61,387 nt of DNA from Chloroflexota bacterium (GTDB lineage: Bacteria > Chloroflexota > Anaerolineae > Anaerolineales > VGOW01): positions 1 to 61,387 of the forward strand of contig VGOW01000018.1 in assembly GCA_016875735.1 (NCBI GenBank), given 5' to 3'. Below are positions 1 to 61,387 of this stretch, in pieces. Both the position numbers and the translations under genes were made by a program. A model generated the notes under the pieces. It was not told the DNA's origin, made no database searches, and saw only the letters and a list, made by a program, of their open reading frames with translations. How positions within the stretch are numbered: the stretch's first letter is position 1; each line of letters opens with the position of its first letter.

Positions 1-612
1 GTTGATAACAAGGCGGCCGGCATCCTGGCCGTAGCCGACACGGTGAAGGAAGATTCGGCGGAAGCCATTGCGGCGCTGAAGAAGATGGGCCTGGAAGTGG
101 TGATGATCACTGGCGACAATCGCCGCGCGGCCGAGTCCATTGCCCGCAAGGTGGGCGTTGACCGCGTGCTGGCGGAAGTGTTGCCCGAAGACAAGGCGCA
201 CAACGTCCATCTCCTGCAAGCCGAATCTAAGAAGGTGGCGATGGTGGGCGATGGCATCAACGACGCGCCCGCGCTGGCGCAGGCCGACGTGGGGCTGGCG
301 ATTGGCACCGGCACGGATGTGGCCATCGAAGCGTCGGACATCACCCTGATCAAGGGAAGCCTGAAAGGCGTCGTCACCGCCATTGAGGTGAGCCGGGCCA
401 CGATGGGCAACATCAAGCAGAACCTGTTCGGCGCGTTCATCTACAACGTGCTGGGCATCCCGGTGGCGATGGGCGTGTTATTCCCGTTCTTCGGCTTGCT
501 CCTCAGCCCGCTGATCGCCGGGGCGGCCATGGCCTTTTCGTCCGCCACCGTCGTGGGCAATGCCAATCGCCTGCGTGGGTTCAAACCCAAGTTTGGCGCG
601 AGGGCCACATGA
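1..612 (+). CDS. copA: Copper-type P1B ATPase, C-terminal part (partial)
   Basis: The reading frame is open from the first base, so this is the last 203 residues of a longer protein; the phosphorylation site and copper-binding regions lie outside the window. Visible are the P-domain motif ITGDNRRAA (about residues 37-45), the hinge [18 protein letters not shown] (from about residue 81) typical of P-type ATPases, and a C-terminal membrane pair ending [13 protein letters not shown], which matches the copper-exporter version of that helix. It would pump Cu(I) across the inner membrane. The stop overlaps the next gene by ATGA, and cupredoxins follow, which supports a copper role. Substrate is inferred from the tail and neighbours. 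Confidence 0.88.
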
Positions 613-1250
613 ACGAGTCTAAACGATACATCCCCGCCCTGAGTTTTCGCTGGCTTACCCCGCTCTACGACCCTCTGCTCAAATGGGTCATGCGCGAGGA
701 AACGTTCAAGCGGCGTTTGATCCGGCAGGCGAACATCCAGCCGAACATGCGCGTGCTTGATCTCGGTTGCGGCACCGGCACATTGACTCTCATGCTCAAA
801 CGCGCTCACCCCACCGCCGAAATCACCGGATTGGATGGCGACGCGCAAGTGTTAGACATCGCCCGCGCCAAATCGCGCGAAACAGAGATTCAATGGGATG
901 AAGGGTTCGCCGCCTCTCTGCCATATCCCGAATCTGTTTTCGACCGCGTGGTTTCCAGCCTTGTCGTCCACCACCTCGCCACCGATGACAAGCGCCGCGC
1001 CTTCAAGGAAATTCACCGAGTGCTCAAGCCGCGCGGCGAACTACACTTGCTGGATTTCGGCGCGCCGCATTCGGCGCTCACCCGAGTCATGGTTTCGTAC
1101 ATGCGCCGCCTCGAAGAAGCCGCCGACAATTTCGACGGACTGATTCCAGTCTTCGTAACGGAAGCGGGTTTTAGGGCTGTGAAAGAAGTGGAGCATTTCA
1201 TCAGCATCTTCGGCCCGTTGTCCACGTGGCAGGCGGTCAAGGGAGTATAA
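609..1250 (+). CDS. Class I SAM-dependent methyltransferase
   Basis: A 213-residue protein with the SAM-binding motif [12 protein letters not shown] at residues 50-61, an acidic end of strand 2 (GLDGDAQ), and the post-motif [22 protein letters not shown] typical of Methyltransf_11/UbiE-like enzymes, here quoted only in outline. The N-terminal segment ([15 protein letters not shown]) resembles that of UbiE-like small-molecule methyltransferases. The start overlaps the copA stop by four bases, so it is translationally coupled to the copper pump. The substrate cannot be told from sequence. Confidence 0.85.
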
Positions 1251-1251
1251 A

Positions 1252-1629
1252 ATGTCACCCTCGCAAATCCTCGTCACCCTGGCCGGACTCGCGCTGGCGA
1301 TTTTCATCGCCTGGTTCTTCTGGTTTGCGCCGAAGGGTCGGACTCAGGCCGCCGTCGGCGCGGGTGGGAGGCAGGAGGTGGCCGTCACCGTCAGAGGCGG
1401 CTACACCCCGGATGTGATCGTCGTCAAAGCCGGCCAGCCGGTGCGGCTGACGTTCACCCGGCAGGAAAGCGCATCCTGTTCCGAGATGGTGCTTTTCCCC
1501 GATTTCAACAAGAATGCCAAACTGCCAGAGGGTGAGGCGGTGAGCGTAGAGTTCACGCCCGACAGGCCCGGCGAGTACGGCTTTCATTGCCAGATGGGGA
1601 TGTTGCGCGGGAAGTTGATTGTGGAATGA
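1252..1629 (+). CDS. Membrane-anchored cupredoxin-like protein
   Basis: A 125-residue protein starting one base after the previous stop. Residues 4-22 form a membrane anchor (LVTLAGLALAIFIAWFFWF), followed by a cupredoxin fold: beta strands around VTVRGGYTPDVIVVKAGQPV, then ESASCSEMV and the C-terminal FHCQMGM loop. Cys and Met are in the positions used for copper in this family, although the His of a classical blue site is not obvious before the Cys-Ser-Glu-Met. It probably binds copper on the outer face of the membrane and works with the CopA pump encoded upstream. Confidence 0.8.
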   Translation: MSPSQILVTLAGLALAIFIAWFFWFAPKGRTQAAVGAGGRQEVAVTVRGGYTPDVIVVKAGQPVRLTFTRQESASCSEMVLFPDFNKNAKLPEGEAVSVEFTPDRPGEYGFHCQMGMLRGKLIVE

Positions 1630-1656
1630 GATCGAGAGCAACCGAAGAAGGAGAGA

Positions 1657-1857
1657 ATGCAACAACCTGAAGTCTCAAACGAGCAGGAAGCGGTGACGGC
1701 TTGCGGAGGAAAAATCAGCGGCCCCGATCAATATCCCAGCACGCTCTATCGTGGCAAACGTGTCTTCTTCTGCCACCGCGCTTGTTTGCGCGCCTTTGAA
1801 TTTGACCCGGATCGTTTCATGGCCGGCGAAATCGAACATCCATCGGATGAGGATTGA
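1657..1857 (+). CDS. YHS-domain-like small metal-binding protein
   Basis: A 66-residue protein with a good ribosome-binding site (GAAGGAGAG just before the ATG). It carries the short YHS/TRASH-like pattern ACGGKISG ... YRGKRVFFCHRACLRAF followed by DPDRF, with Cys16, Cys39 and Cys43 as candidate metal ligands. Such domains are often found alone or attached to copper-transporting ATPases, and this one lies in the copA run. It may act as a small copper-binding or sensing protein; that role is inferred from context. Confidence 0.75.
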   Translation: MQQPEVSNEQEAVTACGGKISGPDQYPSTLYRGKRVFFCHRACLRAFEFDPDRFMAGEIEHPSDED

Positions 1858-1970
1858 GGCAAGTTGCGCGCCGGGACGCTGCCATCTTCACCGGAACTTC
1901 ATACGTTCTGCATGTGTTTTTCATTCCACGTCAGTACACTGTGCCGCATCCGAACATGTGGAGTGAAATC

Positions 1971-2498
1971 ATGAACGCCAAAATTTTTACGATAGTAGTG
2001 CTTGCCGCCAGCGTTGCGCTGTTGCTCGCCGCGTGTGGATCAACTCAACCCGCAACCCCGGTCGCGCCCACGCCGCCCGTTTACTTCTACGGGCCGGGCA
2101 TGATGGGGAACGGGGGAATGGGAATGATGGGCGGCGGGCACATGGCAGGCATGATGGGCGGCTCTGGCTATAGCCAATATGCCCCGACGGCTGAACCGAC
2201 GCCTGTCGGCGCAACCCCTGCCCCCGTGGATCAGGAAGTCTCGCTCACGGCGATCAATCTCCGGTTCAGCCCGGACGAGATCACCGTCCAGCCCGGCGCA
2301 ACCGTTCGCTTCACTATCGCCAATAATGACCCGGTCGTGCATAATTTCGTCGGCCAGGAAGCCGACATCCCATATCTGCCGCTGCCAGCCAACACAACCC
2401 AAACTCTCACCTGGACTGCGCCAAACGCAGAAGGCGCTTATGCCGCTCTCTGCACGCTGCATCCGGGAATGACATTTGTCATTGATGTCGAGAAGTAG
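1971..2498 (+). CDS. Met-rich cupredoxin lipoprotein
   Basis: A 175-residue lipoprotein. I chose the ATG at 1971 because GGAG sits seven bases upstream and the protein then begins with a clean signal peptide and lipobox LLLAACG. After a Pro-rich linker comes a Met/Gly/His stretch (MMGNGGMGMMGGGHMAG) likely to bind Cu(I). The C-terminal half is a cupredoxin domain with VHNFVGQ and ALCTLHPGM, giving a His-Cys-His-Met type 1 copper site. It would sit on the outer face of the membrane as copper storage, delivery or electron-transfer protein. A longer in-frame reading from 1854 has no signal peptide at its start and is not favoured. Confidence 0.85.
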   Translation: MNAKIFTIVVLAASVALLLAACGSTQPATPVAPTPPVYFYGPGMMGNGGMGMMGGGHMAGMMGGSGYSQYAPTAEPTPVGATPAPVDQEVSLTAINLRFSPDEITVQPGATVRFTIANNDPVVHNFVGQEADIPYLPLPANTTQTLTWTAPNAEGAYAALCTLHPGMTFVIDVEK

Positions 2499-2532
2499 TT
2501 GCCGCCCGGCATTTTCGCACTTTGCGATTTGC

Positions 2533-2570
2533 TCACAGGCTCGCCGTGTAGGTGAGCCTGTGACATTTTA
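2533..2570 (+). terminator. Terminator after the copper run
   Basis: Bases 2533-2545 pair with 2551-2563 (13 pairs including one G-T, five-base loop GTGTA), followed by a T-rich tail (CATTTTA). It lies 35 bases after the cupredoxin lipoprotein gene and fits a Rho-independent terminator. Confidence 0.65.
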
Positions 2571-2680
2571 CATAGGCGGATCGGCTTACTGCAGCTTGCG
2601 CCATTCAGCGCTGAGGTGAGGGGGCTGTTTTCGCTATGATAGCAACGTAGCAATATCAATTTTTCAAAGGAGATCGAAAC

Positions 2681-2920
2681 ATGAAACAACTACTATTCGC
2701 TCTATTGATTGTCGCGCTCTCGCTGACGATGACGGCGCCGGCCCTGGCTCAAGACGGGGACCCGCACCATCACCTTTGCCAGGACCTGAATGGCGACGGC
2801 AAGATCAACGGCGCGGACTTTGCCCTGCACGTGGTTGAATACGCACAGGCGGGCATGTTGGGCGCAGATCACAATCCGGGGATGCATCGAGGTTTCTCTG
2901 TCTGTGTGGTAGCCAAGTAA
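2681..2920 (+). CDS. Small secreted dockerin/EF-hand-like protein
   Basis: A 79-residue protein with a signal peptide (residues 1-23, ending APALAQ) and a mature part of only about 55 residues. This contains one calcium-loop-like repeat, DLNGDGKINGADF, as in dockerins and EF-hands, preceded by HHH and followed by more His and Met residues. A dockerin normally has two such loops, so this is half a domain at best. RBS AAGGAGA precedes the start. It lies between the copper lipoprotein and a Gly/Met-rich membrane peptide, so metal binding in the envelope is possible. I do not recognise a known family. Confidence 0.65.
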   Translation: MKQLLFALLIVALSLTMTAPALAQDGDPHHHLCQDLNGDGKINGADFALHVVEYAQAGMLGADHNPGMHRGFSVCVVAK

Positions 2921-2948
2921 CGCAGGCTCAAAAACGGAGGTGAGACTT

Positions 2949-3065
2949 ATGATGTTCGGAGGCGGCTTGTTGATGGGCTTCGGCATCTTGCTGATGCTGT
3001 TGTTCTTGCTTCTGCCTATCGCGCTGGTAACCGGGCTGGTTGTCTGGCTGGCGAGAAAGCAATAA
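2949..3065 (+). CDS. 38-residue Met/Leu-rich membrane peptide
   Basis: A short gene beginning ATGATG with a very strong ribosome-binding site (GGAGGTGAG at 2936-2944) only 28 bases after the previous stop. The product starts MMFGGGLLMGFGILLML and is essentially one transmembrane helix ending in WLARKQ. The size, strong RBS and the good terminator directly after it argue that it is a real small protein. Function unknown; position suggests a part of the copper/envelope group. Confidence 0.65.
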   Translation: MMFGGGLLMGFGILLMLLFLLLPIALVTGLVVWLARKQ

Positions 3066-3082
3066 GCAAAACGGGTGAACGA

Positions 3083-3118
3083 AAAACGCCGCGTCGTTGT
3101 AGGACGCGGCGTTTTCGT
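3083..3118. terminator. Bidirectional terminator between convergent genes
   Basis: Bases 3083-3095 and 3103-3115 form a perfect 13-base-pair stem with a seven-base loop. The arms begin AAAA and end TTTT, so it can terminate the plus-strand membrane peptide and the minus-strand cupredoxin that face each other here. Confidence 0.85.
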
Positions 3119-3132
3119 TTACAAGGAATACC

Positions 3133-3558
3133 TCAAGGCGATTTGACGACGAGCGTCCCCACCATGCCTGCTTCTTTGTGCCCTGCTACCGTGCAGAAAA
3201 ATTCATACGTGCCGGGCTTGGTGGGTGTGAATTCAATCGTATTCGTCTGACCCATCAGGGCCGCCATGTGGAGTTCCGGGTCGGCGATCATAACGCCCAT
3301 GTCGTGCCCGGCCATCGGTTCGGCCGTTGCTCCCATTGTGGCCATGGGAATTTCCATGATGCTGAAGTCGTGCTCAACGGAATCGTTGTTGCGGAACGTC
3401 AGCCGCACCGGTTGGCCAGCCATCACTTCAAACATGGCCGGCTGATACTTCATGGTGGCGGCTTCAAGGGTGATGTCTACCGGGGTGGTAGACGACCCGG
3501 AACAGGCCGCCAGCGCGAAAGCGAACGCCAATGGCAATAGAAACGGAAGTTTTTTCAT
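3133..3558 (-). CDS. Cupredoxin lipoprotein
   Basis: A 141-residue lipoprotein: signal peptide and lipobox LAACSGS (Cys19), then a plastocyanin/azurin-like domain. The expected type 1 copper ligands are visible as His in VEHDF and the C-terminal FFCTVAGHKEAGM (Cys, His, Met). A Met/His-rich insertion (PMATMGATAEPMAGHDMG) lies between them and may add Cu(I)-binding sites. The start follows a GGAGGATGACGAC ribosome-binding site. It is the last gene facing the shared terminator and is probably a periplasmic or surface copper protein. Confidence 0.85.
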   Translation of the reverse strand: MKKLPFLLPLAFAFALAACSGSSTTPVDITLEAATMKYQPAMFEVMAGQPVRLTFRNNDSVEHDFSIMEIPMATMGATAEPMAGHDMGVMIADPELHMAALMGQTNTIEFTPTKPGTYEFFCTVAGHKEAGMVGTLVVKSP

Positions 3559-3653
3559 GTCGTCATCCTCCTTGATTTGTATCGAAGACCAACGGGGGAG
3601 ATTTTATCTGTATCGCCCAGGCAGGCAATACGCCATTTGGCGGGTTCTAGTGA

Positions 3654-4181
3654 TTATTGTGAAATCTCCCATTCAAACAGACGCTGAGGCGCACCAGCAT
3701 CTTGGATAGTCAAGGTCAATTTCTTTGCGCCGTCCAGCAATGGTTTGCCATCGGGCGTTTGGGTTGGAAAAGACAGTGTCCCCTCAAAATGGTGGCCGCT
3801 ACCCACCGGCCAACTCGACCCCCTTACTTCGAGGCCCGTATCAGTGCTCAGAACGGACTGTGCCGCCAGATCCCACGATAGATCAACGGAATGCGTGTTC
3901 ATTGATACGTCAAAGTCCAATGTCTCGCCCGCCGTCGCTAGATTGAGAGGCATGACGACGAACTCCACCATGCCTTGCGAGTCGACGCGGGCAAGGTCTG
4001 GGCCGGCCACAACACCTGCGGGCGCCGGAACCGTCGTTGGGAGAGTCTCATCCAGCGGGACCGCCGTTGGCGCGTTTCCCCGCACGACAATAGTCGGCGG
4101 CGCCGGAGTTGGCGCGGCTCCTGAACAGGCGGCCAACACAAAAGCAACGAGTGTTGTGATGAAAGGCAGTTTGCTGTTCAT
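3654..4181 (-). CDS. Lipoprotein of unknown function
   Basis: A 175-residue lipoprotein with lipobox VLAACSG and a Pro/Thr-rich linker (APTPAPPTIVV). The rest looks like an all-beta domain (GMVEFVVMPLNLATAGETLDFDVSMNTHSVDLSWDL in outline). No cysteine or histidine set for metal is evident apart from single His residues. The start overlaps the stop of the upstream membrane-protein gene by ATGA, so both are translated together. I do not recognise the family; a role in the metal-handling envelope is only suggested by its neighbours. Confidence 0.75.
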   Translation of the reverse strand: MNSKLPFITTLVAFVLAACSGAAPTPAPPTIVVRGNAPTAVPLDETLPTTVPAPAGVVAGPDLARVDSQGMVEFVVMPLNLATAGETLDFDVSMNTHSVDLSWDLAAQSVLSTDTGLEVRGSSWPVGSGHHFEGTLSFPTQTPDGKPLLDGAKKLTLTIQDAGAPQRLFEWEISQ

Positions 4182-4669
4182 AGGTTTGAGGGGTTCTGCA
4201 GCGCCGCCACCTGAGCTACGGCGAGTGTTCGTTCTTCATGGATCACGCGAAGCATGACGGCAATGCCGATCAGGTTGGTCAGCAAGCCAATGACCATGAA
4301 CGGGATCTTCCAGTTGGCAAGGAAGGTGGCGGCGGCGGTGAGGCCGACAAGCGGCAAAACATCGGCGACATGGTGGGCGCAACAGGCTACCATTGCCACG
4401 GTGGACATTCCGCCGCCTGTCACTGTCGTGGCTGCACCTGCCGATGCTGGAAGATATAGCCCGGCCTTCAACAGCACGTATAGCCCAACCTGCACCCCGA
4501 ATCCAAGCATGATCGGGATCACGAAAACCTTGTCGTCCCAGAACAAGTCGAGGGCGTGCGCAGGCGATTCGGCCACTGAGACGATGCCAAGATACAAGCC
4601 CATCAACAGGGCCATCCCTAACAGCCCTGCGCCGAGCGGCAACACAATCCGGCGGGTGGAAAAACTCAT
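4178..4669 (-). CDS. Membrane protein with CCAHH motif
   Basis: A 163-residue protein with about four transmembrane segments. I chose the ATG at 4669 because GGAGATGAACGC precedes it; upstream in-frame ATGs lack this. The outstanding feature is MVACCAHHVADVLPLVG in the third hydrophobic region, with adjacent Cys-Cys and His-His in a membrane segment, like the paired cysteines of heavy-metal transporters. It sits in an operon with a lipoprotein, next to copper proteins, so transport or sensing of a soft metal is plausible. I know no assigned function for it. Confidence 0.75.
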   Translation of the reverse strand: MSFSTRRIVLPLGAGLLGMALLMGLYLGIVSVAESPAHALDLFWDDKVFVIPIMLGFGVQVGLYVLLKAGLYLPASAGAATTVTGGGMSTVAMVACCAHHVADVLPLVGLTAAATFLANWKIPFMVIGLLTNLIGIAVMLRVIHEERTLAVAQVAALQNPSNL

Positions 4670-4803
4670 GCGTTCATCTCCGAGAAATGTCATTTCCAAG
4701 ATAGTAGCCTGCGCCAACACAATTTTGCTAGCGCAATGTGGCGCGCGGAGCATAAGCCATTCGGCGCATGTCCGGGCTCACACAAACGATTAATATAAAA
4801 TCG

Positions 4804-6092
<1,289 letters not shown>

Positions 6093-6096
<4 letters not shown>

Positions 6097-7502
6097 GCGG
6101 GGATGATCTCCGAAAGAGTCTTAACGGCTCCCTCCGCCGCCTGCTCGCCCGAAGCGATGCAATCGGGGATGCCGATGCCGCGATAGGCGTTGCCAGCGGC
6201 GAAAAGGCCCGGATGCGAGGCCAGCCGCTCGTCGATGAGCGCCAACCGACTCGTGTGGCCGAGCGTGTATTGCGGCATGGCCTTCGGCCAACGGAACACA
6301 CGCGAGAGCATCGGCGCGGCGGTAATGCCGAGCGTGCGCCGAAGTTCGTCGCGCACCAACGCCAACAAATCGTCGTCCGAGCCGTTCACCACATCTTCTT
6401 GCCCGGCGCGGCCCACGAAGGCGCGGATCAATCCGTAGCCCTCCGGCGCGCGGTGCGGGAACTTCGTCGAAGTCCACGTGCAAGCGAGAATGGCGCGGTT
6501 CTCGGTGCGCGGAATGATGTAACCGTATCCGTCCAACGGGCGCGGAATATCGGCGAGCGGATAGGCGGCGGAAACGGTGGCGGTGGAAACGTAGGGGATG
6601 CCGCGCAGGGCGGTCGCGAGTCGAGAATCGAGATCGGCAATCAGATCGGCGGTGGCGAACGAAGGCGTGGCAAAGATGATCGAATCGGCAGTGATCGACT
6701 CGCCGCGTTCCAATCGCACAGCGAATCCGGGGGGCATCGACTCCACGCAAGCGACCCGCGTTCCCAATCGAACATCCACCGCGCCCAATCGTTGCGCCAG
6801 CGCTTCCACAATTTCGGCGAGGCCGGTGGTCGGTGTGAGGAAGGCCGCCCACTTCTTTGCGCCCGGCTTCGGCGCGGGCGTTGTCTTCTTCGCGGCCAAC
6901 ATGCCTCTGATCAATCCGCCGTGTTCGAGTTCGGTCTGCCGCAGTTGCGGAAAGGTGGCGGCCAGACTCAGTTGCTCACCGTCGCCCGCGTAAATGCCGC
7001 TCATCAACGGCTCGATCAATCGATCGTACAGTTCGCGGCCCAGCCGCCGCTCGACAAACGAAGCCAGCGACTCATCGCCGTTGGCCGCGCGCGGCGGGAT
7101 GAGGTAATCGAGTCCCATCCGCAATTTGCCCAATGGCGAGATCAAACCTGTCTTCGCCATCGGCCCGAAGCGCGAGGGGATGAGTCCGGTGAGGCCTTCG
7201 GGCAGTTCGTAGAGTCTGCCGCCGCGCATAACATACGTGCGGCGGATGGTTTCATTCGTGCCGTGCAGCCGCGTTTCGAGTCCGAGTTCGCGGCACAGGC
7301 CCAGCCCGCGCGGCTTGAGCGAGAGGAAGGTATCGGGGCCGCCTTCGATCACGAAACCAGCGGCGCGGTCGGTGACGATTTTGCCGCCGAGTCGATCTTC
7401 GGCTTCGATGAGTGTGATCGACGCATCGGGCACGAGGCGTGTCAGTCGGTGCGCCGCCGCCAATCCCGCAATCCCCCCGCCGATGATGGCAATGCTGTTC
7501 AC
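6093..7502 (-). CDS. hemY: Protoporphyrinogen/coproporphyrinogen oxidase
   Basis: A 469-residue FAD enzyme. The dinucleotide-binding motif [14 protein letters not shown] is at residues 7-20, with the substrate-domain signatures [13 protein letters not shown] and, near the end, [20 protein letters not shown], as in HemY/HemG oxygen-dependent oxidases. It oxidises the porphyrinogen ring late in heme synthesis. In monoderm-type bacteria this family oxidises coproporphyrinogen; which substrate applies here cannot be read from sequence. It lies between hemA and hemL and overlaps hemL by ATGA. Confidence 0.93.
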
Positions 7503-7542
7503 AGATGGGGCTGCGAGGGCCTGCCGGGCGAGTTCATCCGGG

Positions 7543-9018
7543 TCATTGCCTTCGCCGGAGACTCGAATGAGACGGCGGCCATCGGACGAGGCCGACGAGG
7601 CCGATCATTTTGATTGCAGATTGCAGATTGCGGATCGAAGATTGAGCGAATGCCGCGACGGGAGCGGAGCATCCGCCGCCGAGGGAGTTTCGGGCGGCCA
7701 GCAGTTGAGCAGAGCGGCGCAGGCGGAGGTGCCCACGCGCGCGCCCTTCGGAAGTGTCGATATGAGCGTATTCGGCGGCGTGGCCGTTTCCGGCTTCGAC
7801 ACGCAGTTGGCAAGTGGGTTCGTGCAACAGTTTGTTGACTAACGATTCGGAGAAGCGCTCGAGGTGCAGGCGCGTTTCGGGATCGATGTCGGGCAGATGG
7901 CGGAGGGCGCGCGCCAGTTCGCGCTGGCGGATGTGTTCGGCCCTCACGCGCAGATCAGTGATCACCGGCAGAATCTCCACTCCGCGAAACCACGCTCCGA
8001 ATGCGGACACTTCCTCGGCCACGATCGCCTCCACACGGGGAATTTCATTTCGACGCTCGGCGAGCGCGTCGTCCAATCGCGCTTGCAAATGATCGAGGTC
8101 GAACAAGTGCACGCCGGGGATGTCGGCTGCCGCGGGATCGATGTCGCGAGGCATGGCGATGTCGATCAGCGCCAGCGGCTGAGCGCGGTGGGTCATGGCC
8201 CGCCGCACCATTTCAGAATCGATGACGATGTGCGGCGCGCCAGTGGAAGAGATCACGATGTCGGCAATGTGAACGGCGTCGGCCAGAAACTCGAAGGTCA
8301 AGGTTTGGCCGCCCCAACGCTCGGCCAGCGCCTGCGCTCGCTGGTGCGTGCGATTGATCACCGTGATTCGACGGACGCCGCGCGCGCGCAAGGCTTCGAC
8401 CGCCAACTCGCCCATTTCTCCAGCGCCCACCACCACCACGTGGCAACCCGGCAACTGGCCCACAACTTGCTCGGCTTGGCGAACTGCCACCGAACTCACG
8501 CTGGCCGGGTTGCGGCCAATGGCCGTCTCGGTGCGCGCGCGTTTTCCGGCATTGATGGCCGCGCGAAACAGGGCCGACAGCACCGGCCCCGCCGAGCCAG
8601 CAACGCGGGCGGCATCGTGCGCATCGGCCACCTGCCCCAGTATTTGCGGCTCGCCCAGAATCATCGAGTCGAGACCGGCGGCCACACGGCAGAGATGTTC
8701 GGCGGCGTCCAGCCCGGGGCGGCGGTGAAGGTGAGACTCGAACTCACTCGCCGGGACGCCGCGTGTGTCGGCGATGAACTCAATGAGGGCGGCGAACGGA
8801 TCGTGATGACGATCCGATTGGCGAGAGGCCAGCGCGTACAGTTCCAGCCGATTGCAAGTGGAAAGGATCGCCAACTCGGCGACGCCGCGCGGGCACGACT
8901 CGCGCCCACAGCCGAAACGCGCGAGGGCCGGTTTGAGGGCAGTGGCGGGAAAAGCCAATCGTTCGCGGAGTTCTATGGGGGCAGTGGTGTGGTTGAATCC
9001 CAGACAGATAATTTGCAT
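7543..9018 (-). CDS. hemA: Glutamyl-tRNA reductase with unusual C-terminal tail
   Basis: Reduces glutamyl-tRNA(Glu) to glutamate-1-semialdehyde, the entry step of C5 heme synthesis. I use the ATG at 9018 because the conserved N-terminus (MQIICLGFNHTTAPIELRE) starts there. The catalytic cysteine lies in ILSTCNRLELYA, and the NADPH domain has VVVGAGEMGELAVEAL. The dimerisation end is recognisable as LVNKLLHEPTCQLRVEAGNGHAAEY. The family normally ends soon after, but this protein runs on about 65 residues, rich in Arg/Ala. Residues about 457-469 are encoded by a GATTGCAGATTGCAG-type repeat, so the tail looks like translated intergenic or repeat DNA after loss of the original stop. Confidence 0.92.
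   Translation of the reverse strand: MQIICLGFNHTTAPIELRERLAFPATALKPALARFGCGRESCPRGVAELAILSTCNRLELYALASRQSDRHHDPFAALIEFIADTRGVPASEFESHLHRRPGLDAAEHLCRVAAGLDSMILGEPQILGQVADAHDAARVAGSAGPVLSALFRAAINAGKRARTETAIGRNPASVSSVAVRQAEQVVGQLPGCHVVVVGAGEMGELAVEALRARGVRRITVINRTHQRAQALAERWGGQTLTFEFLADAVHIADIVISSTGAPHIVIDSEMVRRAMTHRAQPLALIDIAMPRDIDPAAADIPGVHLFDLDHLQARLDDALAERRNEIPRVEAIVAEEVSAFGAWFRGVEILPVITDLRVRAEHIRQRELARALRHLPDIDPETRLHLERFSESLVNKLLHEPTCQLRVEAGNGHAAEYAHIDTSEGRARGHLRLRRSAQLLAARNSLGGGCSAPVAAFAQSSIRNLQSAIKMIGLVGLVRWPPSHSSLRRRQ
7606..7650. repeat. GATTGCAG-type microsatellite inside the hemA 3' end
   Basis: Imperfect tandem copies of GATTGCA(G) (7612-7646: GATTGCAGATTGCAGATTGC, then diverged copies) form part of the hemA reading frame. 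The adjacent GACGAGGCC copies at 7586-7602 are a second short tandem. The same style of repeat occurs between genes throughout the window. Confidence 0.6.
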
Positions 9019-9368
9019 GAGGTCGTGAGCGTTGCGATCTGGATTTATTGTTGATGGCGGCAAGGGCTCATCCAACAGCATGTGTTGGTTTTTCGCATAG
9101 CGCCATTAGTTTCTAGTTAATGCTCTCGGTGTATTTGATGAGCAAATTATCCGCGCTGCGCCAAGCCCCCGATGCTCGCCTCCCGGTTGGCGGCATCGAA
9201 CGAATCAAGTAGCGTTCGTCATCGAATAGTTGCTGACCCGGACTTGCCGCGTGTGACTTTGCGCGCACGGAAAGTAAACGCCACCGAGCATTTCATCCCG
9301 GTGGCGTTTTGGTCGAAGAGTCGTCAAACAGAATCAACGATCTGATCCGGCGCTCTTCGAGCATTGAT
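9019..9368. other. Gene-free 350 bases with several hairpins
   Basis: This is the largest non-coding gap. I see no open frame with coding character. It contains several potential hairpins: GATGC-TC-GCC pairing with GGC-G-GCATC around 9168-9198, then CGAACG with CGTTCG around 9198-9220, then the terminator-like stem at 9276-9309. It may be the leader of hemA on the minus strand, or a small structured RNA on the plus strand. I could not match it to a known riboswitch or RNA class. Confidence 0.4.
9276..9312 (+). terminator. Terminator-like hairpin
   Basis: Bases 9276-9286 and 9299-9309 pair perfectly over 11 bases (AAACGCCACCG and its complement), loop of 12 bases, followed by TTTT on the plus strand. 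There is no plus-strand gene directly upstream, so it may end an unannotated RNA; read from the minus strand it could act in the hemA leader. Confidence 0.55.
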
Positions 9369-9399
9369 TTGACATCCTCAGCCGACGCTGTGCTATAGT
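9369..9399 (+). promoter_or_regulatory. Possible sigma-70 promoter of the GGDEF-like gene
   Basis: TTGACA at 9369-9374 and TATAGT at 9394-9399, spaced by 19 bases (two longer than ideal), directly before the gene at 9417. The start would be close to the transcription start, giving a nearly leaderless message, which agrees with the absence of a ribosome-binding site. Confidence 0.4.
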
Positions 9400-9416
9400 A
9401 TGCACATCACTGGCCC

Positions 9417-9932
9417 ATGAACCAAACCGATTCCCCCGACCGCGTCAACAGTGTCACCGGGCTTTACGCCCAGCCTTTGCTGGAAACACTGCTCACCCAC
9501 GAAGTGGCGCGAGCCAAGCGATACCCAGTGCCGCTGGCCCTCATCCGGCTCGCCATCAAAGTGCCGCCGAACTGGAAAGCGGGGACGGCTGAAAGCGCCG
9601 CGGTTGCCATCGCCAGTGTTCTCAACTCGAACCTGCGCGTGGCCGACGTGCCCGGCCACTACGAAAACGATTTTTTGATCATCCTCCCCGTCACCGACGA
9701 AGCGGGCGGCGTCAAAGTGGCGAGCCGATTAATGGCGTTGCTCTCCGCCGGGCAAATGGCGCCCGACGGCGGCAAGCTGGCGCTGGACATTTGCATCGGC
9801 CTCACCGCCATCCCCGAAGAAAGCATTATCCCCTCCGACGCGTTTCTGTCGCAGGCCACAGCGGCGTTGACCGAGGCCCGGCGGCGCGGCGCCCGCGCAG
9901 TGGTTCGATACAGCGAACTGCCCGCAAGTTAA
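9417..9932 (+). CDS. Degenerate GGDEF-like domain protein
   Basis: A 171-residue soluble protein laid out like a single diguanylate-cyclase domain: the opening NSVTGLYAQPLLETLLTHEVARAKRY corresponds to the D-x-L-T-G-L-x-N-R start, and the strand pair around GHYENDFLIILPVT corresponds to the GGDEF hairpin. The catalytic signature itself is replaced (HYENDF instead of GGDEF), so cyclase activity is unlikely. The end TALTEARRRGARAVVRYS also fits this fold. It may be a protein-interaction or nucleotide-sensing remnant. No ribosome-binding site is seen. Confidence 0.65.
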   Translation: MNQTDSPDRVNSVTGLYAQPLLETLLTHEVARAKRYPVPLALIRLAIKVPPNWKAGTAESAAVAIASVLNSNLRVADVPGHYENDFLIILPVTDEAGGVKVASRLMALLSAGQMAPDGGKLALDICIGLTAIPEESIIPSDAFLSQATAALTEARRRGARAVVRYSELPAS

Positions 9933-9933
9933 A

Positions 9934-9963
9934 AGACAACCGCCCGATCGTATGATCGGGCGG
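9934..9963. terminator. Terminator between convergent genes
   Basis: Bases 9940-9949 and 9954-9963 form a perfect ten-pair stem closed by a GTAT tetraloop. On the minus strand it is followed by TTGTCTTTT, so it should end the DUF1521 gene; it also lies just after the plus-strand GGDEF-like gene. Confidence 0.65.
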
Positions 9964-9982
9964 CGCGGTTAGCAGCGGACGA

Positions 9983-10918
9983 TCATATCCAGCGGTCGAT
10001 GCTCTGCGCGAAAGAAAACTGTGTCACGCTCTGCCGCATCTGCACCGACAAGGTTGCATACGAGCGGGCCATAGGCGCGAAGCCTGTCTGTTTTCCCCAC
10101 ACCAATCGCCCCGCCTCGTCGAACCAGTCGTTGCCGTCGCCCCCGGCGCGCACCACGTCGCCGCGCGCCAACCCGCCGGACACACTCGCCGCGTCATCGT
10201 CCACCTCGTCAGCAAATAGTTGTTTATGCTCCCGCTCCGCCGAGGCCGACCCAACCCCGCGCAAGTGCTGGTCGCCCTTGAAAATATCCACCGCTTCAAT
10301 CACGCCCTGATCCCGCGCAGTGAAGGTCACCCGCGTGCCATCCTGCAACAGAAGTGTGGTGTGCGTGTCACTCGCTTTGAGATCGCTGAACTCGCCGTTG
10401 TACTCGCCCTCCTCGTCCGAGGTGTCCACGTGCGGATCGCCCCAAATCGTGGTGCTCTTGCCCGACCACTTGTCGGTGATCTTGAAAGTTGTGCCGTTGC
10501 TGAACTCGAAGCGGTAGCGATCGGTCTCGGCCAGGTTTTGATCGCGCCGCGCCAGTCCATTCACCGGAGCAAACACCTCGAACTCCATCGTCACTTCGGT
10601 TTCGACCACGGTGGCCGTGACGGAAACCGACTCCCTGGAGGTCGATGATGGCGCGCCTTCCCGCAGTTCTTTCAAGCGGCCAATGAGGTCCGAAAGTTTG
10701 ACATCGACATTTACCGGCTCTTCGGCTTTGGGCGGGGGCGGCTTCACCCCGTCCACATTGCCGCTGAGCAGGGCTTCGTCTTCTTCCATCGCCTCCCGCG
10801 CGCTGGCGGCCTCCACGGCTTTTCCGGCGCGGCGGGCGGTATCGCGCTCGGCGGTGATCATCATCCGCCGCGCGGTTATGAGCATCATCAAATTGGCGTT
10901 ATCCATCGTAACAGTCAT
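9983..10918 (-). CDS. DUF1521 / calcium-dependent autocleavage domain protein
   Basis: A 311-residue protein from the ATG at 10918; a further in-frame ATG at 10963 and a TTG at 11032 exist, but the extra residues look non-coding. After an N-terminal helical region (NANLMMLITARRMMITAERD) and a Pro/Glu linker comes a domain with TTIWGDPHVDTSDEEG at about residues 156-171, then DLKASDTHTTLLLQDGTRVTF in outline. GDPHVD is exactly the cleavage motif of the metal-ion-inducible self-cleaving domain of rhizobial NopE1 (DUF1521), where Ca2+ triggers cutting between Asp and Pro. No signal peptide is evident. Its role here is unknown. Confidence 0.75.
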   Translation of the reverse strand: MTVTMDNANLMMLITARRMMITAERDTARRAGKAVEAASAREAMEEDEALLSGNVDGVKPPPPKAEEPVNVDVKLSDLIGRLKELREGAPSSTSRESVSVTATVVETEVTMEFEVFAPVNGLARRDQNLAETDRYRFEFSNGTTFKITDKWSGKSTTIWGDPHVDTSDEEGEYNGEFSDLKASDTHTTLLLQDGTRVTFTARDQGVIEAVDIFKGDQHLRGVGSASAEREHKQLFADEVDDDAASVSGGLARGDVVRAGGDGNDWFDEAGRLVWGKQTGFAPMARSYATLSVQMRQSVTQFSFAQSIDRWI

Positions 10919-11018
10919 TGCGCAGTCCCGGGGGCAAGTTTGTCCCGCAACGGTTATCGTCATTCGGGATAGGAACTGTAAGGAAAAGTAATGAAATGTT
11001 CGTAAAGGACAATGCCCG

Positions 11019-11459
11019 TCACCCCTTCTCAACCTCGTCCCACATCGGGCCGAGCACCGCCATCGCCCGCGCCAACCGTCCGGCCACTTGGGTGAGGAGT
11101 CCCGAACTGAATGGCTCGTAGGGCGCCGTCTCGTACACCTTCGTCCAGCCTTTGTCCCAGTATTCGGCCTCCCACTGTTCGCCGAGCGTGGCTTTGATCT
11201 CGATCATGCGGCGGAAGAATCCGCGCAGAAGCCTTTCGTTCTCCGCCCGATCTTTGCTCTCGAAGTGCAAACCGATCTCTAACAGTCCGCGCCGCTCGCC
11301 GAGATTCCAAACCTCGTAGTGCAATCGGGGATCATGGAAATACAACTGGCACAGCCAGCCGCGCGTGGCGGCTCTGAACTTTTGCAGGGGCCGGGGCAAC
11401 TGCTCGCGCGTAGCCGCCGGAAGCGCGCGCATGAACTGCGAGGAGGTGAGGCGAGCCAC
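11019..11459 (-). CDS. Hypothetical protein
   Basis: A 146-residue soluble protein, predicted mixed alpha/beta, with many Arg, Trp and Tyr residues (for example YFHDPRLHYEVWNLGERRG and EQWEAEYWDKGWTKVYE). There is no signal peptide, membrane segment or metal motif. It lies three bases downstream of the DinB-like gene on the same strand, so they are probably co-transcribed. I do not recognise the family. Confidence 0.7.
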   Translation of the reverse strand: MARLTSSQFMRALPAATREQLPRPLQKFRAATRGWLCQLYFHDPRLHYEVWNLGERRGLLEIGLHFESKDRAENERLLRGFFRRMIEIKATLGEQWEAEYWDKGWTKVYETAPYEPFSSGLLTQVAGRLARAMAVLGPMWDEVEKG

Positions 11460-11462
11460 GAA

Positions 11463-11915
11463 TCACGCCCCGCGTTTGTTCAATTCGGCGAGATGCTCTT
11501 CATCGTGTTCGAGGATTCGGCCGCACAGCCCGGCCACGTCCATTTCGCCATACTTGGCGTGCGTGCCGATTCGTTTCCACCCGGCTTCGGTGAGGCGGCG
11601 GAGATGGTTGGCGGTTTCTTGCCGGATGAGGGCGAAGGCGTAGAGGATCTGCGGCAGTGAGTAGCGGGCGTAGTGGCTTTCCCACTCAGCGAGAGGCGGC
11701 TCGGTGTATTGCCAGTGAGGGTTGTCTTCAGCGACAATCGAATGCAAACGATATTGCCACACCTCGCGCTCGACGGCGATGAGGTGCACGACGATGGTGC
11801 GGAGCGGCCACTCGCCTTCGGGCTGGGGTTTGCTCTCGGCGCGTTTGATAGCCTCGCCAATTTTGGTTGGGATCAGCACAAGGGTTTCGATGAGTCGTCG
11901 GCTCTCGTCTGTCAT
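11463..11915 (-). CDS. DinB-family protein
   Basis: A 150-residue four-helix-bundle protein. The three histidines that bind a divalent metal in DinB/YfiT-like proteins are visible: His in RTIVVHLIAVEREVW and two in ILEHDEEHLAEL near the end. Members include thiol-dependent S-transferases and DNA-damage-induced proteins; no closer assignment is possible. It heads a two-gene unit with the hypothetical protein downstream. Confidence 0.8.
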   Translation of the reverse strand: MTDESRRLIETLVLIPTKIGEAIKRAESKPQPEGEWPLRTIVVHLIAVEREVWQYRLHSIVAEDNPHWQYTEPPLAEWESHYARYSLPQILYAFALIRQETANHLRRLTEAGWKRIGTHAKYGEMDVAGLCGRILEHDEEHLAELNKRGA

Positions 11916-11947
11916 GGCGTTTCCTGTGGGGTTGCTTCTGATCAGAA

Positions 11948-11956
11948 TGCTATAAT
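11948..11956 (+). promoter_or_regulatory. Extended -10 promoter of the DUF4160/DUF2442 pair
   Basis: TGCTATAAT, a perfect extended -10 element, lies 18 bases before the DUF4160 start and is followed by an AGGAG ribosome-binding site at 11963-11967. No good -35 element is seen at the usual distance, which is acceptable for extended -10 promoters. Confidence 0.55.
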
Positions 11957-11973
11957 CTCACTCAGGAGTCAAT

Positions 11974-12234
11974 ATGCCGGAAATCAGCCGCTTCTTCGGG
12001 ATCATCATCCGAATGTATTTTGACGATCACGATCCGCCGCACTTTCACGCTATTTATGGCAACGACGAAGCACAGTTGACTATCAACCCTATCCGGATTA
12101 TGAACGGTGATCTGCCGCGCCGGGCTCTATCGCTCGTATTGGAGTAGGCCGCCCTGCACCAATCGGAGTTGGGGGAGAACTGGCGGCGATTGCACAACAA
12201 CGAGTCTGCTCAGAAGATTCCGCCTCTTGATTAA
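11974..12234 (+). pseudogene. DUF4160 gene interrupted by an in-frame TAG
   Basis: The frame starts at 11974 after AGGAGTCAAT and encodes MPEISRFFGIIIRMYFDDHD and then PPHFHAIYG, the typical DUF4160 opening. It stops at TAG (12145-12147) after LSLVLE. The same frame then continues without a shift as AALHQSELGENWRRLHNN to a TAA at 12232. DUF4160 proteins have Trp at this place (VLEW-A-LH), so TGG has changed to TAG. The product is either a truncated 57-residue protein or a dead gene, unless this is a base-calling error. DUF4160 normally pairs with DUF2442, which follows here. Confidence 0.8.
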
Positions 12235-12247
12235 CTGGGAGTGCGCC

Positions 12248-12526
12248 ATGCCTTTGCTTCCTCGCATCACAACAGTTCATCACCTGCAAAATTATCGGCT
12301 TGAGATCACATTCTCCGACGGGGTTCGAGCCGAATTGGATTTAGAGACGAGCATCGTTGGGCGGGGCGGGGTTTTCAAGCCGCTCGAAGATGTTGAATTC
12401 TTCCGCCAAGTGCGAGTCGATCCCGAAATCGGCACATTGGTTTGGCCCAATGATGTAGATTTTGACCCGGATGTGCTGTACAGCAAAGCCACCGGAACGC
12501 CCATCCCCTTGCCCGAAACGATCTAA
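12248..12526 (+). CDS. DUF2442 protein
   Basis: A 92-residue protein beginning MPLLPRITTVHHLQNYRLEI and containing the family pattern FSDGVRAELDLETSIVG ... FKPLEDVEFFRQVRVDPEIG and TLVWPNDVDFDPDVLY. The start is 13 bases after the end of the interrupted DUF4160 frame. The two families occur together widely and are suspected to act as a toxin-antitoxin-like or regulatory pair; no activity is established. The last bases overlap the convergent FAD-oxidoreductase gene. Confidence 0.85.
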   Translation: MPLLPRITTVHHLQNYRLEITFSDGVRAELDLETSIVGRGGVFKPLEDVEFFRQVRVDPEIGTLVWPNDVDFDPDVLYSKATGTPIPLPETI

Positions 12527-13815
12527 AACCTCTCCACTCGCAGTGGCGTCACGTCCACAGCCGTTTTCTCGCCGCACACCATCTGCGCCACGAGCTTGCC
12601 GGTGATGGGGCCGAGCGAGATGCCGATCATCGCATGGCCCGCGGCAACAGTGAGATTGTCGAACGGCGCCGGCCGGGCGATGAACGGCAAGCCGTCGGGA
12701 CTGCACGGCCTCAGCCCGCCCCACACTTCCACCGTTTCCAAACCATCGGCGCTCATGCCCACCAAATAATGGTTCGCCGCGCGGCGAATAGCGTTCACTC
12801 GCCGCTGGTTGATCGTCAGATCCATTCCGGCCAGTTCGAGCGTGCCCGCGAAACGCAGAATCGGGCCCGCCGCCGAGTCCATCGGTGTAACGGCCACCCG
12901 CGACTCGCCTAATATCATCGAAATGATGGGGCACGACGCGGGTCGTTTGACGGTGACGCTGTAACCTTTAGCCGGTTGAATCGGCAGGCGCAGATCGAGG
13001 GCGCGGGCGAGTCCCGGCGACCACGCTCCGGCGGCGACCACCACCTCCGAGGGTTGGAAGTCGCCGTTCGTCGTTTTGACGGTTTCGATGCGGCGGCCCG
13101 CCTTTTCAATTCCGGTCACCGTTGTGTTCGCATGGATACGGACTCCCTTTTTCCCCACCCACTCCGCCAACCCGCGCACGAACTCGGCCGGGTTGAGGTG
13201 AGCATCGCGCGTGAAATAGAGGGCTCCGGCCATGCCCGACTGCACGGTGGGCTCAAGCGCGCATACGTCGTTGGCGTTGAGCGTTTTAGAAACGACGCCG
13301 CACTCGGCCAGCAGTCGCGCTTCGTCAATCGCGTGCTTGAGTCCCTCTTCGGTTTTGTACACCAGCAGAAGACCTTTGCGGCTGTAGCCGAAGTGAAAGT
13401 CGAGCGCGGCGAGTTCGTCGAAGAGGTCGGCGCTGGCGAGGCTGAGATCGCGCAGGAGGGGGATGGCGCGGCGCGCGTGCGCGTCGGTGCAGTGCGCGGT
13501 GAATTTGAGCAGCCAGTCGAACAGATCGAGATCGAGTCGCGGCTTGATGTAAAACGGGCTTTCGGGATCGAGCATCCACTTGAGGCCGCTGGCGAGCGCG
13601 CCGGGCGCGGCCAGCGGCGTGCTGTGGCTGGGCACGATCAACCCGGCGTTGCCATACGAACTGCCCGAAGCGATCTCACCCTGCTCCACCAGCGTCACTT
13701 GCCGGCCGCGCTCGGCGAGGTAATGGGCGGCGCACACGCCGATGATGCCGCCGCCGATGATGAGAACGTCTGCCCGTTCGGTCATGGCCGATCTCTTGAT
13801 CGATTGTTCACTCAT
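12523..13815 (-). CDS. DadA-like FAD-dependent amino acid dehydrogenase
   Basis: A 430-residue DAO-family flavoenzyme. The FAD-binding motif ADVLIIGGGIIGVCAAHYLAE lies near residues 14-34, followed by the conserved EQGEIASGSSYGNAGLI. The C-terminal GGLRPCSPDGLPFIARPAP and AAGHAMIGISLGPITGKLVA match D-amino acid dehydrogenase small-subunit-like proteins, which oxidise D-amino acids and pass electrons to the respiratory chain; sarcosine- or dimethylglycine-type substrates use the same fold. The ATG at 13785 is an alternative start. Given the quaternary-amine genes nearby, an N-methyl amino acid substrate is possible but unproven. Confidence 0.85.
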   Translation of the reverse strand: MSEQSIKRSAMTERADVLIIGGGIIGVCAAHYLAERGRQVTLVEQGEIASGSSYGNAGLIVPSHSTPLAAPGALASGLKWMLDPESPFYIKPRLDLDLFDWLLKFTAHCTDAHARRAIPLLRDLSLASADLFDELAALDFHFGYSRKGLLLVYKTEEGLKHAIDEARLLAECGVVSKTLNANDVCALEPTVQSGMAGALYFTRDAHLNPAEFVRGLAEWVGKKGVRIHANTTVTGIEKAGRRIETVKTTNGDFQPSEVVVAAGAWSPGLARALDLRLPIQPAKGYSVTVKRPASCPIISMILGESRVAVTPMDSAAGPILRFAGTLELAGMDLTINQRRVNAIRRAANHYLVGMSADGLETVEVWGGLRPCSPDGLPFIARPAPFDNLTVAAGHAMIGISLGPITGKLVAQMVCGEKTAVDVTPLRVERF

Positions 13816-13829
13816 TTACGCAACTCTTC

Positions 13830-13904
13830 ACCGCAGAGTCACAGAGATCGCAGAGTGCGCCGAGAAAACACCAATAAACTCCACGCGCTCTGCGACTCTG
13901 CGGT
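13830..13904. repeat. Composite palindrome (CGCAGAGTC type)
   Basis: The left arm CCGCAGAGTCACAGAG (13831-13846) pairs with the right arm CTCTGCGACTCTGCGG (13888-13903) with one mismatch. It is built of imperfect copies of a seven-to-eight-base unit and lies between two co-directional genes. Confidence 0.75.
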
Positions 13905-13935
13905 AAACAAAACCAAAAACGCGCAAGGTGAGTTA

Positions 13936-15105
13936 TTAGCCTTGATCAAACGTGCGCTTGTAAATCTGCACGTAGCTGTTGAGCGTGAGGTCGCGAGGGT
14001 TGCCGATAGTTTGCGGATCCTTGAAAGCGATGTCGGCCAGCATGGGGATTTCTTCTTCTTTGAATCCGAGTTGTTGCAGAGTCGGAATCTCGACATCTTC
14101 GGTGAGCCGATACACGGCTTCCACCGCTTTCTCGGCAGCGTCCCACACGCTGAGGCCGCGAATGTCTTCGCCCAGCGCCTGCGCGATGCGAGCGAACTTC
14201 TGCGGCTCGCCTTTGTAATTGTATTCCATCACCGGCGCCAACAGCCGCGCCGTGAGCGCTCCGTGCGGAACATCGTGCACACCGCCCGCGCTTTGGCTCA
14301 TAGCATGAGCCGCGCCCGCGCTCTCGGTGCCGTAAGCCAACGCGCCCAGCATCGCCGCCATGCTCATCTTGTATCGCGCTTCGACATTGTGCCCCTGCGC
14401 GAAAGCCACGCGCAGCCATTGGCCCACATATTCCATCGCGTTGAGCGCCACCGAATCGGGCAGGGGTTGAGCGTACGCGCAAGTGTAACACTCAATCGCG
14501 TGCGCCAGCGCATCCATGCCGGTGCCCGCCGTAACCGGCGCAGGCAGATCGAGCGCGAGTTCAGGATCGATCAACGCCACCCACGCGCCGATGTGCGGCG
14601 TGCCGCCCACGTTGAATTTGATGTGCCGTTTCGTGTCGGTGATGACCGACCACAGCGTCACTTCGCTTCCCGTCCCGGCGGTGGTGGGAACACAGATCGT
14701 GGGCGGGATGCGGTTTTTGATCGGTTGGGGATCGGCCCATTCATATTGAAGAATGCTGCCCCCGTTGGCGGCGACCACCCCGATGGCTTTGGCCGTGTCC
14801 ATCGCCGAGCCGCCTCCGAATCCGATGACGCCATCACACTTTTCCGATTTGTAAACTTCTGCGCCTTCGTCCACCGTGGCGATGGGCGGATTGGGGGCCA
14901 CTTTATCGAAGACGGCGTGCCCCATGTTGGCCGCTTTGAGCGGCGCGGTGGCGCGGTCGAGCAAACCTGCTTTTACAATGCCGCCGTCGGTAACGACAAG
15001 CGGGCGTTTGATGCCGAGCGCTTTGGCTTCGTCGGCGAGGGTTTGGATGGCCCCGAGTCCGTGCTTCATCACGGTCGGGATGACAAATGAGCGAACGGTT
15101 GGCAT
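13936..15105 (-). CDS. Iron-containing alcohol dehydrogenase
   Basis: A 389-residue group III alcohol dehydrogenase of standard length. The NAD(P)-binding loop GFGGGSAMDTAKAIG is at about residues 95-109 and the metal-ligand region HAMSQSAGGVHDVPHG near residue 270, with earlier Asp and His ligands (GMDALAHAIECY). A GGAG ribosome-binding site lies before the start. Members oxidise short alcohols or reduce aldehydes. Its place between an amine oxidase and a GntR regulator suggests handling of an aldehyde or alcohol released in amine breakdown (inference). Confidence 0.92.
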   Translation of the reverse strand: MPTVRSFVIPTVMKHGLGAIQTLADEAKALGIKRPLVVTDGGIVKAGLLDRATAPLKAANMGHAVFDKVAPNPPIATVDEGAEVYKSEKCDGVIGFGGGSAMDTAKAIGVVAANGGSILQYEWADPQPIKNRIPPTICVPTTAGTGSEVTLWSVITDTKRHIKFNVGGTPHIGAWVALIDPELALDLPAPVTAGTGMDALAHAIECYTCAYAQPLPDSVALNAMEYVGQWLRVAFAQGHNVEARYKMSMAAMLGALAYGTESAGAAHAMSQSAGGVHDVPHGALTARLLAPVMEYNYKGEPQKFARIAQALGEDIRGLSVWDAAEKAVEAVYRLTEDVEIPTLQQLGFKEEEIPMLADIAFKDPQTIGNPRDLTLNSYVQIYKRTFDQG

Positions 15106-15129
15106 ATGGTTGAGTCTCCTGTTGTGGTT

Positions 15130-15193
15130 GAGCGGTTAGCGGTTAGCGATCAGCCATTGGCAGTTTAAACTGTCGGCTATCCGCTATTCGCTT
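15130..15193. repeat. Composite palindrome (AGCGGTTAGCG type)
   Basis: AGCGGTTAGCGGTTAGCGAT on the left is mirrored by GCTATCCGCTATTCGCT on the right, around a perfect 12-base core palindrome CAGTTTAAACTG. It lies between the GntR gene and the alcohol dehydrogenase gene on the same strand. Confidence 0.7.
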
Positions 15194-15197
15194 TATG

Positions 15198-15875
15198 CTA
15201 CAGAATGGCCATGAACTCGTTTTGGAATCCGTCGATGTGGGCGCGCATGATCTGCGCGGCGCGTTCGCCGTCGCCGGCCTTCACGGCGGCAGTGATGTCG
15301 CGGTGCTCGGCGATGGCTTCGCGCAAGCGGCTGACTTTGTGCAACGAGCCGTACCACAAACGAAGCACGTGGCTGTACATGCGATCCAATGACTGTTCGA
15401 GAAACTCGTTGTGCGCCGACTGCGCCAACAGCACGTGCGCTTGATGATCGAGTTGAATCAGCTGGCGATGATCGCCGCGTTGGATGATGGAGTCGGCGTC
15501 GGCGAAGAGGGCCTCGGCGGCGGCAAGCTGGTCGGGGGTGGCGCGGCGGGCGGCCAAGCGGGCCGCGAACGTTTCGAGCTCAATCCGCACCTCAAAAATT
15601 TTTTGCAGATCGCTCATGTTGAGATCGGCGATGAGGATGCCCCGGCGCGGCAGGATGACGACGAGGCTTTCCATTGCCAGCCGTTGAAACGCCTCGCGGA
15701 TCGGGGTGCGGCCCATGCCCAGTTCAGCCATGATCGCCGCCTCATTCACCAAACTCGCCGGAGGCAGTTCCAATGTGACAATTTTCTCTTTGAGCGCGCG
15801 ATAGGCCGTGCCGCTGAGCGACTCTTCTTTTCCAGAGTGGCGGCGAGATGCTGTGAGCAAAGTTGAGGATTGCAT
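15198..15875 (-). CDS. GntR-family (FCD-type) transcriptional regulator
   Basis: A 225-residue regulator: N-terminal winged helix (YRALKEKIVTLELPPASLVNEAAIMAELGMGRTPIREAFQRL in outline) with the GntR signature GRTPIREAFQRL, then an all-helical FCD ligand domain with Asp/His residues of the metal-binding type (ADSIIQRGDHRQLIQLDHQAH). I place the start at 15875 because the promoter's -10 element and the operator lie upstream of it; the longer reading from 15929 would begin before the transcription start. It probably represses its own gene and may control the divergent ABC transporter binding protein. Confidence 0.88.
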   Translation of the reverse strand: MQSSTLLTASRRHSGKEESLSGTAYRALKEKIVTLELPPASLVNEAAIMAELGMGRTPIREAFQRLAMESLVVILPRRGILIADLNMSDLQKIFEVRIELETFAARLAARRATPDQLAAAEALFADADSIIQRGDHRQLIQLDHQAHVLLAQSAHNEFLEQSLDRMYSHVLRLWYGSLHKVSRLREAIAEHRDITAAVKAGDGERAAQIMRAHIDGFQNEFMAIL

Positions 15876-15895
15876 AGGGATTCCGTGCCAGACAA

Positions 15896-15907
15896 CTGAT
15901 ATATCAG
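15896..15907. promoter_or_regulatory. Probable GntR operator palindrome
   Basis: CTGATATATCAG is a perfect 12-base palindrome lying at the predicted transcription start of the gntR gene, between its -10 element and its start codon. Position and symmetry fit an autoregulatory operator for the dimeric GntR protein. Confidence 0.6.
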
Positions 15908-15908
15908 A

Positions 15909-15936
15909 AGTATATTTCATTTCGGGCAACTGTCAA
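15909..15936 (-). promoter_or_regulatory. Promoter of the gntR gene
   Basis: On the minus strand TTGACA (15936-15931) and TATACT (15914-15909) are separated by 16 bases. Transcription should start near 15902, inside the operator palindrome. Confidence 0.65.
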
Positions 15937-15950
15937 TGATTGGGCATTGC

Positions 15951-15979
15951 TTGACAGAGAGAGGCCTCAAAACTACAAT
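15951..15979 (+). promoter_or_regulatory. Promoter of the glycine betaine-binding protein gene
   Basis: TTGACA (15951-15956) and TACAAT (15974-15979) with an ideal 17-base spacer, 50 bases before the start codon at 16029. It is back-to-back with the gntR promoter, so one regulator could control both. Confidence 0.7.
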
Positions 15980-16028
15980 GCGTTCGCTAGAGTTCCGTCA
16001 CATCCTTTATTCTCACAGGAGGAGATTA

Positions 16029-16988
16029 ATGAACAGGAAGCCTGTAACATCTGTTTGGACTGTCGCGGCGCTGTTGACTGTGTTGGCGCTCGTGCTTGCC
16101 GCCTGCGGTGGAGCCGCCACCGAAAAGCCCAAGCCCACCATCAAACTGGCCGAGAATCCGTGGACCGGATCATCGGTCAACGTCGCCGTAGCCAAGATTC
16201 TGCTCGCCGAGAAGCTGGGCTACCCGGTGGAGATCGTGAGCATCGACGAAAACGCGCAGTTCGCGGCGATGGCCAAGGGCGACATCAGCGCCACGCTCGA
16301 AATCTGGCCGTCGGGCCACGCCGAAGATCACAAGACTTACATTGAGGAGCAAAAGGTCGTGGAGGATATTGGCCCGTTGGGAGTCATCGGCAAGATCGGC
16401 TGGTACATCCCCACCTACCTCGTCGATCAGAATCCTGATCTCGCCACGTGGGAAGGACTCAAGGCCAACGCCGAGATGTTCAAGACTGCCGAGACCGGCG
16501 ACAAGGGCCAATTCCTCGAAGGCGATCCGAGTTGGGTGTACTACGATCAAGATGTCATCACCAACTTGGAGATGAACTTCCAGATCGTGCAGGCCGGCTC
16601 CGAGCAAGCCATTCTCGCCGCGGTGGACGCCGCCTACAGCCGCCAAGAACCGATCCTCTTCTATTTCTGGACTCCGCACTCGGTGCACGCCAAATACAAG
16701 CTCACCGAAGTGAAACTACCGGAGTACACCGACGAGTGCGGCGCGAAGGCCGGCAGCGGCGGCGTGGATTGCGACTATCCGGCAGACACGCTCTACAAGG
16801 CCGTGTACGGCAAGCTCAGCACGGAAGCGCCCGAAGCCTATCAATTCCTGAAGAACATGAATTACACCAACGAGGATCAGATCGGGATGATCGCCGATGT
16901 GGAACTCAATGGCAAGAGCATTGACGATGCGGCTCGCGCGTGGGTGGATGCGAATGAGGCCAAGTGGTCGGCGTGGTTGCCGAAGTGA
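16029..16988 (+). CDS. Glycine betaine/proline-type ABC substrate-binding lipoprotein
   Basis: A 319-residue lipoprotein starting at 16029 behind a textbook AGGAGGAG site. Signal peptide and lipobox LVLAACGG are followed by an OpuAC/ProX-type domain: KPTIKLAENPWTGSSVNVAV opens it, and ISATLEIWPSGHAEDHKTY and GKIGWYIPTYLVDQ match the family. Aromatic residues (Trp in PWTGSS, Trp and Tyr in GWYIPTY) are candidates for the cage that binds a quaternary ammonium group. The matching permease and ATPase genes lie convergently just downstream. Choline, carnitine or proline betaine are alternative ligands. Confidence 0.88.
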   Translation: MNRKPVTSVWTVAALLTVLALVLAACGGAATEKPKPTIKLAENPWTGSSVNVAVAKILLAEKLGYPVEIVSIDENAQFAAMAKGDISATLEIWPSGHAEDHKTYIEEQKVVEDIGPLGVIGKIGWYIPTYLVDQNPDLATWEGLKANAEMFKTAETGDKGQFLEGDPSWVYYDQDVITNLEMNFQIVQAGSEQAILAAVDAAYSRQEPILFYFWTPHSVHAKYKLTEVKLPEYTDECGAKAGSGGVDCDYPADTLYKAVYGKLSTEAPEAYQFLKNMNYTNEDQIGMIADVELNGKSIDDAARAWVDANEAKWSAWLPK

Positions 16989-16991
16989 GCT

Positions 16992-17075
16992 GTAGTCAGT
17001 AGTCAGAAAAGAAGCGGGCTTCGCAGTGTGTGCGAAGCCCGCTTTTGATTCTGATCGCTAACCGCTATTCGTTAC
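16992..17075. repeat. TAGTCAG / CTAACCGCTATTCG repeats flanking a terminator
   Basis: TGTAGTCAGTAGTCAG at the left and CTGATCGCTAACCGCTATTCG at the right are of the same microsatellite type as other intergenic repeats in the window. They surround the terminator between the convergent transporter genes. Confidence 0.5.
17012..17046. terminator. Bidirectional terminator
   Basis: Perfect 14-base-pair stem (17012-17025 with 17031-17044), five-base loop, AAAA before and TTTT after. It serves the plus-strand binding-protein gene and the minus-strand permease gene. Confidence 0.88.
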
Positions 17076-19132
17076 TTCTCCGTCGTCCATGCTTGAGTGA
17101 TGCGATCAATCACAATCGCCAGAGCCACAATCGCCAGCCCGGCTTCGATGCCCCGCCCGGTGTCACTCCGCGCGAGGCCGGTCACCGCTTCCAGCCCCAG
17201 CCCCGCGCCGCCCACCATCCCGGCGATGATCACCATCGAAAGCACCATCATGATCATCTGATTGATGCCGACGAGGATCGACGGCAGGGCCAACGGCAAT
17301 TGCACGTTGAACAGAGTCTGCCAGCCGGTGGAGCCGAAAGCGGTGGCGGCTTCCACCGTTTCCACCGGCACTTGCCGGATGCCCAAGTCCACTAATTTGA
17401 TTCCGGGAGGCAGGGCATACAACACGGCGGCGATGAGGCCCGGCACGCGCCCGATGTTGAAGAGCATGATCACCGGCACGAGATAAACAAACGGCGGGAT
17501 GGTTTGCAGGGTGTCGAGCAGAGGGCGCAGAACCATTTGCGCCGCGTCGTTGCGCGAGGTGAGCACGCCCACTGGCACGGCGATGATGATGGTGAAGAAG
17601 ATGGCGATGATGCACTGGCTCAGGGTGTCCATCCCCGCCTCCCACATGCCGAGCAAACCAATGGTGAAGAACCCCACCGCCGCCGCCAGCGCCAGCCGCC
17701 ATCCGCTGGCGGTGAAGGCCAGCGCCGCCACCCACAGAATCACGGTTGCCCACGGCAGAGTCTTCACCAGCAAATCGCGCAGAGGGTTCATCATTTGCAG
17801 GGTGATGAAATCGCTCAACGGGCCGGTGCCGAACGGCGAGCCGCCGATCTCGTAGAGGTTGTCGCGCATCCAACGCACCACAGCATCGGCCGGAATATCG
17901 AGGCGGATGTTCAACGCCGAAGGGAAGCCGCCGGAATGGAAGGCCAGCGCATCGGCGAGCCACAGCGCGGCCACGATCAGCACGCTGTTGATCAAGAATA
18001 GATTTTGCGCGAGCGACTCGTACACTGTTTCGTAGTTTGCGCGCCTGCCCGCCAACGGCGCGATGCGGCACACGAGCCACGCCAGCCCTTTCGCCGGAAG
18101 TTGCAGAGCCGCGAGCACGCCCGCCAAAACACGTTGGCGGCGCCCCACCCCGGTGAAGTCGTATTTGCTGAGAGCGTCGCTCAATCGATCCAAAATGATC
18201 GCCAACAGCACGATCGCCATCCCGGCCTCGAACGCATCTCCCACTTTGAGCCGCTGAAGGGAAATCGTCACCTCGCGGCCCAGCCCGCCCGCCCCGATGA
18301 GCGCGGCGATGACCACGATGCCCAGCGCCATCATGATCGTTTGATTCACGCCGGTCATGATGGACGGAAGCGCGAGCGGCAGTTCGACTTTGAGGAGCAT
18401 TTGGCGCGGCGTCGATCCGAACGAGCGCGCCGCTTCGATGGCTGAAAGAATGACTTGGCGGATGCCGAGTGTGGTGAGGCGAATGGCAGGCGGCAAAGCG
18501 TAGATGACGGTGGCCACCACGCTGGGCACGCGCGCCACGCCGAAGAACAACAGCACCGGAATGAGGTACACAAACGCGGGCATCGTTTGCATTCCGTCGA
18601 GGAGGGGGCGAAGCGCGGCCTCGAACGCGGCGCTGCGAGAGGCAATGATGCCGAGCGGGATGCCAATGAGCAGAGAGATGAATACCGACACGCTCATCAG
18701 CGCCAGCGTTTGCATACTCTCTTCCCACAGCCCCACGAGTCCGCAGAACAACAGCCCGCCCACAGCCAACAGGGTGAGCCGCCAGCCCGCGAGCCAATAG
18801 CCCACCAGCCCGAAGGCGAGCACGACGAGATACCATGGAGTGATGAGCAGAAAATCTTCGACGCGGCGCAGGCCGAAGTCAATCAAGTCGCTGAGCGGGT
18901 CGAAGAAAAAGGCGAACACCGGATGCGACGAGCGGTGGCCGATGACCCACGATTGAAAATCGTTGATGGGTTGGCGCAGGCCGAGGTTCCACGTTTCGGG
19001 AAATTTTTCGAGCAGGGCCGGTTGCGTTTGAGCGATGAACACGATGCCGACGCCGAGAGCGACGACGCCCGCCCACAGCGCGACTCGCATCCATGCCGAC
19101 GATTGGGCCGAGAGGGTCTTGGAGCCGAGCAT
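17072..19132 (-). CDS. Double-domain glycine betaine-type ABC permease
   Basis: A 686-residue membrane protein made of two homologous permease halves. Each half has its own ATPase-contact loop: EAARSFGSTPRQMLLKVELPLALPS in the first and EAATAFGSTGWQTLFNVQLPLALPS in the second (both in outline), and matching helices (ISLLIGIPLGIIASRS and TIIIAVPVGVLTSRN). ProW/OpuAB proteins usually have one such domain and work as homodimers, so this is a tandem fusion. RBS AGAGGAGA precedes the start. The ATPase gene lies 16 bases upstream. Confidence 0.92.
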   Translation of the reverse strand: MLGSKTLSAQSSAWMRVALWAGVVALGVGIVFIAQTQPALLEKFPETWNLGLRQPINDFQSWVIGHRSSHPVFAFFFDPLSDLIDFGLRRVEDFLLITPWYLVVLAFGLVGYWLAGWRLTLLAVGGLLFCGLVGLWEESMQTLALMSVSVFISLLIGIPLGIIASRSAAFEAALRPLLDGMQTMPAFVYLIPVLLFFGVARVPSVVATVIYALPPAIRLTTLGIRQVILSAIEAARSFGSTPRQMLLKVELPLALPSIMTGVNQTIMMALGIVVIAALIGAGGLGREVTISLQRLKVGDAFEAGMAIVLLAIILDRLSDALSKYDFTGVGRRQRVLAGVLAALQLPAKGLAWLVCRIAPLAGRRANYETVYESLAQNLFLINSVLIVAALWLADALAFHSGGFPSALNIRLDIPADAVVRWMRDNLYEIGGSPFGTGPLSDFITLQMMNPLRDLLVKTLPWATVILWVAALAFTASGWRLALAAAVGFFTIGLLGMWEAGMDTLSQCIIAIFFTIIIAVPVGVLTSRNDAAQMVLRPLLDTLQTIPPFVYLVPVIMLFNIGRVPGLIAAVLYALPPGIKLVDLGIRQVPVETVEAATAFGSTGWQTLFNVQLPLALPSILVGINQMIMMVLSMVIIAGMVGGAGLGLEAVTGLARSDTGRGIEAGLAIVALAIVIDRITQAWTTEK

Positions 19133-19148
19133 GGAACGCTTCTCCTCT

Positions 19149-20198
19149 CTACGCCACCAGCGCCTGCATCACACTCGTCCGATCGATGAAGCCCAGCGCG
19201 GCGCTCGCGTCGTCCAACACGGGGATGGGCGTGTCGGTGGCGGCGACGAAGGGCATCACCTCTTCCAGTTTCATATCGGGATGCACGATGTGGTGATTGG
19301 AAGGGATGGGCGCGCCGGACGGGATCGGTTTCATCGCCGCGCGAACGGTGAGCACTTTGGCTCGCGGCGCATCTTTGGTGAACGCGCTCACGTAATCGGT
19401 TTGCGGGTTGAGCACCAATTCTTCGGGCGTGCCCACTTGCACGAACTCGCCATCCTTCATGATCGCGATCCGGTCGCCGAGCCGCAGGGCTTCCACGAAA
19501 TCGTGAGTGATGAAGACGATGGTCTTGTGCATCACCGTTTGCAGTCGGATCAATTCATCCTGCATCTCGCGGCGGATGAGCGGATCGAGGGCGCTGAACG
19601 GCTCGTCGAAAAGAAGAATCTGAGGGTCAACCGCCAGCGCCCGCGCCAGCCCCACTCTCTGCTGCATCCCGCCGCTCAACTGTTTGGGGTAATGCCGCGC
19701 CCATCCGCTCAGTCCTACCAGTTCGATCATCTTCTCTGCCCGCTCGTATCGCGCCTTCTTTTCCACGCCCTGCACTTCGAGGCCGTAGGCCACGTTATCG
19801 ATCACCCGCCGGTGCGGAAAGAGGCCGAAGTTCTGAAAGACCATGCTCACTTTGTGGCGGCGCAGTTCGAGCAGCTGTCGGTCGTCCATCTTCATCACGT
19901 CCTGCCCGCCGATGATGATCTGCCCGGAGGTGGCATCGGCCAGCCGCGAGACGCTTCGCACGAGAGTCGATTTGCCGCTGCCGGAGAGTCCCATCACCAC
20001 GAACGTCTGCCCTTTGTAAACGTCGAACGACACGCCGCGCACGCCGACAACGTGGCCGGTGGTTTCGAGAATCTGCGCTCGCGTTTGTTCGGGGCGGATG
20101 GATTGAATGATGCTGAGGGGATTCTTGCCGAAGACTTTCCAAACGTCGCGGCAGGAGATTTCGGGAGCGGAGGGGATGGAGGCGGGCGCGGGAGTCAT
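19149..20198 (-). CDS. Glycine betaine-type ABC ATPase with CBS domains
   Basis: A 349-residue ProV/OpuAA-type ATPase. Walker A GLSGSGKST, signature LSGGMQQRVGLARAL, Walker B ILLFDEPFSALDPLIR and the switch His in VFITHDFVEAL are present. The C-terminal 90 residues look like a pair of CBS motifs (TDTPIPVLDDASAALGFIDR near the end), which in this family sense ionic strength or nucleotides. It is upstream of the fused permease gene on the same strand and powers uptake of the osmolyte or methylated amine. Confidence 0.92.
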   Translation of the reverse strand: MTPAPASIPSAPEISCRDVWKVFGKNPLSIIQSIRPEQTRAQILETTGHVVGVRGVSFDVYKGQTFVVMGLSGSGKSTLVRSVSRLADATSGQIIIGGQDVMKMDDRQLLELRRHKVSMVFQNFGLFPHRRVIDNVAYGLEVQGVEKKARYERAEKMIELVGLSGWARHYPKQLSGGMQQRVGLARALAVDPQILLFDEPFSALDPLIRREMQDELIRLQTVMHKTIVFITHDFVEALRLGDRIAIMKDGEFVQVGTPEELVLNPQTDYVSAFTKDAPRAKVLTVRAAMKPIPSGAPIPSNHHIVHPDMKLEEVMPFVAATDTPIPVLDDASAALGFIDRTSVMQALVA

Positions 20199-20256
20199 GA
20201 GGAAAGTATAGAGGCAATCGGGCGGATGTCAAACGATTGGCGCCTTCCGTCCGTTC

Positions 20257-20589
20257 TCACGCAATCGGCGCCCCCAACTCTGCGCCGTCATCCGGCTTGA
20301 TCAGTATCACGGTGTCGTCGGCGTTGATCGCTCCCAACACCAGCACTTCGGATTGGAACTTGCCCACGCGCTTGGGCGCAAAGTTGGTGACGGCGACGAC
20401 AAGCCGGTTGAGCAACTCTTCTTTCGAGTAGTTCGTCACCTGCGCCGACGACCGGCGGACTCCGTGCGGGCCGAAGTCAATCGTCAACTTGAAAGCGGGC
20501 TTGCGCGCTTCCGGAAAGTCCTCAACGGCAAGGATGCGCCCGACGCGCATCTCAACTTTGGCAAAATCGGAGTATGGGATCGTTTCCAT
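20257..20589 (-). CDS. csaA: CsaA-like tRNA-binding OB-fold protein
   Basis: A 110-residue single-domain protein: METIPYSDFAKVEMRVGRIL opens the EMAP-II/Arc1p-like tRNA-binding fold, followed by the typical RRSSAQVTNYSKEELLNRLVVAVTNFAPKRVGKFQSEVLVLG region (in outline). CsaA was described as a chaperone-like protein and forms homodimers that bind tRNA. It lies between the HAD gene and the transporter ATPase on the same strand. Confidence 0.9.
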   Translation of the reverse strand: METIPYSDFAKVEMRVGRILAVEDFPEARKPAFKLTIDFGPHGVRRSSAQVTNYSKEELLNRLVVAVTNFAPKRVGKFQSEVLVLGAINADDTVILIKPDDGAELGAPIA

Positions 20590-20605
20590 GAATCGGCCGC
20601 CGTCC

Positions 20606-21304
20606 TCACATCACTCCGGCTTGCCGCGCCAGCGACTGCAAATCCGGCGCTTCCCAATTCGGCTGGGCCTGCGCGGGCGGCGTCGCGCCGAAGCCCGGCT
20701 TGTCGTGGCGGCGATTGATCCACACCGTCGCGAGTCCGAACTGCTTTGCCGGAGCATGATCGTGAAAGAGACTCTGCGCCACATGCAGAATCTTTTCCTT
20801 CGGCAGGCCGATGCGCTCGAAGGCCACGCGGAAATTGTTCAGCGATGGCTTGTACGATCCGGCTTGCTGGGCGGTGATGATCCAATCGAACTCCACGCCC
20901 AACCGTTGATTCGAAAAGGCAAACAAATCGTCGTCAATGTTCGAGAGGATCGCCAGTTTGTATTTCCTCTTCAGCGCCGCCAGCGCGCGCGCCGAATCGG
21001 GAAAGGCCGGCCAATCTTTCACCGACATCGAGAAGCGAGCCAACTCTTCCTCGGTGGGCGCGAACCCCAGCCGCGCGCCAAACCCTTCCAACACCATCCT
21101 CAGCACCGTTTTGTAATTTCGGTAGTCGCCCCGCTCCGCGTTCGACTCGAGTTCGCCGTACAGTTCGAGCGCGGCATCCATCGTCATCGTTTTGCCGCGC
21201 GCCGCCAGCACAGGCCGCAGAGCGTTCCCGATTCCGGTTTCCCAATCAATCAACGTGCCATAGCAATCGAAGGTCAACACTTCAAAGCTACCAAAGCTCA
21301 ACAT
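20606..21304 (-). CDS. Haloacid dehalogenase type II-like hydrolase
   Basis: A 232-residue HAD protein; the ATG at 21304 is chosen because the conserved opening VLTFDCYGTLIDWETGIG follows at once, whereas the upstream reading is repeat DNA. Asp in FDCYGTL is the nucleophile; LAILSNIDDDLF is motif II; LGVEFDWIITAQQAGSYKPS carries the motif III lysine, and LFHDHAPAKQFGLATVWINR is motif IV. The last segments match L-2-haloacid dehalogenases, but many relatives are phosphatases. Substrate unknown; it is downstream of the corrinoid methyl-transfer genes. Confidence 0.88.
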   Translation of the reverse strand: MLSFGSFEVLTFDCYGTLIDWETGIGNALRPVLAARGKTMTMDAALELYGELESNAERGDYRNYKTVLRMVLEGFGARLGFAPTEEELARFSMSVKDWPAFPDSARALAALKRKYKLAILSNIDDDLFAFSNQRLGVEFDWIITAQQAGSYKPSLNNFRVAFERIGLPKEKILHVAQSLFHDHAPAKQFGLATVWINRRHDKPGFGATPPAQAQPNWEAPDLQSLARQAGVM

Positions 21305-21342
21305 GATCAATCGCCTCGATGAATTCTCGTAACTGCTCGCAT

Positions 21343-21470
21343 GCCAAGCACTCTGAGCGAAGTTCCGCACTTTTTGCGGAACGAAGTCGAAGAGTGCGAG
21401 TGTCACACGAGAGCCGCACCCTTCGACTTCGCGCCGAAGAACATCGGCGCTTCGCTCAGGGTGCTCATCT
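21343..21470. repeat. Nested palindrome (CTCTGAGCGAAG type)
   Basis: Outer arms AGCACTCTGAGCGAAG (from 21349) and CTTCGCTCAGGGTGCT (to 21466) enclose inner hairpins GTTCCGCA/TGCGGAAC and GCGCCGA/TCGGCGC plus CGAAGTCGAAGAGTGCGAG and its partial complement. The block abuts the stop codon (21471) of the methyltransferase gene. Confidence 0.7.
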
Positions 21471-22448
21471 TTATTGGCGAGCCTGCCGACGCGCCTCGCG
21501 GCGAGCCGCGCGCTCGTCCCGGGCCGCGTTCGCCGTCGCCGCCCGATCCGTTTGCGGGGCCGCCTTTTCGCCCGCGGCCCCGGCGTTGGTGGGCGCCGCC
21601 TCCGCCGCCCGCGCCCGCGCGTAATTCAACCACGCGCTGCAATTCTCGTCGTGGCCCATGAACACATCTCCGGCGAGAATCATTTTTCTGATCTCCGGCT
21701 CGATGGGATTGGTGATCGCGCAGGTCATCCCGGCGGCAATCGCCATGGCAATGAATGCGCCATTCAGAGTCGGGCGGTCGGGCAGGCCGAAGGAAATGTT
21801 CGACGCGCCACAGCACGTGTTCACGCCGAGCTCTTCGCGGCAGCGGCGCACGATTCTGAACAGCGACTGCCCGGCATACCGCACCGCGCCCACCGGCATC
21901 GCCAGCGGATCGATCAGCACATCCTCGCGCGGAATGCCGAAACTCTCTGCGCGCTCCACAATCTTTTTGGCAATGCCGAATCGCACATCCGGGTCTTCCG
22001 AGATTCCGGTTTCGTCGTTGGAGATGCCGATGACCGCCGCTTTGTATTTGGCAATGAGCGGCAGAACCGTCTCCAATCGTTCATCTTCGCCCGTCACCGA
22101 ATTGACCAGCGGCTTGCCCTTGTATGCCGCCAACCCGCATTCGAGGGCTTTGACGATGGACGAGTCGATGCACAGCGGCACATCGGTGATTGACTGCACG
22201 ATGCGAACGGTCTCGGCGAGGATGGCCGGCTCGTCGGCTAGCGGGATGCCGGCGTTGACATCGAGCATATGCGCTCCGGCCTCCACTTGAGCAAGGGCAT
22301 CTTTGCGCACGCGGTCGAAATTTCCGGCGGCCATTTCGGCGGCCAACAATTTGCGGCCGGTGGGGTTGATGCGTTCGCCGATGATCACGAACGGATGATC
22401 CGGCCCGATACGAACGGTTTGGGTGGGAGAGGTGATAACAGTTTCCAT
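21471..22448 (-). CDS. Methyltetrahydrofolate:corrinoid methyltransferase (AcsE/MtgA-like)
   Basis: A 325-residue protein with a pterin-binding TIM barrel: FVIIGERINPTGRK near residue 20, AHMLDVNAGIPLADE near residue 60, the substrate residues in NSVTGED, and CAITNPIEPEIRKM late in the barrel. This matches methyltransferases that move a methyl group between a corrinoid protein and tetrahydrofolate. Here it probably takes the methyl group from the methylated corrinoid protein encoded upstream in the run. The last 50 residues are an odd Ala/Arg/Glu-rich basic tail (ARDERAARREARRQARQ) beyond the normal end. Confidence 0.9.
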   Translation of the reverse strand: METVITSPTQTVRIGPDHPFVIIGERINPTGRKLLAAEMAAGNFDRVRKDALAQVEAGAHMLDVNAGIPLADEPAILAETVRIVQSITDVPLCIDSSIVKALECGLAAYKGKPLVNSVTGEDERLETVLPLIAKYKAAVIGISNDETGISEDPDVRFGIAKKIVERAESFGIPREDVLIDPLAMPVGAVRYAGQSLFRIVRRCREELGVNTCCGASNISFGLPDRPTLNGAFIAMAIAAGMTCAITNPIEPEIRKMILAGDVFMGHDENCSAWLNYARARAAEAAPTNAGAAGEKAAPQTDRAATANAARDERAARREARRQARQ

Positions 22449-22472
22449 GATTTATGATTGGCTCGGAAAGGG

Positions 22473-22562
22473 GGATCGCGGATGGCGCGGATGGAGCAGA
22501 TTGGCGCGGATTAATTTCTAAAAATGATCCGCGAAAATCCGTTTGATTCGCGTCATCCGCGC
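22473..22562. repeat. Composite palindrome (CGCGGAT type)
   Basis: Several GCGGATGGCGCGGAT-like units on the left face ATCCGCGAAAATCCG and GCGTCATCCGC on the right. The right end overlaps the last codons of the metF-like gene: the repeat sequence CGCGGATGA supplies its stop. Confidence 0.75.
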
Positions 22563-23515
22563 ACCACGATTGACTCCGTCGATTCATTCTGCCAGCGGCG
22601 CGGGAGGAGCCCGGCCTCTTCGATGATCTCGGCCACAAGTTCCTCCTGCCGATAGGCCATCACGTGCACGCCGCTCACACCCGGTATCTCGTGCACTTGC
22701 TGAATGATCTCGATGCACAGTTTCTTGCCCTCGAGCATTTGCTTCTGCGCGCCTTTCATGCGATTCACGATCTCGTCGGGAATCCACACGCCGGGCACGT
22801 GGGCTCGCATCCATTCGGCGATCTTGGCCGAGCGCAGTGGCCCCACCCCGACGAGGATGAACGCTTTTTTGTCGAGGCCGAGATCGCGCACTTTGGCCAT
22901 GAACTCGCGCAAGCGCGGCAGGTCGAAGCAGTATTGAGTTTGGATGAACTCGGCTCCGGCTTCTATTTTTTTGCCGAGACGGTGCGGGCGGAAATCGTAC
23001 GGCGGGGCAAACGGGTTTTCGGCCGCCCCCACGAAGACTCGGGGCGGCACGTCGAGTTTGCGCCCGCTGAGGAAATGTCCGTCGTCGCGCATGATACGCA
23101 CGGTGCGCACGAGAGTCATCGAATCGAAATCGAATACCGGCTTGGCTTCGGGCTGGTCGCCGGCCTGGACTCCGTCGCCAGTGAGGCACAGCACGTTCTT
23201 CACGCCCATCGCCGCCGCGCCGAGCAAATCGCCCTGAATGGCGATGCGATTGCGGTCGCGGCACGAGATTTGATACACCGGCTCGTATCCGGCGCGGGTG
23301 AGCAAGGCGCAAATGCCCACGCTCGACATGTGGCAGTTCGCGCCCGAGGCGTCGGTGGCGTTAATGGCATCGCACACGGTGGAAAGCACGAGGGCGCGTT
23401 CGTACACCGATTGCGGGTCGGCGCTGTCGGGCGGGTTGAGTTCGGCGGTGACGGCGAAGCGGCCCGACTTGAGCACGCGTTCGAGTCGTGAGCCGGAGAC
23501 GAGGGGAGGGGTCAT
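22553..23515 (-). CDS. metF: Methylenetetrahydrofolate reductase (MetF-type)
   Basis: A 320-residue FAD enzyme of the MetF family: FAVTAELNPPDSADPQSV opens the barrel (Glu as the catalytic acid), QISCRDRNRIAIQGDLLGA, VLCLTGDGVQAGDQPEAK and GAEFIQTQYCFDLPRLREF all match. It interconverts methylene- and methyl-tetrahydrofolate; in this cluster the oxidative direction, from methyl-THF derived from methylated amines, is likely. A MetV-like partner is encoded just upstream, as in acetogens. Its stop codon is inside a repeat. Confidence 0.93.
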   Translation of the reverse strand: MTPPLVSGSRLERVLKSGRFAVTAELNPPDSADPQSVYERALVLSTVCDAINATDASGANCHMSSVGICALLTRAGYEPVYQISCRDRNRIAIQGDLLGAAAMGVKNVLCLTGDGVQAGDQPEAKPVFDFDSMTLVRTVRIMRDDGHFLSGRKLDVPPRVFVGAAENPFAPPYDFRPHRLGKKIEAGAEFIQTQYCFDLPRLREFMAKVRDLGLDKKAFILVGVGPLRSAKIAEWMRAHVPGVWIPDEIVNRMKGAQKQMLEGKKLCIEIIQQVHEIPGVSGVHVMAYRQEELVAEIIEEAGLLPRRWQNESTESIVVRG

Positions 23516-23530
23516 GGGTTGGAGTTAGAG

Positions 23531-24046
23531 TTAGGGTTTGGAGTCGAGACCCCACCCCATCGGAGTCTTCTTGCCATCGCCAGTGAAGTCATTGATCCAC
23601 GCCGACGTGCCGCGCAGACTGCGATTGGTTGGCGGGTTGAGTTGCAGTATTTCTTTGCCGTAAGCAGGCATACGCTTCGAGCGATCCCATGCCTCAGCCC
23701 ACACGCATTTGATTTCGGGAATGACTTCGCAGTGGCCGTTGGCGCGCACGCCGCCGCACGGGCCGTTGCGCAAATTCTTGGGGCAAGTCTGCGGGCAAGT
23801 CATACCGGTGCTGTGCAGAACACACTGCCCGCACATGCGGCAATCGAAGATCACCCCTTTGCTCACCGCTTCGAGCGGGATGAAAACGCGCTCGACCGCG
23901 CCGCCGCGTTTGAGCCAGCGCCGAAAGGGCTTGAGCATGTTGTGCGTGAGATCGTAAGCGACTTCGAGGAAGTGCGGGTAGCGCTGGAGGAAGCGCAGAG
24001 GCGGCAGCCACGAAGAATGGCGAAGCGGCGGGTCGGCGTAAGTCAT
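23531..24046 (-). CDS. metV: MetV-like methylenetetrahydrofolate reductase partner
   Basis: A 171-residue protein matching the MTHFR C-terminal-type (MetV) family. It has a Cys-rich core: FDCRMCGQCVLHSTGMTCPQ, then TCPKNLRNGPCGGVRANGHCEV and IKCVWAEAWDRS, where the cysteines bind Fe-S or zinc. In acetogens MetV forms a complex with MetF and connects it to other electron carriers. It ends 15 bases before the metF start on the same strand. This argues for a ferredoxin-linked rather than simple NADH-linked MetF complex here (inference). Confidence 0.88.
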   Translation of the reverse strand: MTYADPPLRHSSWLPPLRFLQRYPHFLEVAYDLTHNMLKPFRRWLKRGGAVERVFIPLEAVSKGVIFDCRMCGQCVLHSTGMTCPQTCPKNLRNGPCGGVRANGHCEVIPEIKCVWAEAWDRSKRMPAYGKEILQLNPPTNRSLRGTSAWINDFTGDGKKTPMGWGLDSKP

Positions 24047-24050
24047 GGAT

Positions 24051-24116
24051 CAATGAACAATGAGACGATGAACAATGAACAATTGTCTCATTGTTCATTG
24101 TTCATTCTTCATTTCA
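24051..24116. repeat. Composite palindrome (AATGAACAATGAG type)
   Basis: AATGAACAATGAGACGATGA and further AACAATG units on the left are complementary to TGTCTCATTGTTCATTGTTC on the right. The right edge touches the stop codon of the following minus-strand gene at 24114. Confidence 0.8.
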
Positions 24117-24419
24117 TAGCTCTCTTCCCCAATTATCGATCAACAGTTTCAACCGATCATCGGGGTAGGCGGCTTCGAGTTCGGCGGCCACGGCGGCGGC
24201 CACCGAGTCGGGGTCGCCCTCGCGTTCCTGCGGATCGGCGTTGCGCCACTCGGCGAGGTAGTCGTCGGCGCCGGTCATCCCGGCGCGCATGGCCGCCTCG
24301 TCAATGGCAACTTGAAAACGATCGGAGAGCGGTTTGGCGGCGCGCGCCCGGCCCGCCTGCGCTTTCACTTGAGCCGGAATGGCTCGCCAGTAAATGATTT
24401 GATACGAAGTGGTCGCCAT
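24114..24419 (-). CDS. Small 'virulence factor'-domain protein
   Basis: A 101-residue protein that I start at the ATG at 24419 (MATTSYQIIYWRAIPAQVKA). The pattern IIYWRAIPAQV, then RFQVAIDEAAMRAG and LAEWRN, matches the small conserved family named after a virulence-factor domain, whose function is unknown despite the name. It lies inside the corrinoid/THF cluster, between the MetV-like and DUF1638 genes, and such proteins recur beside these genes, so a role in one-carbon metabolism is possible. Confidence 0.75.
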   Translation of the reverse strand: MATTSYQIIYWRAIPAQVKAQAGRARAAKPLSDRFQVAIDEAAMRAGMTGADDYLAEWRNADPQEREGDPDSVAAAVAAELEAAYPDDRLKLLIDNWGREL

Positions 24420-24423
24420 GATC

Positions 24424-24652
24424 TCGTGCACAGATTTTCACGGATGGGCACAGATGCGCTTTCAGTAGATCACGAAGGCGTCCTGAGCGGAGGCGGATGC
24501 TTTTCCCGCCGCAGTCGAAGGGCGCGGTTTGAGGCCGAGTCCGCCCTCTTCGACTATGGCCTGCTTCGCAGGCCTTCGCTCAGAGTGCTTGTTGATCCAT
24601 TGGCTATTTCTATCTGTGCAAATCGGTGTTCATCTGTGTGCCATGTTTTGAC
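24424..24652. repeat. Large nested palindrome
   Basis: Outer arms GCACAGATTTTCACGGATGG and ATCGGTGTTCATCTGTGTGCC (left and right ends) enclose an inner element with the CTGAGCGGAGGCGG and CTTCGCTCAGAGTGCTT motifs and a hairpin GCCTGCTTCGCAGGC. The inner part is of the same type as the block at 21343-21470, as if one repeat had inserted in another. No gene is seen in these 229 bases. Confidence 0.65.
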
Positions 24653-25226
24653 TCATCAATTCAACCAGCCGCGTTTCCAACGCGCCGAAGCCGGTGCGAT
24701 GCACTTCGAGCGGCAGGCGCAAATAGTCCGCCGCCCACTGCGCCCGCGCGCGCAGGTCGGGCGAGTCGGTTTGGGCGAGATAAACGGCGCGGGTGTAGTT
24801 GCCGAAGTAGTCGTCGCGCAATTGCGGAAATCGATCCAATCCCAATTCTTCGATGACAAGGTGATCGAACGACTGAACGAGATAATCGGTGAGGAAGAAG
24901 GTGCCGGGTTGCTGAGCCATCATCGACTCGAAGCGGCCATTGGCATACATCTCGAAACAGTGGGGGCCCGACACGCGCTGGACGCCTTCGGCTTCCAACA
25001 ACCGATCCAACTGCCCGCCCGTCCCGCAGTCGCCGTACACGACGATCACCTTCTCGCGCCGCGCCCGCGCCTCGGCGAGTCGTTCGCGCACCGCGTCCGG
25101 GATTCGGTCGGGGCGCATGTGCAGCAGTGACGGCACCCCGAACACATCGGCGTCCCAGCCGTGCGACTCTTTCATCGCCAACACTTCGCGGGCCAATGCG
25201 CCGCAGGCAATCAACGCGACTGTCAT
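24630..25226 (-). CDS. DUF1638 protein
   Basis: A 198-residue protein from the ATG at 25226, which overlaps the stop of the homocysteine-methyltransferase gene by ATGA. The family marks are MTVALIACGALAREVLAM at the start, VIVVYGDCGTGGQLDRLL, and GPHCFEMYANG. Three conserved cysteines (in IACGA, GDCGT, PHCFE) suggest metal or thiol chemistry. DUF1638 is regularly encoded beside methylamine/betaine corrinoid systems but has no proven activity. Here it is fixed in the operon between homocysteine methyltransferase and MetFV. Confidence 0.88.
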   Translation of the reverse strand: MTVALIACGALAREVLAMKESHGWDADVFGVPSLLHMRPDRIPDAVRERLAEARARREKVIVVYGDCGTGGQLDRLLEAEGVQRVSGPHCFEMYANGRFESMMAQQPGTFFLTDYLVQSFDHLVIEELGLDRFPQLRDDYFGNYTRAVYLAQTDSPDLRARAQWAADYLRLPLEVHRTGFGALETRLVELMSQNMAHR

Positions 25227-26116
25227 GCGCTCAACAACACATCGGCCATCGCCTTGAGATGCGCCGGAGTGCTGCCACAGCACGCGCCGATCACGCGCGC
25301 TCCGGCGTCACGAATCTGCGCCGCGTAGTCGGCCATCGCCTCGGGCTTGGCTTTGTACACCGCTTTGCCGTTCACCAATTCGGGCATGCCCGCGTTCGAT
25401 TTGGCGACGAGGATCGCATTCGGATCGGCGGCGCGCATCTTTTTGATCACCGCCAAAATTTCATCGGGGCCGTTGCCGCAGTTGCCGCCCACCGCCGCCG
25501 CGCCCAATCCGGCGAGCGCCTTTACCGCCTGTTCCGGCGACACGCCCATCATCGTATGCCCGCGAGTGTCGAAGGTCATCGTGGCGATGATCGGGATGTC
25601 GGGCGCGGCTTGGCGCGCGCCTTCGACGGCGGCCTGCATCTCTTCGAGCGCCGACATCGTTTCGATCCAGATCGCATCCACGCCGCCAGCGGCCAGCGCC
25701 GCCGTTTGCTCGGCGAACCCGTCTGCCGCATCGGCGTATTCGAGCGTGCCCAGCGGCGCAAGAATTTCTCCGCTCGGCCCAATGTCGCCGACGACGAGCG
25801 CGCCCGTTCCGGCGGCATCCACTTCGGCGCGCAGGATGATGGCCGCCGTGCGGTTGAGTTCGTTGACCCGCGATTGCAGGCTGTGCAGGCCGAGCCGGAA
25901 GCGGTTGCCGCCAAACGTGTTGGTGAGGATCAGTTTGGATCCGGCGTCGAGGTAACCGCGATGCACGGCGCGCACCCGATCGGGGTGAGCCACGTTCCAC
26001 GCTTCGGGCGGGTCGCCGAACACCAACCCGGCCTCGAACAGCATGGTGCCCATCGCGCCATCGGCCATGACGATTGATGATGACTCAAGAAGCGCTTGTA
26101 GTTTGTTCATCGCCAT
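25223..26116 (-). CDS. Homocysteine S-methyltransferase-like protein
   Basis: A 297-residue zinc-type methyltransferase barrel. The opening VMADGAMGTMLFEAGL, the zinc cysteine in VGGNCGNGPDEI and the Cys pair in VIGACCGSTPAHLKAM are the standard ligands. Family members methylate homocysteine with betaine, S-methylmethionine or a methyl-corrinoid. With the corrinoid protein encoded directly upstream, it may form a two-gene methionine synthase-like unit or demethylate betaine. ATG at 26110 is an equally good start (GGTGA eight bases before it). Confidence 0.88.
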   Translation of the reverse strand: MAMNKLQALLESSSIVMADGAMGTMLFEAGLVFGDPPEAWNVAHPDRVRAVHRGYLDAGSKLILTNTFGGNRFRLGLHSLQSRVNELNRTAAIILRAEVDAAGTGALVVGDIGPSGEILAPLGTLEYADAADGFAEQTAALAAGGVDAIWIETMSALEEMQAAVEGARQAAPDIPIIATMTFDTRGHTMMGVSPEQAVKALAGLGAAAVGGNCGNGPDEILAVIKKMRAADPNAILVAKSNAGMPELVNGKAVYKAKPEAMADYAAQIRDAGARVIGACCGSTPAHLKAMADVLLSA

Positions 26117-26118
26117 TT

Positions 26119-26187
26119 CACCGCAAAGGCGCAAAGAGCGCAAAGAACTCAAAAGACTCTTAGCGCGCTTCGCGCCTTCGCGGTTAG
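26119..26187. repeat. Composite palindrome (CGCAAAGGCGCAAAG type)
   Basis: ACCGCAAAGGCGCAAAGAGC on the left mirrors GCGCTTCGCGCCTTCGCGGT on the right. The right arm overlaps the stop codon of the corrinoid protein gene (TAA at 26184-26186 on the minus strand). Confidence 0.8.
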
Positions 26188-26870
26188 CTTTTGCTTCGTT
26201 TGATCGAGATCAACTTCTTCGCCGTTTCCACCGCCACGGCGGCGTCACGGCAATAGGCGTCGGCTTCGATCTCTTCGGCGAAGGCTTCGTTGAGCGGCGC
26301 GCCGCCGACGAGCACAATCACTTTATCGCGCAGGCCCTGCTCCTTCAACGCCTTGATCACCGTTTCCATATACGGCATCGTCGTGGTCAGCAGTGCGCTC
26401 ATGCCCACAATATCGGGCGTGTGCTCGCGCACGGCGCTGAGGAATTTGTCGGCGTCGTTGTTGATGCCGAGATTGACGACTTTGAAGCCCGCGCCCTCCA
26501 TCATCATTGCCACCAAATTTTTGCCGATGTCGTGAATGTCGCCCTTCACCGTGCCGATGATCATCGTGCCGATCTGCTGCGCGCCGGTTTCGGCCAACAG
26601 CGGGCGCAGAATTTCCATGCCCGCTTTCATCGCCTTCGCCGCCATCAACACTTCGGGCACGAACAGAATGCCGTCGCGAAAATCTGCGCCGACAATATCC
26701 ATGCCGCCCACGAGAGCTTTGGTCAGCACGTCGTACGGAGTCAGGCCGCGCCCGAGCAGTTCATTTGTGCCGGCCACCACTTCGTTGACCATGCCATCAT
26801 ACAGATCATCCTGCATCTGCTGAATGAGTTCATCGGTCGGAATGTTGCTGTAATCAAGTTCGTCGCTCAT
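26184..26870 (-). CDS. Corrinoid (B12-binding) methyl carrier protein
   Basis: A 228-residue MtbC/MttC-type protein starting at 26870 behind GAGGAAATTT. The N-terminal half is the helical cap (TDELIQQMQDDLYDGMVNEV ... GLTPYDVLTKALVGGMDIVG), and the C-terminal half is the cobalamin-binding Rossmann domain with the base-off ligand motif GDIHDIGKNLVAMM (His about residue 113), SALLTTTMPYM and VLVGGAPLN. It accepts the methyl group from the MttB-family enzyme and delivers it to the THF methyltransferase. Located between the activator and the homocysteine-methyltransferase genes. Confidence 0.95.
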   Translation of the reverse strand: MSDELDYSNIPTDELIQQMQDDLYDGMVNEVVAGTNELLGRGLTPYDVLTKALVGGMDIVGADFRDGILFVPEVLMAAKAMKAGMEILRPLLAETGAQQIGTMIIGTVKGDIHDIGKNLVAMMMEGAGFKVVNLGINNDADKFLSAVREHTPDIVGMSALLTTTMPYMETVIKALKEQGLRDKVIVLVGGAPLNEAFAEEIEADAYCRDAAVAVETAKKLISIKRSKS

Positions 26871-26886
26871 AAATTTCCTCTTTTGA

Positions 26887-26955
26887 TTCACGAAGTTGCG
26901 CGCAGAGGCGCGAAGGAAATAACATTCTTCGTGCGGCTTCGTGTTCCTTCGTGGA
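26887..26955. repeat. Composite palindrome (TTCACGAAG type)
   Basis: TTCACGAAGTTGCGCGCAGA and GCGCGAAGGAA on the left face TTCGTGCGGCTTCGTGTTCC and TTCGTGG on the right. It separates the activator and corrinoid protein genes. Confidence 0.7.
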
Positions 26956-26959
26956 AGAA

Positions 26960-28975
26960 TCAACTGGCAGGAGCCGTCACTGCTCGTCGCCGCTGGCTTC
27001 GGCGGCCATTGCCTCCGGCCGCCGGGCGTTGCGGAATCAAGCCCGCAAGATGCGGAAACGCATCGGCGGCGTGCGGCAGAGCCATCGCATTCACGAATTC
27101 GGTTTGGAAGTTTGCGTCGGTGGCCGTCTGCACATGCTGAACCCAGCGCGAAAGACGCAGGGCTTCGAGCCGCTGGCCTTTGTTGAGCAATGCGATGCGC
27201 GCGCCGTCGCCCGCCGCGTTGCCCACCGCCATCACTCGCTCGAGATCGCAATCGGGGATCAGTCCGAGAATCATCGCATACTTCGGATCGATGTAACTGC
27301 CGAACGCGCCCGCCAGCAACACTTTGTCCACCGCCGTCACGCCGCGATGGCGCATCAGCAGTTTAGTTCCGGCATACAGCGCGGCCTTCGCCAATTGAAT
27401 CGCGCGCACGTCGGTTTGCTTCACCACAATGGGTTGGCCGGTGGCCGTTTGCGATTCATCCACCAGCACATATTCGCCTGCCCGGCCATTGAACCGGATT
27501 CGCGGCGAACGCTCACCGCCGTTTTCGTCGAACCGCCCATCGGCGTCGGTGATGCCGGAGACGAACATTTCGGCGACGACTTCGATGATGCCACTGCCGC
27601 AAATGCCGGTGGCTCGCGCCGACTCTGGAATCGAATCGCTGGGAGCAATCCAATCATCGAAGCCGATCACTTTCCAGCGCGGCTCAAGTGTCAGCGGATC
27701 GATCCGCACGCGCTCGATGGCGCCCGGCGCGGCCCGCTGGCCGTGCGTGATCTGCGCCCCCTCGAAAGCCGGGCCGGTGGGCGACGAGGCGCACAACACC
27801 CCGTCGCGGTTGCCCAACACAATCTCGGCATTCGTTCCCACATCAATGATCAGTATCAATTCATCCTGCTGATGGGGCGCTTCGGCCAACTGCACAGCCA
27901 TGTTGTCTGCGCCGACGAAACCGGCGATGCACGGTAGAACGTGCACGCGCGCCGCCGGATGAAATTTGAGATTCAGATCGCGGGCCTTGAGGTCCACCGA
28001 CTCGGACACGGCGAGCGCGAACGGCGCGCCGCCGAGTTCCACCGGATCGATGCCGAGCAAAAGATGGTGCATCACCGGGTTGCCCACAAGCGCCGCATCC
28101 ATAATGTCGTCGGTAGTCAACCCCGCGCGCGCCGCCGCTTTGCCCGCCAACTCGTTGAGGGCAACAAGGATCGCCCGATGCATCCGCGCCAGGCCCTGCG
28201 GCTCCATCATGCAGTAACTCACGCGGCTCATCAAATCTTCGCCGTAGCGCACTTGCGGATTCATCGCCGCTTCGGTGGCCAGCACCGCGCCCGTTCGCAG
28301 ATCGCAGAGATGAAGCACAACGGTGGTGGAGCCGATGTCCACCGCAACCCCGTACGCGCCATCTTTGTAGCCCGGTTCCACGCGCAGAACTTCGCGGTCG
28401 TGCCACAGGGTGACGGTGGCTTTGTGTTTGCCCTGTTTGAGCGCCGGTTGCAGAGTCGGCAGCACAACGGAATCGATGGTGAGATTCGTGAGCGCCCACT
28501 GATCGGCGAGGGCTTTTTGCAGTCGCTCCCAATCGCCGCCGTGCGAGTCCATCGTCGGCTCTTCCACTTTGACATACACCCAGCGCACCGCCGGATCGAT
28601 CTCGATGGCGCGGTCGGTGGCGGCTTTGGCGATGATCTGTTTGCGCGCCTGACTCTCTTCGGGCACGGTGATCAAAAGGTCGCCGACGACTTGGCAGGCG
28701 CAGGCGAGTCGGCGCCCCGCGATGCCGTGTTCGGCCAGCCACGCGGCCTCGGCGGCGCTCATCGGAGTCAAATGGTTGGGCGCGGAGGCCAGTCCGTGCT
28801 TCGGAAAATTTCCCTCTTCGACCACAATCTGGCATTTGCCGCACGTCTGCCGCCCGCCGCAGATCGATTCGATCTCGACGCCCAACGCGCGCGCCGCATC
28901 GAGCAGGGCCGCGCCATGCGGCGCGTCTCCGCGCCGGCCGGAGGGCATGAGAGCAATGGTATGCGTTTCGCTCAT
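26960..28975 (-). CDS. Corrinoid protein reductive activator (RamA/DUF4445-like)
   Basis: A 671-residue ATP-dependent activator that re-reduces inactive Co(II) corrinoid to Co(I). I start at 28975 (MSETHTIALMPSGRRG). The N-terminal 2Fe-2S ferredoxin domain has SICGGRQTCGKCQIVVEEGN and a later LACACQV cysteine. Next is a linker, then an ASKHA-type ATPase domain with VAVDIGSTTVVLHL, LIIDVGTNAEIVLGN and TGICGSGIIEVVAEMF. The C-terminus ends in an Arg-rich stretch. It lies directly upstream of the corrinoid protein gene, its likely substrate. Confidence 0.93.
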   Translation of the reverse strand: MSETHTIALMPSGRRGDAPHGAALLDAARALGVEIESICGGRQTCGKCQIVVEEGNFPKHGLASAPNHLTPMSAAEAAWLAEHGIAGRRLACACQVVGDLLITVPEESQARKQIIAKAATDRAIEIDPAVRWVYVKVEEPTMDSHGGDWERLQKALADQWALTNLTIDSVVLPTLQPALKQGKHKATVTLWHDREVLRVEPGYKDGAYGVAVDIGSTTVVLHLCDLRTGAVLATEAAMNPQVRYGEDLMSRVSYCMMEPQGLARMHRAILVALNELAGKAAARAGLTTDDIMDAALVGNPVMHHLLLGIDPVELGGAPFALAVSESVDLKARDLNLKFHPAARVHVLPCIAGFVGADNMAVQLAEAPHQQDELILIIDVGTNAEIVLGNRDGVLCASSPTGPAFEGAQITHGQRAAPGAIERVRIDPLTLEPRWKVIGFDDWIAPSDSIPESARATGICGSGIIEVVAEMFVSGITDADGRFDENGGERSPRIRFNGRAGEYVLVDESQTATGQPIVVKQTDVRAIQLAKAALYAGTKLLMRHRGVTAVDKVLLAGAFGSYIDPKYAMILGLIPDCDLERVMAVGNAAGDGARIALLNKGQRLEALRLSRWVQHVQTATDANFQTEFVNAMALPHAADAFPHLAGLIPQRPAAGGNGRRSQRRRAVTAPAS

Positions 28976-29012
28976 GAGTGAGCGCAATTATACGCGAGCG
29001 AGGAGGGAGGGG

Positions 29013-30674
29013 CTACGGGCGCGGGGACAAGGTTTGAGCGAGGAGGTTGTGCGATGAATACAACCTCCACCCCTTCAACGCCACGTGCAAATTCAAACGC
29101 TGCCCGGCGTCTTTCAAATCCACCCCCGCAATCGACTCGATGCGCCCCAAGCGATACAACAGCGTGTTCCGGTGAACATTGATCGCCGCCGCCGCTTCGG
29201 CCAGCGCCCCGCCGAATTCTAAATACGCCTCCAGCGTCTTCACCAAATCGCTGTTGCTCTTCGCATCGTGCTCGGCCAGCGCGCGCACCTTCGCCAAAAA
29301 CACATTCCCGCTCATCGCCTCCGGCGGCAAACGATACAACCAATCGAGCAGGCCCAGCGCCCAATAGCACGTCACCTTCGCCGCGCCCAACCGCGCGCCC
29401 ACCTCTACCGCCTCCACCGCTTCATCGTACGCGGGGCGCAGGCCGTTGGCGCGCGCCGCGCTCACACCCGCTTGCAGTGGAAACGCCGCATGGCCGATCT
29501 CATTCACGATCCGCTCGGCCAATTCGCGCCCGGCCTCGTTAGAATTTGAGTCGATGATCAGCGCCACACCGCGCTCGCGCCCCACCACCAAACCCCACAC
29601 CTCAATCCCCCGCAGCCACGACTCCAGCCGTGAAGCCAACTGCCCAACCGACCCGCCAGCCGGTGGGGCGCCGACGACGAACAGCACTTGATGAGCCCTA
29701 TCCAAGTGATACCCCGCCGATCTCGCCCGCTCGACCGTCGCCCCGTCGTATTCGTTCGGAGGCCGCAACAACTGCGTGAGCAGATCGCCGCGCATGGTTT
29801 GCTGCGACTCGCGCACGGCCTGCTCTTTCATCAGCGCCAACGCCGCCACCGTCGCCGCATGATCAATGGCGATCTCGTCGAGCTCCGTCAGCGGGTGATC
29901 TCCGGCCACGATCCAAATATAGCCCAGCGCCTCCCCGCCCGACACAATCGGCGCAACCACCCGCTCCATCCACATCCCAATATCGGGCATCGTGCCCAAC
30001 CGGATCGGGCGCTTCGCTTTTTGCAGCTGCGCGTACACGCCGCGCTTGCGGAGTCGGTAAGCCACCTCCACCGGAGTCCGCCCCACTTCAATCGTCCGCA
30101 AACGACTCTCGTCCACCGGGCCGTGCTGAGTCGACGCCAGCACTTCATGCGTCGGGCTTTCGATCAGAATCGAGCGCTCCAAAATATCGGCCAGCGTCGC
30201 CGTGATGGCGGAGAGATCGCCCCCATCCAAAACCAACTGGGTGAGGCGGCGGTGAATCTCATTGGCTCGTTCGCGCAGAGCCAACTGCTCGTTCAATATC
30301 TCGGCGTACAGCCGTTCGATGATGTACACGAACTGCACATCGGGCGGCACTTCGATGATGGGGAAGTTGTGGGCATTGGCCGCCGCGCGCATCACCTCCG
30401 GCGACGACTGGAAATACCATCCGGTGCTGAACACCAGCCCGGCCACACCGTGTTTGACCAGCGCGGGGATGTACTCGGCTTGTTGCGCGAGATCGTCTTT
30501 GATTCCGTACCCTGCGGTGAACAGCAACAGCCCCGCCGCCCACTCCGGGTAATCGGTGCCCGGAATATCCACCACGTGCGCCCGGCGAATGGTGTTATCG
30601 AGTCCGCCCTCCCCCGCCACCACCTTCGCTTTGGCGAACACCGGCAACTTGAGCGCTTGTCGCAGAGTGAGCAT
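29013..30674 (-). CDS. PucR-family transcriptional regulator
   Basis: A 553-residue regulator from the ATG at 30674. The N-terminal PucR domain begins LTLRQALKLPVFAKAKVVAG and includes VDIPGTDYPEWAAGLLLFT; a GAF/CdaR-like middle domain follows; and the C-terminus has the helix-turn-helix LAEAAAAINVHRNTLLYRLGRIE. Such proteins activate purine, amino acid or amine catabolism. Placed between the Sec-DsbA-like gene and the activator gene, it is the obvious candidate to control the corrinoid methyltransferase operon in response to substrate. Confidence 0.93.
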   Translation of the reverse strand: MLTLRQALKLPVFAKAKVVAGEGGLDNTIRRAHVVDIPGTDYPEWAAGLLLFTAGYGIKDDLAQQAEYIPALVKHGVAGLVFSTGWYFQSSPEVMRAAANAHNFPIIEVPPDVQFVYIIERLYAEILNEQLALRERANEIHRRLTQLVLDGGDLSAITATLADILERSILIESPTHEVLASTQHGPVDESRLRTIEVGRTPVEVAYRLRKRGVYAQLQKAKRPIRLGTMPDIGMWMERVVAPIVSGGEALGYIWIVAGDHPLTELDEIAIDHAATVAALALMKEQAVRESQQTMRGDLLTQLLRPPNEYDGATVERARSAGYHLDRAHQVLFVVGAPPAGGSVGQLASRLESWLRGIEVWGLVVGRERGVALIIDSNSNEAGRELAERIVNEIGHAAFPLQAGVSAARANGLRPAYDEAVEAVEVGARLGAAKVTCYWALGLLDWLYRLPPEAMSGNVFLAKVRALAEHDAKSNSDLVKTLEAYLEFGGALAEAAAAINVHRNTLLYRLGRIESIAGVDLKDAGQRLNLHVALKGWRLYSSHNLLAQTLSPRP

Positions 30675-30722
30675 GACGCGATTATAGACGAAAGACGGCA
30701 ATCGTCCCGCGTCAATCCCCCG

Positions 30723-31343
30723 TTATTCGATCAGCCCTTCGTCAATGCACTTATCCACCACCTGCTCCAGCACACTGGTCGGCCTCGCGCCGCTCACCAA
30801 ATACCGATCCCCGAAGATGAACGCCGGGACGCCGTTAATGCCGATCTCGCGCGCCAACATTAGATCCATCTCCACCTCGACTCGATACTTGCGCCCGACC
30901 ACAGCCTCGCGGAAGCCGTCACTGTATAACCCCACCGATGTCGCAATCCCGGCCAACGTTTCAATGTCGTCGAGTCGCTGTCCCTTTTGCCACTGCGCGG
31001 AGAAACAAGCGCGATTGTACTCGTCGAGTTTGTCGTGCGCGCGCGCGAACCATGATCCTTCATGCGCCATGCGCGAGTTCACACCCCACGGCGCATCCAT
31101 ACTCATCTCGACGCCGAAGTTGTCGTGGGCATAGTCAATCACCGGCGCGTCGGCCCGCCGGACTTTCTCCCGGTAACGGGCTTCTTCTTCGGGCGTGCCG
31201 GGGAACTTGCCGCCGGGGCGCAGTTCAAATGCGCGCCACTCCACGATCACATCCCGCGACTTCTTGAGCGACTCCAGACCGGACTCGGCGAGGAAACACC
31301 ACGGTCAAACATAATCGCTGAAGACTTGAATCTTGACTGGCAT
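30723..31343 (-). CDS. DsbA/FrnE-like selenoprotein with U-P-W-C active site
   Basis: Reading from the ATG at 31343 gives MPVKIQVFSDYV, then an in-frame TGA (31307-31305), then PWCFLAESGLESLKKSRDV and on to the stop at 30723: 206 residues. In FrnE-like DsbA proteins this spot reads SDYVCPWCYLG, so TGA replaces the first Cys of CPWC and is best read as selenocysteine 13. The rest is a typical thioredoxin-fold oxidoreductase: helical insert (NRACFSAQWQKGQRLDDIETL), cis-Pro loop GINGVPAFIFGDRYLVSGAR. A hairpin with loop GGUCU starts 18 bases after the TGA. No signal peptide, so it acts in the cytoplasm. It lies between mttB and pucR. Confidence 0.85.
31269..31287 (-). promoter_or_regulatory. Candidate bacterial SECIS hairpin of the DsbA-like gene
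   Basis: On the minus strand the stem CGAGTCC / GGAGTCG (one G-G mismatch) closes the loop GGTCT (31280-31276). The loop begins 24 bases after the TGA, within the window used by bacterial SECIS elements, and has the same GGUCU sequence as the formate dehydrogenase element at 51943. Confidence 0.65.
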
Positions 31344-31351
31344 ATATTTTT

Positions 31352-31427
31352 CTTCCACGAAGGGCGCGAAGGCGCAGAAAGGAAAGAGCGAAATCGCTTT
31401 ATGCATTTTCGTGTAGCTTCGCGGAAA
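31352..31427. repeat. Composite palindrome (TTCCACGAAGGGCG type)
   Basis: CTTCCACGAAGGGCGCGAAG on the left mirrors TTTTCGTGTAGCTTCGCGGAA on the right in imperfect form. It fills the gap between mttB and the DsbA-like gene and ends two bases before the mttB stop codon. Confidence 0.7.
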
Positions 31428-31428
31428 A

Positions 31429-33027
31429 CTAATCCTTCCATTCCGTTCGCGGTCTGCCCTCCCGTAATTCTTTCCGCCTCTGCTCCACAAACGCATTCAA
31501 CTCCTCGGCAATCGCCGGATCGAGCGGCGGTTGTTCGTAATCCTTCAACATCTTTTTCCACACGGCGTTGGCGCGGGCATACGTGTCCGGCTTTCCTTCC
31601 ACTTCCCACTTCTCATAATTATCCATATTGAAAACTTTGTGTTGATAGAACGCGGTGTCGTAATGGCGCATCGTGTGAGTCGCGCCGAGGAAATGGCCGC
31701 CCGGCGGAATCTCGTCGTACGCATCCCACGCGAAGTCCTCGTCGGTGAGGCCAACTCCGTTGACGTACCGGGCCATCATCGCGCACATCTCCAGATCGAT
31801 CACGAACTTTTCGTAGCCGGAAATCAATCCGCCCTCGAGCCAGCCCGCCGCGTGCAAAACAAAATTGACTCCGGCCTGCACGGTGGGCCAAATGGTGCTG
31901 GCCGATTCGTATCCGGCTTGCGCATCGGGAATGCGCGAGGCGGTGAAGTTGCCGCCGCTGCGATACGGCAGGCCGTAGCGACGGGCCATCTGCGCCCCGG
32001 CGAAGAGAGCCAACGCATCTTCGGGCGTGCCGAAGCACGGAGCGCCACTGCGCATATCAATGTTGGCAAGGAACGAGCCGTACACGCACGGCGTGCCCGG
32101 GTTGAGCATTTGCGCGTAACAGATGCCGAATAGGGCTTCGGCGTTTTGCTGGGCAAGCGTGGCCGCCATGGTGCTGGGCGACATCGCCCCGGCGATGAGA
32201 AACGGCGTGACCAACACTGCCTGCTTTGCCTTCGCATACACTTCGAGAGCGCCAAACATGCGATCATCGAACCGGAGCGGGCTGGAGGCATTGATGAGCG
32301 AGAAGATGCCCGGACTCTGTTGAATGGCCTCATCGCCGAGAAGGATACGGGCCATCGTCACCGTGTCCCGCGCGTTGTCGGCGTGAGTGACACTGCCCAT
32401 GAAACACTTGTCGCTCAGCGTGATGTGCGCCATGAGCATATCGAGGTGGCGCTCCTTCACGTCAACATCATTCGGCTCACAGAGCGTGCCGCCGTTGTGG
32501 TGCAGAGGCTCGGCCATGTAGGTAAGTTTAGCGAAGTTGTGAAAATCTTCGAGCGTGGCACGGCGGCGGCCAAAATCGATGCTGCCCACGAAGGGCGGCC
32601 CGTACACCGGAGCAAAGATGGTGTCGCGTCCGCCGAAGGCAAGGCTGTTCTGCGGGTTGCGCGCAAGTTGAGTGAATGTGGATGGCGCGAGTCGGATGAA
32701 GTTCAACAACATATCTTCATCCATCTTCACCAAATGGCCGCGCACTTGAACCGTGTCGCCGTTGGGGTACACGGCCTCTTTCTCGACCCATTCGACCTTC
32801 GCGCCGTGCTGACGAAAGGTCTCTGCGGCGGGCGGATAATCCACGATGAGGATGCCGGTGTTTTTGAGCAAGCGCATCGAGGCGGCGTGAATCTTTTCCA
32901 CGCCTTCGGGCGAGAGCACTTCGGCCAGAGGCAGTTTGTTTTCGAGCGGCTTCACACCAGCGGCGCGGGCCGAGGCCCCCGGGCGGCGGCCTTCGCGGCG
33001 GCGCTGTCGGCGATCTTGATCGGTCAT
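31429..33027 (-). CDS. mttB: MttB-family (non-pyrrolysine) methylamine/betaine methyltransferase
   Basis: A 532-residue protein of the trimethylamine methyltransferase superfamily. I start at 33027 (MTDQDRRQRRREGRRPG); an Arg-rich leader of about 40 residues precedes the conserved LSPEGVEKIHAASMRLLKNTG. Other marks are GVGLTDEDFAWDAYDEIPPGGHFLGATHTMRHYDTAFYQ in outline near the end. The frame has no amber codon, so it lacks pyrrolysine; such members demethylate glycine betaine, proline betaine, carnitine or related compounds. It is the first gene of the long minus-strand corrinoid cluster, with the corrinoid protein, activator and THF methyltransferase downstream. Confidence 0.93.
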   Translation of the reverse strand: MTDQDRRQRRREGRRPGASARAAGVKPLENKLPLAEVLSPEGVEKIHAASMRLLKNTGILIVDYPPAAETFRQHGAKVEWVEKEAVYPNGDTVQVRGHLVKMDEDMLLNFIRLAPSTFTQLARNPQNSLAFGGRDTIFAPVYGPPFVGSIDFGRRRATLEDFHNFAKLTYMAEPLHHNGGTLCEPNDVDVKERHLDMLMAHITLSDKCFMGSVTHADNARDTVTMARILLGDEAIQQSPGIFSLINASSPLRFDDRMFGALEVYAKAKQAVLVTPFLIAGAMSPSTMAATLAQQNAEALFGICYAQMLNPGTPCVYGSFLANIDMRSGAPCFGTPEDALALFAGAQMARRYGLPYRSGGNFTASRIPDAQAGYESASTIWPTVQAGVNFVLHAAGWLEGGLISGYEKFVIDLEMCAMMARYVNGVGLTDEDFAWDAYDEIPPGGHFLGATHTMRHYDTAFYQHKVFNMDNYEKWEVEGKPDTYARANAVWKKMLKDYEQPPLDPAIAEELNAFVEQRRKELREGRPRTEWKD

Positions 33028-33144
33028 GAGTGGCGGCATCCTTTCGATTCGATGATCGGGCAGAGTGTAATGTATCCCGAAAGGCGCGGCAAGGTGAGCC
33101 GACACAACGAAACGGGCGCAGGTGTGTGCGCACGTCACAAGATT

Positions 33145-33170
33145 CGTAGGGGCGACCACCTGCCCCTACG
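33145..33170. repeat. GTAGGGGC hairpin at a kinase 3' end
   Basis: CGTAGGGGC (33145-33153) pairs with GCCCCTACG (33162-33170), loop of eight. The TAG in the right arm (minus strand) is the stop codon of the histidine kinase gene. Confidence 0.75.
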
Positions 33171-34557
33171 CGATGGGGAGGGTGAAAGAGACTTGCGCTC
33201 CGTTGCCCTGCTCACTCTTGGCGGTGATCTCGCCGCCGTGAAGGATGATGAGCTGCCGGGCGATGGCGAGTCCGAGTCCGCTGCCGCTGCCGTCGCCGTC
33301 GGGCGGGCGCGTGCGCGATTTGTCGGCGCGGTAAAAACGCTCGAAGATGTGCGGGAGCGAGTTGGGAGGAATGCCGGGGCCGGTGTCGGAAACAGTAGTC
33401 AGTAGAGAGTAGTCAGTCGTCAGAGTCTTTCTGGCCACTGACATCTGGAGGCTGACGACTCCACCTTCGGGCGTGTGGCGAATGGCGTTGCTGAGGAGGT
33501 TGCCGAGCACTTGCTCGATTCGCTGCGAATCGATATTGACTGAGGGGAGGCCGTCGGGGATGTCGGCGGTGAGGGTGAGGCGTTTGGCATCGGCTTGCGG
33601 GGTGAAGCGGACGACGACGGAACGGGCCAACGCGGCGGGATCGGTGGGCACACGGTCGAGGCTGAGTTGTCCGGCGTCGGCGAGGGCCAGTGTGCGCAGA
33701 TCATCCACGATGCGCGAGAGGAGGCGAGTCTGATCGAGCAATGGCTCAAGGTTATCGGATGTGGGCGGAAGGACGCCGTCAATGACGGCTTCGATGTTAC
33801 TTTGCAAAACGGCGAGTGGGTTGCGCAGTTCGTGAGCGATGTCGGCGGTCATGTCGCGGCGCAGGCGTTCGGCTTTTTCGAGATCGGCGGCCATCGCGTT
33901 GAACGATTTTGCCAGCTCGCCGATTTCATCGGCGGATGAGACCGGCACTCGATGAGCGAGATCGCCGCGGGCGACGGCGCGCGTGGCAACGGTGAGCCGC
34001 TGGATGGGGCGGACGAGGCTGAAGGCGATCACTCCGCCGACGACGAGCGCGGCGGCTCCGGCGGCCAGCGCCGCCAGCCAAATGGCGCGGTTCACTCGGG
34101 CGAAGATGTCGGCGCCGGACGGGCCGAGCGGCGGCCCCCCGCCCATCATTTCGCCCATTCCCCCTTCGGCAATCAGCACACCCACCGGCTCGCCGTTCAA
34201 CTCAATGAGCAGAGCGGACGAGGCATCGTATTCGGTGAGCGTTTGGCCGGTGAGCAACCCATCCGTGTCGGTCACCACGTAATTGTGCGCGTCGAGGATG
34301 ATCACCCGCTGGCGCATCATGCCGCCCATGCCGTGACCGGGGGCATCGAGCAAACCCTCCACACCTTCCCATGAACCGTGCCCGCGATAATATCCAGCGA
34401 GGCGTTGAGCGAGAGCCGTTTCGGTGGTCATGCCGTTGCCGAGCATGAAGCCGCGCACTTCGCGCGCCGCCGCCAGATTGGCCAACACCGAGACGACGAT
34501 CATACCGATGAGCACAACGGCGAGGAAAGAGAGGAGGAGTTTGGGGAAAAGACGCAT
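33166..34557 (-). CDS. Membrane sensor histidine kinase
   Basis: A 463-residue kinase from the ATG at 34557. Helix 1 (KLLLSFLAVVLIGMIVVSVLANLAA), an extracytoplasmic region with Gly/Met-rich segments (APGHGMGGMMRQR and GGMGEMMGGGPP), helix 2, HAMP, the phospho-acceptor DIAHELRNPLAVLQSN, N-box NLLSNAIRHTPEGG, and G-boxes VSDTGPGIP and GSGLGLAIARQL. Between the N-box strands and DTGPGIP lies an extra 13-14 residues (RKTLTTDYSLLTT), encoded by a TAGTCAGTAGAGAGTAGTCAG repeat. The partner regulator gene is 60 bases upstream. Met-rich sensor segments and neighbours suggest copper or silver sensing. Confidence 0.92.
   Translation of the reverse strand: MRLFPKLLLSFLAVVLIGMIVVSVLANLAAAREVRGFMLGNGMTTETALAQRLAGYYRGHGSWEGVEGLLDAPGHGMGGMMRQRVIILDAHNYVVTDTDGLLTGQTLTEYDASSALLIELNGEPVGVLIAEGGMGEMMGGGPPLGPSGADIFARVNRAIWLAALAAGAAALVVGGVIAFSLVRPIQRLTVATRAVARGDLAHRVPVSSADEIGELAKSFNAMAADLEKAERLRRDMTADIAHELRNPLAVLQSNIEAVIDGVLPPTSDNLEPLLDQTRLLSRIVDDLRTLALADAGQLSLDRVPTDPAALARSVVVRFTPQADAKRLTLTADIPDGLPSVNIDSQRIEQVLGNLLSNAIRHTPEGGVVSLQMSVARKTLTTDYSLLTTVSDTGPGIPPNSLPHIFERFYRADKSRTRPPDGDGSGSGLGLAIARQLIILHGGEITAKSEQGNGAQVSFTLPIA
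33391..33444. repeat. TAGTCAG microsatellite inside the kinase gene
   Basis: AACAGTAGTCAGTAGAGAGT, then AGTCAGTCGTCAGAG and GGCCACTGAC, are imperfect TAGTCAG units like those between genes at 16992. They are read in frame as part of the kinase ATP-binding domain. Confidence 0.65.
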
Positions 34558-34561
34558 AGGA

Positions 34562-34629
34562 AATGAGCAATGAGACAATGATCAATGAACAACGGCATTG
34601 TTCATTCTCTCATTGATCATTGTTCATTG
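34562..34629. repeat. Composite palindrome (AATGAACAATGAG type)
   Basis: AATGAGCAATGAGACAATGA and further units pair with TTCTCTCATTGATCATTGTTC on the right. The right arm encodes the last residues and stop (N-E-Q-stop) of the response regulator. It is the same family as the block at 24051. Confidence 0.8.
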
Positions 34630-35300
34630 AACTTGTATCCAACTCCGAACACAGTCAGCACATACTTTGGTTTCTTTGGGTCGCGTTCGAGTTTAGCGCG
34701 CAGGTTTTTGATGTGCGCGTCCACCGTGCGCTCGTAGCCCTCGAAGGCGTCGCCCTGCGCGGCGTCGAGCAGTTGCAATCGGCTGAAGGCGCGTCCCGGC
34801 TCGCGCGCCATGGCGGCGAGGAGGCCAAATTCGGTGGGCGTCAGTTCGATGCTTTCGCCGCCGCGCGTGACGGTGTGGCGGGTCAGATCGATGACGATGT
34901 CGGCGACGCGGATGACTTCGGGCGGAGTCGGCGCCCCTTCGGCGCGGCGCAGAACGGCGCGCACCCGGGCGACGACTTCGCGCGGGCTGAAGGGTTTGGT
35001 CACGTAATCGTCTGCGCCGAGTTCGAGTCCGATCAATCGATCCGTTTCCTCCACCCGCGCGGTGATCATGATGATGGGCACGTTGGAGGCGGCCCGCAGT
35101 TTGCGCGCCACGTCGAGTCCGTCCATGCCGGGCATGTTGAGGTCGAGCAGAACGAGGTCGGGTTTTTCGTGTTTGTATTGGGCGAGCGCGGCGGGGCCGT
35201 CGGGGGCGGACACCACGCGGAACCCGGCCTGCTCGAGGTAGCCGCGCACCACTTTGATCAGCTGCGGCTCGTCGTCGGCGATGAGGATCGTCTGCGGCAT
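34617..35300 (-). CDS. OmpR/PhoB-type response regulator
   Basis: A 227-residue regulator of standard length. The receiver domain has the acidic pair in LIADDEPQLIK, the phospho-acceptor Asp in LVLLDLNMPGMDGLDVAR (about residue 53) and Lys in DDYVTKPFSPREV. The winged-helix domain includes ELTPTEFGLLAAMAREPGRAF and YERTVDAHIKNLRAKLERD. Its last residues and stop codon come from an AATGAACAATGA repeat. It works with the kinase gene downstream and probably controls the two envelope-protein genes upstream. Confidence 0.94.
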   Translation of the reverse strand: MPQTILIADDEPQLIKVVRGYLEQAGFRVVSAPDGPAALAQYKHEKPDLVLLDLNMPGMDGLDVARKLRAASNVPIIMITARVEETDRLIGLELGADDYVTKPFSPREVVARVRAVLRRAEGAPTPPEVIRVADIVIDLTRHTVTRGGESIELTPTEFGLLAAMAREPGRAFSRLQLLDAAQGDAFEGYERTVDAHIKNLRAKLERDPKKPKYVLTVFGVGYKFNEQ

Positions 35301-35308
35301 TTCAACCA

Positions 35309-35385
35309 GAGATTACCGCAAAGACGCGAAGAGCGCAAAGACTCTTCGAGAAGGAATCTTCGCGCTCTTTATCTCTGCGTCTTTT
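35309..35385. repeat. Composite palindrome (CGCAAAGACGCGAAG type)
   Basis: AGATTACCGCAAAGACGCGA and AGAGCGCAAAGACTCTT on the left face AATCTTCGCGCTCTTTATCT and CTGCGTCTTT on the right. It occupies the whole gap between the zinc-ribbon membrane protein gene and the response regulator gene. Confidence 0.75.
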
Positions 35386-35777
35386 TAGATCTTCTCGCCG
35401 CAGTGGGAGCAGGCTTTCCAGCCGGGTTGGATGGGCTTGCCGCAGTGAGCGCAGGCCGCCTGCGGCACGGCGGGCGCGCGGGGCGCCGACACGGTGCGCA
35501 CCAGCCATACAATGCCAAGCGCGATCAGCGCAAGCCACAGGATCGGCCACAGCAACATGCCGAAGCCGAAGAATGACATGCCGCCGAAGCTGCCCATCAT
35601 TGATCTGCCTCCGAACATGTGGCCGCCGCCGGCCATGTGCCCCGGCCCCATCATCCCGTAACCGTAATTGTTCAACCCCAGTTGAGGAGCGAAGAACGGA
35701 AGGATGTTCGAAGCCACGATGGAGAGAACAATCAACACGGCGCAGATTCCGAGTACCCATTGAAGTGGTTTGCTCAT
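35385..35777 (-). CDS. Membrane protein with Met/Gly/His loop and zinc ribbon
   Basis: A 130-residue protein. The first transmembrane helix (WVLGICAVLIVLSIVASNIL) is followed by an external Gly/Met/His-rich loop (YGYGMMGPGHMAGGGHMFGG), a second helix (LLWPILWLALIALGIVWLV), and a cytoplasmic zinc ribbon (CAHCGKPIQPGWKACSHCG). The loop is similar in composition to copper-binding proteins elsewhere in the window. RBS GGAGGCACT precedes the start. It is between the signal-peptide protein and the two-component genes on one strand, so it may be a target or modulator of that system. Confidence 0.8.
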   Translation of the reverse strand: MSKPLQWVLGICAVLIVLSIVASNILPFFAPQLGLNNYGYGMMGPGHMAGGGHMFGGRSMMGSFGGMSFFGFGMLLWPILWLALIALGIVWLVRTVSAPRAPAVPQAACAHCGKPIQPGWKACSHCGEKI

Positions 35778-35797
35778 AGTGCCTCCAAAAGTGAATG

Positions 35798-35824
35798 GCT
35801 CAAGCCCCGCATTGGGGCTTGAGC
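35798..35824 (-). terminator. Intercistronic hairpin
   Basis: GCTCAAGCCCC (35798-35808) pairs with GGGGCTTGAGC (35814-35824), five-base loop. On the minus strand it is followed by CATTCACTTTTGG. It lies between two genes of one run and may cut or stabilise the message rather than end it fully. Confidence 0.5.
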
Positions 35825-35844
35825 ATTGAGATTGAAATGTGTCG

Positions 35845-36372
35845 TTACGAATTGGGCGCGGGTGTGGGAGCGATGTGCGGGCATGCGCCGCCGTACGCGC
35901 CGCGGCCGAAGCCGCCCCGCCCGCCCATGTGGCTCAGCATCCAATCGGCCTGCTCTTGGGTGAGCGTGCCAGCGGCCGCCGCCTCGTTGATCGCCGCCGT
36001 GCGAGCCTCGGTCATGATCGCGGCGAACTCAGTTTGGCTGAAGCCGAGCGAGGTTGCAATCTGATACGGCGTCTCACCGGCGGCCACGCGCTTATCGAGC
36101 TCTTCGCGGCTAAGGCCGAGTCCTTCGGCCAGCGCGTTGAACATCGCCTCGTGCATCGGGCCGCTCTCGGCGAAGTTGGCGGAGCGCCCCCCCATCATGC
36201 CGAAGCCGTGCGCGCCGCGAGCGTATCCACCGCCCATCATCCCGTATCCGTACCCATACCCGCCGCCGGTGGGCGGAACCGGGGTGGGGGTTTGAGCCGC
36301 CGCCACACCCGCAACCGCGAGCGCGTTTACGACGACGAGGGATCCTGCAATCACAATCAGTTTCTTGTTCAT
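35845..36372 (-). CDS. Secreted Gly/Met-rich helical protein
   Basis: A 175-residue protein from the ATG at 36372 (GGAG six bases before it). A signal peptide (to about residue 25, VAGVAAAQTP) precedes a Gly/Tyr/Met/His-rich segment (GGYGYGYGMMGGGYARGAHG) and a helical domain with repeats of the type LGFSQTEFAAIMTEARTAA and AGTLTQEQADWMLSHMGG, resembling DUF2680-like proteins. Composition suggests metal or stress response in the envelope. It is the first gene of the run leading to the two-component system. Confidence 0.75.
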   Translation of the reverse strand: MNKKLIVIAGSLVVVNALAVAGVAAAQTPTPVPPTGGGYGYGYGMMGGGYARGAHGFGMMGGRSANFAESGPMHEAMFNALAEGLGLSREELDKRVAAGETPYQIATSLGFSQTEFAAIMTEARTAAINEAAAAGTLTQEQADWMLSHMGGRGGFGRGAYGGACPHIAPTPAPNS

Positions 36373-36483
36373 AGTTGTCTCCATTGGTTTCGGCCCCTGT
36401 GGCCGATCTCTCTGAGCATCAGAGTAAAGCAAACCCATGAAGAACTTATGAAGGCCGCCCGAAGGCTTGGTGAAGACGGAAAA

Positions 36484-36514
36484 GAAACGCCCCGAATTTT
36501 GGGGGTCGGGGCGT
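36484..36514 (-). terminator. Terminator of the DHOD-like gene
   Basis: ACGCCCCGA (36487-36495) and TCGGGGCGT (36506-36514) pair perfectly; on the minus strand TTTCTTTTCC follows. It lies 27 bases after the DHOD-like stop codon. Confidence 0.7.
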
Positions 36515-36540
36515 CGTCGGCGCGCGTGGGAACTTGCCGC

Positions 36541-37554
36541 TCACCCGCGCGGCATCTCGAACTGTGTGATCGCTCGCATGTAATGCGCCCGCTCGAAGGC
36601 CGCCGGAGAGCGCACCGATTTCTGGCTCATGCTCCCGCACATCTGAGTCACCGACTCGTATTCGTGCTCTTCCATCCAGCGGAGCATGTCGGCGCGGATG
36701 TCGGCGATGCGGCCCACGCCGTTGAGCAGCAGTTCGGAAGCCATCATCGTCACCCGCGCGCCCACCATCAACCCTTTGATCGCGTCCTCTGCCGTGTGCA
36801 CCCCCGAGGTGAGCGCCATCGCGGCTTTGATGCGGCCATACAACAGCGCGATCCACGTCAGCGGCAAGCGCATGGCCTGCGGCGTGTTGGCCGTGCTCAG
36901 CGCGGCGCGCGGCACCACTTCGAGATTTTCGAGATCGATGTCCGGTTGATAGAACCGATTGAAGAGCACCAGCGCGTCGGCTCCGGCTTCGTCGAGGCGG
37001 CGGGCCATGTGCGCCATATTGGTGAAGTATGGACTCAGTTTCACCGCCACCGGAACATTCACCGATCTCTTCACATCCTTCACCAGATCGAAATAAGCCA
37101 GTTCAATAGCGTTGCTGGGCATGAACGGATCGGTGGGGATGAAATAGATGTTGAGTTCAAGCGCATCGGCGCCCGCCTCTTCGATCAGTTTGGCGTATTT
37201 GATCCAGCCGCCGGTCGAAACTCCGTTGAGGCTGCCGATGATGGGAATCTTCACCGACGCTTTGGCCTTGCGAATATGCTCGAGATATTTGTCGGGGGTG
37301 AGGTTGTATTCGCTCGGCTCCGGAAAGTAGGAGAGGGCTTCGGCGAAACTTTCGGTGCCGTAAGTGAGGAAGTGATCGAGCTCGTGGCTCTCTTGGTTGA
37401 TCTGCTCTTCGAAGAGCGAATACATGACGATGGCCGATGCGCCCGCGTCTTCCATTCGTTTGAGGCTGTCGATGTTTTTGGACAGCGGCGAAGCCGACGG
37501 CACTAACGGATTGCTGAGCTTGAGTCCGAGATAGGAAGTGGAGAGATCGAGCAT
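36541..37554 (-). CDS. Dihydroorotate dehydrogenase-like FMN protein
   Basis: A 337-residue FMN-barrel protein. It begins [20 protein letters not shown] and has [30 protein letters not shown] and [19 protein letters not shown] as in the dihydroorotate dehydrogenase superfamily. The catalytic base region of true class 1 enzymes is not clear, and proteins of this subtype are found beside pyruvate:ferredoxin oxidoreductase, as here. It may therefore use ferredoxin to reduce another substrate rather than make pyrimidines. The physiological reaction is not known to me. Confidence 0.85.
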
Positions 37555-37557
37555 AGG

Positions 37558-37640
37558 TGGTTCGGTGGTTGGGTGGTTTGATGGTTAGGTGGTTCGGTGG
37601 TTGGGTGGTTCGCACCAACCACCCAACCACCTAACCACCA
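37558..37640. repeat. GGTGGTTCGGTGGTTGG tandem/palindrome
   Basis: About eight imperfect GGTGGTT(C/G/A)G units on the left face CCAACCACCCAACCACCTAAC on the right. The right arm encodes the last residues and TAG stop (N-G-G-stop) of the nifJ gene. A short block of the same units is at 45163-45193. Confidence 0.8.
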
Positions 37641-40600
37641 TTCAATCCTGCCAATTGCTCATACTGCTTCCATCGTTGGTTCACATCGTCTTGCGCGAGT
37701 TTGAGCAAGCGTTCGGCTTCGCCTTCGTTGATCTGCGTCAGCATCCGGAAGCGCGTCTCGTTGTACACATATTTTTCGAGCGGCATGGAGGGCGGCTTGC
37801 TGTCGAGGGTGAAGGGGTTGTGCCCGTCTTTAGCTCGATCGGGGTTGAAGCGATACAGCGGCCAATAGCCCGTCTGCACCGCCTTCTTTTGCTGATCGAG
37901 GCCATAGCGCAGATCGTAGCCGTGCATGGCGCAGTGGCTATAGGCAATGATGATCGACGGCCCGTTGTACGCTTCGGCTTCGAGAAAAGCATGGATGGTT
38001 TGCGCGTCGTTGGCGCCCATCGCCACCGAGGCCACATACACATTGCCGTAAGACATCGCCAGCGAGCCTAGCCCTTTCTTGGGCAGGCCTTTGCCTCCGG
38101 CGGCAAACTTGGCCACCGCGGCGCGCGGCGTGGATTTGGAGGCTTGCCCGCCGGTGTTGGAATACACTTCGGTGTCCAACACGAGCACGTTGACGTTGCG
38201 CCCCGAAGCCAACACGTGATCGAGTCCGCCGTAGCCGATGTCGTAAGCCCAGCCGTCGCCGCCCACAATCCACACGCACTTCTTCGCCAGCGTGTCGGCC
38301 AACGATAAAAGGTTGGTGGCCGGCGATCGGAGGTCGGGCGAGGTGACGGCCTCCAATCTCTTTTTCAGTTCCGTCACCCGTTCCCGCTGGTCGTGAATTC
38401 CGGCTTCGGTGGATTGATCGGCGTTGAGCAATGCTTGCGCGAGATCGCCGCCGATTTGATCGGCCAGTTGAGTCACCAACTCGCGGGCGAACTCGATCTG
38501 TTTGTCGAGGGTGAGGCGGAACCCCAACCCAAACTCGGCATTGTCCTCGAAGAGCGAGTTGGCCCACGCCGGGCCGCGCCCCTCGTTGTTTTGCGACCAC
38601 GGCGTGGTGGGCAGGTTGCCGCCGTAAATCGAAGAGCAGCCGGTGGCGTTGGCAATCACTGTCCGATCGCCGAAGAGTTGCGAGAGGAGTTTGAGATACG
38701 GCGTCTCGCCGCACCCGGCGCACGCGCCGGAGAACTCGAACAGCGGCCGGAGCAGCTGCGAGTCCTTCACTGAGTTGAGGTGAAGCACGCGGCGATCCAC
38801 TTCGGGGATGGCGAGGAAGTATTCCCAGTTCGCTCGCTCGGAGTCGCGCAGGGGCAGCTGCGGCATCATGTTGATCGCCTTCAACCGCGTTTCGCTTTTG
38901 TTCTTCGCCGGGCAGGCTTCCACGCACAACGCACAGCCGGTGCAGTCTTCGGGCGCAACTTGCAGAGTGTATCGCCACTCGCTGAATTCTTTCCAGCGCG
39001 CGGCGGTGGATTTCAATTTGGGCGGCGCGTTTTCGAGATACTTCGCCTCATACACTTTCTCGCGGATCACTGCGTGCGGGCACACCAGCACGCACTTGCC
39101 GCATTGGATGCAGATGTCCGCATCCCACACCGGAATTTCGAGAGCGATGTTGCGTTTCTCCCATTGCGACGTGGCAGTGGGATACGTGCCGTCCACCGGC
39201 ATCGCGCTCACCGGCAGATCGTCGCCCGTTCCGGCGATCATCTTCGCCGTCACTTTTTGCACGAACTCCGGCGCTTGCGCCGGAACGGGGGAGCGCATCT
39301 CGATGGCGCTCGTCACCAAATGCGGCACCTCCACTTCCTTGAGATAGTGGAGTGTTTGATTCACCGCGTCGAAATTGCGCAGAACGATCATCTCGCCGCG
39401 CTTGCCGTACGTCTTTTCGATGGAGTGGCGAATGGCCTCGATGGCCTCCTCTCTCGGAAGGACGCCGCTGATGGCGAAGAAACACGTCTGCATGATCGTG
39501 TTGACGCGGCCGCCCATGCCCGTGTCGCGGGCTACTTTGTAGCCGTCGATCACATAGAAGCGAATCTTCTTGGCGATGATCTGCTCCTGCACTTTGCGCG
39601 GCAACTGCTCCCACACATCGTGCGCCGGGTACGGACTGTTGAGCAGAAACACTGCGCCCTGCGCCGCGCGCTGAAGCATGTCGAATCGTTCGAGGAAGTT
39701 GAATTGATGGCAGGCCACAAAGTTGGCCGACGAGATCAGATAAGCCGAGCGAATCGGCTTCGGGCCGAATCGCAAATGGGACACCGTCACCGAACCCGAC
39801 TTCTTCGAGTCGTACACGAAATACCCCTGCGCGTAATTGTCGGTGTCCTCGCCGATGATCTTGATCGAGTTTTTGTTTGCGCCCACCGTGCCATCGGAGC
39901 CGAGGCCGTAAAACAGCGCGCGCACGGTGTCGGGGCTTTCGACGCTGAACAAAGGATGGTAGTCGAGGCTGGTGTGAGTCACATCATCCGTGATGCCCAC
40001 CGTGAAATGATTCTTGGGCTTGGCTTTGCTCAATTCGTCGAACACCGCCTTCACCATCCCCGGCGTGAACTCTTTGGACGACAACCCGTATCGGCCACCG
40101 ATGATTCGCGGCATGGCCGCCATCGCTCCCGAAGCCGCGCTCTCGGCGCAGGCCGTCACCACATCTTGATACAACGGCTCCCCGGCGCTGCCCGGCTCTT
40201 TGCAACGGTCGAGCACGGCGATAGATTTGACGGTGGGCGGCAGCGCCCGCACGAAATGCTCGACCGCAAACGGGCGATACAACCGCACCTTCACCACCCC
40301 CACCTTTTCGCCGTTGGGCAGCAACGCTTCCACCGTTTCCTGAGTCGTCTCCGCGCCCGAGCCCATGATCACGATCACCCGCTCGGCATCCGCCGCGCCG
40401 TAGTAATCGAAGAGGTGATACTGCCGTCCGGTGAGTTCGGCGAATTTGTCCATCGCGTTCTGCACGATGGCCGGGCACACTTTGTAATACGGGTTCACCG
40501 TCTCGCGCCCCTGAAAATACACGTCGGGGTTTTGCGCCGCGCCGCGCATCACCGGGTGATCGGGCGAGAGGCCGCGGGCGCGGTGCGCGTGCACGAGGCC

Positions 40601-41194
40601 GTCGTCGGTCATGGCCCGGATATCCTCGTCGGCCAACTCTTCGATCTTGGCCACTTCGTGCGAGGTTCGGAAGCCGTCGAAGAAGTGCATGAACGGAACG
40701 CGGGCTTCCAACGTGGAAGCATGAGCGATGAGGGCCATATCGGCCACTTCCTGCACCGAGTTCGAGCACAACAGCGCCCAGCCGGTGGCCCGAGTCGCCA
40801 TCACATCGGAATGGTCGCCAAAGATGGAGAGGGCCTGCGCGGCGAGAGAGCGCGCGCTCACGTGAAAGACCGCCGAAGTCAGTTCACCGGCGATCTTGTA
40901 CATGTTGGGGATCATCAACAACAAGCCCTGCGAGGCAGTGAACGTCGTCGTCAGCGAGCCGGTTTGCAGTGCGCCATGCACCGCGCCGGCCGCGCCGCCT
41001 TCGCTCTGCATCTCTTGCACCAGCGGCGCCGTGCCCCACAGATTCTTCTTCCCCTCCGAAGCCCACTGATCGGCCCATTCGCCCATCGGCGACGAGGGGG
41101 TAATCGGGTAGATGGCGATCACCTCGCTCAACTTGTAGGCAACACGAGCGGCGGCTTCATTGCCGTCAATCGTAACCATGCGTCTGTTAGCCAT
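37631..41194 (-). CDS. nifJ: Pyruvate:ferredoxin (flavodoxin) oxidoreductase
   Basis: A single-chain enzyme of 1187 residues, the usual length, starting at 41194 (MANRRMVTIDGNEAAARVAY). It converts pyruvate and CoA to acetyl-CoA, CO2 and reduced ferredoxin. Visible are the substrate-binding YPITPSSPMGEW, the two 4Fe-4S clusters CIQCGKCVLVCPHAV and CTGCALCVEACPAK, and the thiamine domain with CAGCGETPYLKLL and ANATGCSSIYGGNLP that also binds the third cluster. The last Asn-Gly-Gly-stop is encoded by an intergenic-type repeat. The DHOD-like gene follows on the same strand. Confidence 0.97.
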   Translation of the reverse strand: MANRRMVTIDGNEAAARVAYKLSEVIAIYPITPSSPMGEWADQWASEGKKNLWGTAPLVQEMQSEGGAAGAVHGALQTGSLTTTFTASQGLLLMIPNMYKIAGELTSAVFHVSARSLAAQALSIFGDHSDVMATRATGWALLCSNSVQEVADMALIAHASTLEARVPFMHFFDGFRTSHEVAKIEELADEDIRAMTDDGLVHAHRARGLSPDHPVMRGAAQNPDVYFQGRETVNPYYKVCPAIVQNAMDKFAELTGRQYHLFDYYGAADAERVIVIMGSGAETTQETVEALLPNGEKVGVVKVRLYRPFAVEHFVRALPPTVKSIAVLDRCKEPGSAGEPLYQDVVTACAESAASGAMAAMPRIIGGRYGLSSKEFTPGMVKAVFDELSKAKPKNHFTVGITDDVTHTSLDYHPLFSVESPDTVRALFYGLGSDGTVGANKNSIKIIGEDTDNYAQGYFVYDSKKSGSVTVSHLRFGPKPIRSAYLISSANFVACHQFNFLERFDMLQRAAQGAVFLLNSPYPAHDVWEQLPRKVQEQIIAKKIRFYVIDGYKVARDTGMGGRVNTIMQTCFFAISGVLPREEAIEAIRHSIEKTYGKRGEMIVLRNFDAVNQTLHYLKEVEVPHLVTSAIEMRSPVPAQAPEFVQKVTAKMIAGTGDDLPVSAMPVDGTYPTATSQWEKRNIALEIPVWDADICIQCGKCVLVCPHAVIREKVYEAKYLENAPPKLKSTAARWKEFSEWRYTLQVAPEDCTGCALCVEACPAKNKSETRLKAINMMPQLPLRDSERANWEYFLAIPEVDRRVLHLNSVKDSQLLRPLFEFSGACAGCGETPYLKLLSQLFGDRTVIANATGCSSIYGGNLPTTPWSQNNEGRGPAWANSLFEDNAEFGLGFRLTLDKQIEFARELVTQLADQIGGDLAQALLNADQSTEAGIHDQRERVTELKKRLEAVTSPDLRSPATNLLSLADTLAKKCVWIVGGDGWAYDIGYGGLDHVLASGRNVNVLVLDTEVYSNTGGQASKSTPRAAVAKFAAGGKGLPKKGLGSLAMSYGNVYVASVAMGANDAQTIHAFLEAEAYNGPSIIIAYSHCAMHGYDLRYGLDQQKKAVQTGYWPLYRFNPDRAKDGHNPFTLDSKPPSMPLEKYVYNETRFRMLTQINEGEAERLLKLAQDDVNQRWKQYEQLAGLNGG

Positions 41195-41302
41195 ATCCAA
41201 ACAAGTCCCTTCGCACAAACAAGCCTAAATCAACTACACACCGCCTTGTAGTGACATATCACATAGTTTCGGATGACTTGTGTCGGTTTTTGTCATGGCG
41301 GC

Positions 41303-41337
41303 AAACAAAAAAGTCCGCGCCGGAAATTCTGGCGCGG
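41303..41337 (-). terminator. Terminator of the ABC exporter genes
   Basis: CCGCGCC (41315-41321) pairs with GGCGCGG (41331-41337); on the minus strand the stem is followed by ACTTTTTTGTTT. It lies 50 bases after the permease remnant. Confidence 0.8.
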
Positions 41338-41386
41338 GCAAGATATTTGGACTCCGCCGCATATTTCACAAGGGCGCGGCCTCCGC

Positions 41387-41659
41387 TCAGTCGTATCGGA
41401 ATCGCCACACCGCCAACCCGAAGAACGCCGCCGCATAAAGCAAGAGGATGCCCACGGGCTGCCACACTGCTTGAATGCTCAGCCCGCGCACGATGATATT
41501 CTGAAATCCGTCCATCGCCCACGCGCTCGGCATGAGATGCCCAATGGCCGAAAACGTAGCGCCGGTGTATTCCAGCGGCACGACCAGCATCATCCCCACC
41601 GCAAACAAACTGCGCGTCGAGCGGAGTATATCTTTGAAGGCAATGTCGAGAATTTTCAT
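41387..41659 (-). pseudogene. ABC-2 permease with large internal deletion
   Basis: The 90-residue product joins a normal ABC-2 permease N-terminus (MKILDIAFKDILRSTRSLFA, residues 1-20, then VGMMLVV) to a normal C-terminus (PLEYTGATFSAIGHLMPSAW through FFGLAVWRFRYD). A full-length permease has several hundred residues and about six helices; the middle is missing in frame. The junction is at about residues 27-28. It follows its ATPase gene by two bases. Most likely a decayed gene, though an assembly collapse is possible. Confidence 0.75.
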
Positions 41660-41661
41660 GG

Positions 41662-42606
41662 TTAGTCCCTCAACGCCCGCCCGGTAAGATGCAGGAACAC
41701 CGCTTCGAGATTCGGCTCGCGAATGCCCACCGAAGTGATGCGCGCCCCGGCCCGGCCCGCCGACTCGAACAGTCGCGGCAGAACCACGTTGCTGTCGTCC
41801 ACCAACACCGTCACATGGCCGTCTTCGGCATAGGCTCGCGACATGCCTTCCACTTTTTGCCACACAGCAATCATCGGCGCCGCTTCCACGTTGAGCGTCA
41901 AATCAATGCGCGTCTGTTGCCCCACCAGTTTCAGCAACTCGTTGTGCGTGCCGTATGCGATCACTTTGCCTTTGTCCACAATGGCAATGTGATGCGAAAG
42001 CTCTTCGGCCTCTTCCATGTAATGCGTGGTGTACAGCACGGTCATGCCCTGCCGGTTGAGTTCCTTTACGTTGTCGAGGATACGGCGGCGGCTCTGCGGA
42101 TCGATGCCCACCGTCGGCTCATCCATAATCACCACGCGCGGTTTGTGCAGGAGCGCCACGCCGATGTTCACTCGCCGCTTCATGCCGCCGCTGAACGTGC
42201 CCACGCGGTGCTTCTGCCGGTCGGCGAGGCCGATCACTTCGAACACCTCATCCACGCGGCGGTTCAGCGCGCGGCCGCGCAAGCCGTACATCTTGCCCCA
42301 GAACACAAGATTTTCGCGGGCGGTGAGATCGGGGTACAGCGCAATATCCTGCGGCACGACCCCCAGAGCGGCCTTGGCCGCCATCGGCTCGCGCCGGATC
42401 GAATGACCCATGATGAGTGCGTCACCTTCGGCGGGTTCGAGCAAACCCGACAGCATGGAAATCGTCGTGCTCTTGCCTGCGCCGTTCGGCCCGAGCAAAC
42501 TCAGAATCTCGCCTTCGCGCGCGGCAAAGGTCACACCCCGCACGGCCTGCAAGTCGCCAAAGTTTTTGCGCAAGTTCTGCGCTTCAATAGCACTGCCGTT
42601 GTTCAT
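41662..42606 (-). CDS. ABC-2 type exporter ATPase
   Basis: A 314-residue DrrA-like ATPase: Walker A LGPNGAGKSTTIS, Q-loop region, signature GTFSGGMKRRVNIG, Walker B RVVIMDEPTVGIDPQSR and switch His in VLYTTHYMEEAEEL. The C-terminal 80 residues form the extra domain typical of drug/daunorubicin-type exporters. RBS GGAGGATGTT precedes the start. Its permease partner directly downstream is gutted, so unless another permease exists elsewhere, this ATPase may be orphaned. Confidence 0.93.
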   Translation of the reverse strand: MNNGSAIEAQNLRKNFGDLQAVRGVTFAAREGEILSLLGPNGAGKSTTISMLSGLLEPAEGDALIMGHSIRREPMAAKAALGVVPQDIALYPDLTARENLVFWGKMYGLRGRALNRRVDEVFEVIGLADRQKHRVGTFSGGMKRRVNIGVALLHKPRVVIMDEPTVGIDPQSRRRILDNVKELNRQGMTVLYTTHYMEEAEELSHHIAIVDKGKVIAYGTHNELLKLVGQQTRIDLTLNVEAAPMIAVWQKVEGMSRAYAEDGHVTVLVDDSNVVLPRLFESAGRAGARITSVGIREPNLEAVFLHLTGRALRD

Positions 42607-42627
42607 AACATCCTCCTCGTTTCACGC

Positions 42628-42831
42628 TCAATCTTTCTCTTGATCGAGCGAAGCCATCGCCAAGCCAAGCATCCCAATGCTCAGCAGCGTAATGCTGGTC
42701 TCGACGGTTGCCACCTTCAGCACGTTCAGCACGATCACCGCCACCGCCATGGCCAGCCCAACCGCTTTGCAGACGAGCGTTACAATCTCGCCGACGGTTT
42801 GCTTCTTTTCAGTAGTCTGTTTGCTTTCCAT
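42628..42831 (-). CDS. Small two-helix membrane protein
   Basis: A 67-residue protein, MESKQTTEKKQTVGEIVTLV then two hydrophobic stretches (AVGLAMAVAVIVLNVLKVAT and SITLLSIGMLGLAMASL), ending DQEKD. RBS GGAGG lies before the start. It is the first gene of the exporter run and could be an accessory subunit. I do not recognise the family. Confidence 0.7.
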   Translation of the reverse strand: MESKQTTEKKQTVGEIVTLVCKAVGLAMAVAVIVLNVLKVATVETSITLLSIGMLGLAMASLDQEKD

Positions 42832-42990
42832 TGTTCGATACCTCCATTCGGATTTGCGCTCACTCTATCATTTTGGAAGTTGGCCGTCATCGTGCGCCCG
42901 GCCAGTTGCCGCCGCCCGGCCGGACAGTGTACGAACGGACAATGGCAAAGGTAGCCCAAGAGAGTAAAATCACGGTGGACAACCGCCGCC

Positions 42991-44217
42991 ATGCAATCCT
43001 TTCTCGACGATCTCAAAAACGCCTTTGCTCCTTCGCCCGACGAGGTTCATCTCGAACTCCAGCAAGTGCGTGGGTTCTTCTTGCTGGTCATGTTGGCGCT
43101 CCTCTTGCTCTACGGGATCGCGCTCCGCTCCAACCCGGCGCTGCTGGCTCCGCCACAATTCATTCTTTTCACCGGCCTCATGCTCCTCCACGGCGTTTTG
43201 CACTGGTTCAGCCCGCGCATCACTTACCTGCCGCGCCTCGCCACGCCCTATCTCGTCATTCAGGGCACACTGGCCTTCACGCTCACGGCCATCTCGCAAA
43301 ACATCAGCCTCGCCTTCGGGCTGTACATGGGCCTCATCGGCGAAGCCATCGGCATCCTGCGGCGCGGGCCCAAAGCAGTGGTGTCCGTGTTCGTCTATCT
43401 CGCGCTGTCGGGCGTCAACTACGGCTTGCTCACCCAGTGGCAATCGCTCGCGCAGTGGATGGCCATGGCCCTGCCCTCGGCGCTCTTTGTCATCGTGTAC
43501 GTTGTGCTGTACGGGCGGCAGGCCGAAGCCCGCGCCCGCGCCCAAACCCTGTTGACCGAACTCGAAACCGCGCACCGGCAATTGACCGAATACGCCAACC
43601 AAGTCGAAGATTTGACTCTCGCCGCCGAGCGCCAGCGCATGGCGCGCGAACTTCACGACACCCTCGCGCAGGGCCTCGCCGGATTGATTCTGCAATTGGA
43701 GGCGGCCAACTCCCACCTCTCGGAGAGCCGCCCCGAACGGGCGCAAGCGATCCTTCAGCAGGCGATGTCCCGCGCCCGATCTACGTTGGCGGATTCCCGG
43801 CGGGCCATCGATGACCTGAGAGGCGGCTTCACGGGGGACATCGTCGATTCCATCCGCGAGGAAGTCAACCGATTCTCGAACGCCACCGGGATTCCATGTT
43901 CGCTCGATCTCGCCCCACTGCCGCCGATTCCTGAACCCATCCGCGAACACACACTGCGGGCCGTCTCCGAAGGATTGAGCAATGTGGCGCGGCACGCGCA
44001 AGCCAAACAGGCCTCGGTGCGGTTGGCCTGCGTCAACGGCTGGCTCGATGTTGAGGTGCGCGATGACGGCGTGGGGTTCGATGCGGCGGCGAGCGGTGGA
44101 GCGGGGCACTATGGCTTGCTGGGGATGCGCGAGCGCGCGCGGCTGGCCGGTGGAGTGTTGGAGATCGCCAGCGAGTCGGGGCGCGGCTCGACACTGAAAC
44201 TGCGGTTGCCGATGTAG
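42991..44217 (+). CDS. NarX/LiaS-type sensor histidine kinase
   Basis: A 408-residue kinase with four to six transmembrane helices in the first 175 residues (LLVMLALLLLYGIAL, FILFTGLMLLHGVLHWF and others), a coiled coil, then the HisKA_3 phospho-acceptor RMARELHDTLAQGLAGLILQ and the HATPase domain (EGLSNVARHAQAKQ, VRDDGVGFDAAASGGAGHYG, GLLGMRERARLAGG). The stop codon TAG is part of a GTAGGGGCGATT hairpin. It is divergent from the ABC exporter, which this system may regulate. The regulator gene downstream is frameshifted. Confidence 0.92.
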   Translation: MQSFLDDLKNAFAPSPDEVHLELQQVRGFFLLVMLALLLLYGIALRSNPALLAPPQFILFTGLMLLHGVLHWFSPRITYLPRLATPYLVIQGTLAFTLTAISQNISLAFGLYMGLIGEAIGILRRGPKAVVSVFVYLALSGVNYGLLTQWQSLAQWMAMALPSALFVIVYVVLYGRQAEARARAQTLLTELETAHRQLTEYANQVEDLTLAAERQRMARELHDTLAQGLAGLILQLEAANSHLSESRPERAQAILQQAMSRARSTLADSRRAIDDLRGGFTGDIVDSIREEVNRFSNATGIPCSLDLAPLPPIPEPIREHTLRAVSEGLSNVARHAQAKQASVRLACVNGWLDVEVRDDGVGFDAAASGGAGHYGLLGMRERARLAGGVLEIASESGRGSTLKLRLPM

Positions 44218-44241
44218 GGGCGATTCGCAAATCGCCCCATC
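44216..44241. repeat. GTAGGGGCGATT hairpin at a kinase 3' end
   Basis: GGGGCGATT (44218-44226) pairs with AATCGCCCC (44231-44239) around CGCA. The TAG just before it is the kinase stop. It is similar to the hairpin at 33145. Confidence 0.75.
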
Positions 44242-44251
44242 TCAAAACGAA

Positions 44252-44886
44252 GTGGCCGACACGATTCGCATTCTCATTGCCGACGATCATTTGATCGTGC
44301 GCGAGGGGTTGAGGCTGATTCTCGAAACGGGCGAAGAGTTCGAAGTGATTGGCGAGGCCTCCGATGGCGCAGAGGCCGTTCGGTTGGCGAGTGAGCTGAA
44401 GCCCGATGTGACGCTGATGGATTTGCGGATGCCGGGCATGGACGGGCTGACGGCCATCGAGCGCTTGCGCGTCGAGCAGCCGAAGGTCGCCGTTGTGATT
44501 CTCACTACGTACAACGAGGACGATCTGATGATGCGCGGACTGCGCGCCGGGGCCAAAGGCTATTTGCTCAAGGACACCGACCGCGCCACACTGCTCGACA
44601 CCATTCGCGCCGCGGCCCGGGGCGAGACTCTGCTCAGGCCGGAGATCATGGCCCGGCTGTTGGCGCGCGCGGAGTCGGCCTCCGCCGGGGAACGCAGTGC
44701 CCTTGAGTTGTCGGAGCGTGAACGGGAAGTGCTCATCGGCGCGGCGAGCGAAGCAAAGAGATCGCCGCGCGGCTCGGCATCAGCGAGCGCACAGTGAAAG
44801 CCCACCTCGCCAGCATCTACAACAAGCTCGGCGTCGATTCGCGCGCGGCGGCCATTGCCACTGCCACTCAGCGCGGGTTGATCTGA
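44252..44886 (+). pseudogene. NarL-type response regulator, frameshifted
   Basis: From a GTG start the receiver domain is intact (IRILIADDHLIVREGLRLIL, phospho-acceptor in DVTLMDLRMPGMDGL, Lys in GYLLKDTDRA). After LSEREREVLIGAAS the frame is lost and would end at 44797. The correct DNA-binding continuation, KEIAARLGISERTVKAHLAS then IYNKLGVDSRAAAIA, is present from 44755 in the frame two bases off, ending TGA at 44886. So one base is missing between about 44735 and 44755. Either a real mutation that removes DNA binding, or a sequencing error in a GC-rich stretch. Confidence 0.82.
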
Positions 44887-44905
44887 AAACATCTCGCTCG
44901 CCCGC

Positions 44906-44938
44906 GCGCCCGGCCACTCGCCGGGCGCTTTGTTTTTT
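44906..44938 (+). terminator. Terminator of the two-component pair
   Basis: GCGCCCGG (44906-44913) pairs with CCGGGCGC (44921-44928) around a seven-base loop and is followed by TTTGTTTTTT. Confidence 0.85.
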
Positions 44939-45162
44939 CCGTCATTGCTTATCTACAACTCGAGCGGCGAAACAATTAAACCAAAGCGGCGGCACAAATT
45001 CTTATTATTTTGATTTTCGCCTACGATGACGAATATTCATTGACTCATGGAGGGTGAACATGATAAAAAGTTCTCAAGCGACATTCAGATGCATCAGTTC
45101 GAGCAATCCGAGATCTAGCCCACCACCGCCCTCCCCCTCGAATGAACTCATTGCGTGGCCCT

Positions 45163-45193
45163 TCCAGCCACCCAACCACCTAGCCACCCAAAC
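45163..45193. repeat. Short block of CCACCCAAC units
   Basis: CCAGCCACCCAACCACCTAG and CCACCCAAAC are the same unit as the long array at 37558-37640, here as a single arm just before the ribosome-binding site of the PLP enzyme gene. Confidence 0.6.
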
Positions 45194-45206
45194 ATCAGGA
45201 GTCCCC

Positions 45207-46643
45207 ATGACCACCCCCACCTACACCCCCGGCGTGCAAGCCTACATTGACAGAGGCGCGGCCATGATCGAAGCCGAAGCCTCCCAGCGCAAAGTGATGC
45301 GCGGCAAAAAATTCGACACCATCGCCGTGCATGGCCTCTACAACATGGAAGCCGCGCTGGCCAATCAGGGCAGCATCAACGAGCCGGCCTACCTCAGCCC
45401 GGCCCAACATTTCGAGAACAGCGATCACATGGAAGCGGCGCTCGCTTACCTCATGCCCTCGTGGACATACAGCCGCATTGCCAACCCCACCCTGCACTAC
45501 CTCGAAGAAACTCTGGCATTGCTCGACGGCTACGGTTATGACGGCGAAGTGAGCGCCTGCATCGCCGGATCGGGAATGGCGGCCATCTTCATGGCCACCA
45601 ACCCCTTCATCGTCATCGAGCCGACGATGCCCATCAACGGGCACGGCCCGGCCAAAATGAACATCGTCGCCAGCGCCAAATGTTACGGCGGCACGTTCAT
45701 GCTCTTCACCCGCTACGCCAACGAGCGCGGGGTCGAAGTGCGCTGGGTGCGCAACACGCTCGACATTGACGAATGGGCCAGCAAGATCGACTCGAACACC
45801 CGCTTCGTGTACGGCGAAATGCCCAGCAACCCCAGCCTCGCCGTCTTCGACATTGCCGCTCTCGCCAAACTCGCCCACACGCAGGACATCCCGCTCATCG
45901 TCGATTCCACCGTCGCCACCCCGGCGCTTATGCGCCCCCTCGCGCACGGCGCCGACATCATCATCCACTCCGTCAGCAAAAGCATGACCACCAGCGGCTT
46001 CGCCATCGCCGGGGCGCTCATCGCCCGTCACAACCTGCCCAGCCGCGTTGGCCCCGATGACCTGCGCGCCAACTTCGCCGCCTACGTCAAACTCCTCCCC
46101 TTCCGCGATCACGGCCCCGCCCTCAGCCCGTTCAACGCATTGATGGTGCTCAACGATCTGCGGACACTGCGCAGCAAAATGGATCACATGAGCAACAATG
46201 CCATGAAGGTGGCCCGCCACCTCGCCGCGCACCCGATGGTAGAGGGCGTGGCCTACCCCGGCCTCCCTGCCCAACCCGGATACGAACTGGCAACCCAATA
46301 CATGTGGCTCGCCGACGGCGAAGACGATTACGGCCAACCCGTGAACCGTTACGGCCACCTCATGGGATTCATGGTGAAGGGCGGCGCACAGGCGACGCGC
46401 ATCGTCTTCGACAACCTCAAAATGATTTGGCGCGCAACCGATTTGGGCCGCATCAAGAGCGTCGCCACCATTCCCGCCATCTCCACCCATCAACAACAGG
46501 GTGACGCCGGGCGCGAACTGGCCGGCCTCCCCTCCAACCTCATCCGCCTCAGCGTGGGCGCCGAACACTCCGCCGACATCATCGCCGACCTCGATCAAGC
46601 CTTGATGAAAGCCGCACAGCCCGCGGCGATGACAACCGCCTGA
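45207..46643 (+). CDS. Cys/Met metabolism PLP enzyme
   Basis: A 478-residue member of the cystathionine gamma-synthase / methionine gamma-lyase / O-acetylhomocysteine sulfhydrylase family, started at 45207 behind CAGGAG. The PLP lysine lies in IIIHSVSKSMTTSGFAIAGA, the phosphate-binding segment is IAGSGMAAIFMATNPF, and DIPLIVDSTVATPALMRPL precedes the lysine. TYSRIANPTLHYLEETLALL matches the family's YSR motif. Which sulfur amino acid it acts on is unclear. The nearby methionine/one-carbon genes agree with either synthesis or degradation. Confidence 0.88.
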   Translation: MTTPTYTPGVQAYIDRGAAMIEAEASQRKVMRGKKFDTIAVHGLYNMEAALANQGSINEPAYLSPAQHFENSDHMEAALAYLMPSWTYSRIANPTLHYLEETLALLDGYGYDGEVSACIAGSGMAAIFMATNPFIVIEPTMPINGHGPAKMNIVASAKCYGGTFMLFTRYANERGVEVRWVRNTLDIDEWASKIDSNTRFVYGEMPSNPSLAVFDIAALAKLAHTQDIPLIVDSTVATPALMRPLAHGADIIIHSVSKSMTTSGFAIAGALIARHNLPSRVGPDDLRANFAAYVKLLPFRDHGPALSPFNALMVLNDLRTLRSKMDHMSNNAMKVARHLAAHPMVEGVAYPGLPAQPGYELATQYMWLADGEDDYGQPVNRYGHLMGFMVKGGAQATRIVFDNLKMIWRATDLGRIKSVATIPAISTHQQQGDAGRELAGLPSNLIRLSVGAEHSADIIADLDQALMKAAQPAAMTTA

Positions 46644-46661
46644 CCCTCTCCCCGAATCAAA

Positions 46662-46697
46662 AACTCCCGCTGGCTTTCACACCAGCGAGAGTTTTTC
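46662..46697. terminator. Bidirectional terminator
   Basis: AACTCCCGCTGG (46662-46673) pairs with CCAGCGAGAGTT (46682-46693) with one mismatch; TTTT follows on the plus strand and AAAA precedes. It separates the PLP enzyme gene from the convergent PPDK gene. Confidence 0.75.
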
Positions 46698-46719
46698 GTT
46701 CATAGACACCCAGTCTCTG

Positions 46720-49716
<2,997 letters not shown>

Positions 49717-49925
49717 GAGGCCTCCTTTGAGATTCCGGTACCCAATCACTTTAGTTGTGTGCGGGGGCAGTGTCGTGTGTCAGAAATCATGAAGAATTTT
49801 GGCCTTCGTCACTGATTCCGCCGAAAATTCAGGCGCATTGTCCGCCCTCAAAAGTGACTTCCCGCGTTTGCCGGGCGTACGTTTGCTACTGCCCCCGTGA
49901 GCGCCGACTGACTAAGATGTAGGCT

Positions 49926-50810
49926 ATGGAAACGAATACGCTTGACTCACTTCTTCCCGCCGAGATGGCCGCCCGCGCCGAGCAGATCGGCGTGCGCAAG
50001 GCCAACTTGCGATGGGACAACATGTTTGCCCTTTCCGTGTTGGCCGGCTCGTTCATTTCGTTGGGAGCGATCTTTTCCACCACCGTCAGCGCCGGGAGCA
50101 TGATCATCAGCGCCGCCGACGGCGCGTCGGTGTATAGCGCCAGCCTGCCCTACGGAGTCACACGCCTGTTGGCCGGGCTGGTGTTCACCCTCGGCCTCAT
50201 TCTGGTCGTCGTCGGCGGGGCAGAACTGTTCACCGGCAACAATCTTATCGTCATGGCGTGGGCCAGCGGCAAAGTGAGCACCGCCCTCGTGCTCAAGAAC
50301 TGGATCATCGTCTATCTCGGCAATTTCGCCGGGGCGTTCGCCACTGCCGTGCTCATGTTCTTCACCCAGCAGTACACCTTCGGCAGCGGCTCGGTGGGGG
50401 TAGTGGCGCTTGCCACCGCCAATGCTAAAGCCGGGCTGGGCTTTTGGCAAGCCCTCGCTCTGGGCATCATGTGCAATGCCCTCGTCTGCCTCGCCGTATG
50501 GATGTCTTTCAGCGCCCGCACCACCACCGACCGCATCCTCGCCATCATCCCGCCCATCACCGCTTTTGTGGCCGCCGGGTTCGAGCACAGCATTGCCAAC
50601 ATGTATTTCATCCCCATCGGCCTGTTCATCAAAGCCGGAGCCGACGCCTCTTTCTGGGAAAAGATTCACTCCTCCGCCGACAAATTTGCCAACCTCACGT
50701 GGGGCCACTTCTTCGTCAACAATCTCATCCCCGTCACGCTCGGCAACATCATCGGCGGCGCGGTGCTGGTGGGCATTGTGTATTGGGCAGTGTATCTGCG
50801 AAAGAGGTAA
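49926..50810 (+). CDS. Formate/nitrite transporter (FocA-like)
   Basis: A 294-residue FNT-family channel with six transmembrane segments. Family marks: LAGSFISLGAIFSTT, GGAELFTGNNLIVMAW, NWIIVYLGNFAGAFATAVLM and FEHSIANMYFIPIGLFIKA, the last with the central His used for proton relay. The formate dehydrogenase gene starts ten bases after its stop, which points to formate rather than nitrite. Confidence 0.94.
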   Translation: METNTLDSLLPAEMAARAEQIGVRKANLRWDNMFALSVLAGSFISLGAIFSTTVSAGSMIISAADGASVYSASLPYGVTRLLAGLVFTLGLILVVVGGAELFTGNNLIVMAWASGKVSTALVLKNWIIVYLGNFAGAFATAVLMFFTQQYTFGSGSVGVVALATANAKAGLGFWQALALGIMCNALVCLAVWMSFSARTTTDRILAIIPPITAFVAAGFEHSIANMYFIPIGLFIKAGADASFWEKIHSSADKFANLTWGHFFVNNLIPVTLGNIIGGAVLVGIVYWAVYLRKR

Positions 50811-50820
50811 AGGTGCGCTG

Positions 50821-53652
50821 ATGCCGATCACCCTCACCATCAACGACCGACCCATCGAAGCCGTTGCCGGGCAAACGATTCTGGAAGCCGCCCGCGCCAA
50901 CGGCATCGTCATTCCCACCCTCTGTTATCATCCCGCCCTGCCCATCGTCGGCTCGTGCCGCTTGTGCATTGTGGAAGTCGAAGGCGCGCGCACGCCGCAA
51001 GCCGCCTGCGGGCTGGTGGCGCGAGAAGGCATGATCGTCCGCACCGAAACGCCCGCGCTGGCCCGCGACCGCCGCACCATTCTCGAACTTCTCCTCGCCA
51101 ACTACCGCGACGCCGAATACACCGCCGCCGACCGCGACGACACCGAATTCGAACATTGGGTCAAACTCTACGGCGCGCAATGCCCGCCCGGATCAACGCC
51201 GCGCCCTCAGCGCAAAGTCAACAGCGATCCCAACCCGTTTGTGTGGGTGGACATGAACAAGTGCATCCTCTGCACTCGCTGTGTGCGAGCCTGCGCCGAC
51301 GTGCAGGGGCGCTTCGTGTGGCGGCCCAACGGGCGCGGCGCGCGCACCGACATCGTCGCCGGGCTGGAAACGACGATGCTCGAAGCGCGGTGCGAATCGT
51401 GCGGGGCCTGCGCCGCCTTCTGCCCCACCGGCGCGCTCGACAACAAAATGTCGGTGGATGCTGGCAAGCCCGACAAGAAAGTGACGACGACTTGCGCCTA
51501 TTGCGGAGTCGGCTGCCAATTCGACCTCAACGTGAAAGGCAACCGTATCATCCGCGTGACGTCGACTCCGAATGCGCCCGTCAACGGAATGCGCCTGTGC
51601 GTGAAGGGGCGCTATGGCTACGACTTCGCGCATCACCCGGATCGGTTGAAGAGGCCGAGAGTGAGAAAGTATCTGCTGGAAACTCCAAACTCCAAACATC
51701 AAATTCCAAAATCCAGCCTGCAATCGGAATGGGTTGAGGTGGATTGGGACACCGCCTTCGACATCACCGCCCGCAAACTGCGCGAGGCGCGCGACACGTT
51801 TGGCCCCGACAGCGTGGGCGTGCTCACTTCGGCCAAATGCCTCAACGAAGAAAATTATTTGATGAACAAGTTCGCCCGGCAAGTGATCGGGACGAACAAC
51901 ATCGATCACTGCGCCCGGCTTTGACACTCCAGCACCGTCGCCGGTCTGGCGGCTTCCTTCGGTTCGGGCGCAATGAGCAACTCGATGGATGATGTGGCCG
52001 ACTATGCTCGTGCCATGCTCATCATCGGATCGAACACCACCGAACAGCACCCGGTCTTCGGGGCAATGATTCGGCAGGCCGTGTTGAAGCGCGGAGTCAA
52101 ATTGGTGCTGGCCGATCCGCGCCGCATCGACATCGCCGAGTTTGCGGCGCTTCATCTCCGGCAGAGGCCGGGAACGGATGTTGCGCTGATCAACGGGCTG
52201 ATGCGCATCATTTTGGAGAAGGGCTGGGAAGACCAAAAGTTTATCGAGCAACGCACCGAGGGTTTCGAGGAATTCAGAACGACCGTGATGCAGTATCCGC
52301 CGGAGAAGGTTGCGGAGATCACCGGCGTGCCGACGGCCTCGTTGCATAAGGCCGCCGAGATTCTGGCGACGAACAAACCGATGGCGGTGATGTGGGCGAT
52401 GGGTATCACTCAGCACATCGTCGGTGTTCGCAACGTGATGGATCTCGCCAACCTGCAAATGCTGTTGGGCAACATGGGCGTTCCCGGCGGCGGCGTCAAT
52501 CCACTGCGCGGCCAGAACAACGTACAGGGCGCGTGCGACATGGGCGGCCTGCCGAATGTGTATCCCGGTTATCAGCCGGTGACGGACGCGGCGGCGCGAG
52601 AAAAATTTGCGAAGGCATGGGGCTTGGCAAAGGATGAAGGCGGAAGGATGAAGGATGAATCCTTCGCCCTTTCCGGCAAAGTGGGAATGACCGTCACCGA
52701 GATGATCCCGGCGGCGGGCGAGGGCAAAGTGAAGGCGCTGTACATTCTCGGCGAAGACCCGGTGATGAGCGACCCCGACACGAATCACATTCGCCACTGC
52801 CTCGAGGCGTGCGACTTCGTCGTCGTGCAAGAAATCTTCCCCTCCGAGACCGCGCAATACGCCGACGTGCTTCTGCCCGGCGTGACCTTCGCCGAAAAGA
52901 CCGGCACGTTCACGAACACCGAGCGCCGAATCCAAATGTGCCGCAAGGCCATCGAGCCGGAAGGCGAAGCGAGGGAAGATTGGTGGATCACAGCGGAGTT
53001 GGCGAAGCGGGTGTTGGCAGGTGGCAATCTCCAATCACCAATCTCTGACGCTCCGTATGCAGGCTGGAACTACGAGAACACCGCCGAGATCATGAAAGAG
53101 ATCGCGGCGCTCACGCCGAGTTACGCGGGTGTGAGCCACGAGCGGATTGAAAAGGGCGAGCGATTGCAGTGGCCGGTGAAGGGCGCCGATCATCCGGGGA
53201 CGCCGATTCTGCACGTGGGCGCATTCCCGCGCGGCAAAGGCAAGTTCGCGCCCGTCGAACACCTCCCGCCCGCCGAACTGCCCGACGACGACTACCCGAT
53301 GATCCTCAGCACCGGGCGCGTGCTGTATCACTGGCACGGCGGCGAGATGACGCGGCGGGCGAAAGGGCTGATGGAAATTTACGGTCAGTCGCTCGTGGAG
53401 TTGAACCCGGAGGACGCAGAACGTCTCGGCCTCAACGGGAATCGGCGGGTGCGGATCACCTCGCGGCGCGGGGCGATGGAGGCCGAAGCGTGGGTGACTG
53501 ACCGTGTGCCGCCGGGCATGGTGTACGCCAACTTCCACTTCCCCGAAGCGCCGGCCAACGAGTTGACGATTGCCGCGCTCGACCCCGTGTCGAAGATTCC
53601 GGAGTACAAAGTGTGCGCGGTGAGGGTGGAGAGGGTGGGTGGTAATCAGTGA
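50821..53652 (+). CDS. fdhA: Selenocysteine-containing formate dehydrogenase, NuoG-like N-terminus
   Basis: The frame runs from 50821 to 53652 (943 residues) with one in-frame TGA at 51922-51924, in NIDHCARL-U-HSSTVAGLAAS, exactly where Mo/W formate dehydrogenases carry Sec or Cys at the metal. Domains in order: 2Fe-2S (CYHPALPIVGSCRLCIVEVE), two 4Fe-4S (CILCTRCVRACADV, CESCGACAAFCPTGAL), the catalytic-domain cluster (CAYCGVGCQFDLNV), and the molybdopterin domains (LLGNMGVPGGGVNPLRGQNN). Three stretches are encoded by microsatellite repeats: residues about 287-299, 603-614 and 734-742. The last residues and stop are also repeat-like. Oxidises formate to CO2; no NuoEF-type partners are adjacent. 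Confidence 0.95.
51679..51717. repeat. AACTCCAAACTCC microsatellite inside fdhA
   Basis: GAAACTCCAAACTCCAAACA followed by TCAAATTCCAAAATCCAG is of the same type as the hairpin after the tRNA gene at 60488. It is read as ETPNSKHQIPKSS between the iron-sulfur and molybdopterin domains. Confidence 0.65.
51937..51953 (+). promoter_or_regulatory. Bacterial SECIS hairpin of fdhA
   Basis: GTCGCC (51937-51942) pairs with GGCGGC (51948-51953), including one G-U, around the loop GGTCT (51943-51947). The loop begins 18 bases after the TGA. From memory, E. coli fdhF has the same loop sequence and spacing. It would recruit SelB to insert selenocysteine. Confidence 0.85.
52629..52664. repeat. AAGGATGAAGG microsatellite inside fdhA
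   Basis: AAAGGATGAAGGCGGAAGGA followed by TGAAGGATGAATCCTTCG: three AAGGATGAA-type units plus an inverted TCCTTC, read in frame as KDEGGRMKDESF. This interrupts the alignment of the domain after VTDAAAREKFAKAWG. Confidence 0.6.
53021..53048. repeat. CAATCTCCAATCACC microsatellite inside fdhA
   Basis: GGCAATCTCCAATCACCAAT followed by CTCTGACG is read in frame as GNLQSPISD. Reverse-strand copies of the unit (GTAATCAGTGATCAGTAATT) lie at the gene's end at 53642. Confidence 0.5.
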
Positions 53653-53739
53653 TCAGTAATTGGTGATTGGGAGGAAGCCGGTGGCGCGAGCCATCGGCTT
53701 TTTTGTTTTGAGTTGGTGTAAACTACGGCGCGTTGGAAA

Positions 53740-53808
53740 GCACAAGGACACAACGGCGCAAAGGCTCAAAGTTCTTTGTATGTTTGAGTCTTCGTGCCTT
53801 TGTGTTGA
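53740..53808. repeat. Composite palindrome (CACAAGGACAC type)
   Basis: CACAAGGACACAACGGCGCA and AAGGCTCAAA on the left mirror TTTGAGTCTTCGTGCCTTTG on the right. It lies in the 170-base gap before the DDAH-like gene. Confidence 0.7.
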
Positions 53809-53824
53809 AAGAGAGGAATCCCAA

Positions 53825-54700
53825 ATGACATCCTACGGCAGTCAATCCATGATCGGCGAACTCAAGGGTGTGCTGCTCAAGCGCCCGCAAGAGGCGTACA
53901 TCAATCAACAGCGCATCGCCGCACGATGGCGCGAATTGAACTATTTGGCCGAAACGGACTTCGAAACGGCGGCCTCCCAGCACGCGCAGCTGGCCGGGCT
54001 GATTGGCAAGTTCGGGGCCGAGATCACCTATCTGCCGCAGGCCGAGGGCGTCACTCTCGACTCGGTGTACACGCACGATCCGGCCATCGTCTGCAATCGC
54101 GGCGCGATCCTGTGCAACATGGGCAAACCGGCGCGGCGCGGCGAGCCGGAAGCGATGGGCAAGTTTTTCGAGGGGATGGGCATTCCGATTCACGGACGCA
54201 TCACTGGCGAGGGATTGATGGAGGGCGGCGATGTGGTATGGATCGACGAGCGCACGGTGGCCGTAGGCGAAGGCTACCGGACGAACGCCGAGGGCATCCG
54301 CCAACTGCGATCACTGCTGGGAGAGTCGGTCGAGGTCATCTCCGTTCACCTGCCGCATTGGACGGGGCCGCAGGATTGTTTGCATCTCATGTCGAACATC
54401 AGCATGATCGATCACGATCTCGCTGTTGTCTGCTCACGTTTGCTCACCGTCCCGTTCCGGCAGTGGTTGATTGGGCGCGGCATCAAACTGGTGGACGTGC
54501 CCGACGAGGAATACGACTCGATGGCCTGCAACGTGCTGGCCGTCGCGCCGCGCAAAGCGATCATGATCGCCGGAAACCCGATCACCCAGACGCGGCTGGA
54601 GGCCGAAGGCGCAGAGGTGCGAACTTACGAGGGAAGCGATATTTCGTTGAAGGGCAGCGGCGGGCCGACGTGTTTGACGAGGCCGTTCCTGCGAGGCTAA
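53825..54700 (+). CDS. Dimethylarginine dimethylaminohydrolase-like hydrolase
   Basis: A 291-residue guanidine-modifying enzyme, started at 53825 after GAGAGGAATCCC. The catalytic parts are visible: SVYTHDPAIVCNRGAILCNM (Asp), GEGLMEGGDVVWID, the histidine in GPQDCLHLMSNISMID, and the nucleophilic cysteine in GSGGPTCLTRPF at the end. This layout fits DDAH, which splits methylated arginine into citrulline and methylamine, better than arginine deiminase. Given the methylamine genes in the window, a methylated guanidino substrate is attractive but unproven. Confidence 0.85.
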   Translation: MTSYGSQSMIGELKGVLLKRPQEAYINQQRIAARWRELNYLAETDFETAASQHAQLAGLIGKFGAEITYLPQAEGVTLDSVYTHDPAIVCNRGAILCNMGKPARRGEPEAMGKFFEGMGIPIHGRITGEGLMEGGDVVWIDERTVAVGEGYRTNAEGIRQLRSLLGESVEVISVHLPHWTGPQDCLHLMSNISMIDHDLAVVCSRLLTVPFRQWLIGRGIKLVDVPDEEYDSMACNVLAVAPRKAIMIAGNPITQTRLEAEGAEVRTYEGSDISLKGSGGPTCLTRPFLRG

Positions 54701-54718
54701 TGGATAGTTCGAGTCGAG

Positions 54719-54767
54719 AGGGTACGCGGATAACGCGGATGTTTTGGATAAACGCGGATTCTTTTTG
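54719..54767. repeat. ACGCGGAT tandem repeat
   Basis: Three ACGCGGAT(A/G/T) units (GGTACGCGGATAACGCGGAT, then TAAACGCGGATTC) in direct orientation, ending in TTTTT. They match one arm of the palindrome at 22473. Confidence 0.6.
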
Positions 54768-54775
54768 AGGTGGCT

Positions 54776-55324
54776 TTAACCGCACTCGCCACCTTCGGTC
54801 ACTGCGGGCAGATAGCCGTTGATGTCGGCGACGTTGAAGATCGCTTCGGACACATCGAAGGGCGCGAGCGCGGTGATGATGTCCGTATCGTCGAAGGCAT
54901 CGGCGACGATGAGCCAATTGCCCGCCACCCACGCATGAAGGCGGTGCTTGCCCACATCGGCGCTCTGTTCCCACGTTGCGGCGGGGAAGCCGTGAAAACA
55001 ATAGAGGGGATTCCCGGCACGCTGAGAGTCGAAGGCGGCTCGCGCTGTTGACTCATCGGCGTGGCGGGTGAGGGTGGCCGCCGTGCCATGCCCCGCGCCC
55101 GCTTCACAAAAGAAGCCAAACGTGCCGGCGGCGGGCGCGTTGGCTGGCGCGCATCCTAAAATCTGCGAAGCCTGCTGCATCACCAGCAGCTCAACATCCG
55201 CGCTCACCTCCTGCGGCGCGGGAGTGGCGATGGCTTCGGGCGCGGCGGCGGTCGGCGGCGGGGTGGCCGGGCTGGCACAGGCAGACAATGCGAATACGGC
55301 GACGATCAGCATCACTCTCTTCAT
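54776..55324 (-). CDS. Lipoprotein of unknown function
   Basis: A 182-residue lipoprotein: lipobox ALSACAS (Cys16), Pro/Ala/Thr-rich linker (ATPPPTAAAPEAIATPAPQ), then a domain with several cysteines (ILGCAPANA, FFCEAGAGHG, YCFHGF). The start overlaps the stop of the upstream amidohydrolase gene by ATGA. It resembles small surface lipoproteins without assigned function. Confidence 0.75.
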   Translation of the reverse strand: MKRVMLIVAVFALSACASPATPPPTAAAPEAIATPAPQEVSADVELLVMQQASQILGCAPANAPAAGTFGFFCEAGAGHGTAATLTRHADESTARAAFDSQRAGNPLYCFHGFPAATWEQSADVGKHRLHAWVAGNWLIVADAFDDTDIITALAPFDVSEAIFNVADINGYLPAVTEGGECG

Positions 55325-56646
55325 CCTTTATACTCCCTCATACTCCGCATCTCCGTGCCCACCATCCGAAAGGCATGGCGCTCGGCTTCGCGCAGAATCT
55401 TTTCCTCGTCGAGCGTGAGCAGTTCGCCGTTCCGATAAAGCAGCCTGCCATCGGCGATGACGTGACTCACATCCGAGCCTTTGGCCGAGTGAACGAGATG
55501 GGCGACGAGGTTGTGGCGCGGATAGAGGTGCGGCTTGTCGAAATCGAAGAGCGTGAGGTCGGCGGCGAAACCGGGGGCGATGACTCCCGAGCGCGCAAAG
55601 CCCATCGCCTTCGCGCCGTTTTGAGTCGCCATGCGCAGGGCCGTGTCGCCGGGGAAGGCTTCGGGGTTGCGCCATTCGTGCTTTTGCAGAATCGCCGTCT
55701 GCCGAATCTGCGCCGGCATATCCATGTCCGCATTCGAGCCGGGGCCGTCGGCGCCGATGGCGACATTGATTCCGCGCCGGAGAAAACGCGAAAGATCGTT
55801 CACGCCCATCGCCAGTTTCATGTAGGTGATCGGGGTGTGGGCGACACTCACCCCGCGGCGGGCGAGGAGATCGAGATCGTCGTCGGTGACGAGCAGGCAG
55901 TGGGCGGCCACACACGGGGCGTCGAACACGCCCAACGACTCAAGGTGAGCGACCGGAGTCTTGCCGTATGCGCTGATCGAGTTGTCAATCTGTTCTTTCG
56001 ATTCGGCCACGTGCAAATGGATCGGCAGTTTGCGCTCGGCGGCGATCTTCGCTACGCGAGCCAAAAATTCCGGCGGGCACACGTACGGCGAATGGGGGCC
56101 GAGACTCAAACGGATGCGGCCATCGGCCTTGCCCTGCCATCGTTCGATGAAGGCCAGCGTGCCGTCGAGGTTCGCGCCCACTTCTTTTTCGTCGCCGATG
56201 CCGAACACGCACCACGTGAGCATGGCCTTCATGCCGCCCTGCTCCACCACTTCGGCCACGCGATCCATGTAAAAGTAGTGATCGTTGAAAGCCACCGTGC
56301 CGGTGCGGATCATTTCGCAGGCGGCCAGCGCCGCGCCCCAATATACGTCGTCGGGGGTGAGGGCCGATTCGGCCACCCAAATTTTTTCGTTGAGCCAGCG
56401 GGGGAAGGGCAGGTCTTCGGCCCAGCCGCGCTCGAAGGTCATGGGCGAGTGGCAGTGAGCGTTGAAGAAGCCGGGCAGAGCAACGTGATTGTAGCCATCG
56501 ATGATTTCGTCCGGATGAAAATCGGGGGGCCGGTCGCCGACGGCGAGAATGGTGTTGCCCTCGATAGCAATATTGGCATTGCGGAGGATCGTGCCTTGCG
56601 AGTCGAGGGTGATGATGTCGCAGTTCGTGATGAGAAGATTGGGCAT
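55321..56646 (-). CDS. Amidohydrolase (MTA/SAH deaminase or chlorohydrolase-like)
   Basis: A 441-residue metal-dependent hydrolase. Metal ligands: FFNAHCHSPMTFERGWAED (the His-x-His pair), His in IHLHVAESKEQ, His in VAAHCLLVTDDD, Asp in AIGADGPGSNADMD. This pattern is that of the TRZ/ATZ group, which includes 5-methylthioadenosine/S-adenosylhomocysteine deaminase. The C-terminal beta part resumes at FAADLTLFDFDKPHLYP. SAH deamination would fit a methyl-transfer organism, but cytosine, guanine or triazine-type substrates are also possible. Confidence 0.88.
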   Translation of the reverse strand: MPNLLITNCDIITLDSQGTILRNANIAIEGNTILAVGDRPPDFHPDEIIDGYNHVALPGFFNAHCHSPMTFERGWAEDLPFPRWLNEKIWVAESALTPDDVYWGAALAACEMIRTGTVAFNDHYFYMDRVAEVVEQGGMKAMLTWCVFGIGDEKEVGANLDGTLAFIERWQGKADGRIRLSLGPHSPYVCPPEFLARVAKIAAERKLPIHLHVAESKEQIDNSISAYGKTPVAHLESLGVFDAPCVAAHCLLVTDDDLDLLARRGVSVAHTPITYMKLAMGVNDLSRFLRRGINVAIGADGPGSNADMDMPAQIRQTAILQKHEWRNPEAFPGDTALRMATQNGAKAMGFARSGVIAPGFAADLTLFDFDKPHLYPRHNLVAHLVHSAKGSDVSHVIADGRLLYRNGELLTLDEEKILREAERHAFRMVGTEMRSMREYKG

Positions 56647-56655
56647 GATTTCTAT

Positions 56656-56728
56656 TCACCGCGAAGTCGCAAAGGCCGCGAAGATTCTTCGCAAAATCAC
56701 TTGGCGCTCTTTGCGCCTTCGCGGTTAA
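56656..56728. repeat. Composite palindrome (CGCGAAGTCGCAAAGG type)
   Basis: ACCGCGAAGTCGCAAAGGCC on the left mirrors GCGCTCTTTGCGCCTTCGCGG on the right. The right edge provides the TAA stop of the methyltransferase gene (56725-56727). Same family as the block at 26119. Confidence 0.8.
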
Positions 56729-57249
56729 ATCCTATAAACCCGAATGTTGTCCCGCTCGACTGCGGGAGGCCAATCGGGGAGATGATAGGTGAGGGTGACG
56801 ACGCGCGCGCCGGGCTTGAGTTCGGCTCGGAGTTTGGGCGCGAGGCGGCGGATCGCTTTCGGCAAAAGGTAGAGGGTGATCACGTCGGCGTCACCGAGAT
56901 CGACTTCGAGAAAGTTGGCGCGGATGACGCGGGTGCGGCGGCGGAGCCCCAACACGAACAACGTCAATCGGGAGATAAAGGCGCGGAGAGGTTCGATCTC
57001 GACTCCCACTCCGTTCGCGCCGAACTCGCGCGCGGCGACGATCAGCACCCGCCCATCGCCCGATCCCAAGTCGCACACCGTTTCGCCGGGGCGCACATCG
57101 GCAAGCTGCAACATCCGCCGCGCTGTGTGAAACGGCATGGGCACCCACGGCGCGCCGAAGAGGATGGGGCCGACAATGGACGCGAAAGCGATGACAGCAA
57201 CGACGACAGCGGCCCACATCAGCGGGCCGAACCAGCCGAAGGTGATCAT
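56725..57249 (-). CDS. Membrane-anchored SAM-dependent methyltransferase
   Basis: A 174-residue protein with an N-terminal helix (FGWFGPLMWAAVVVAVIAFA) followed by a compact class I methyltransferase domain: ETVCDLGSGDGRVLIVAARE (SAM loop), VGVEIEPLRAFISR, and RANFLEVDLGDADVITLYLL. Similar small DOT1/lysine-methyltransferase-like proteins occur in many bacteria; the substrate is unknown. Its stop is in a repeat. Confidence 0.82.
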   Translation of the reverse strand: MITFGWFGPLMWAAVVVAVIAFASIVGPILFGAPWVPMPFHTARRMLQLADVRPGETVCDLGSGDGRVLIVAAREFGANGVGVEIEPLRAFISRLTLFVLGLRRRTRVIRANFLEVDLGDADVITLYLLPKAIRRLAPKLRAELKPGARVVTLTYHLPDWPPAVERDNIRVYRI

Positions 57250-57261
57250 CGAGCGCGGGCG

Positions 57262-57534
57262 CTACACGCCCATATCGGCCAGCGCGTTGATGACGCGGGT
57301 GATGGCCAGCGTGATCATAGGATGCAAGACTTCGAACTGCACGAGGGCCAATTTGAGCGGTTCGAGCAGGGCTTGGTAGCCGCTCGCCCCATCGTCGTCG
57401 GCGCGGTCGAGCAGTTCGGCAATATCCTTCGCCAGCGCCCGCAGAGTCTCGCGGTTCTCGGCGTCCACCGTGTCGGCTTCGCTCAATTCGGCGTGAAGTT
57501 GTTTGAGCAATGCGTTGAGTTGTTCTTTATCCAT
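57262..57534 (-). CDS. DUF4404 protein
   Basis: A 90-residue helical protein started at 57534 (AAGGAATT before it): MDKEQLNALLKQLHAELSEA followed by NRETLRALAKDIAELLDR and an amphipathic end VLHPMITLAITRVINALADMGV, as in DUF4404. No function is assigned to the family. It lies between the peptidase and the methyltransferase genes on the same strand. Confidence 0.78.
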   Translation of the reverse strand: MDKEQLNALLKQLHAELSEADTVDAENRETLRALAKDIAELLDRADDDGASGYQALLEPLKLALVQFEVLHPMITLAITRVINALADMGV

Positions 57535-57548
57535 CGCGCCAATTCCTT

Positions 57549-59492
57549 TCAATCCAAATTCTCAATCCTCACCGGCTCCACTTTCTCGGCCAACTCAAAC
57601 TTGAATATCTTCGAATAGAAATACAGCTCGGAGTCGAGCGAGTGTTTGATGGTCGTGGCTTTCCGAAAGCCGTGTTGTTCACCTTCATAAGCCACGTATG
57701 CCACCGGAAGTTCTTTGGCCCGCACCGCCTCGAACATCTTCTCCGATTGATCGGGCGGCACGATTTTGTCTTCGAGGCCCTGAAACAGAATCATCGGGCA
57801 GTTGAGATTCTGGGTGAAGTGAATGGGCGAGCGTTCGACGTACGTTTGGCGGGCGGCGGGGTACGGGCCCACGAGGCCGTCGAGGTAGCGCGACTCGAAT
57901 TTGTGCGTGTCTTGCGCCATCGTTTCGAGATCGCTGATGCCGAAGTAACTCGCCCCGGCCTTGAACACGTTGCGGAAGGTGAGCGCGGCCAGCGTGGTGT
58001 ACCCGCCCGCGCTTCCGCCGCGAATGATCAGCCGCTCGCCGTCGGCTTCGCCGCGCTTCACGAGATACTGCGCGCCGTTCACGCAATCGTCCACATCCAC
58101 CACGCCCCACCCATCTTTGAGGCGCTCGCGGTACGCGCGGCCATAACCGGTGCTGCCGCCGTAGTTCACATCGAGCACGGCGATGCCCCGACTCGTCCAA
58201 TACTGCGCTTCGAGATCGAGCGAGGGCGAGGTGGCGGCGGTGGGGCCGCCGTGGCTGATGACAAGCAGTGGCGGCTTCTCTCCGGGCGGCGCGGCGAAAT
58301 CGCGGTTGCGCGGCGGATAGAAAAAGGCGTGCGCCGTGAGTCCGTTTTCGGTGGGGAACTCAATCGCCTGTGGAAGCGAAACGTAATCCGGGTCAACCGA
58401 CACCGCGCTCGACCGCTTCAACACTTGCGCGCTGCCCGATTCGAGATCGAGCTGCACGATGGCCGATGGCTCGGTGGCCGAACTGCCGACGAAGGCGGCG
58501 AAGCCCGGCCCGACGCGCAAACTGTAAAACTCAGTGTACGGCGTGGCGATCTCTTTCAGTTCGCGCGTCCGCGTGTTCAGAGTCGCCAGATGCGATTCGC
58601 CGTTGCGAATATATGAGCACACAATGCGCTCCGCCGACTCGAACGCATACGTCGATTGCCGGAACACCCACTGCGGCAACCCGAATTCGGCGTCCATCGT
58701 GTGCAACGGTTCTTCATCGCTGGCCGCGTCGTTCCAACGATACAGATTCCACCACCCGGTGCGATCCGAAACAAAATGCAGAACGCCTTCGGGCGACCAC
58801 TCCGGCTGAAAGATCGATTCGTCTTTGCCGCCCGCCAACTTCTTCGCGCCGTTCAACGAGCCGTCGGCGGCCACGTCGGCGGCCCACAACTCCGTGCCGT
58901 CCCACGGCATGTTGGGATGATTCCACGTCAGCCAACAGAGTCGGCGACCATCGGGGCTGAGGCGCGGGTTGGAATAGAAATCGTTGCCAGAGACGGCAAC
59001 CCGTCCGCCCGAGTCATCACCATCGAGTCTCAGACTCACAATCGTGTTCACCCCCAAAGGGTCGCCTTTGCCGGTGTGATCTTCGCGCACGCAAAACATC
59101 AATCCGCGTCGGCGATCAATCGCGCCGTCGGCATATCGCAGATCGACGGCGGGTGTGATCGGCGCGGGGTCGGCGCCGGGCGCGAAACGATAGAGGCGTT
59201 GATCGGGGAAGTGAGAGGAATACACCGCGCCGTCGGCGACACTGTACATCCCACCGCCGTATTCGTGGACTCGCGTGCGCGCATTGAACGGCGGCGGATT
59301 CACGTCGGACGTTGTCCCGTTGGGGCGCCGCCTCACGATCACCATTCGGCCCGATTCCGCCGGACGCAGTTCGACCCAATAGATGTCGCCGCCGTCGAGC
59401 ATCACCCCGCGGAGCGTGACCGTTTCGGCGACGATGAGATCAGAAGTGATAGGTGATTTCCATGATCCGTAGGGGGCGATTTGTTTTGCCAT
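57549..59492 (-). CDS. S9-family prolyl oligopeptidase-like peptidase
   Basis: A 647-residue serine peptidase/acylaminoacyl peptidase type: an N-terminal beta-propeller (repeats such as [39 protein letters not shown]) and a C-terminal alpha/beta-hydrolase with the nucleophile in [18 protein letters not shown], an Asp around [18 protein letters not shown] and the His in [11 protein letters not shown]. No signal peptide, so cytoplasmic. It degrades peptides or removes N-terminal residues. Confidence 0.93.
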
Positions 59493-59525
59493 GAGGATAG
59501 TTTAGCACATTGACCCCACCCCCGG

Positions 59526-59560
59526 CCCCTCCCCATTGGAAACGCACCAATGGAGAGGGG
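59526..59560. repeat. CCCCTCCCCATTGG hairpin
   Basis: CCCCTCCCCATTGG pairs with CCAATGGAGAGGGG (one mismatch) around AAACGCA. It lies directly after the stop codon of the PotD-like gene on the minus strand. Confidence 0.7.
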
Positions 59561-59562
59561 TG

Positions 59563-60345
59563 TCAGGCGCGAGGCGCGAACGGGCTGAGCGGTTCGAGGG
59601 GAAGTGGAGGGAGAGGCGCGAGCGGTTGAGCCGAGAGCGCGAATTGGATGAAGGCGCGGGCGAGTTCGGGATGGGGCGCGGACACTGGAACGCAGAAACA
59701 ATCTTCCCACAATTCCGCGCCTTCGGCGGGCAGGGTGAACTCCCAGCCCGGTCGTGATTCGCCGAGGGCGATCCGCGCGCGCGCGAGCGGAACCGACTCC
59801 AATTCCGAAACGAGCGCGCGGGCTTGAGCGCGGGCAACCGAGGCGCGGGTGTTGATGGAATGGCCAAGCGATTTGAGCGCGGCGCGAAAAGTTTGATGGG
59901 GCGGGAGGTGCGCGGGCTCAGTGCGCGCGCGCTCAAAAAACTCGGCCCATGAAACGGGCGGCGGGGCGTTGCGCGAATTGATGCCGACGACACCGCGCGC
60001 CGCCGGAAGGCTAAAGATATTGAACGGATCGTAGGCGCGTTGTTCGAAGGGGAACGGGATCGAAATCGGACTCAGTTCGCGAATCTCGCCGCGCTGGATG
60101 AGCGCGGTGAGGGCGTGGGAGGGGATGATGGCGAGGTCGCAATCGGCGGCGTCGCCGGGAAACGACGGCGGGGCAACGGCGACGGAGGCGCCAGTGAGAT
60201 CGGTAAAAGCGGAGAGAGTCGCGGCCGAGAGGGAGCGATCAGCAGAAAGAATGCGGAGGGAGTCGCCCGCCGGTTTGAGGCCGAGCAGTGTCCCGGCCCC
60301 GGCGAGGCCGGTGAGTTTGAGAAAGTTGCGCCGCGAGAATGTCAC
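59563..60345 (-). CDS. Tat-exported PotD-like solute-binding protein
   Basis: A 260-residue protein with a twin-arginine signal (MTFSRRNFLKLTGLAGAGT). The body resembles a shortened extracellular solute-binding protein of the spermidine/putrescine type (LRILSADRSLSAATLSAFTD opening; GEIRELSPISIPFP; FFERARTEPAHLPPHQTF; SAPHPELARAFIQFALS). Typical PotD proteins have 330-350 residues, so this is short, and no transporter genes are adjacent. Rich in Pro and Ala. Ligand unknown. Confidence 0.7.
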   Translation of the reverse strand: MTFSRRNFLKLTGLAGAGTLLGLKPAGDSLRILSADRSLSAATLSAFTDLTGASVAVAPPSFPGDAADCDLAIIPSHALTALIQRGEIRELSPISIPFPFEQRAYDPFNIFSLPAARGVVGINSRNAPPPVSWAEFFERARTEPAHLPPHQTFRAALKSLGHSINTRASVARAQARALVSELESVPLARARIALGESRPGWEFTLPAEGAELWEDCFCVPVSAPHPELARAFIQFALSAQPLAPLPPLPLEPLSPFAPRA

Positions 60346-60391
60346 GGCGCGAAGTGTGGATCAAAAGAGACGAATCGTCAAGCGAGTGTGA

Positions 60392-60397
60392 TATACT
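60392..60397 (+). promoter_or_regulatory. -10 element of the tRNA gene
   Basis: TATACT lies 11 bases before the tRNA 5' end; the -35 region is weak. Transcription would start close to the mature end. Confidence 0.4.
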
Positions 60398-60407
60398 GCG
60401 GGCAGTT

Positions 60408-60483
60408 CGGGGTGTGGCTCAGTTGGTAGAGCACCGCGTTTGGGACGCGGGGGTCCGCGGTTCAAGTCCGCGCACCCCGACCA
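60408..60483 (+). tRNA. tRNA-Pro (anticodon TGG), CCA encoded
   Basis: Acceptor stem CGGGGTG/CACCCCG (C1-G72 as in bacterial tRNA-Pro), D-loop GGCTCAGTTGGTAGAGC, anticodon stem CCGCG/CGCGG with loop TTTGGGA giving anticodon TGG, T-arm CCGCGGTTCAAGTCCGCG, discriminator A, encoded CCA at 60481-60483. It reads CCA and other CCN proline codons. Confidence 0.97.
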
Positions 60484-60487
60484 CATA

Positions 60488-60556
60488 ACAACTCCCAACG
60501 TCCAATCTCAAACCTCCAAGTTTGGAGTTTGAGATTTGAAGTTGGGAGTTTTTTCT
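60488..60556. terminator. Repeat hairpin acting as terminator after tRNA-Pro
   Basis: AACTCCCAACGTCCAATCTC and AAACCTCCAA on the left pair almost completely with TTTGGAGTTTGAGATTTG and GTTGGGAGTT on the right, then TTTTTCTTTCC. It terminates the tRNA on the plus strand. The left arm encodes the last 14 residues of the NUDIX gene on the minus strand. The unit (AACTCCAAATCTC) is the one found inside fdhA at 51679. Confidence 0.8.
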
Positions 60557-61050
60557 TTCCATCTCCCCAACACAATTCGCGTTGGCTCGAAAGCAAGTTC
60601 GGGCAGTTCGTCCGGGCCGAAGTAAGCCGCCTCGTCGGCGTCATCGTTCGCGGCCAACGCCCCGCCCACGATGCGCGCGCGAAAAAAGATGACCATGCTG
60701 GCGCCGCCCTCTTGGAATTCAGCGTGATCCACGCTGGAGATCACATCCACCAGTTTCGTGATCTCAACCTTCAACCCCGTTTCTTCTTCACATTCGCGGA
60801 TGGCCGCGCGGCGCGGGTCTTCGTCCCAATCCACAAAGCCGCCGGGCGGAACCCACATGCCTTTCTGAGGATTGTGTTTGCGCCGCGTCAACAGCACTTT
60901 GCCGTCGCTCTCGATGAGCACCGAGGCCGCCACTTTGGGATCGATGAAATGAATGTGCCCGCACGAGGGGCACACTGGGCGAAGCCTGCCGTAGGCTTCT
61001 CGCATTTCCATTGCGTGGCCGCACTGCGTGCAAAATTTGATGGCGCGCAC
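60508..61050 (-). CDS. NUDIX hydrolase with N-terminal zinc ribbon
   Basis: A 180-residue protein: zinc ribbon FCTQCGHAMEMR ... VCPSCGHIHF at residues 7-35, then a NUDIX domain with the catalytic box GGFVDWDEDPRRAAIRECEEE-T-GL (residues about 70-92, the full G-x5-E-x7-REUxEExGU pattern is met with Asp-Glu variants). Such proteins resemble NADH pyrophosphatase-like or ADP-ribose hydrolases. The last residues KTPNFKSQTPNLEV are encoded by the palindromic repeat downstream, so the natural end has been replaced. Confidence 0.9.
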   Translation of the reverse strand: MRAIKFCTQCGHAMEMREAYGRLRPVCPSCGHIHFIDPKVAASVLIESDGKVLLTRRKHNPQKGMWVPPGGFVDWDEDPRRAAIRECEEETGLKVEITKLVDVISSVDHAEFQEGGASMVIFFRARIVGGALAANDDADEAAYFGPDELPELAFEPTRIVLGRWKEKTPNFKSQTPNLEV

Positions 61051-61172
61051 GCGGCAACTGTATCACGAATCTGCATGGATAGATCGAATCGGGGGGCGCG
61101 GATTCGGCGAACGCTTCGCGCGCTGATTCTCTTGATGTCATGGGGGCGCGATCATCTTTCAAACTTCAAATT

Positions 61173-61387
61173 TCAAAGGCGGCGAAGGATGAGGCCCATG
61201 ACGATGAAGATGATGAGCAGTGCGAGGGCGACGAGTTCGGCGAAGAGGAGGGGTGGGGGCTGAGTTGGGGTTTGAGTTGGAGTTGGAGTTGGGATCGGGG
61301 TGGCGGTCTCGGCGGCGTTGCGGACTCGCAGAGACTCGTCGGCGGTGGGTGTGATAGCGTTCGCGTCGGCGGCATAGCCCAATACGT
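61173..61387 (-). CDS. C-terminal membrane anchor of a larger protein (partial)
   Basis: The frame is open to the window edge. The visible 70 residues read VLGYAADANAITPTADESLR, then a Thr/Pro linker (TATPIPTPTPTQTPTQPPP) and a final transmembrane helix (LLFAELVALALLIIFIVMGL) ending in LRRL. It is the tail of a secreted, membrane-anchored protein whose main domain lies outside. Confidence 0.65.
   Translation of the reverse strand, partial: VLGYAADANAITPTADESLRVRNAAETATPIPTPTPTQTPTQPPPLLFAELVALALLIIFIVMGLILRRL

Follow-up and report, generated by a model that had tools for sequence, protein, structure and literature searches.

A predicted FrnE-like selenoprotein of Chloroflexota and its corrinoid methyl-transfer neighbourhood

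DsbA-like UxxC selenoproteins, in which selenocysteine (Sec) occupies the first position of the CxxC active site, were reported in 2005 and assigned to COG2761 (PMC1088965). DsbA UxxC forms were described again in 2008 as 'DsbA 1' (PMC2398784), and in a 2026 review they stand as 'DsbA-like form 1', PF01323 (PMC13188914). The FrnE protein of Deinococcus radiodurans is described as a cytosolic disulfide reductase/isomerase, and its mutant shows heightened sensitivity to cadmium and diamide (PMC8945050).

Here we describe a frnE-like gene from a Chloroflexota genome. We refer to the whole stretch of DNA that was analysed, 61,387 nucleotides of contig VGOW01000018.1, as the window. The gene very probably encodes a Sec-containing cytosolic thiol-disulfide oxidoreductase of the DsbA/FrnE family, with Sec inserted by way of SelB and an mRNA hairpin. 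It belongs to the already described DsbA-like UxxC selenoproteins. In the open-licence literature, we found no description of a class-wide Sec form of this protein or of its position next to mttB.

The frnE-like gene and its in-frame TGA

The gene lies on the minus strand (30723..31343) and encodes 206 residues when its TGA is read through. Translation starts at the ATG at 31343, meets a single TGA at 31307-31305 (feature 31305..31307, minus strand) as residue 13, and ends at a stop codon whose last base is 30723. From the ATG, the frame reads MPVKIQVFSDYV-TGA-PWCFLAESG..., so the TGA stands where CPWC has its first Cys and the active site becomes UPWC (Sec13, Cys16). The preliminary description had placed the frame, the TGA and the CPWC position at these same coordinates, and all of them hold in the sequence and its translation. 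It had also proposed that the protein lacks a signal peptide; by inspection, the residues directly after the start Met include no hydrophobic leader. The Pfam DSBA profile (PF01323) matches residues 5-194, on both sides of the TGA, with 107 bits against a gathering cut-off of 25.6. The product therefore combines the two features expected of a DsbA-like UxxC selenoprotein, namely a UxxC motif, here UPWC, and a PF01323 match above the gathering cut-off.

We surveyed 396 genomes of the class, 74 of which carried a frnE homolog at an E-value of 1e-20 or better. When position 13 was inspected codon by codon, TGA was found in 65 loci from 64 genomes, all with intact frames, including the gene of a congener that is 64% identical to the window gene. 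Cys occupied this position in ten homologs, eight of them class loci (E 1e-20) and two of them named relatives recovered in a separate search. Neither TAA nor TAG occurred at position 13 among the homologs checked in this manner, and one truncated locus did not cover the position. The in-frame UGA thus aligns with a Cys in other homologs and is kept from species to species, as is typical of selenoproteins. A wider draw of the phylum, reaching beyond the class, yielded more homologs that contain a single TGA somewhere inside the gene. When close relatives were sought in named genomes, only two forms emerged, both with Cys, and the named record closest in protein sequence is a Cys form from an Anaerolineales genome (42% identity). 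Judged by these codons, FrnE is mostly a selenoprotein in the class (64 TGA genomes versus 8 Cys loci at E 1e-20).

Standard ORF calling of frnE recovers 30723-31250 alone. The default annotation begins at GTG 31250, as had been anticipated, and the active site is lost. This is also what would be seen if the TGA were a nonsense mutation or a sequencing error, leaving either a pseudogene or a truncated protein that starts at GTG 31250 and has no active site. Such an origin is extremely improbable for a codon that recurs in 64 genomes, the 64%-identical congener among them, that is followed by a SECIS element conserved in relatives, and that is found in a genome equipped with the Sec machinery (see below). 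The removal of the active site by standard annotation affects dozens of relatives in the same way, which makes Sec-FrnE a caution for automatic annotation.

SECIS hairpin and selenocysteine machinery

The preliminary description had also pointed to a hairpin with a GGUCU loop after the TGA. This hairpin is present at 31287-31269, and a bSECIS-pattern scan of the window recovers it as a bacterial SECIS element (31269..31287, minus strand; CGAgUCC-GGUCU-GGAgUCG) with a loop at 31280-31276 that begins 24 nt after the UGA. Its stem consists of three pairs and a loop-closing G-U pair, followed by one G-G mismatch and then three more pairs. In the 2026 review, the bSECIS model comprises a loop of 3-9 nt, a G in the first two loop positions and a spacing of 16-37 nt (PMC13188914). 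Our test required in addition an upper stem of 4 or more bp, and the frnE hairpin, with GGUCU at 24 nt, has all of these properties.

Folding the frnE sequence by itself gives no advantage over shuffled sequences (z -0.96), and it is the comparison among homologs that supports the hairpin. The textbook element of the formate dehydrogenase gene in the same window is likewise not significant when folded on its own (z 0.21), and single-sequence folding is uninformative as a SECIS test. The comparison covered the 48-member subgroup that contains the window gene, with 500 synonymous-codon shuffles. All 48 homologs have a loop of the form (A/G)GU(U/C)U. Counted from the UGA, bases 25-29 read AGUUU in 33 of them, AGUCU in 12 and GGUCU in 3, the window gene being one of the last. 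The Ser codon AGT, rare elsewhere in these genes, is used at the loop in 45 of the 48. At the four inner stem pairs, 97% of cells are paired, compared with a mean of 58% and a maximum of 68% in the shuffles, and all four pairs form in 90% of the sequences versus 9% expected. Compensatory changes are also seen, and three of these four pairs show double exchanges. The SECIS loop is absent from the Cys homologs. The folding energy of a 48-nt segment differs only weakly from that of synonymous shuffles (mean z -0.75), since the signal resides in a small local hairpin, for which the local tests are clear.

A second Sec-FrnE subgroup (n=16; L119, L120, L124, L127-L131, L134, L135, L137-L140, L142 and L143) is marked by VGQGVV after UPWCY. 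About as far from the UGA, its members display a different and stronger SECIS-like hairpin that hardly varies, GUCGGCCA-GGGUG-UGGUCGAC.

The source genome (G000; 4.15 Mb, 97.8% complete) encodes SelA (452 bits), SelB (350 bits) and SelD (383 bits, itself with one in-frame TGA), as well as a tRNA-Sec with the anticodon TCA. The search for Sec genes proposed in the preliminary description thus found selA, selB, selD and tRNA-Sec all present. Each of the three DSBA-profile genes of this genome carries a single TGA, always at the same codon of the active site, which reads FSDYV-U-PWC, FSDFQ-U-PFC and FSDFQ-U-PFC, respectively. The two UPFC proteins (L002, G000:C55, and L003, G000:C7) are membrane-anchored, with the first Cys replaced by TGA.

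The window contains a second selenoprotein gene, which encodes the formate dehydrogenase alpha subunit FdhA (50410-53652, plus strand). Its TGA (51922-51924) falls between positions 128 and 130 of the TIGR01591 profile in the motif RLUHSSTVAGL, a textbook Sec site, and is followed by a hairpin whose GGUCU loop begins 18 nt after the TGA. ORF calling splits FdhA in two, and a formate/nitrite transporter gene (49926-50810) is located just upstream.

An in-frame TGA alone does not name the residue that it specifies, and a change of code or simple read-through could place an amino acid other than Sec at residue 13. We give this hardly any credence, since the TGA stands at the position of a redox Cys, the genome has a tRNA-Sec with a TCA anticodon together with SelA, SelB and SelD, the SECIS has the bacterial consensus loop, and FdhA in the same window carries the classic RLUHSSTVAGL. 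Collectively, the Sec machinery, the TGA shared by 64 genomes and the congener, and the covarying SECIS strongly support the claim that frnE encodes a selenoprotein.

In a tree of the homologs, Cys forms are scattered or nested among Sec forms. For instance, the Cys form L123 adjoins the Sec form L118 (from G055), and the genome of L123 (G083) has no SelA match. The placement of Cys forms among Sec forms and the lack of a SelA match in the L123 genome suggest that Sec probably reverted to Cys there and that the machinery was lost. About eight TGA-form genomes also have no SelA match at 1e-40 (read by eye), several of them being incomplete drafts. SelA is found in 317/396 genomes of the class, and for that reason a class-wide comparison of SelA with the TGA form has little power. 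The FrnE proteins of this class are a good model for SECIS function and Sec-to-Cys reversion.

The corrinoid methyl-transfer neighbourhood

As the preliminary description had stated, mttB and pucR flank frnE; the three genes share the minus strand. The mttB gene (31429..33159) encodes an MttB-superfamily methyltransferase (PF06253, 666 bits) with an open frame free of internal stops and hence of a pyrrolysine codon, and pucR (29013..30701) a PucR-type transcription regulator (PF07905, PF13556). These are followed on the same strand by a RACo/AcsV-type corrinoid reductive activator (26960..28987; PF14574 with 306 bits, PF17651; AcsV model 403 bits, below cut-off) and an MtgC-like corrinoid (B12-binding) protein (26184..27251; PF02310, PF02607; MtgC model 212 bits, below cut-off), whose true start is probably downstream of the ORF start. 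Next are a homocysteine S-methyltransferase of the betaine-homocysteine type (25223..26152; PF02574; NF005718 348 bits, cut-off 338), a methylenetetrahydrofolate reductase-like protein (MTHFR; 22553..23515; PF02219) and a pterin-binding methyltransferase of the methyl-THF type (21471..22448; PF00809). Together, these genes form a genuine locus of corrinoid methyl transfer.

The gap between mttB and frnE (31344-31428) contains a CTTCGCG-like repeat motif, which by eye seems to be present in other gaps of the genome, such as at L002. In-frame TGAs in mttB homologs were considered as Sec codons and rejected, being C-terminal stops in the five loci checked.

The preliminary description had suggested a low-potential selenol redox partner for corrinoid or methyl-transfer chemistry. 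In a dedicated role of this sort, FrnE would either maintain MttB, the corrinoid protein or RACo in reduced form or take part directly in methyl transfer. The proposal draws on the position of frnE between mttB and pucR in a one-strand series with RACo, the corrinoid protein, the homocysteine methyltransferase, MTHFR and the pterin methyltransferase, and on the congener (G340), in which one mttB (84% identical) precedes frnE and another follows it. However, the 19 other frnE loci examined in the class have no mttB homolog within up to about 9 kb on each side, and none lies near the UPWC homologs of other genera. Seen from the other gene, FrnE homologs occur within about 1.5 kb of only 2 of 30 mttB loci, both from the congeners, and in G340 mttB and frnE are separated by two short ORFs, at least one of which is a nucleotidyltransferase. 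Moreover, the activator known for corrinoid proteins of this type is RACo rather than a dithiol protein. We consider such a partner role unlikely.

Among the 30 mttB loci, some do retain MTHFR, corrinoid or pterin-methyltransferase neighbours. The nucleotidyltransferase gene and the other short ORF of G340 (locus L055, 8045-9002) are perhaps an inserted toxin-antitoxin-type pair.

Thus, the corrinoid cluster itself and the proximity of mttB to frnE in the congener stand, while the proposed partnership is weakly supported, its gene pairing being absent beyond the genus. Linkage across genera was not observed, mttB and frnE being linked in G000 and G340 only. Because the pairing is limited to the genus, a special role of frnE in the corrinoid pathway is possible but unsupported. 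A narrower version, in which FrnE was recruited within this genus to work solely as the selenol reductant of the MttB/corrinoid/RACo methyl-transfer system, strikes us as decidedly unlikely. If true, it would represent a Sec-dependent thiol redox partner, a kind not known for MttB/corrinoid/RACo systems. Such a link, if real, would matter more, but the evidence for it is thin.

Protein family, proposed reaction and relation to known systems

Among solved structures, the best sequence match is D. radiodurans FrnE (phmmer E 1.7e-19, residues 3-191). FrnE structures (5cnw, 5cp1) are also the best fold match (TM about 0.81, E 4e-13) of a structural model of modest quality, which was built from three sequences and has pLDDT <50 around the active site. 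Folds of GST-kappa and HCCA isomerase match this model too (TM about 0.7), and the protein might on that account be a DSBA-clan enzyme of such a type instead of a disulfide reductase or isomerase. This is very unlikely, as the FrnE structures fit better, the sequence match is far stronger for FrnE than for HCCA isomerase (E 1.7e-19 versus 0.003), and the UxxC dyad is retained.

The FrnE assignment agrees with the whole-length similarity, the CP(W/F)C-type site and the lack of an N-terminal hydrophobic segment, all of which characterise the FrnE subfamily. A C-terminal CXXXXC motif was not found in the window protein, which has one Cys, C199, near the C-terminus. Many FrnE proteins have this motif, but some lack it too (PMC8945050), hence its absence does not decide membership.

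We infer the decoding from sequence features, as the genome has SelA, SelB, SelD and tRNA-Sec and both the UGA and the SECIS are conserved. SelB would bind the hairpin, whose loop begins 24 nt after the UGA, and bring Sec-tRNA-Sec, and Sec would be placed at residue 13 of UPWC. By analogy with these families, the Sec13 selenolate would attack a substrate disulfide, and the mixed selenylsulfide would be resolved by Cys16. Thioredoxin, a low-molecular-weight thiol or another cellular reductant may then reduce the resulting Sec13-Cys16 bond again, so that on balance cytosolic disulfides would be reduced or isomerised. As to the exact function, we lean towards cytosolic disulfide reduction or isomerisation, on analogy with what is reported for Deinococcus FrnE.

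Three described systems can be compared with this locus. With the non-pyrrolysine MttB-superfamily clusters of the MtgB/MtgC type (PMC8604678), it shares neighbours, namely an MttB without internal stop, an MtgC-like corrinoid protein and RACo. In contrast, frnE is no known part of such systems, and its adjacency here is limited to the genus. With the DsbA-like UxxC selenoproteins, it shares PF01323, Sec at the first CxxC position and a bacterial SECIS just after the UGA, a likeness at the level of description. The passages searched in those publications mention neither a Chloroflexota-wide set nor an mttB neighbourhood. Finally, the window protein and D. radiodurans FrnE are both cytosolic DsbA-family proteins with a CP(W/F)C-type site and are alike in sequence and fold over their whole length, but the window protein is without the C-terminal CXXXXC and has Sec in place of the first Cys.
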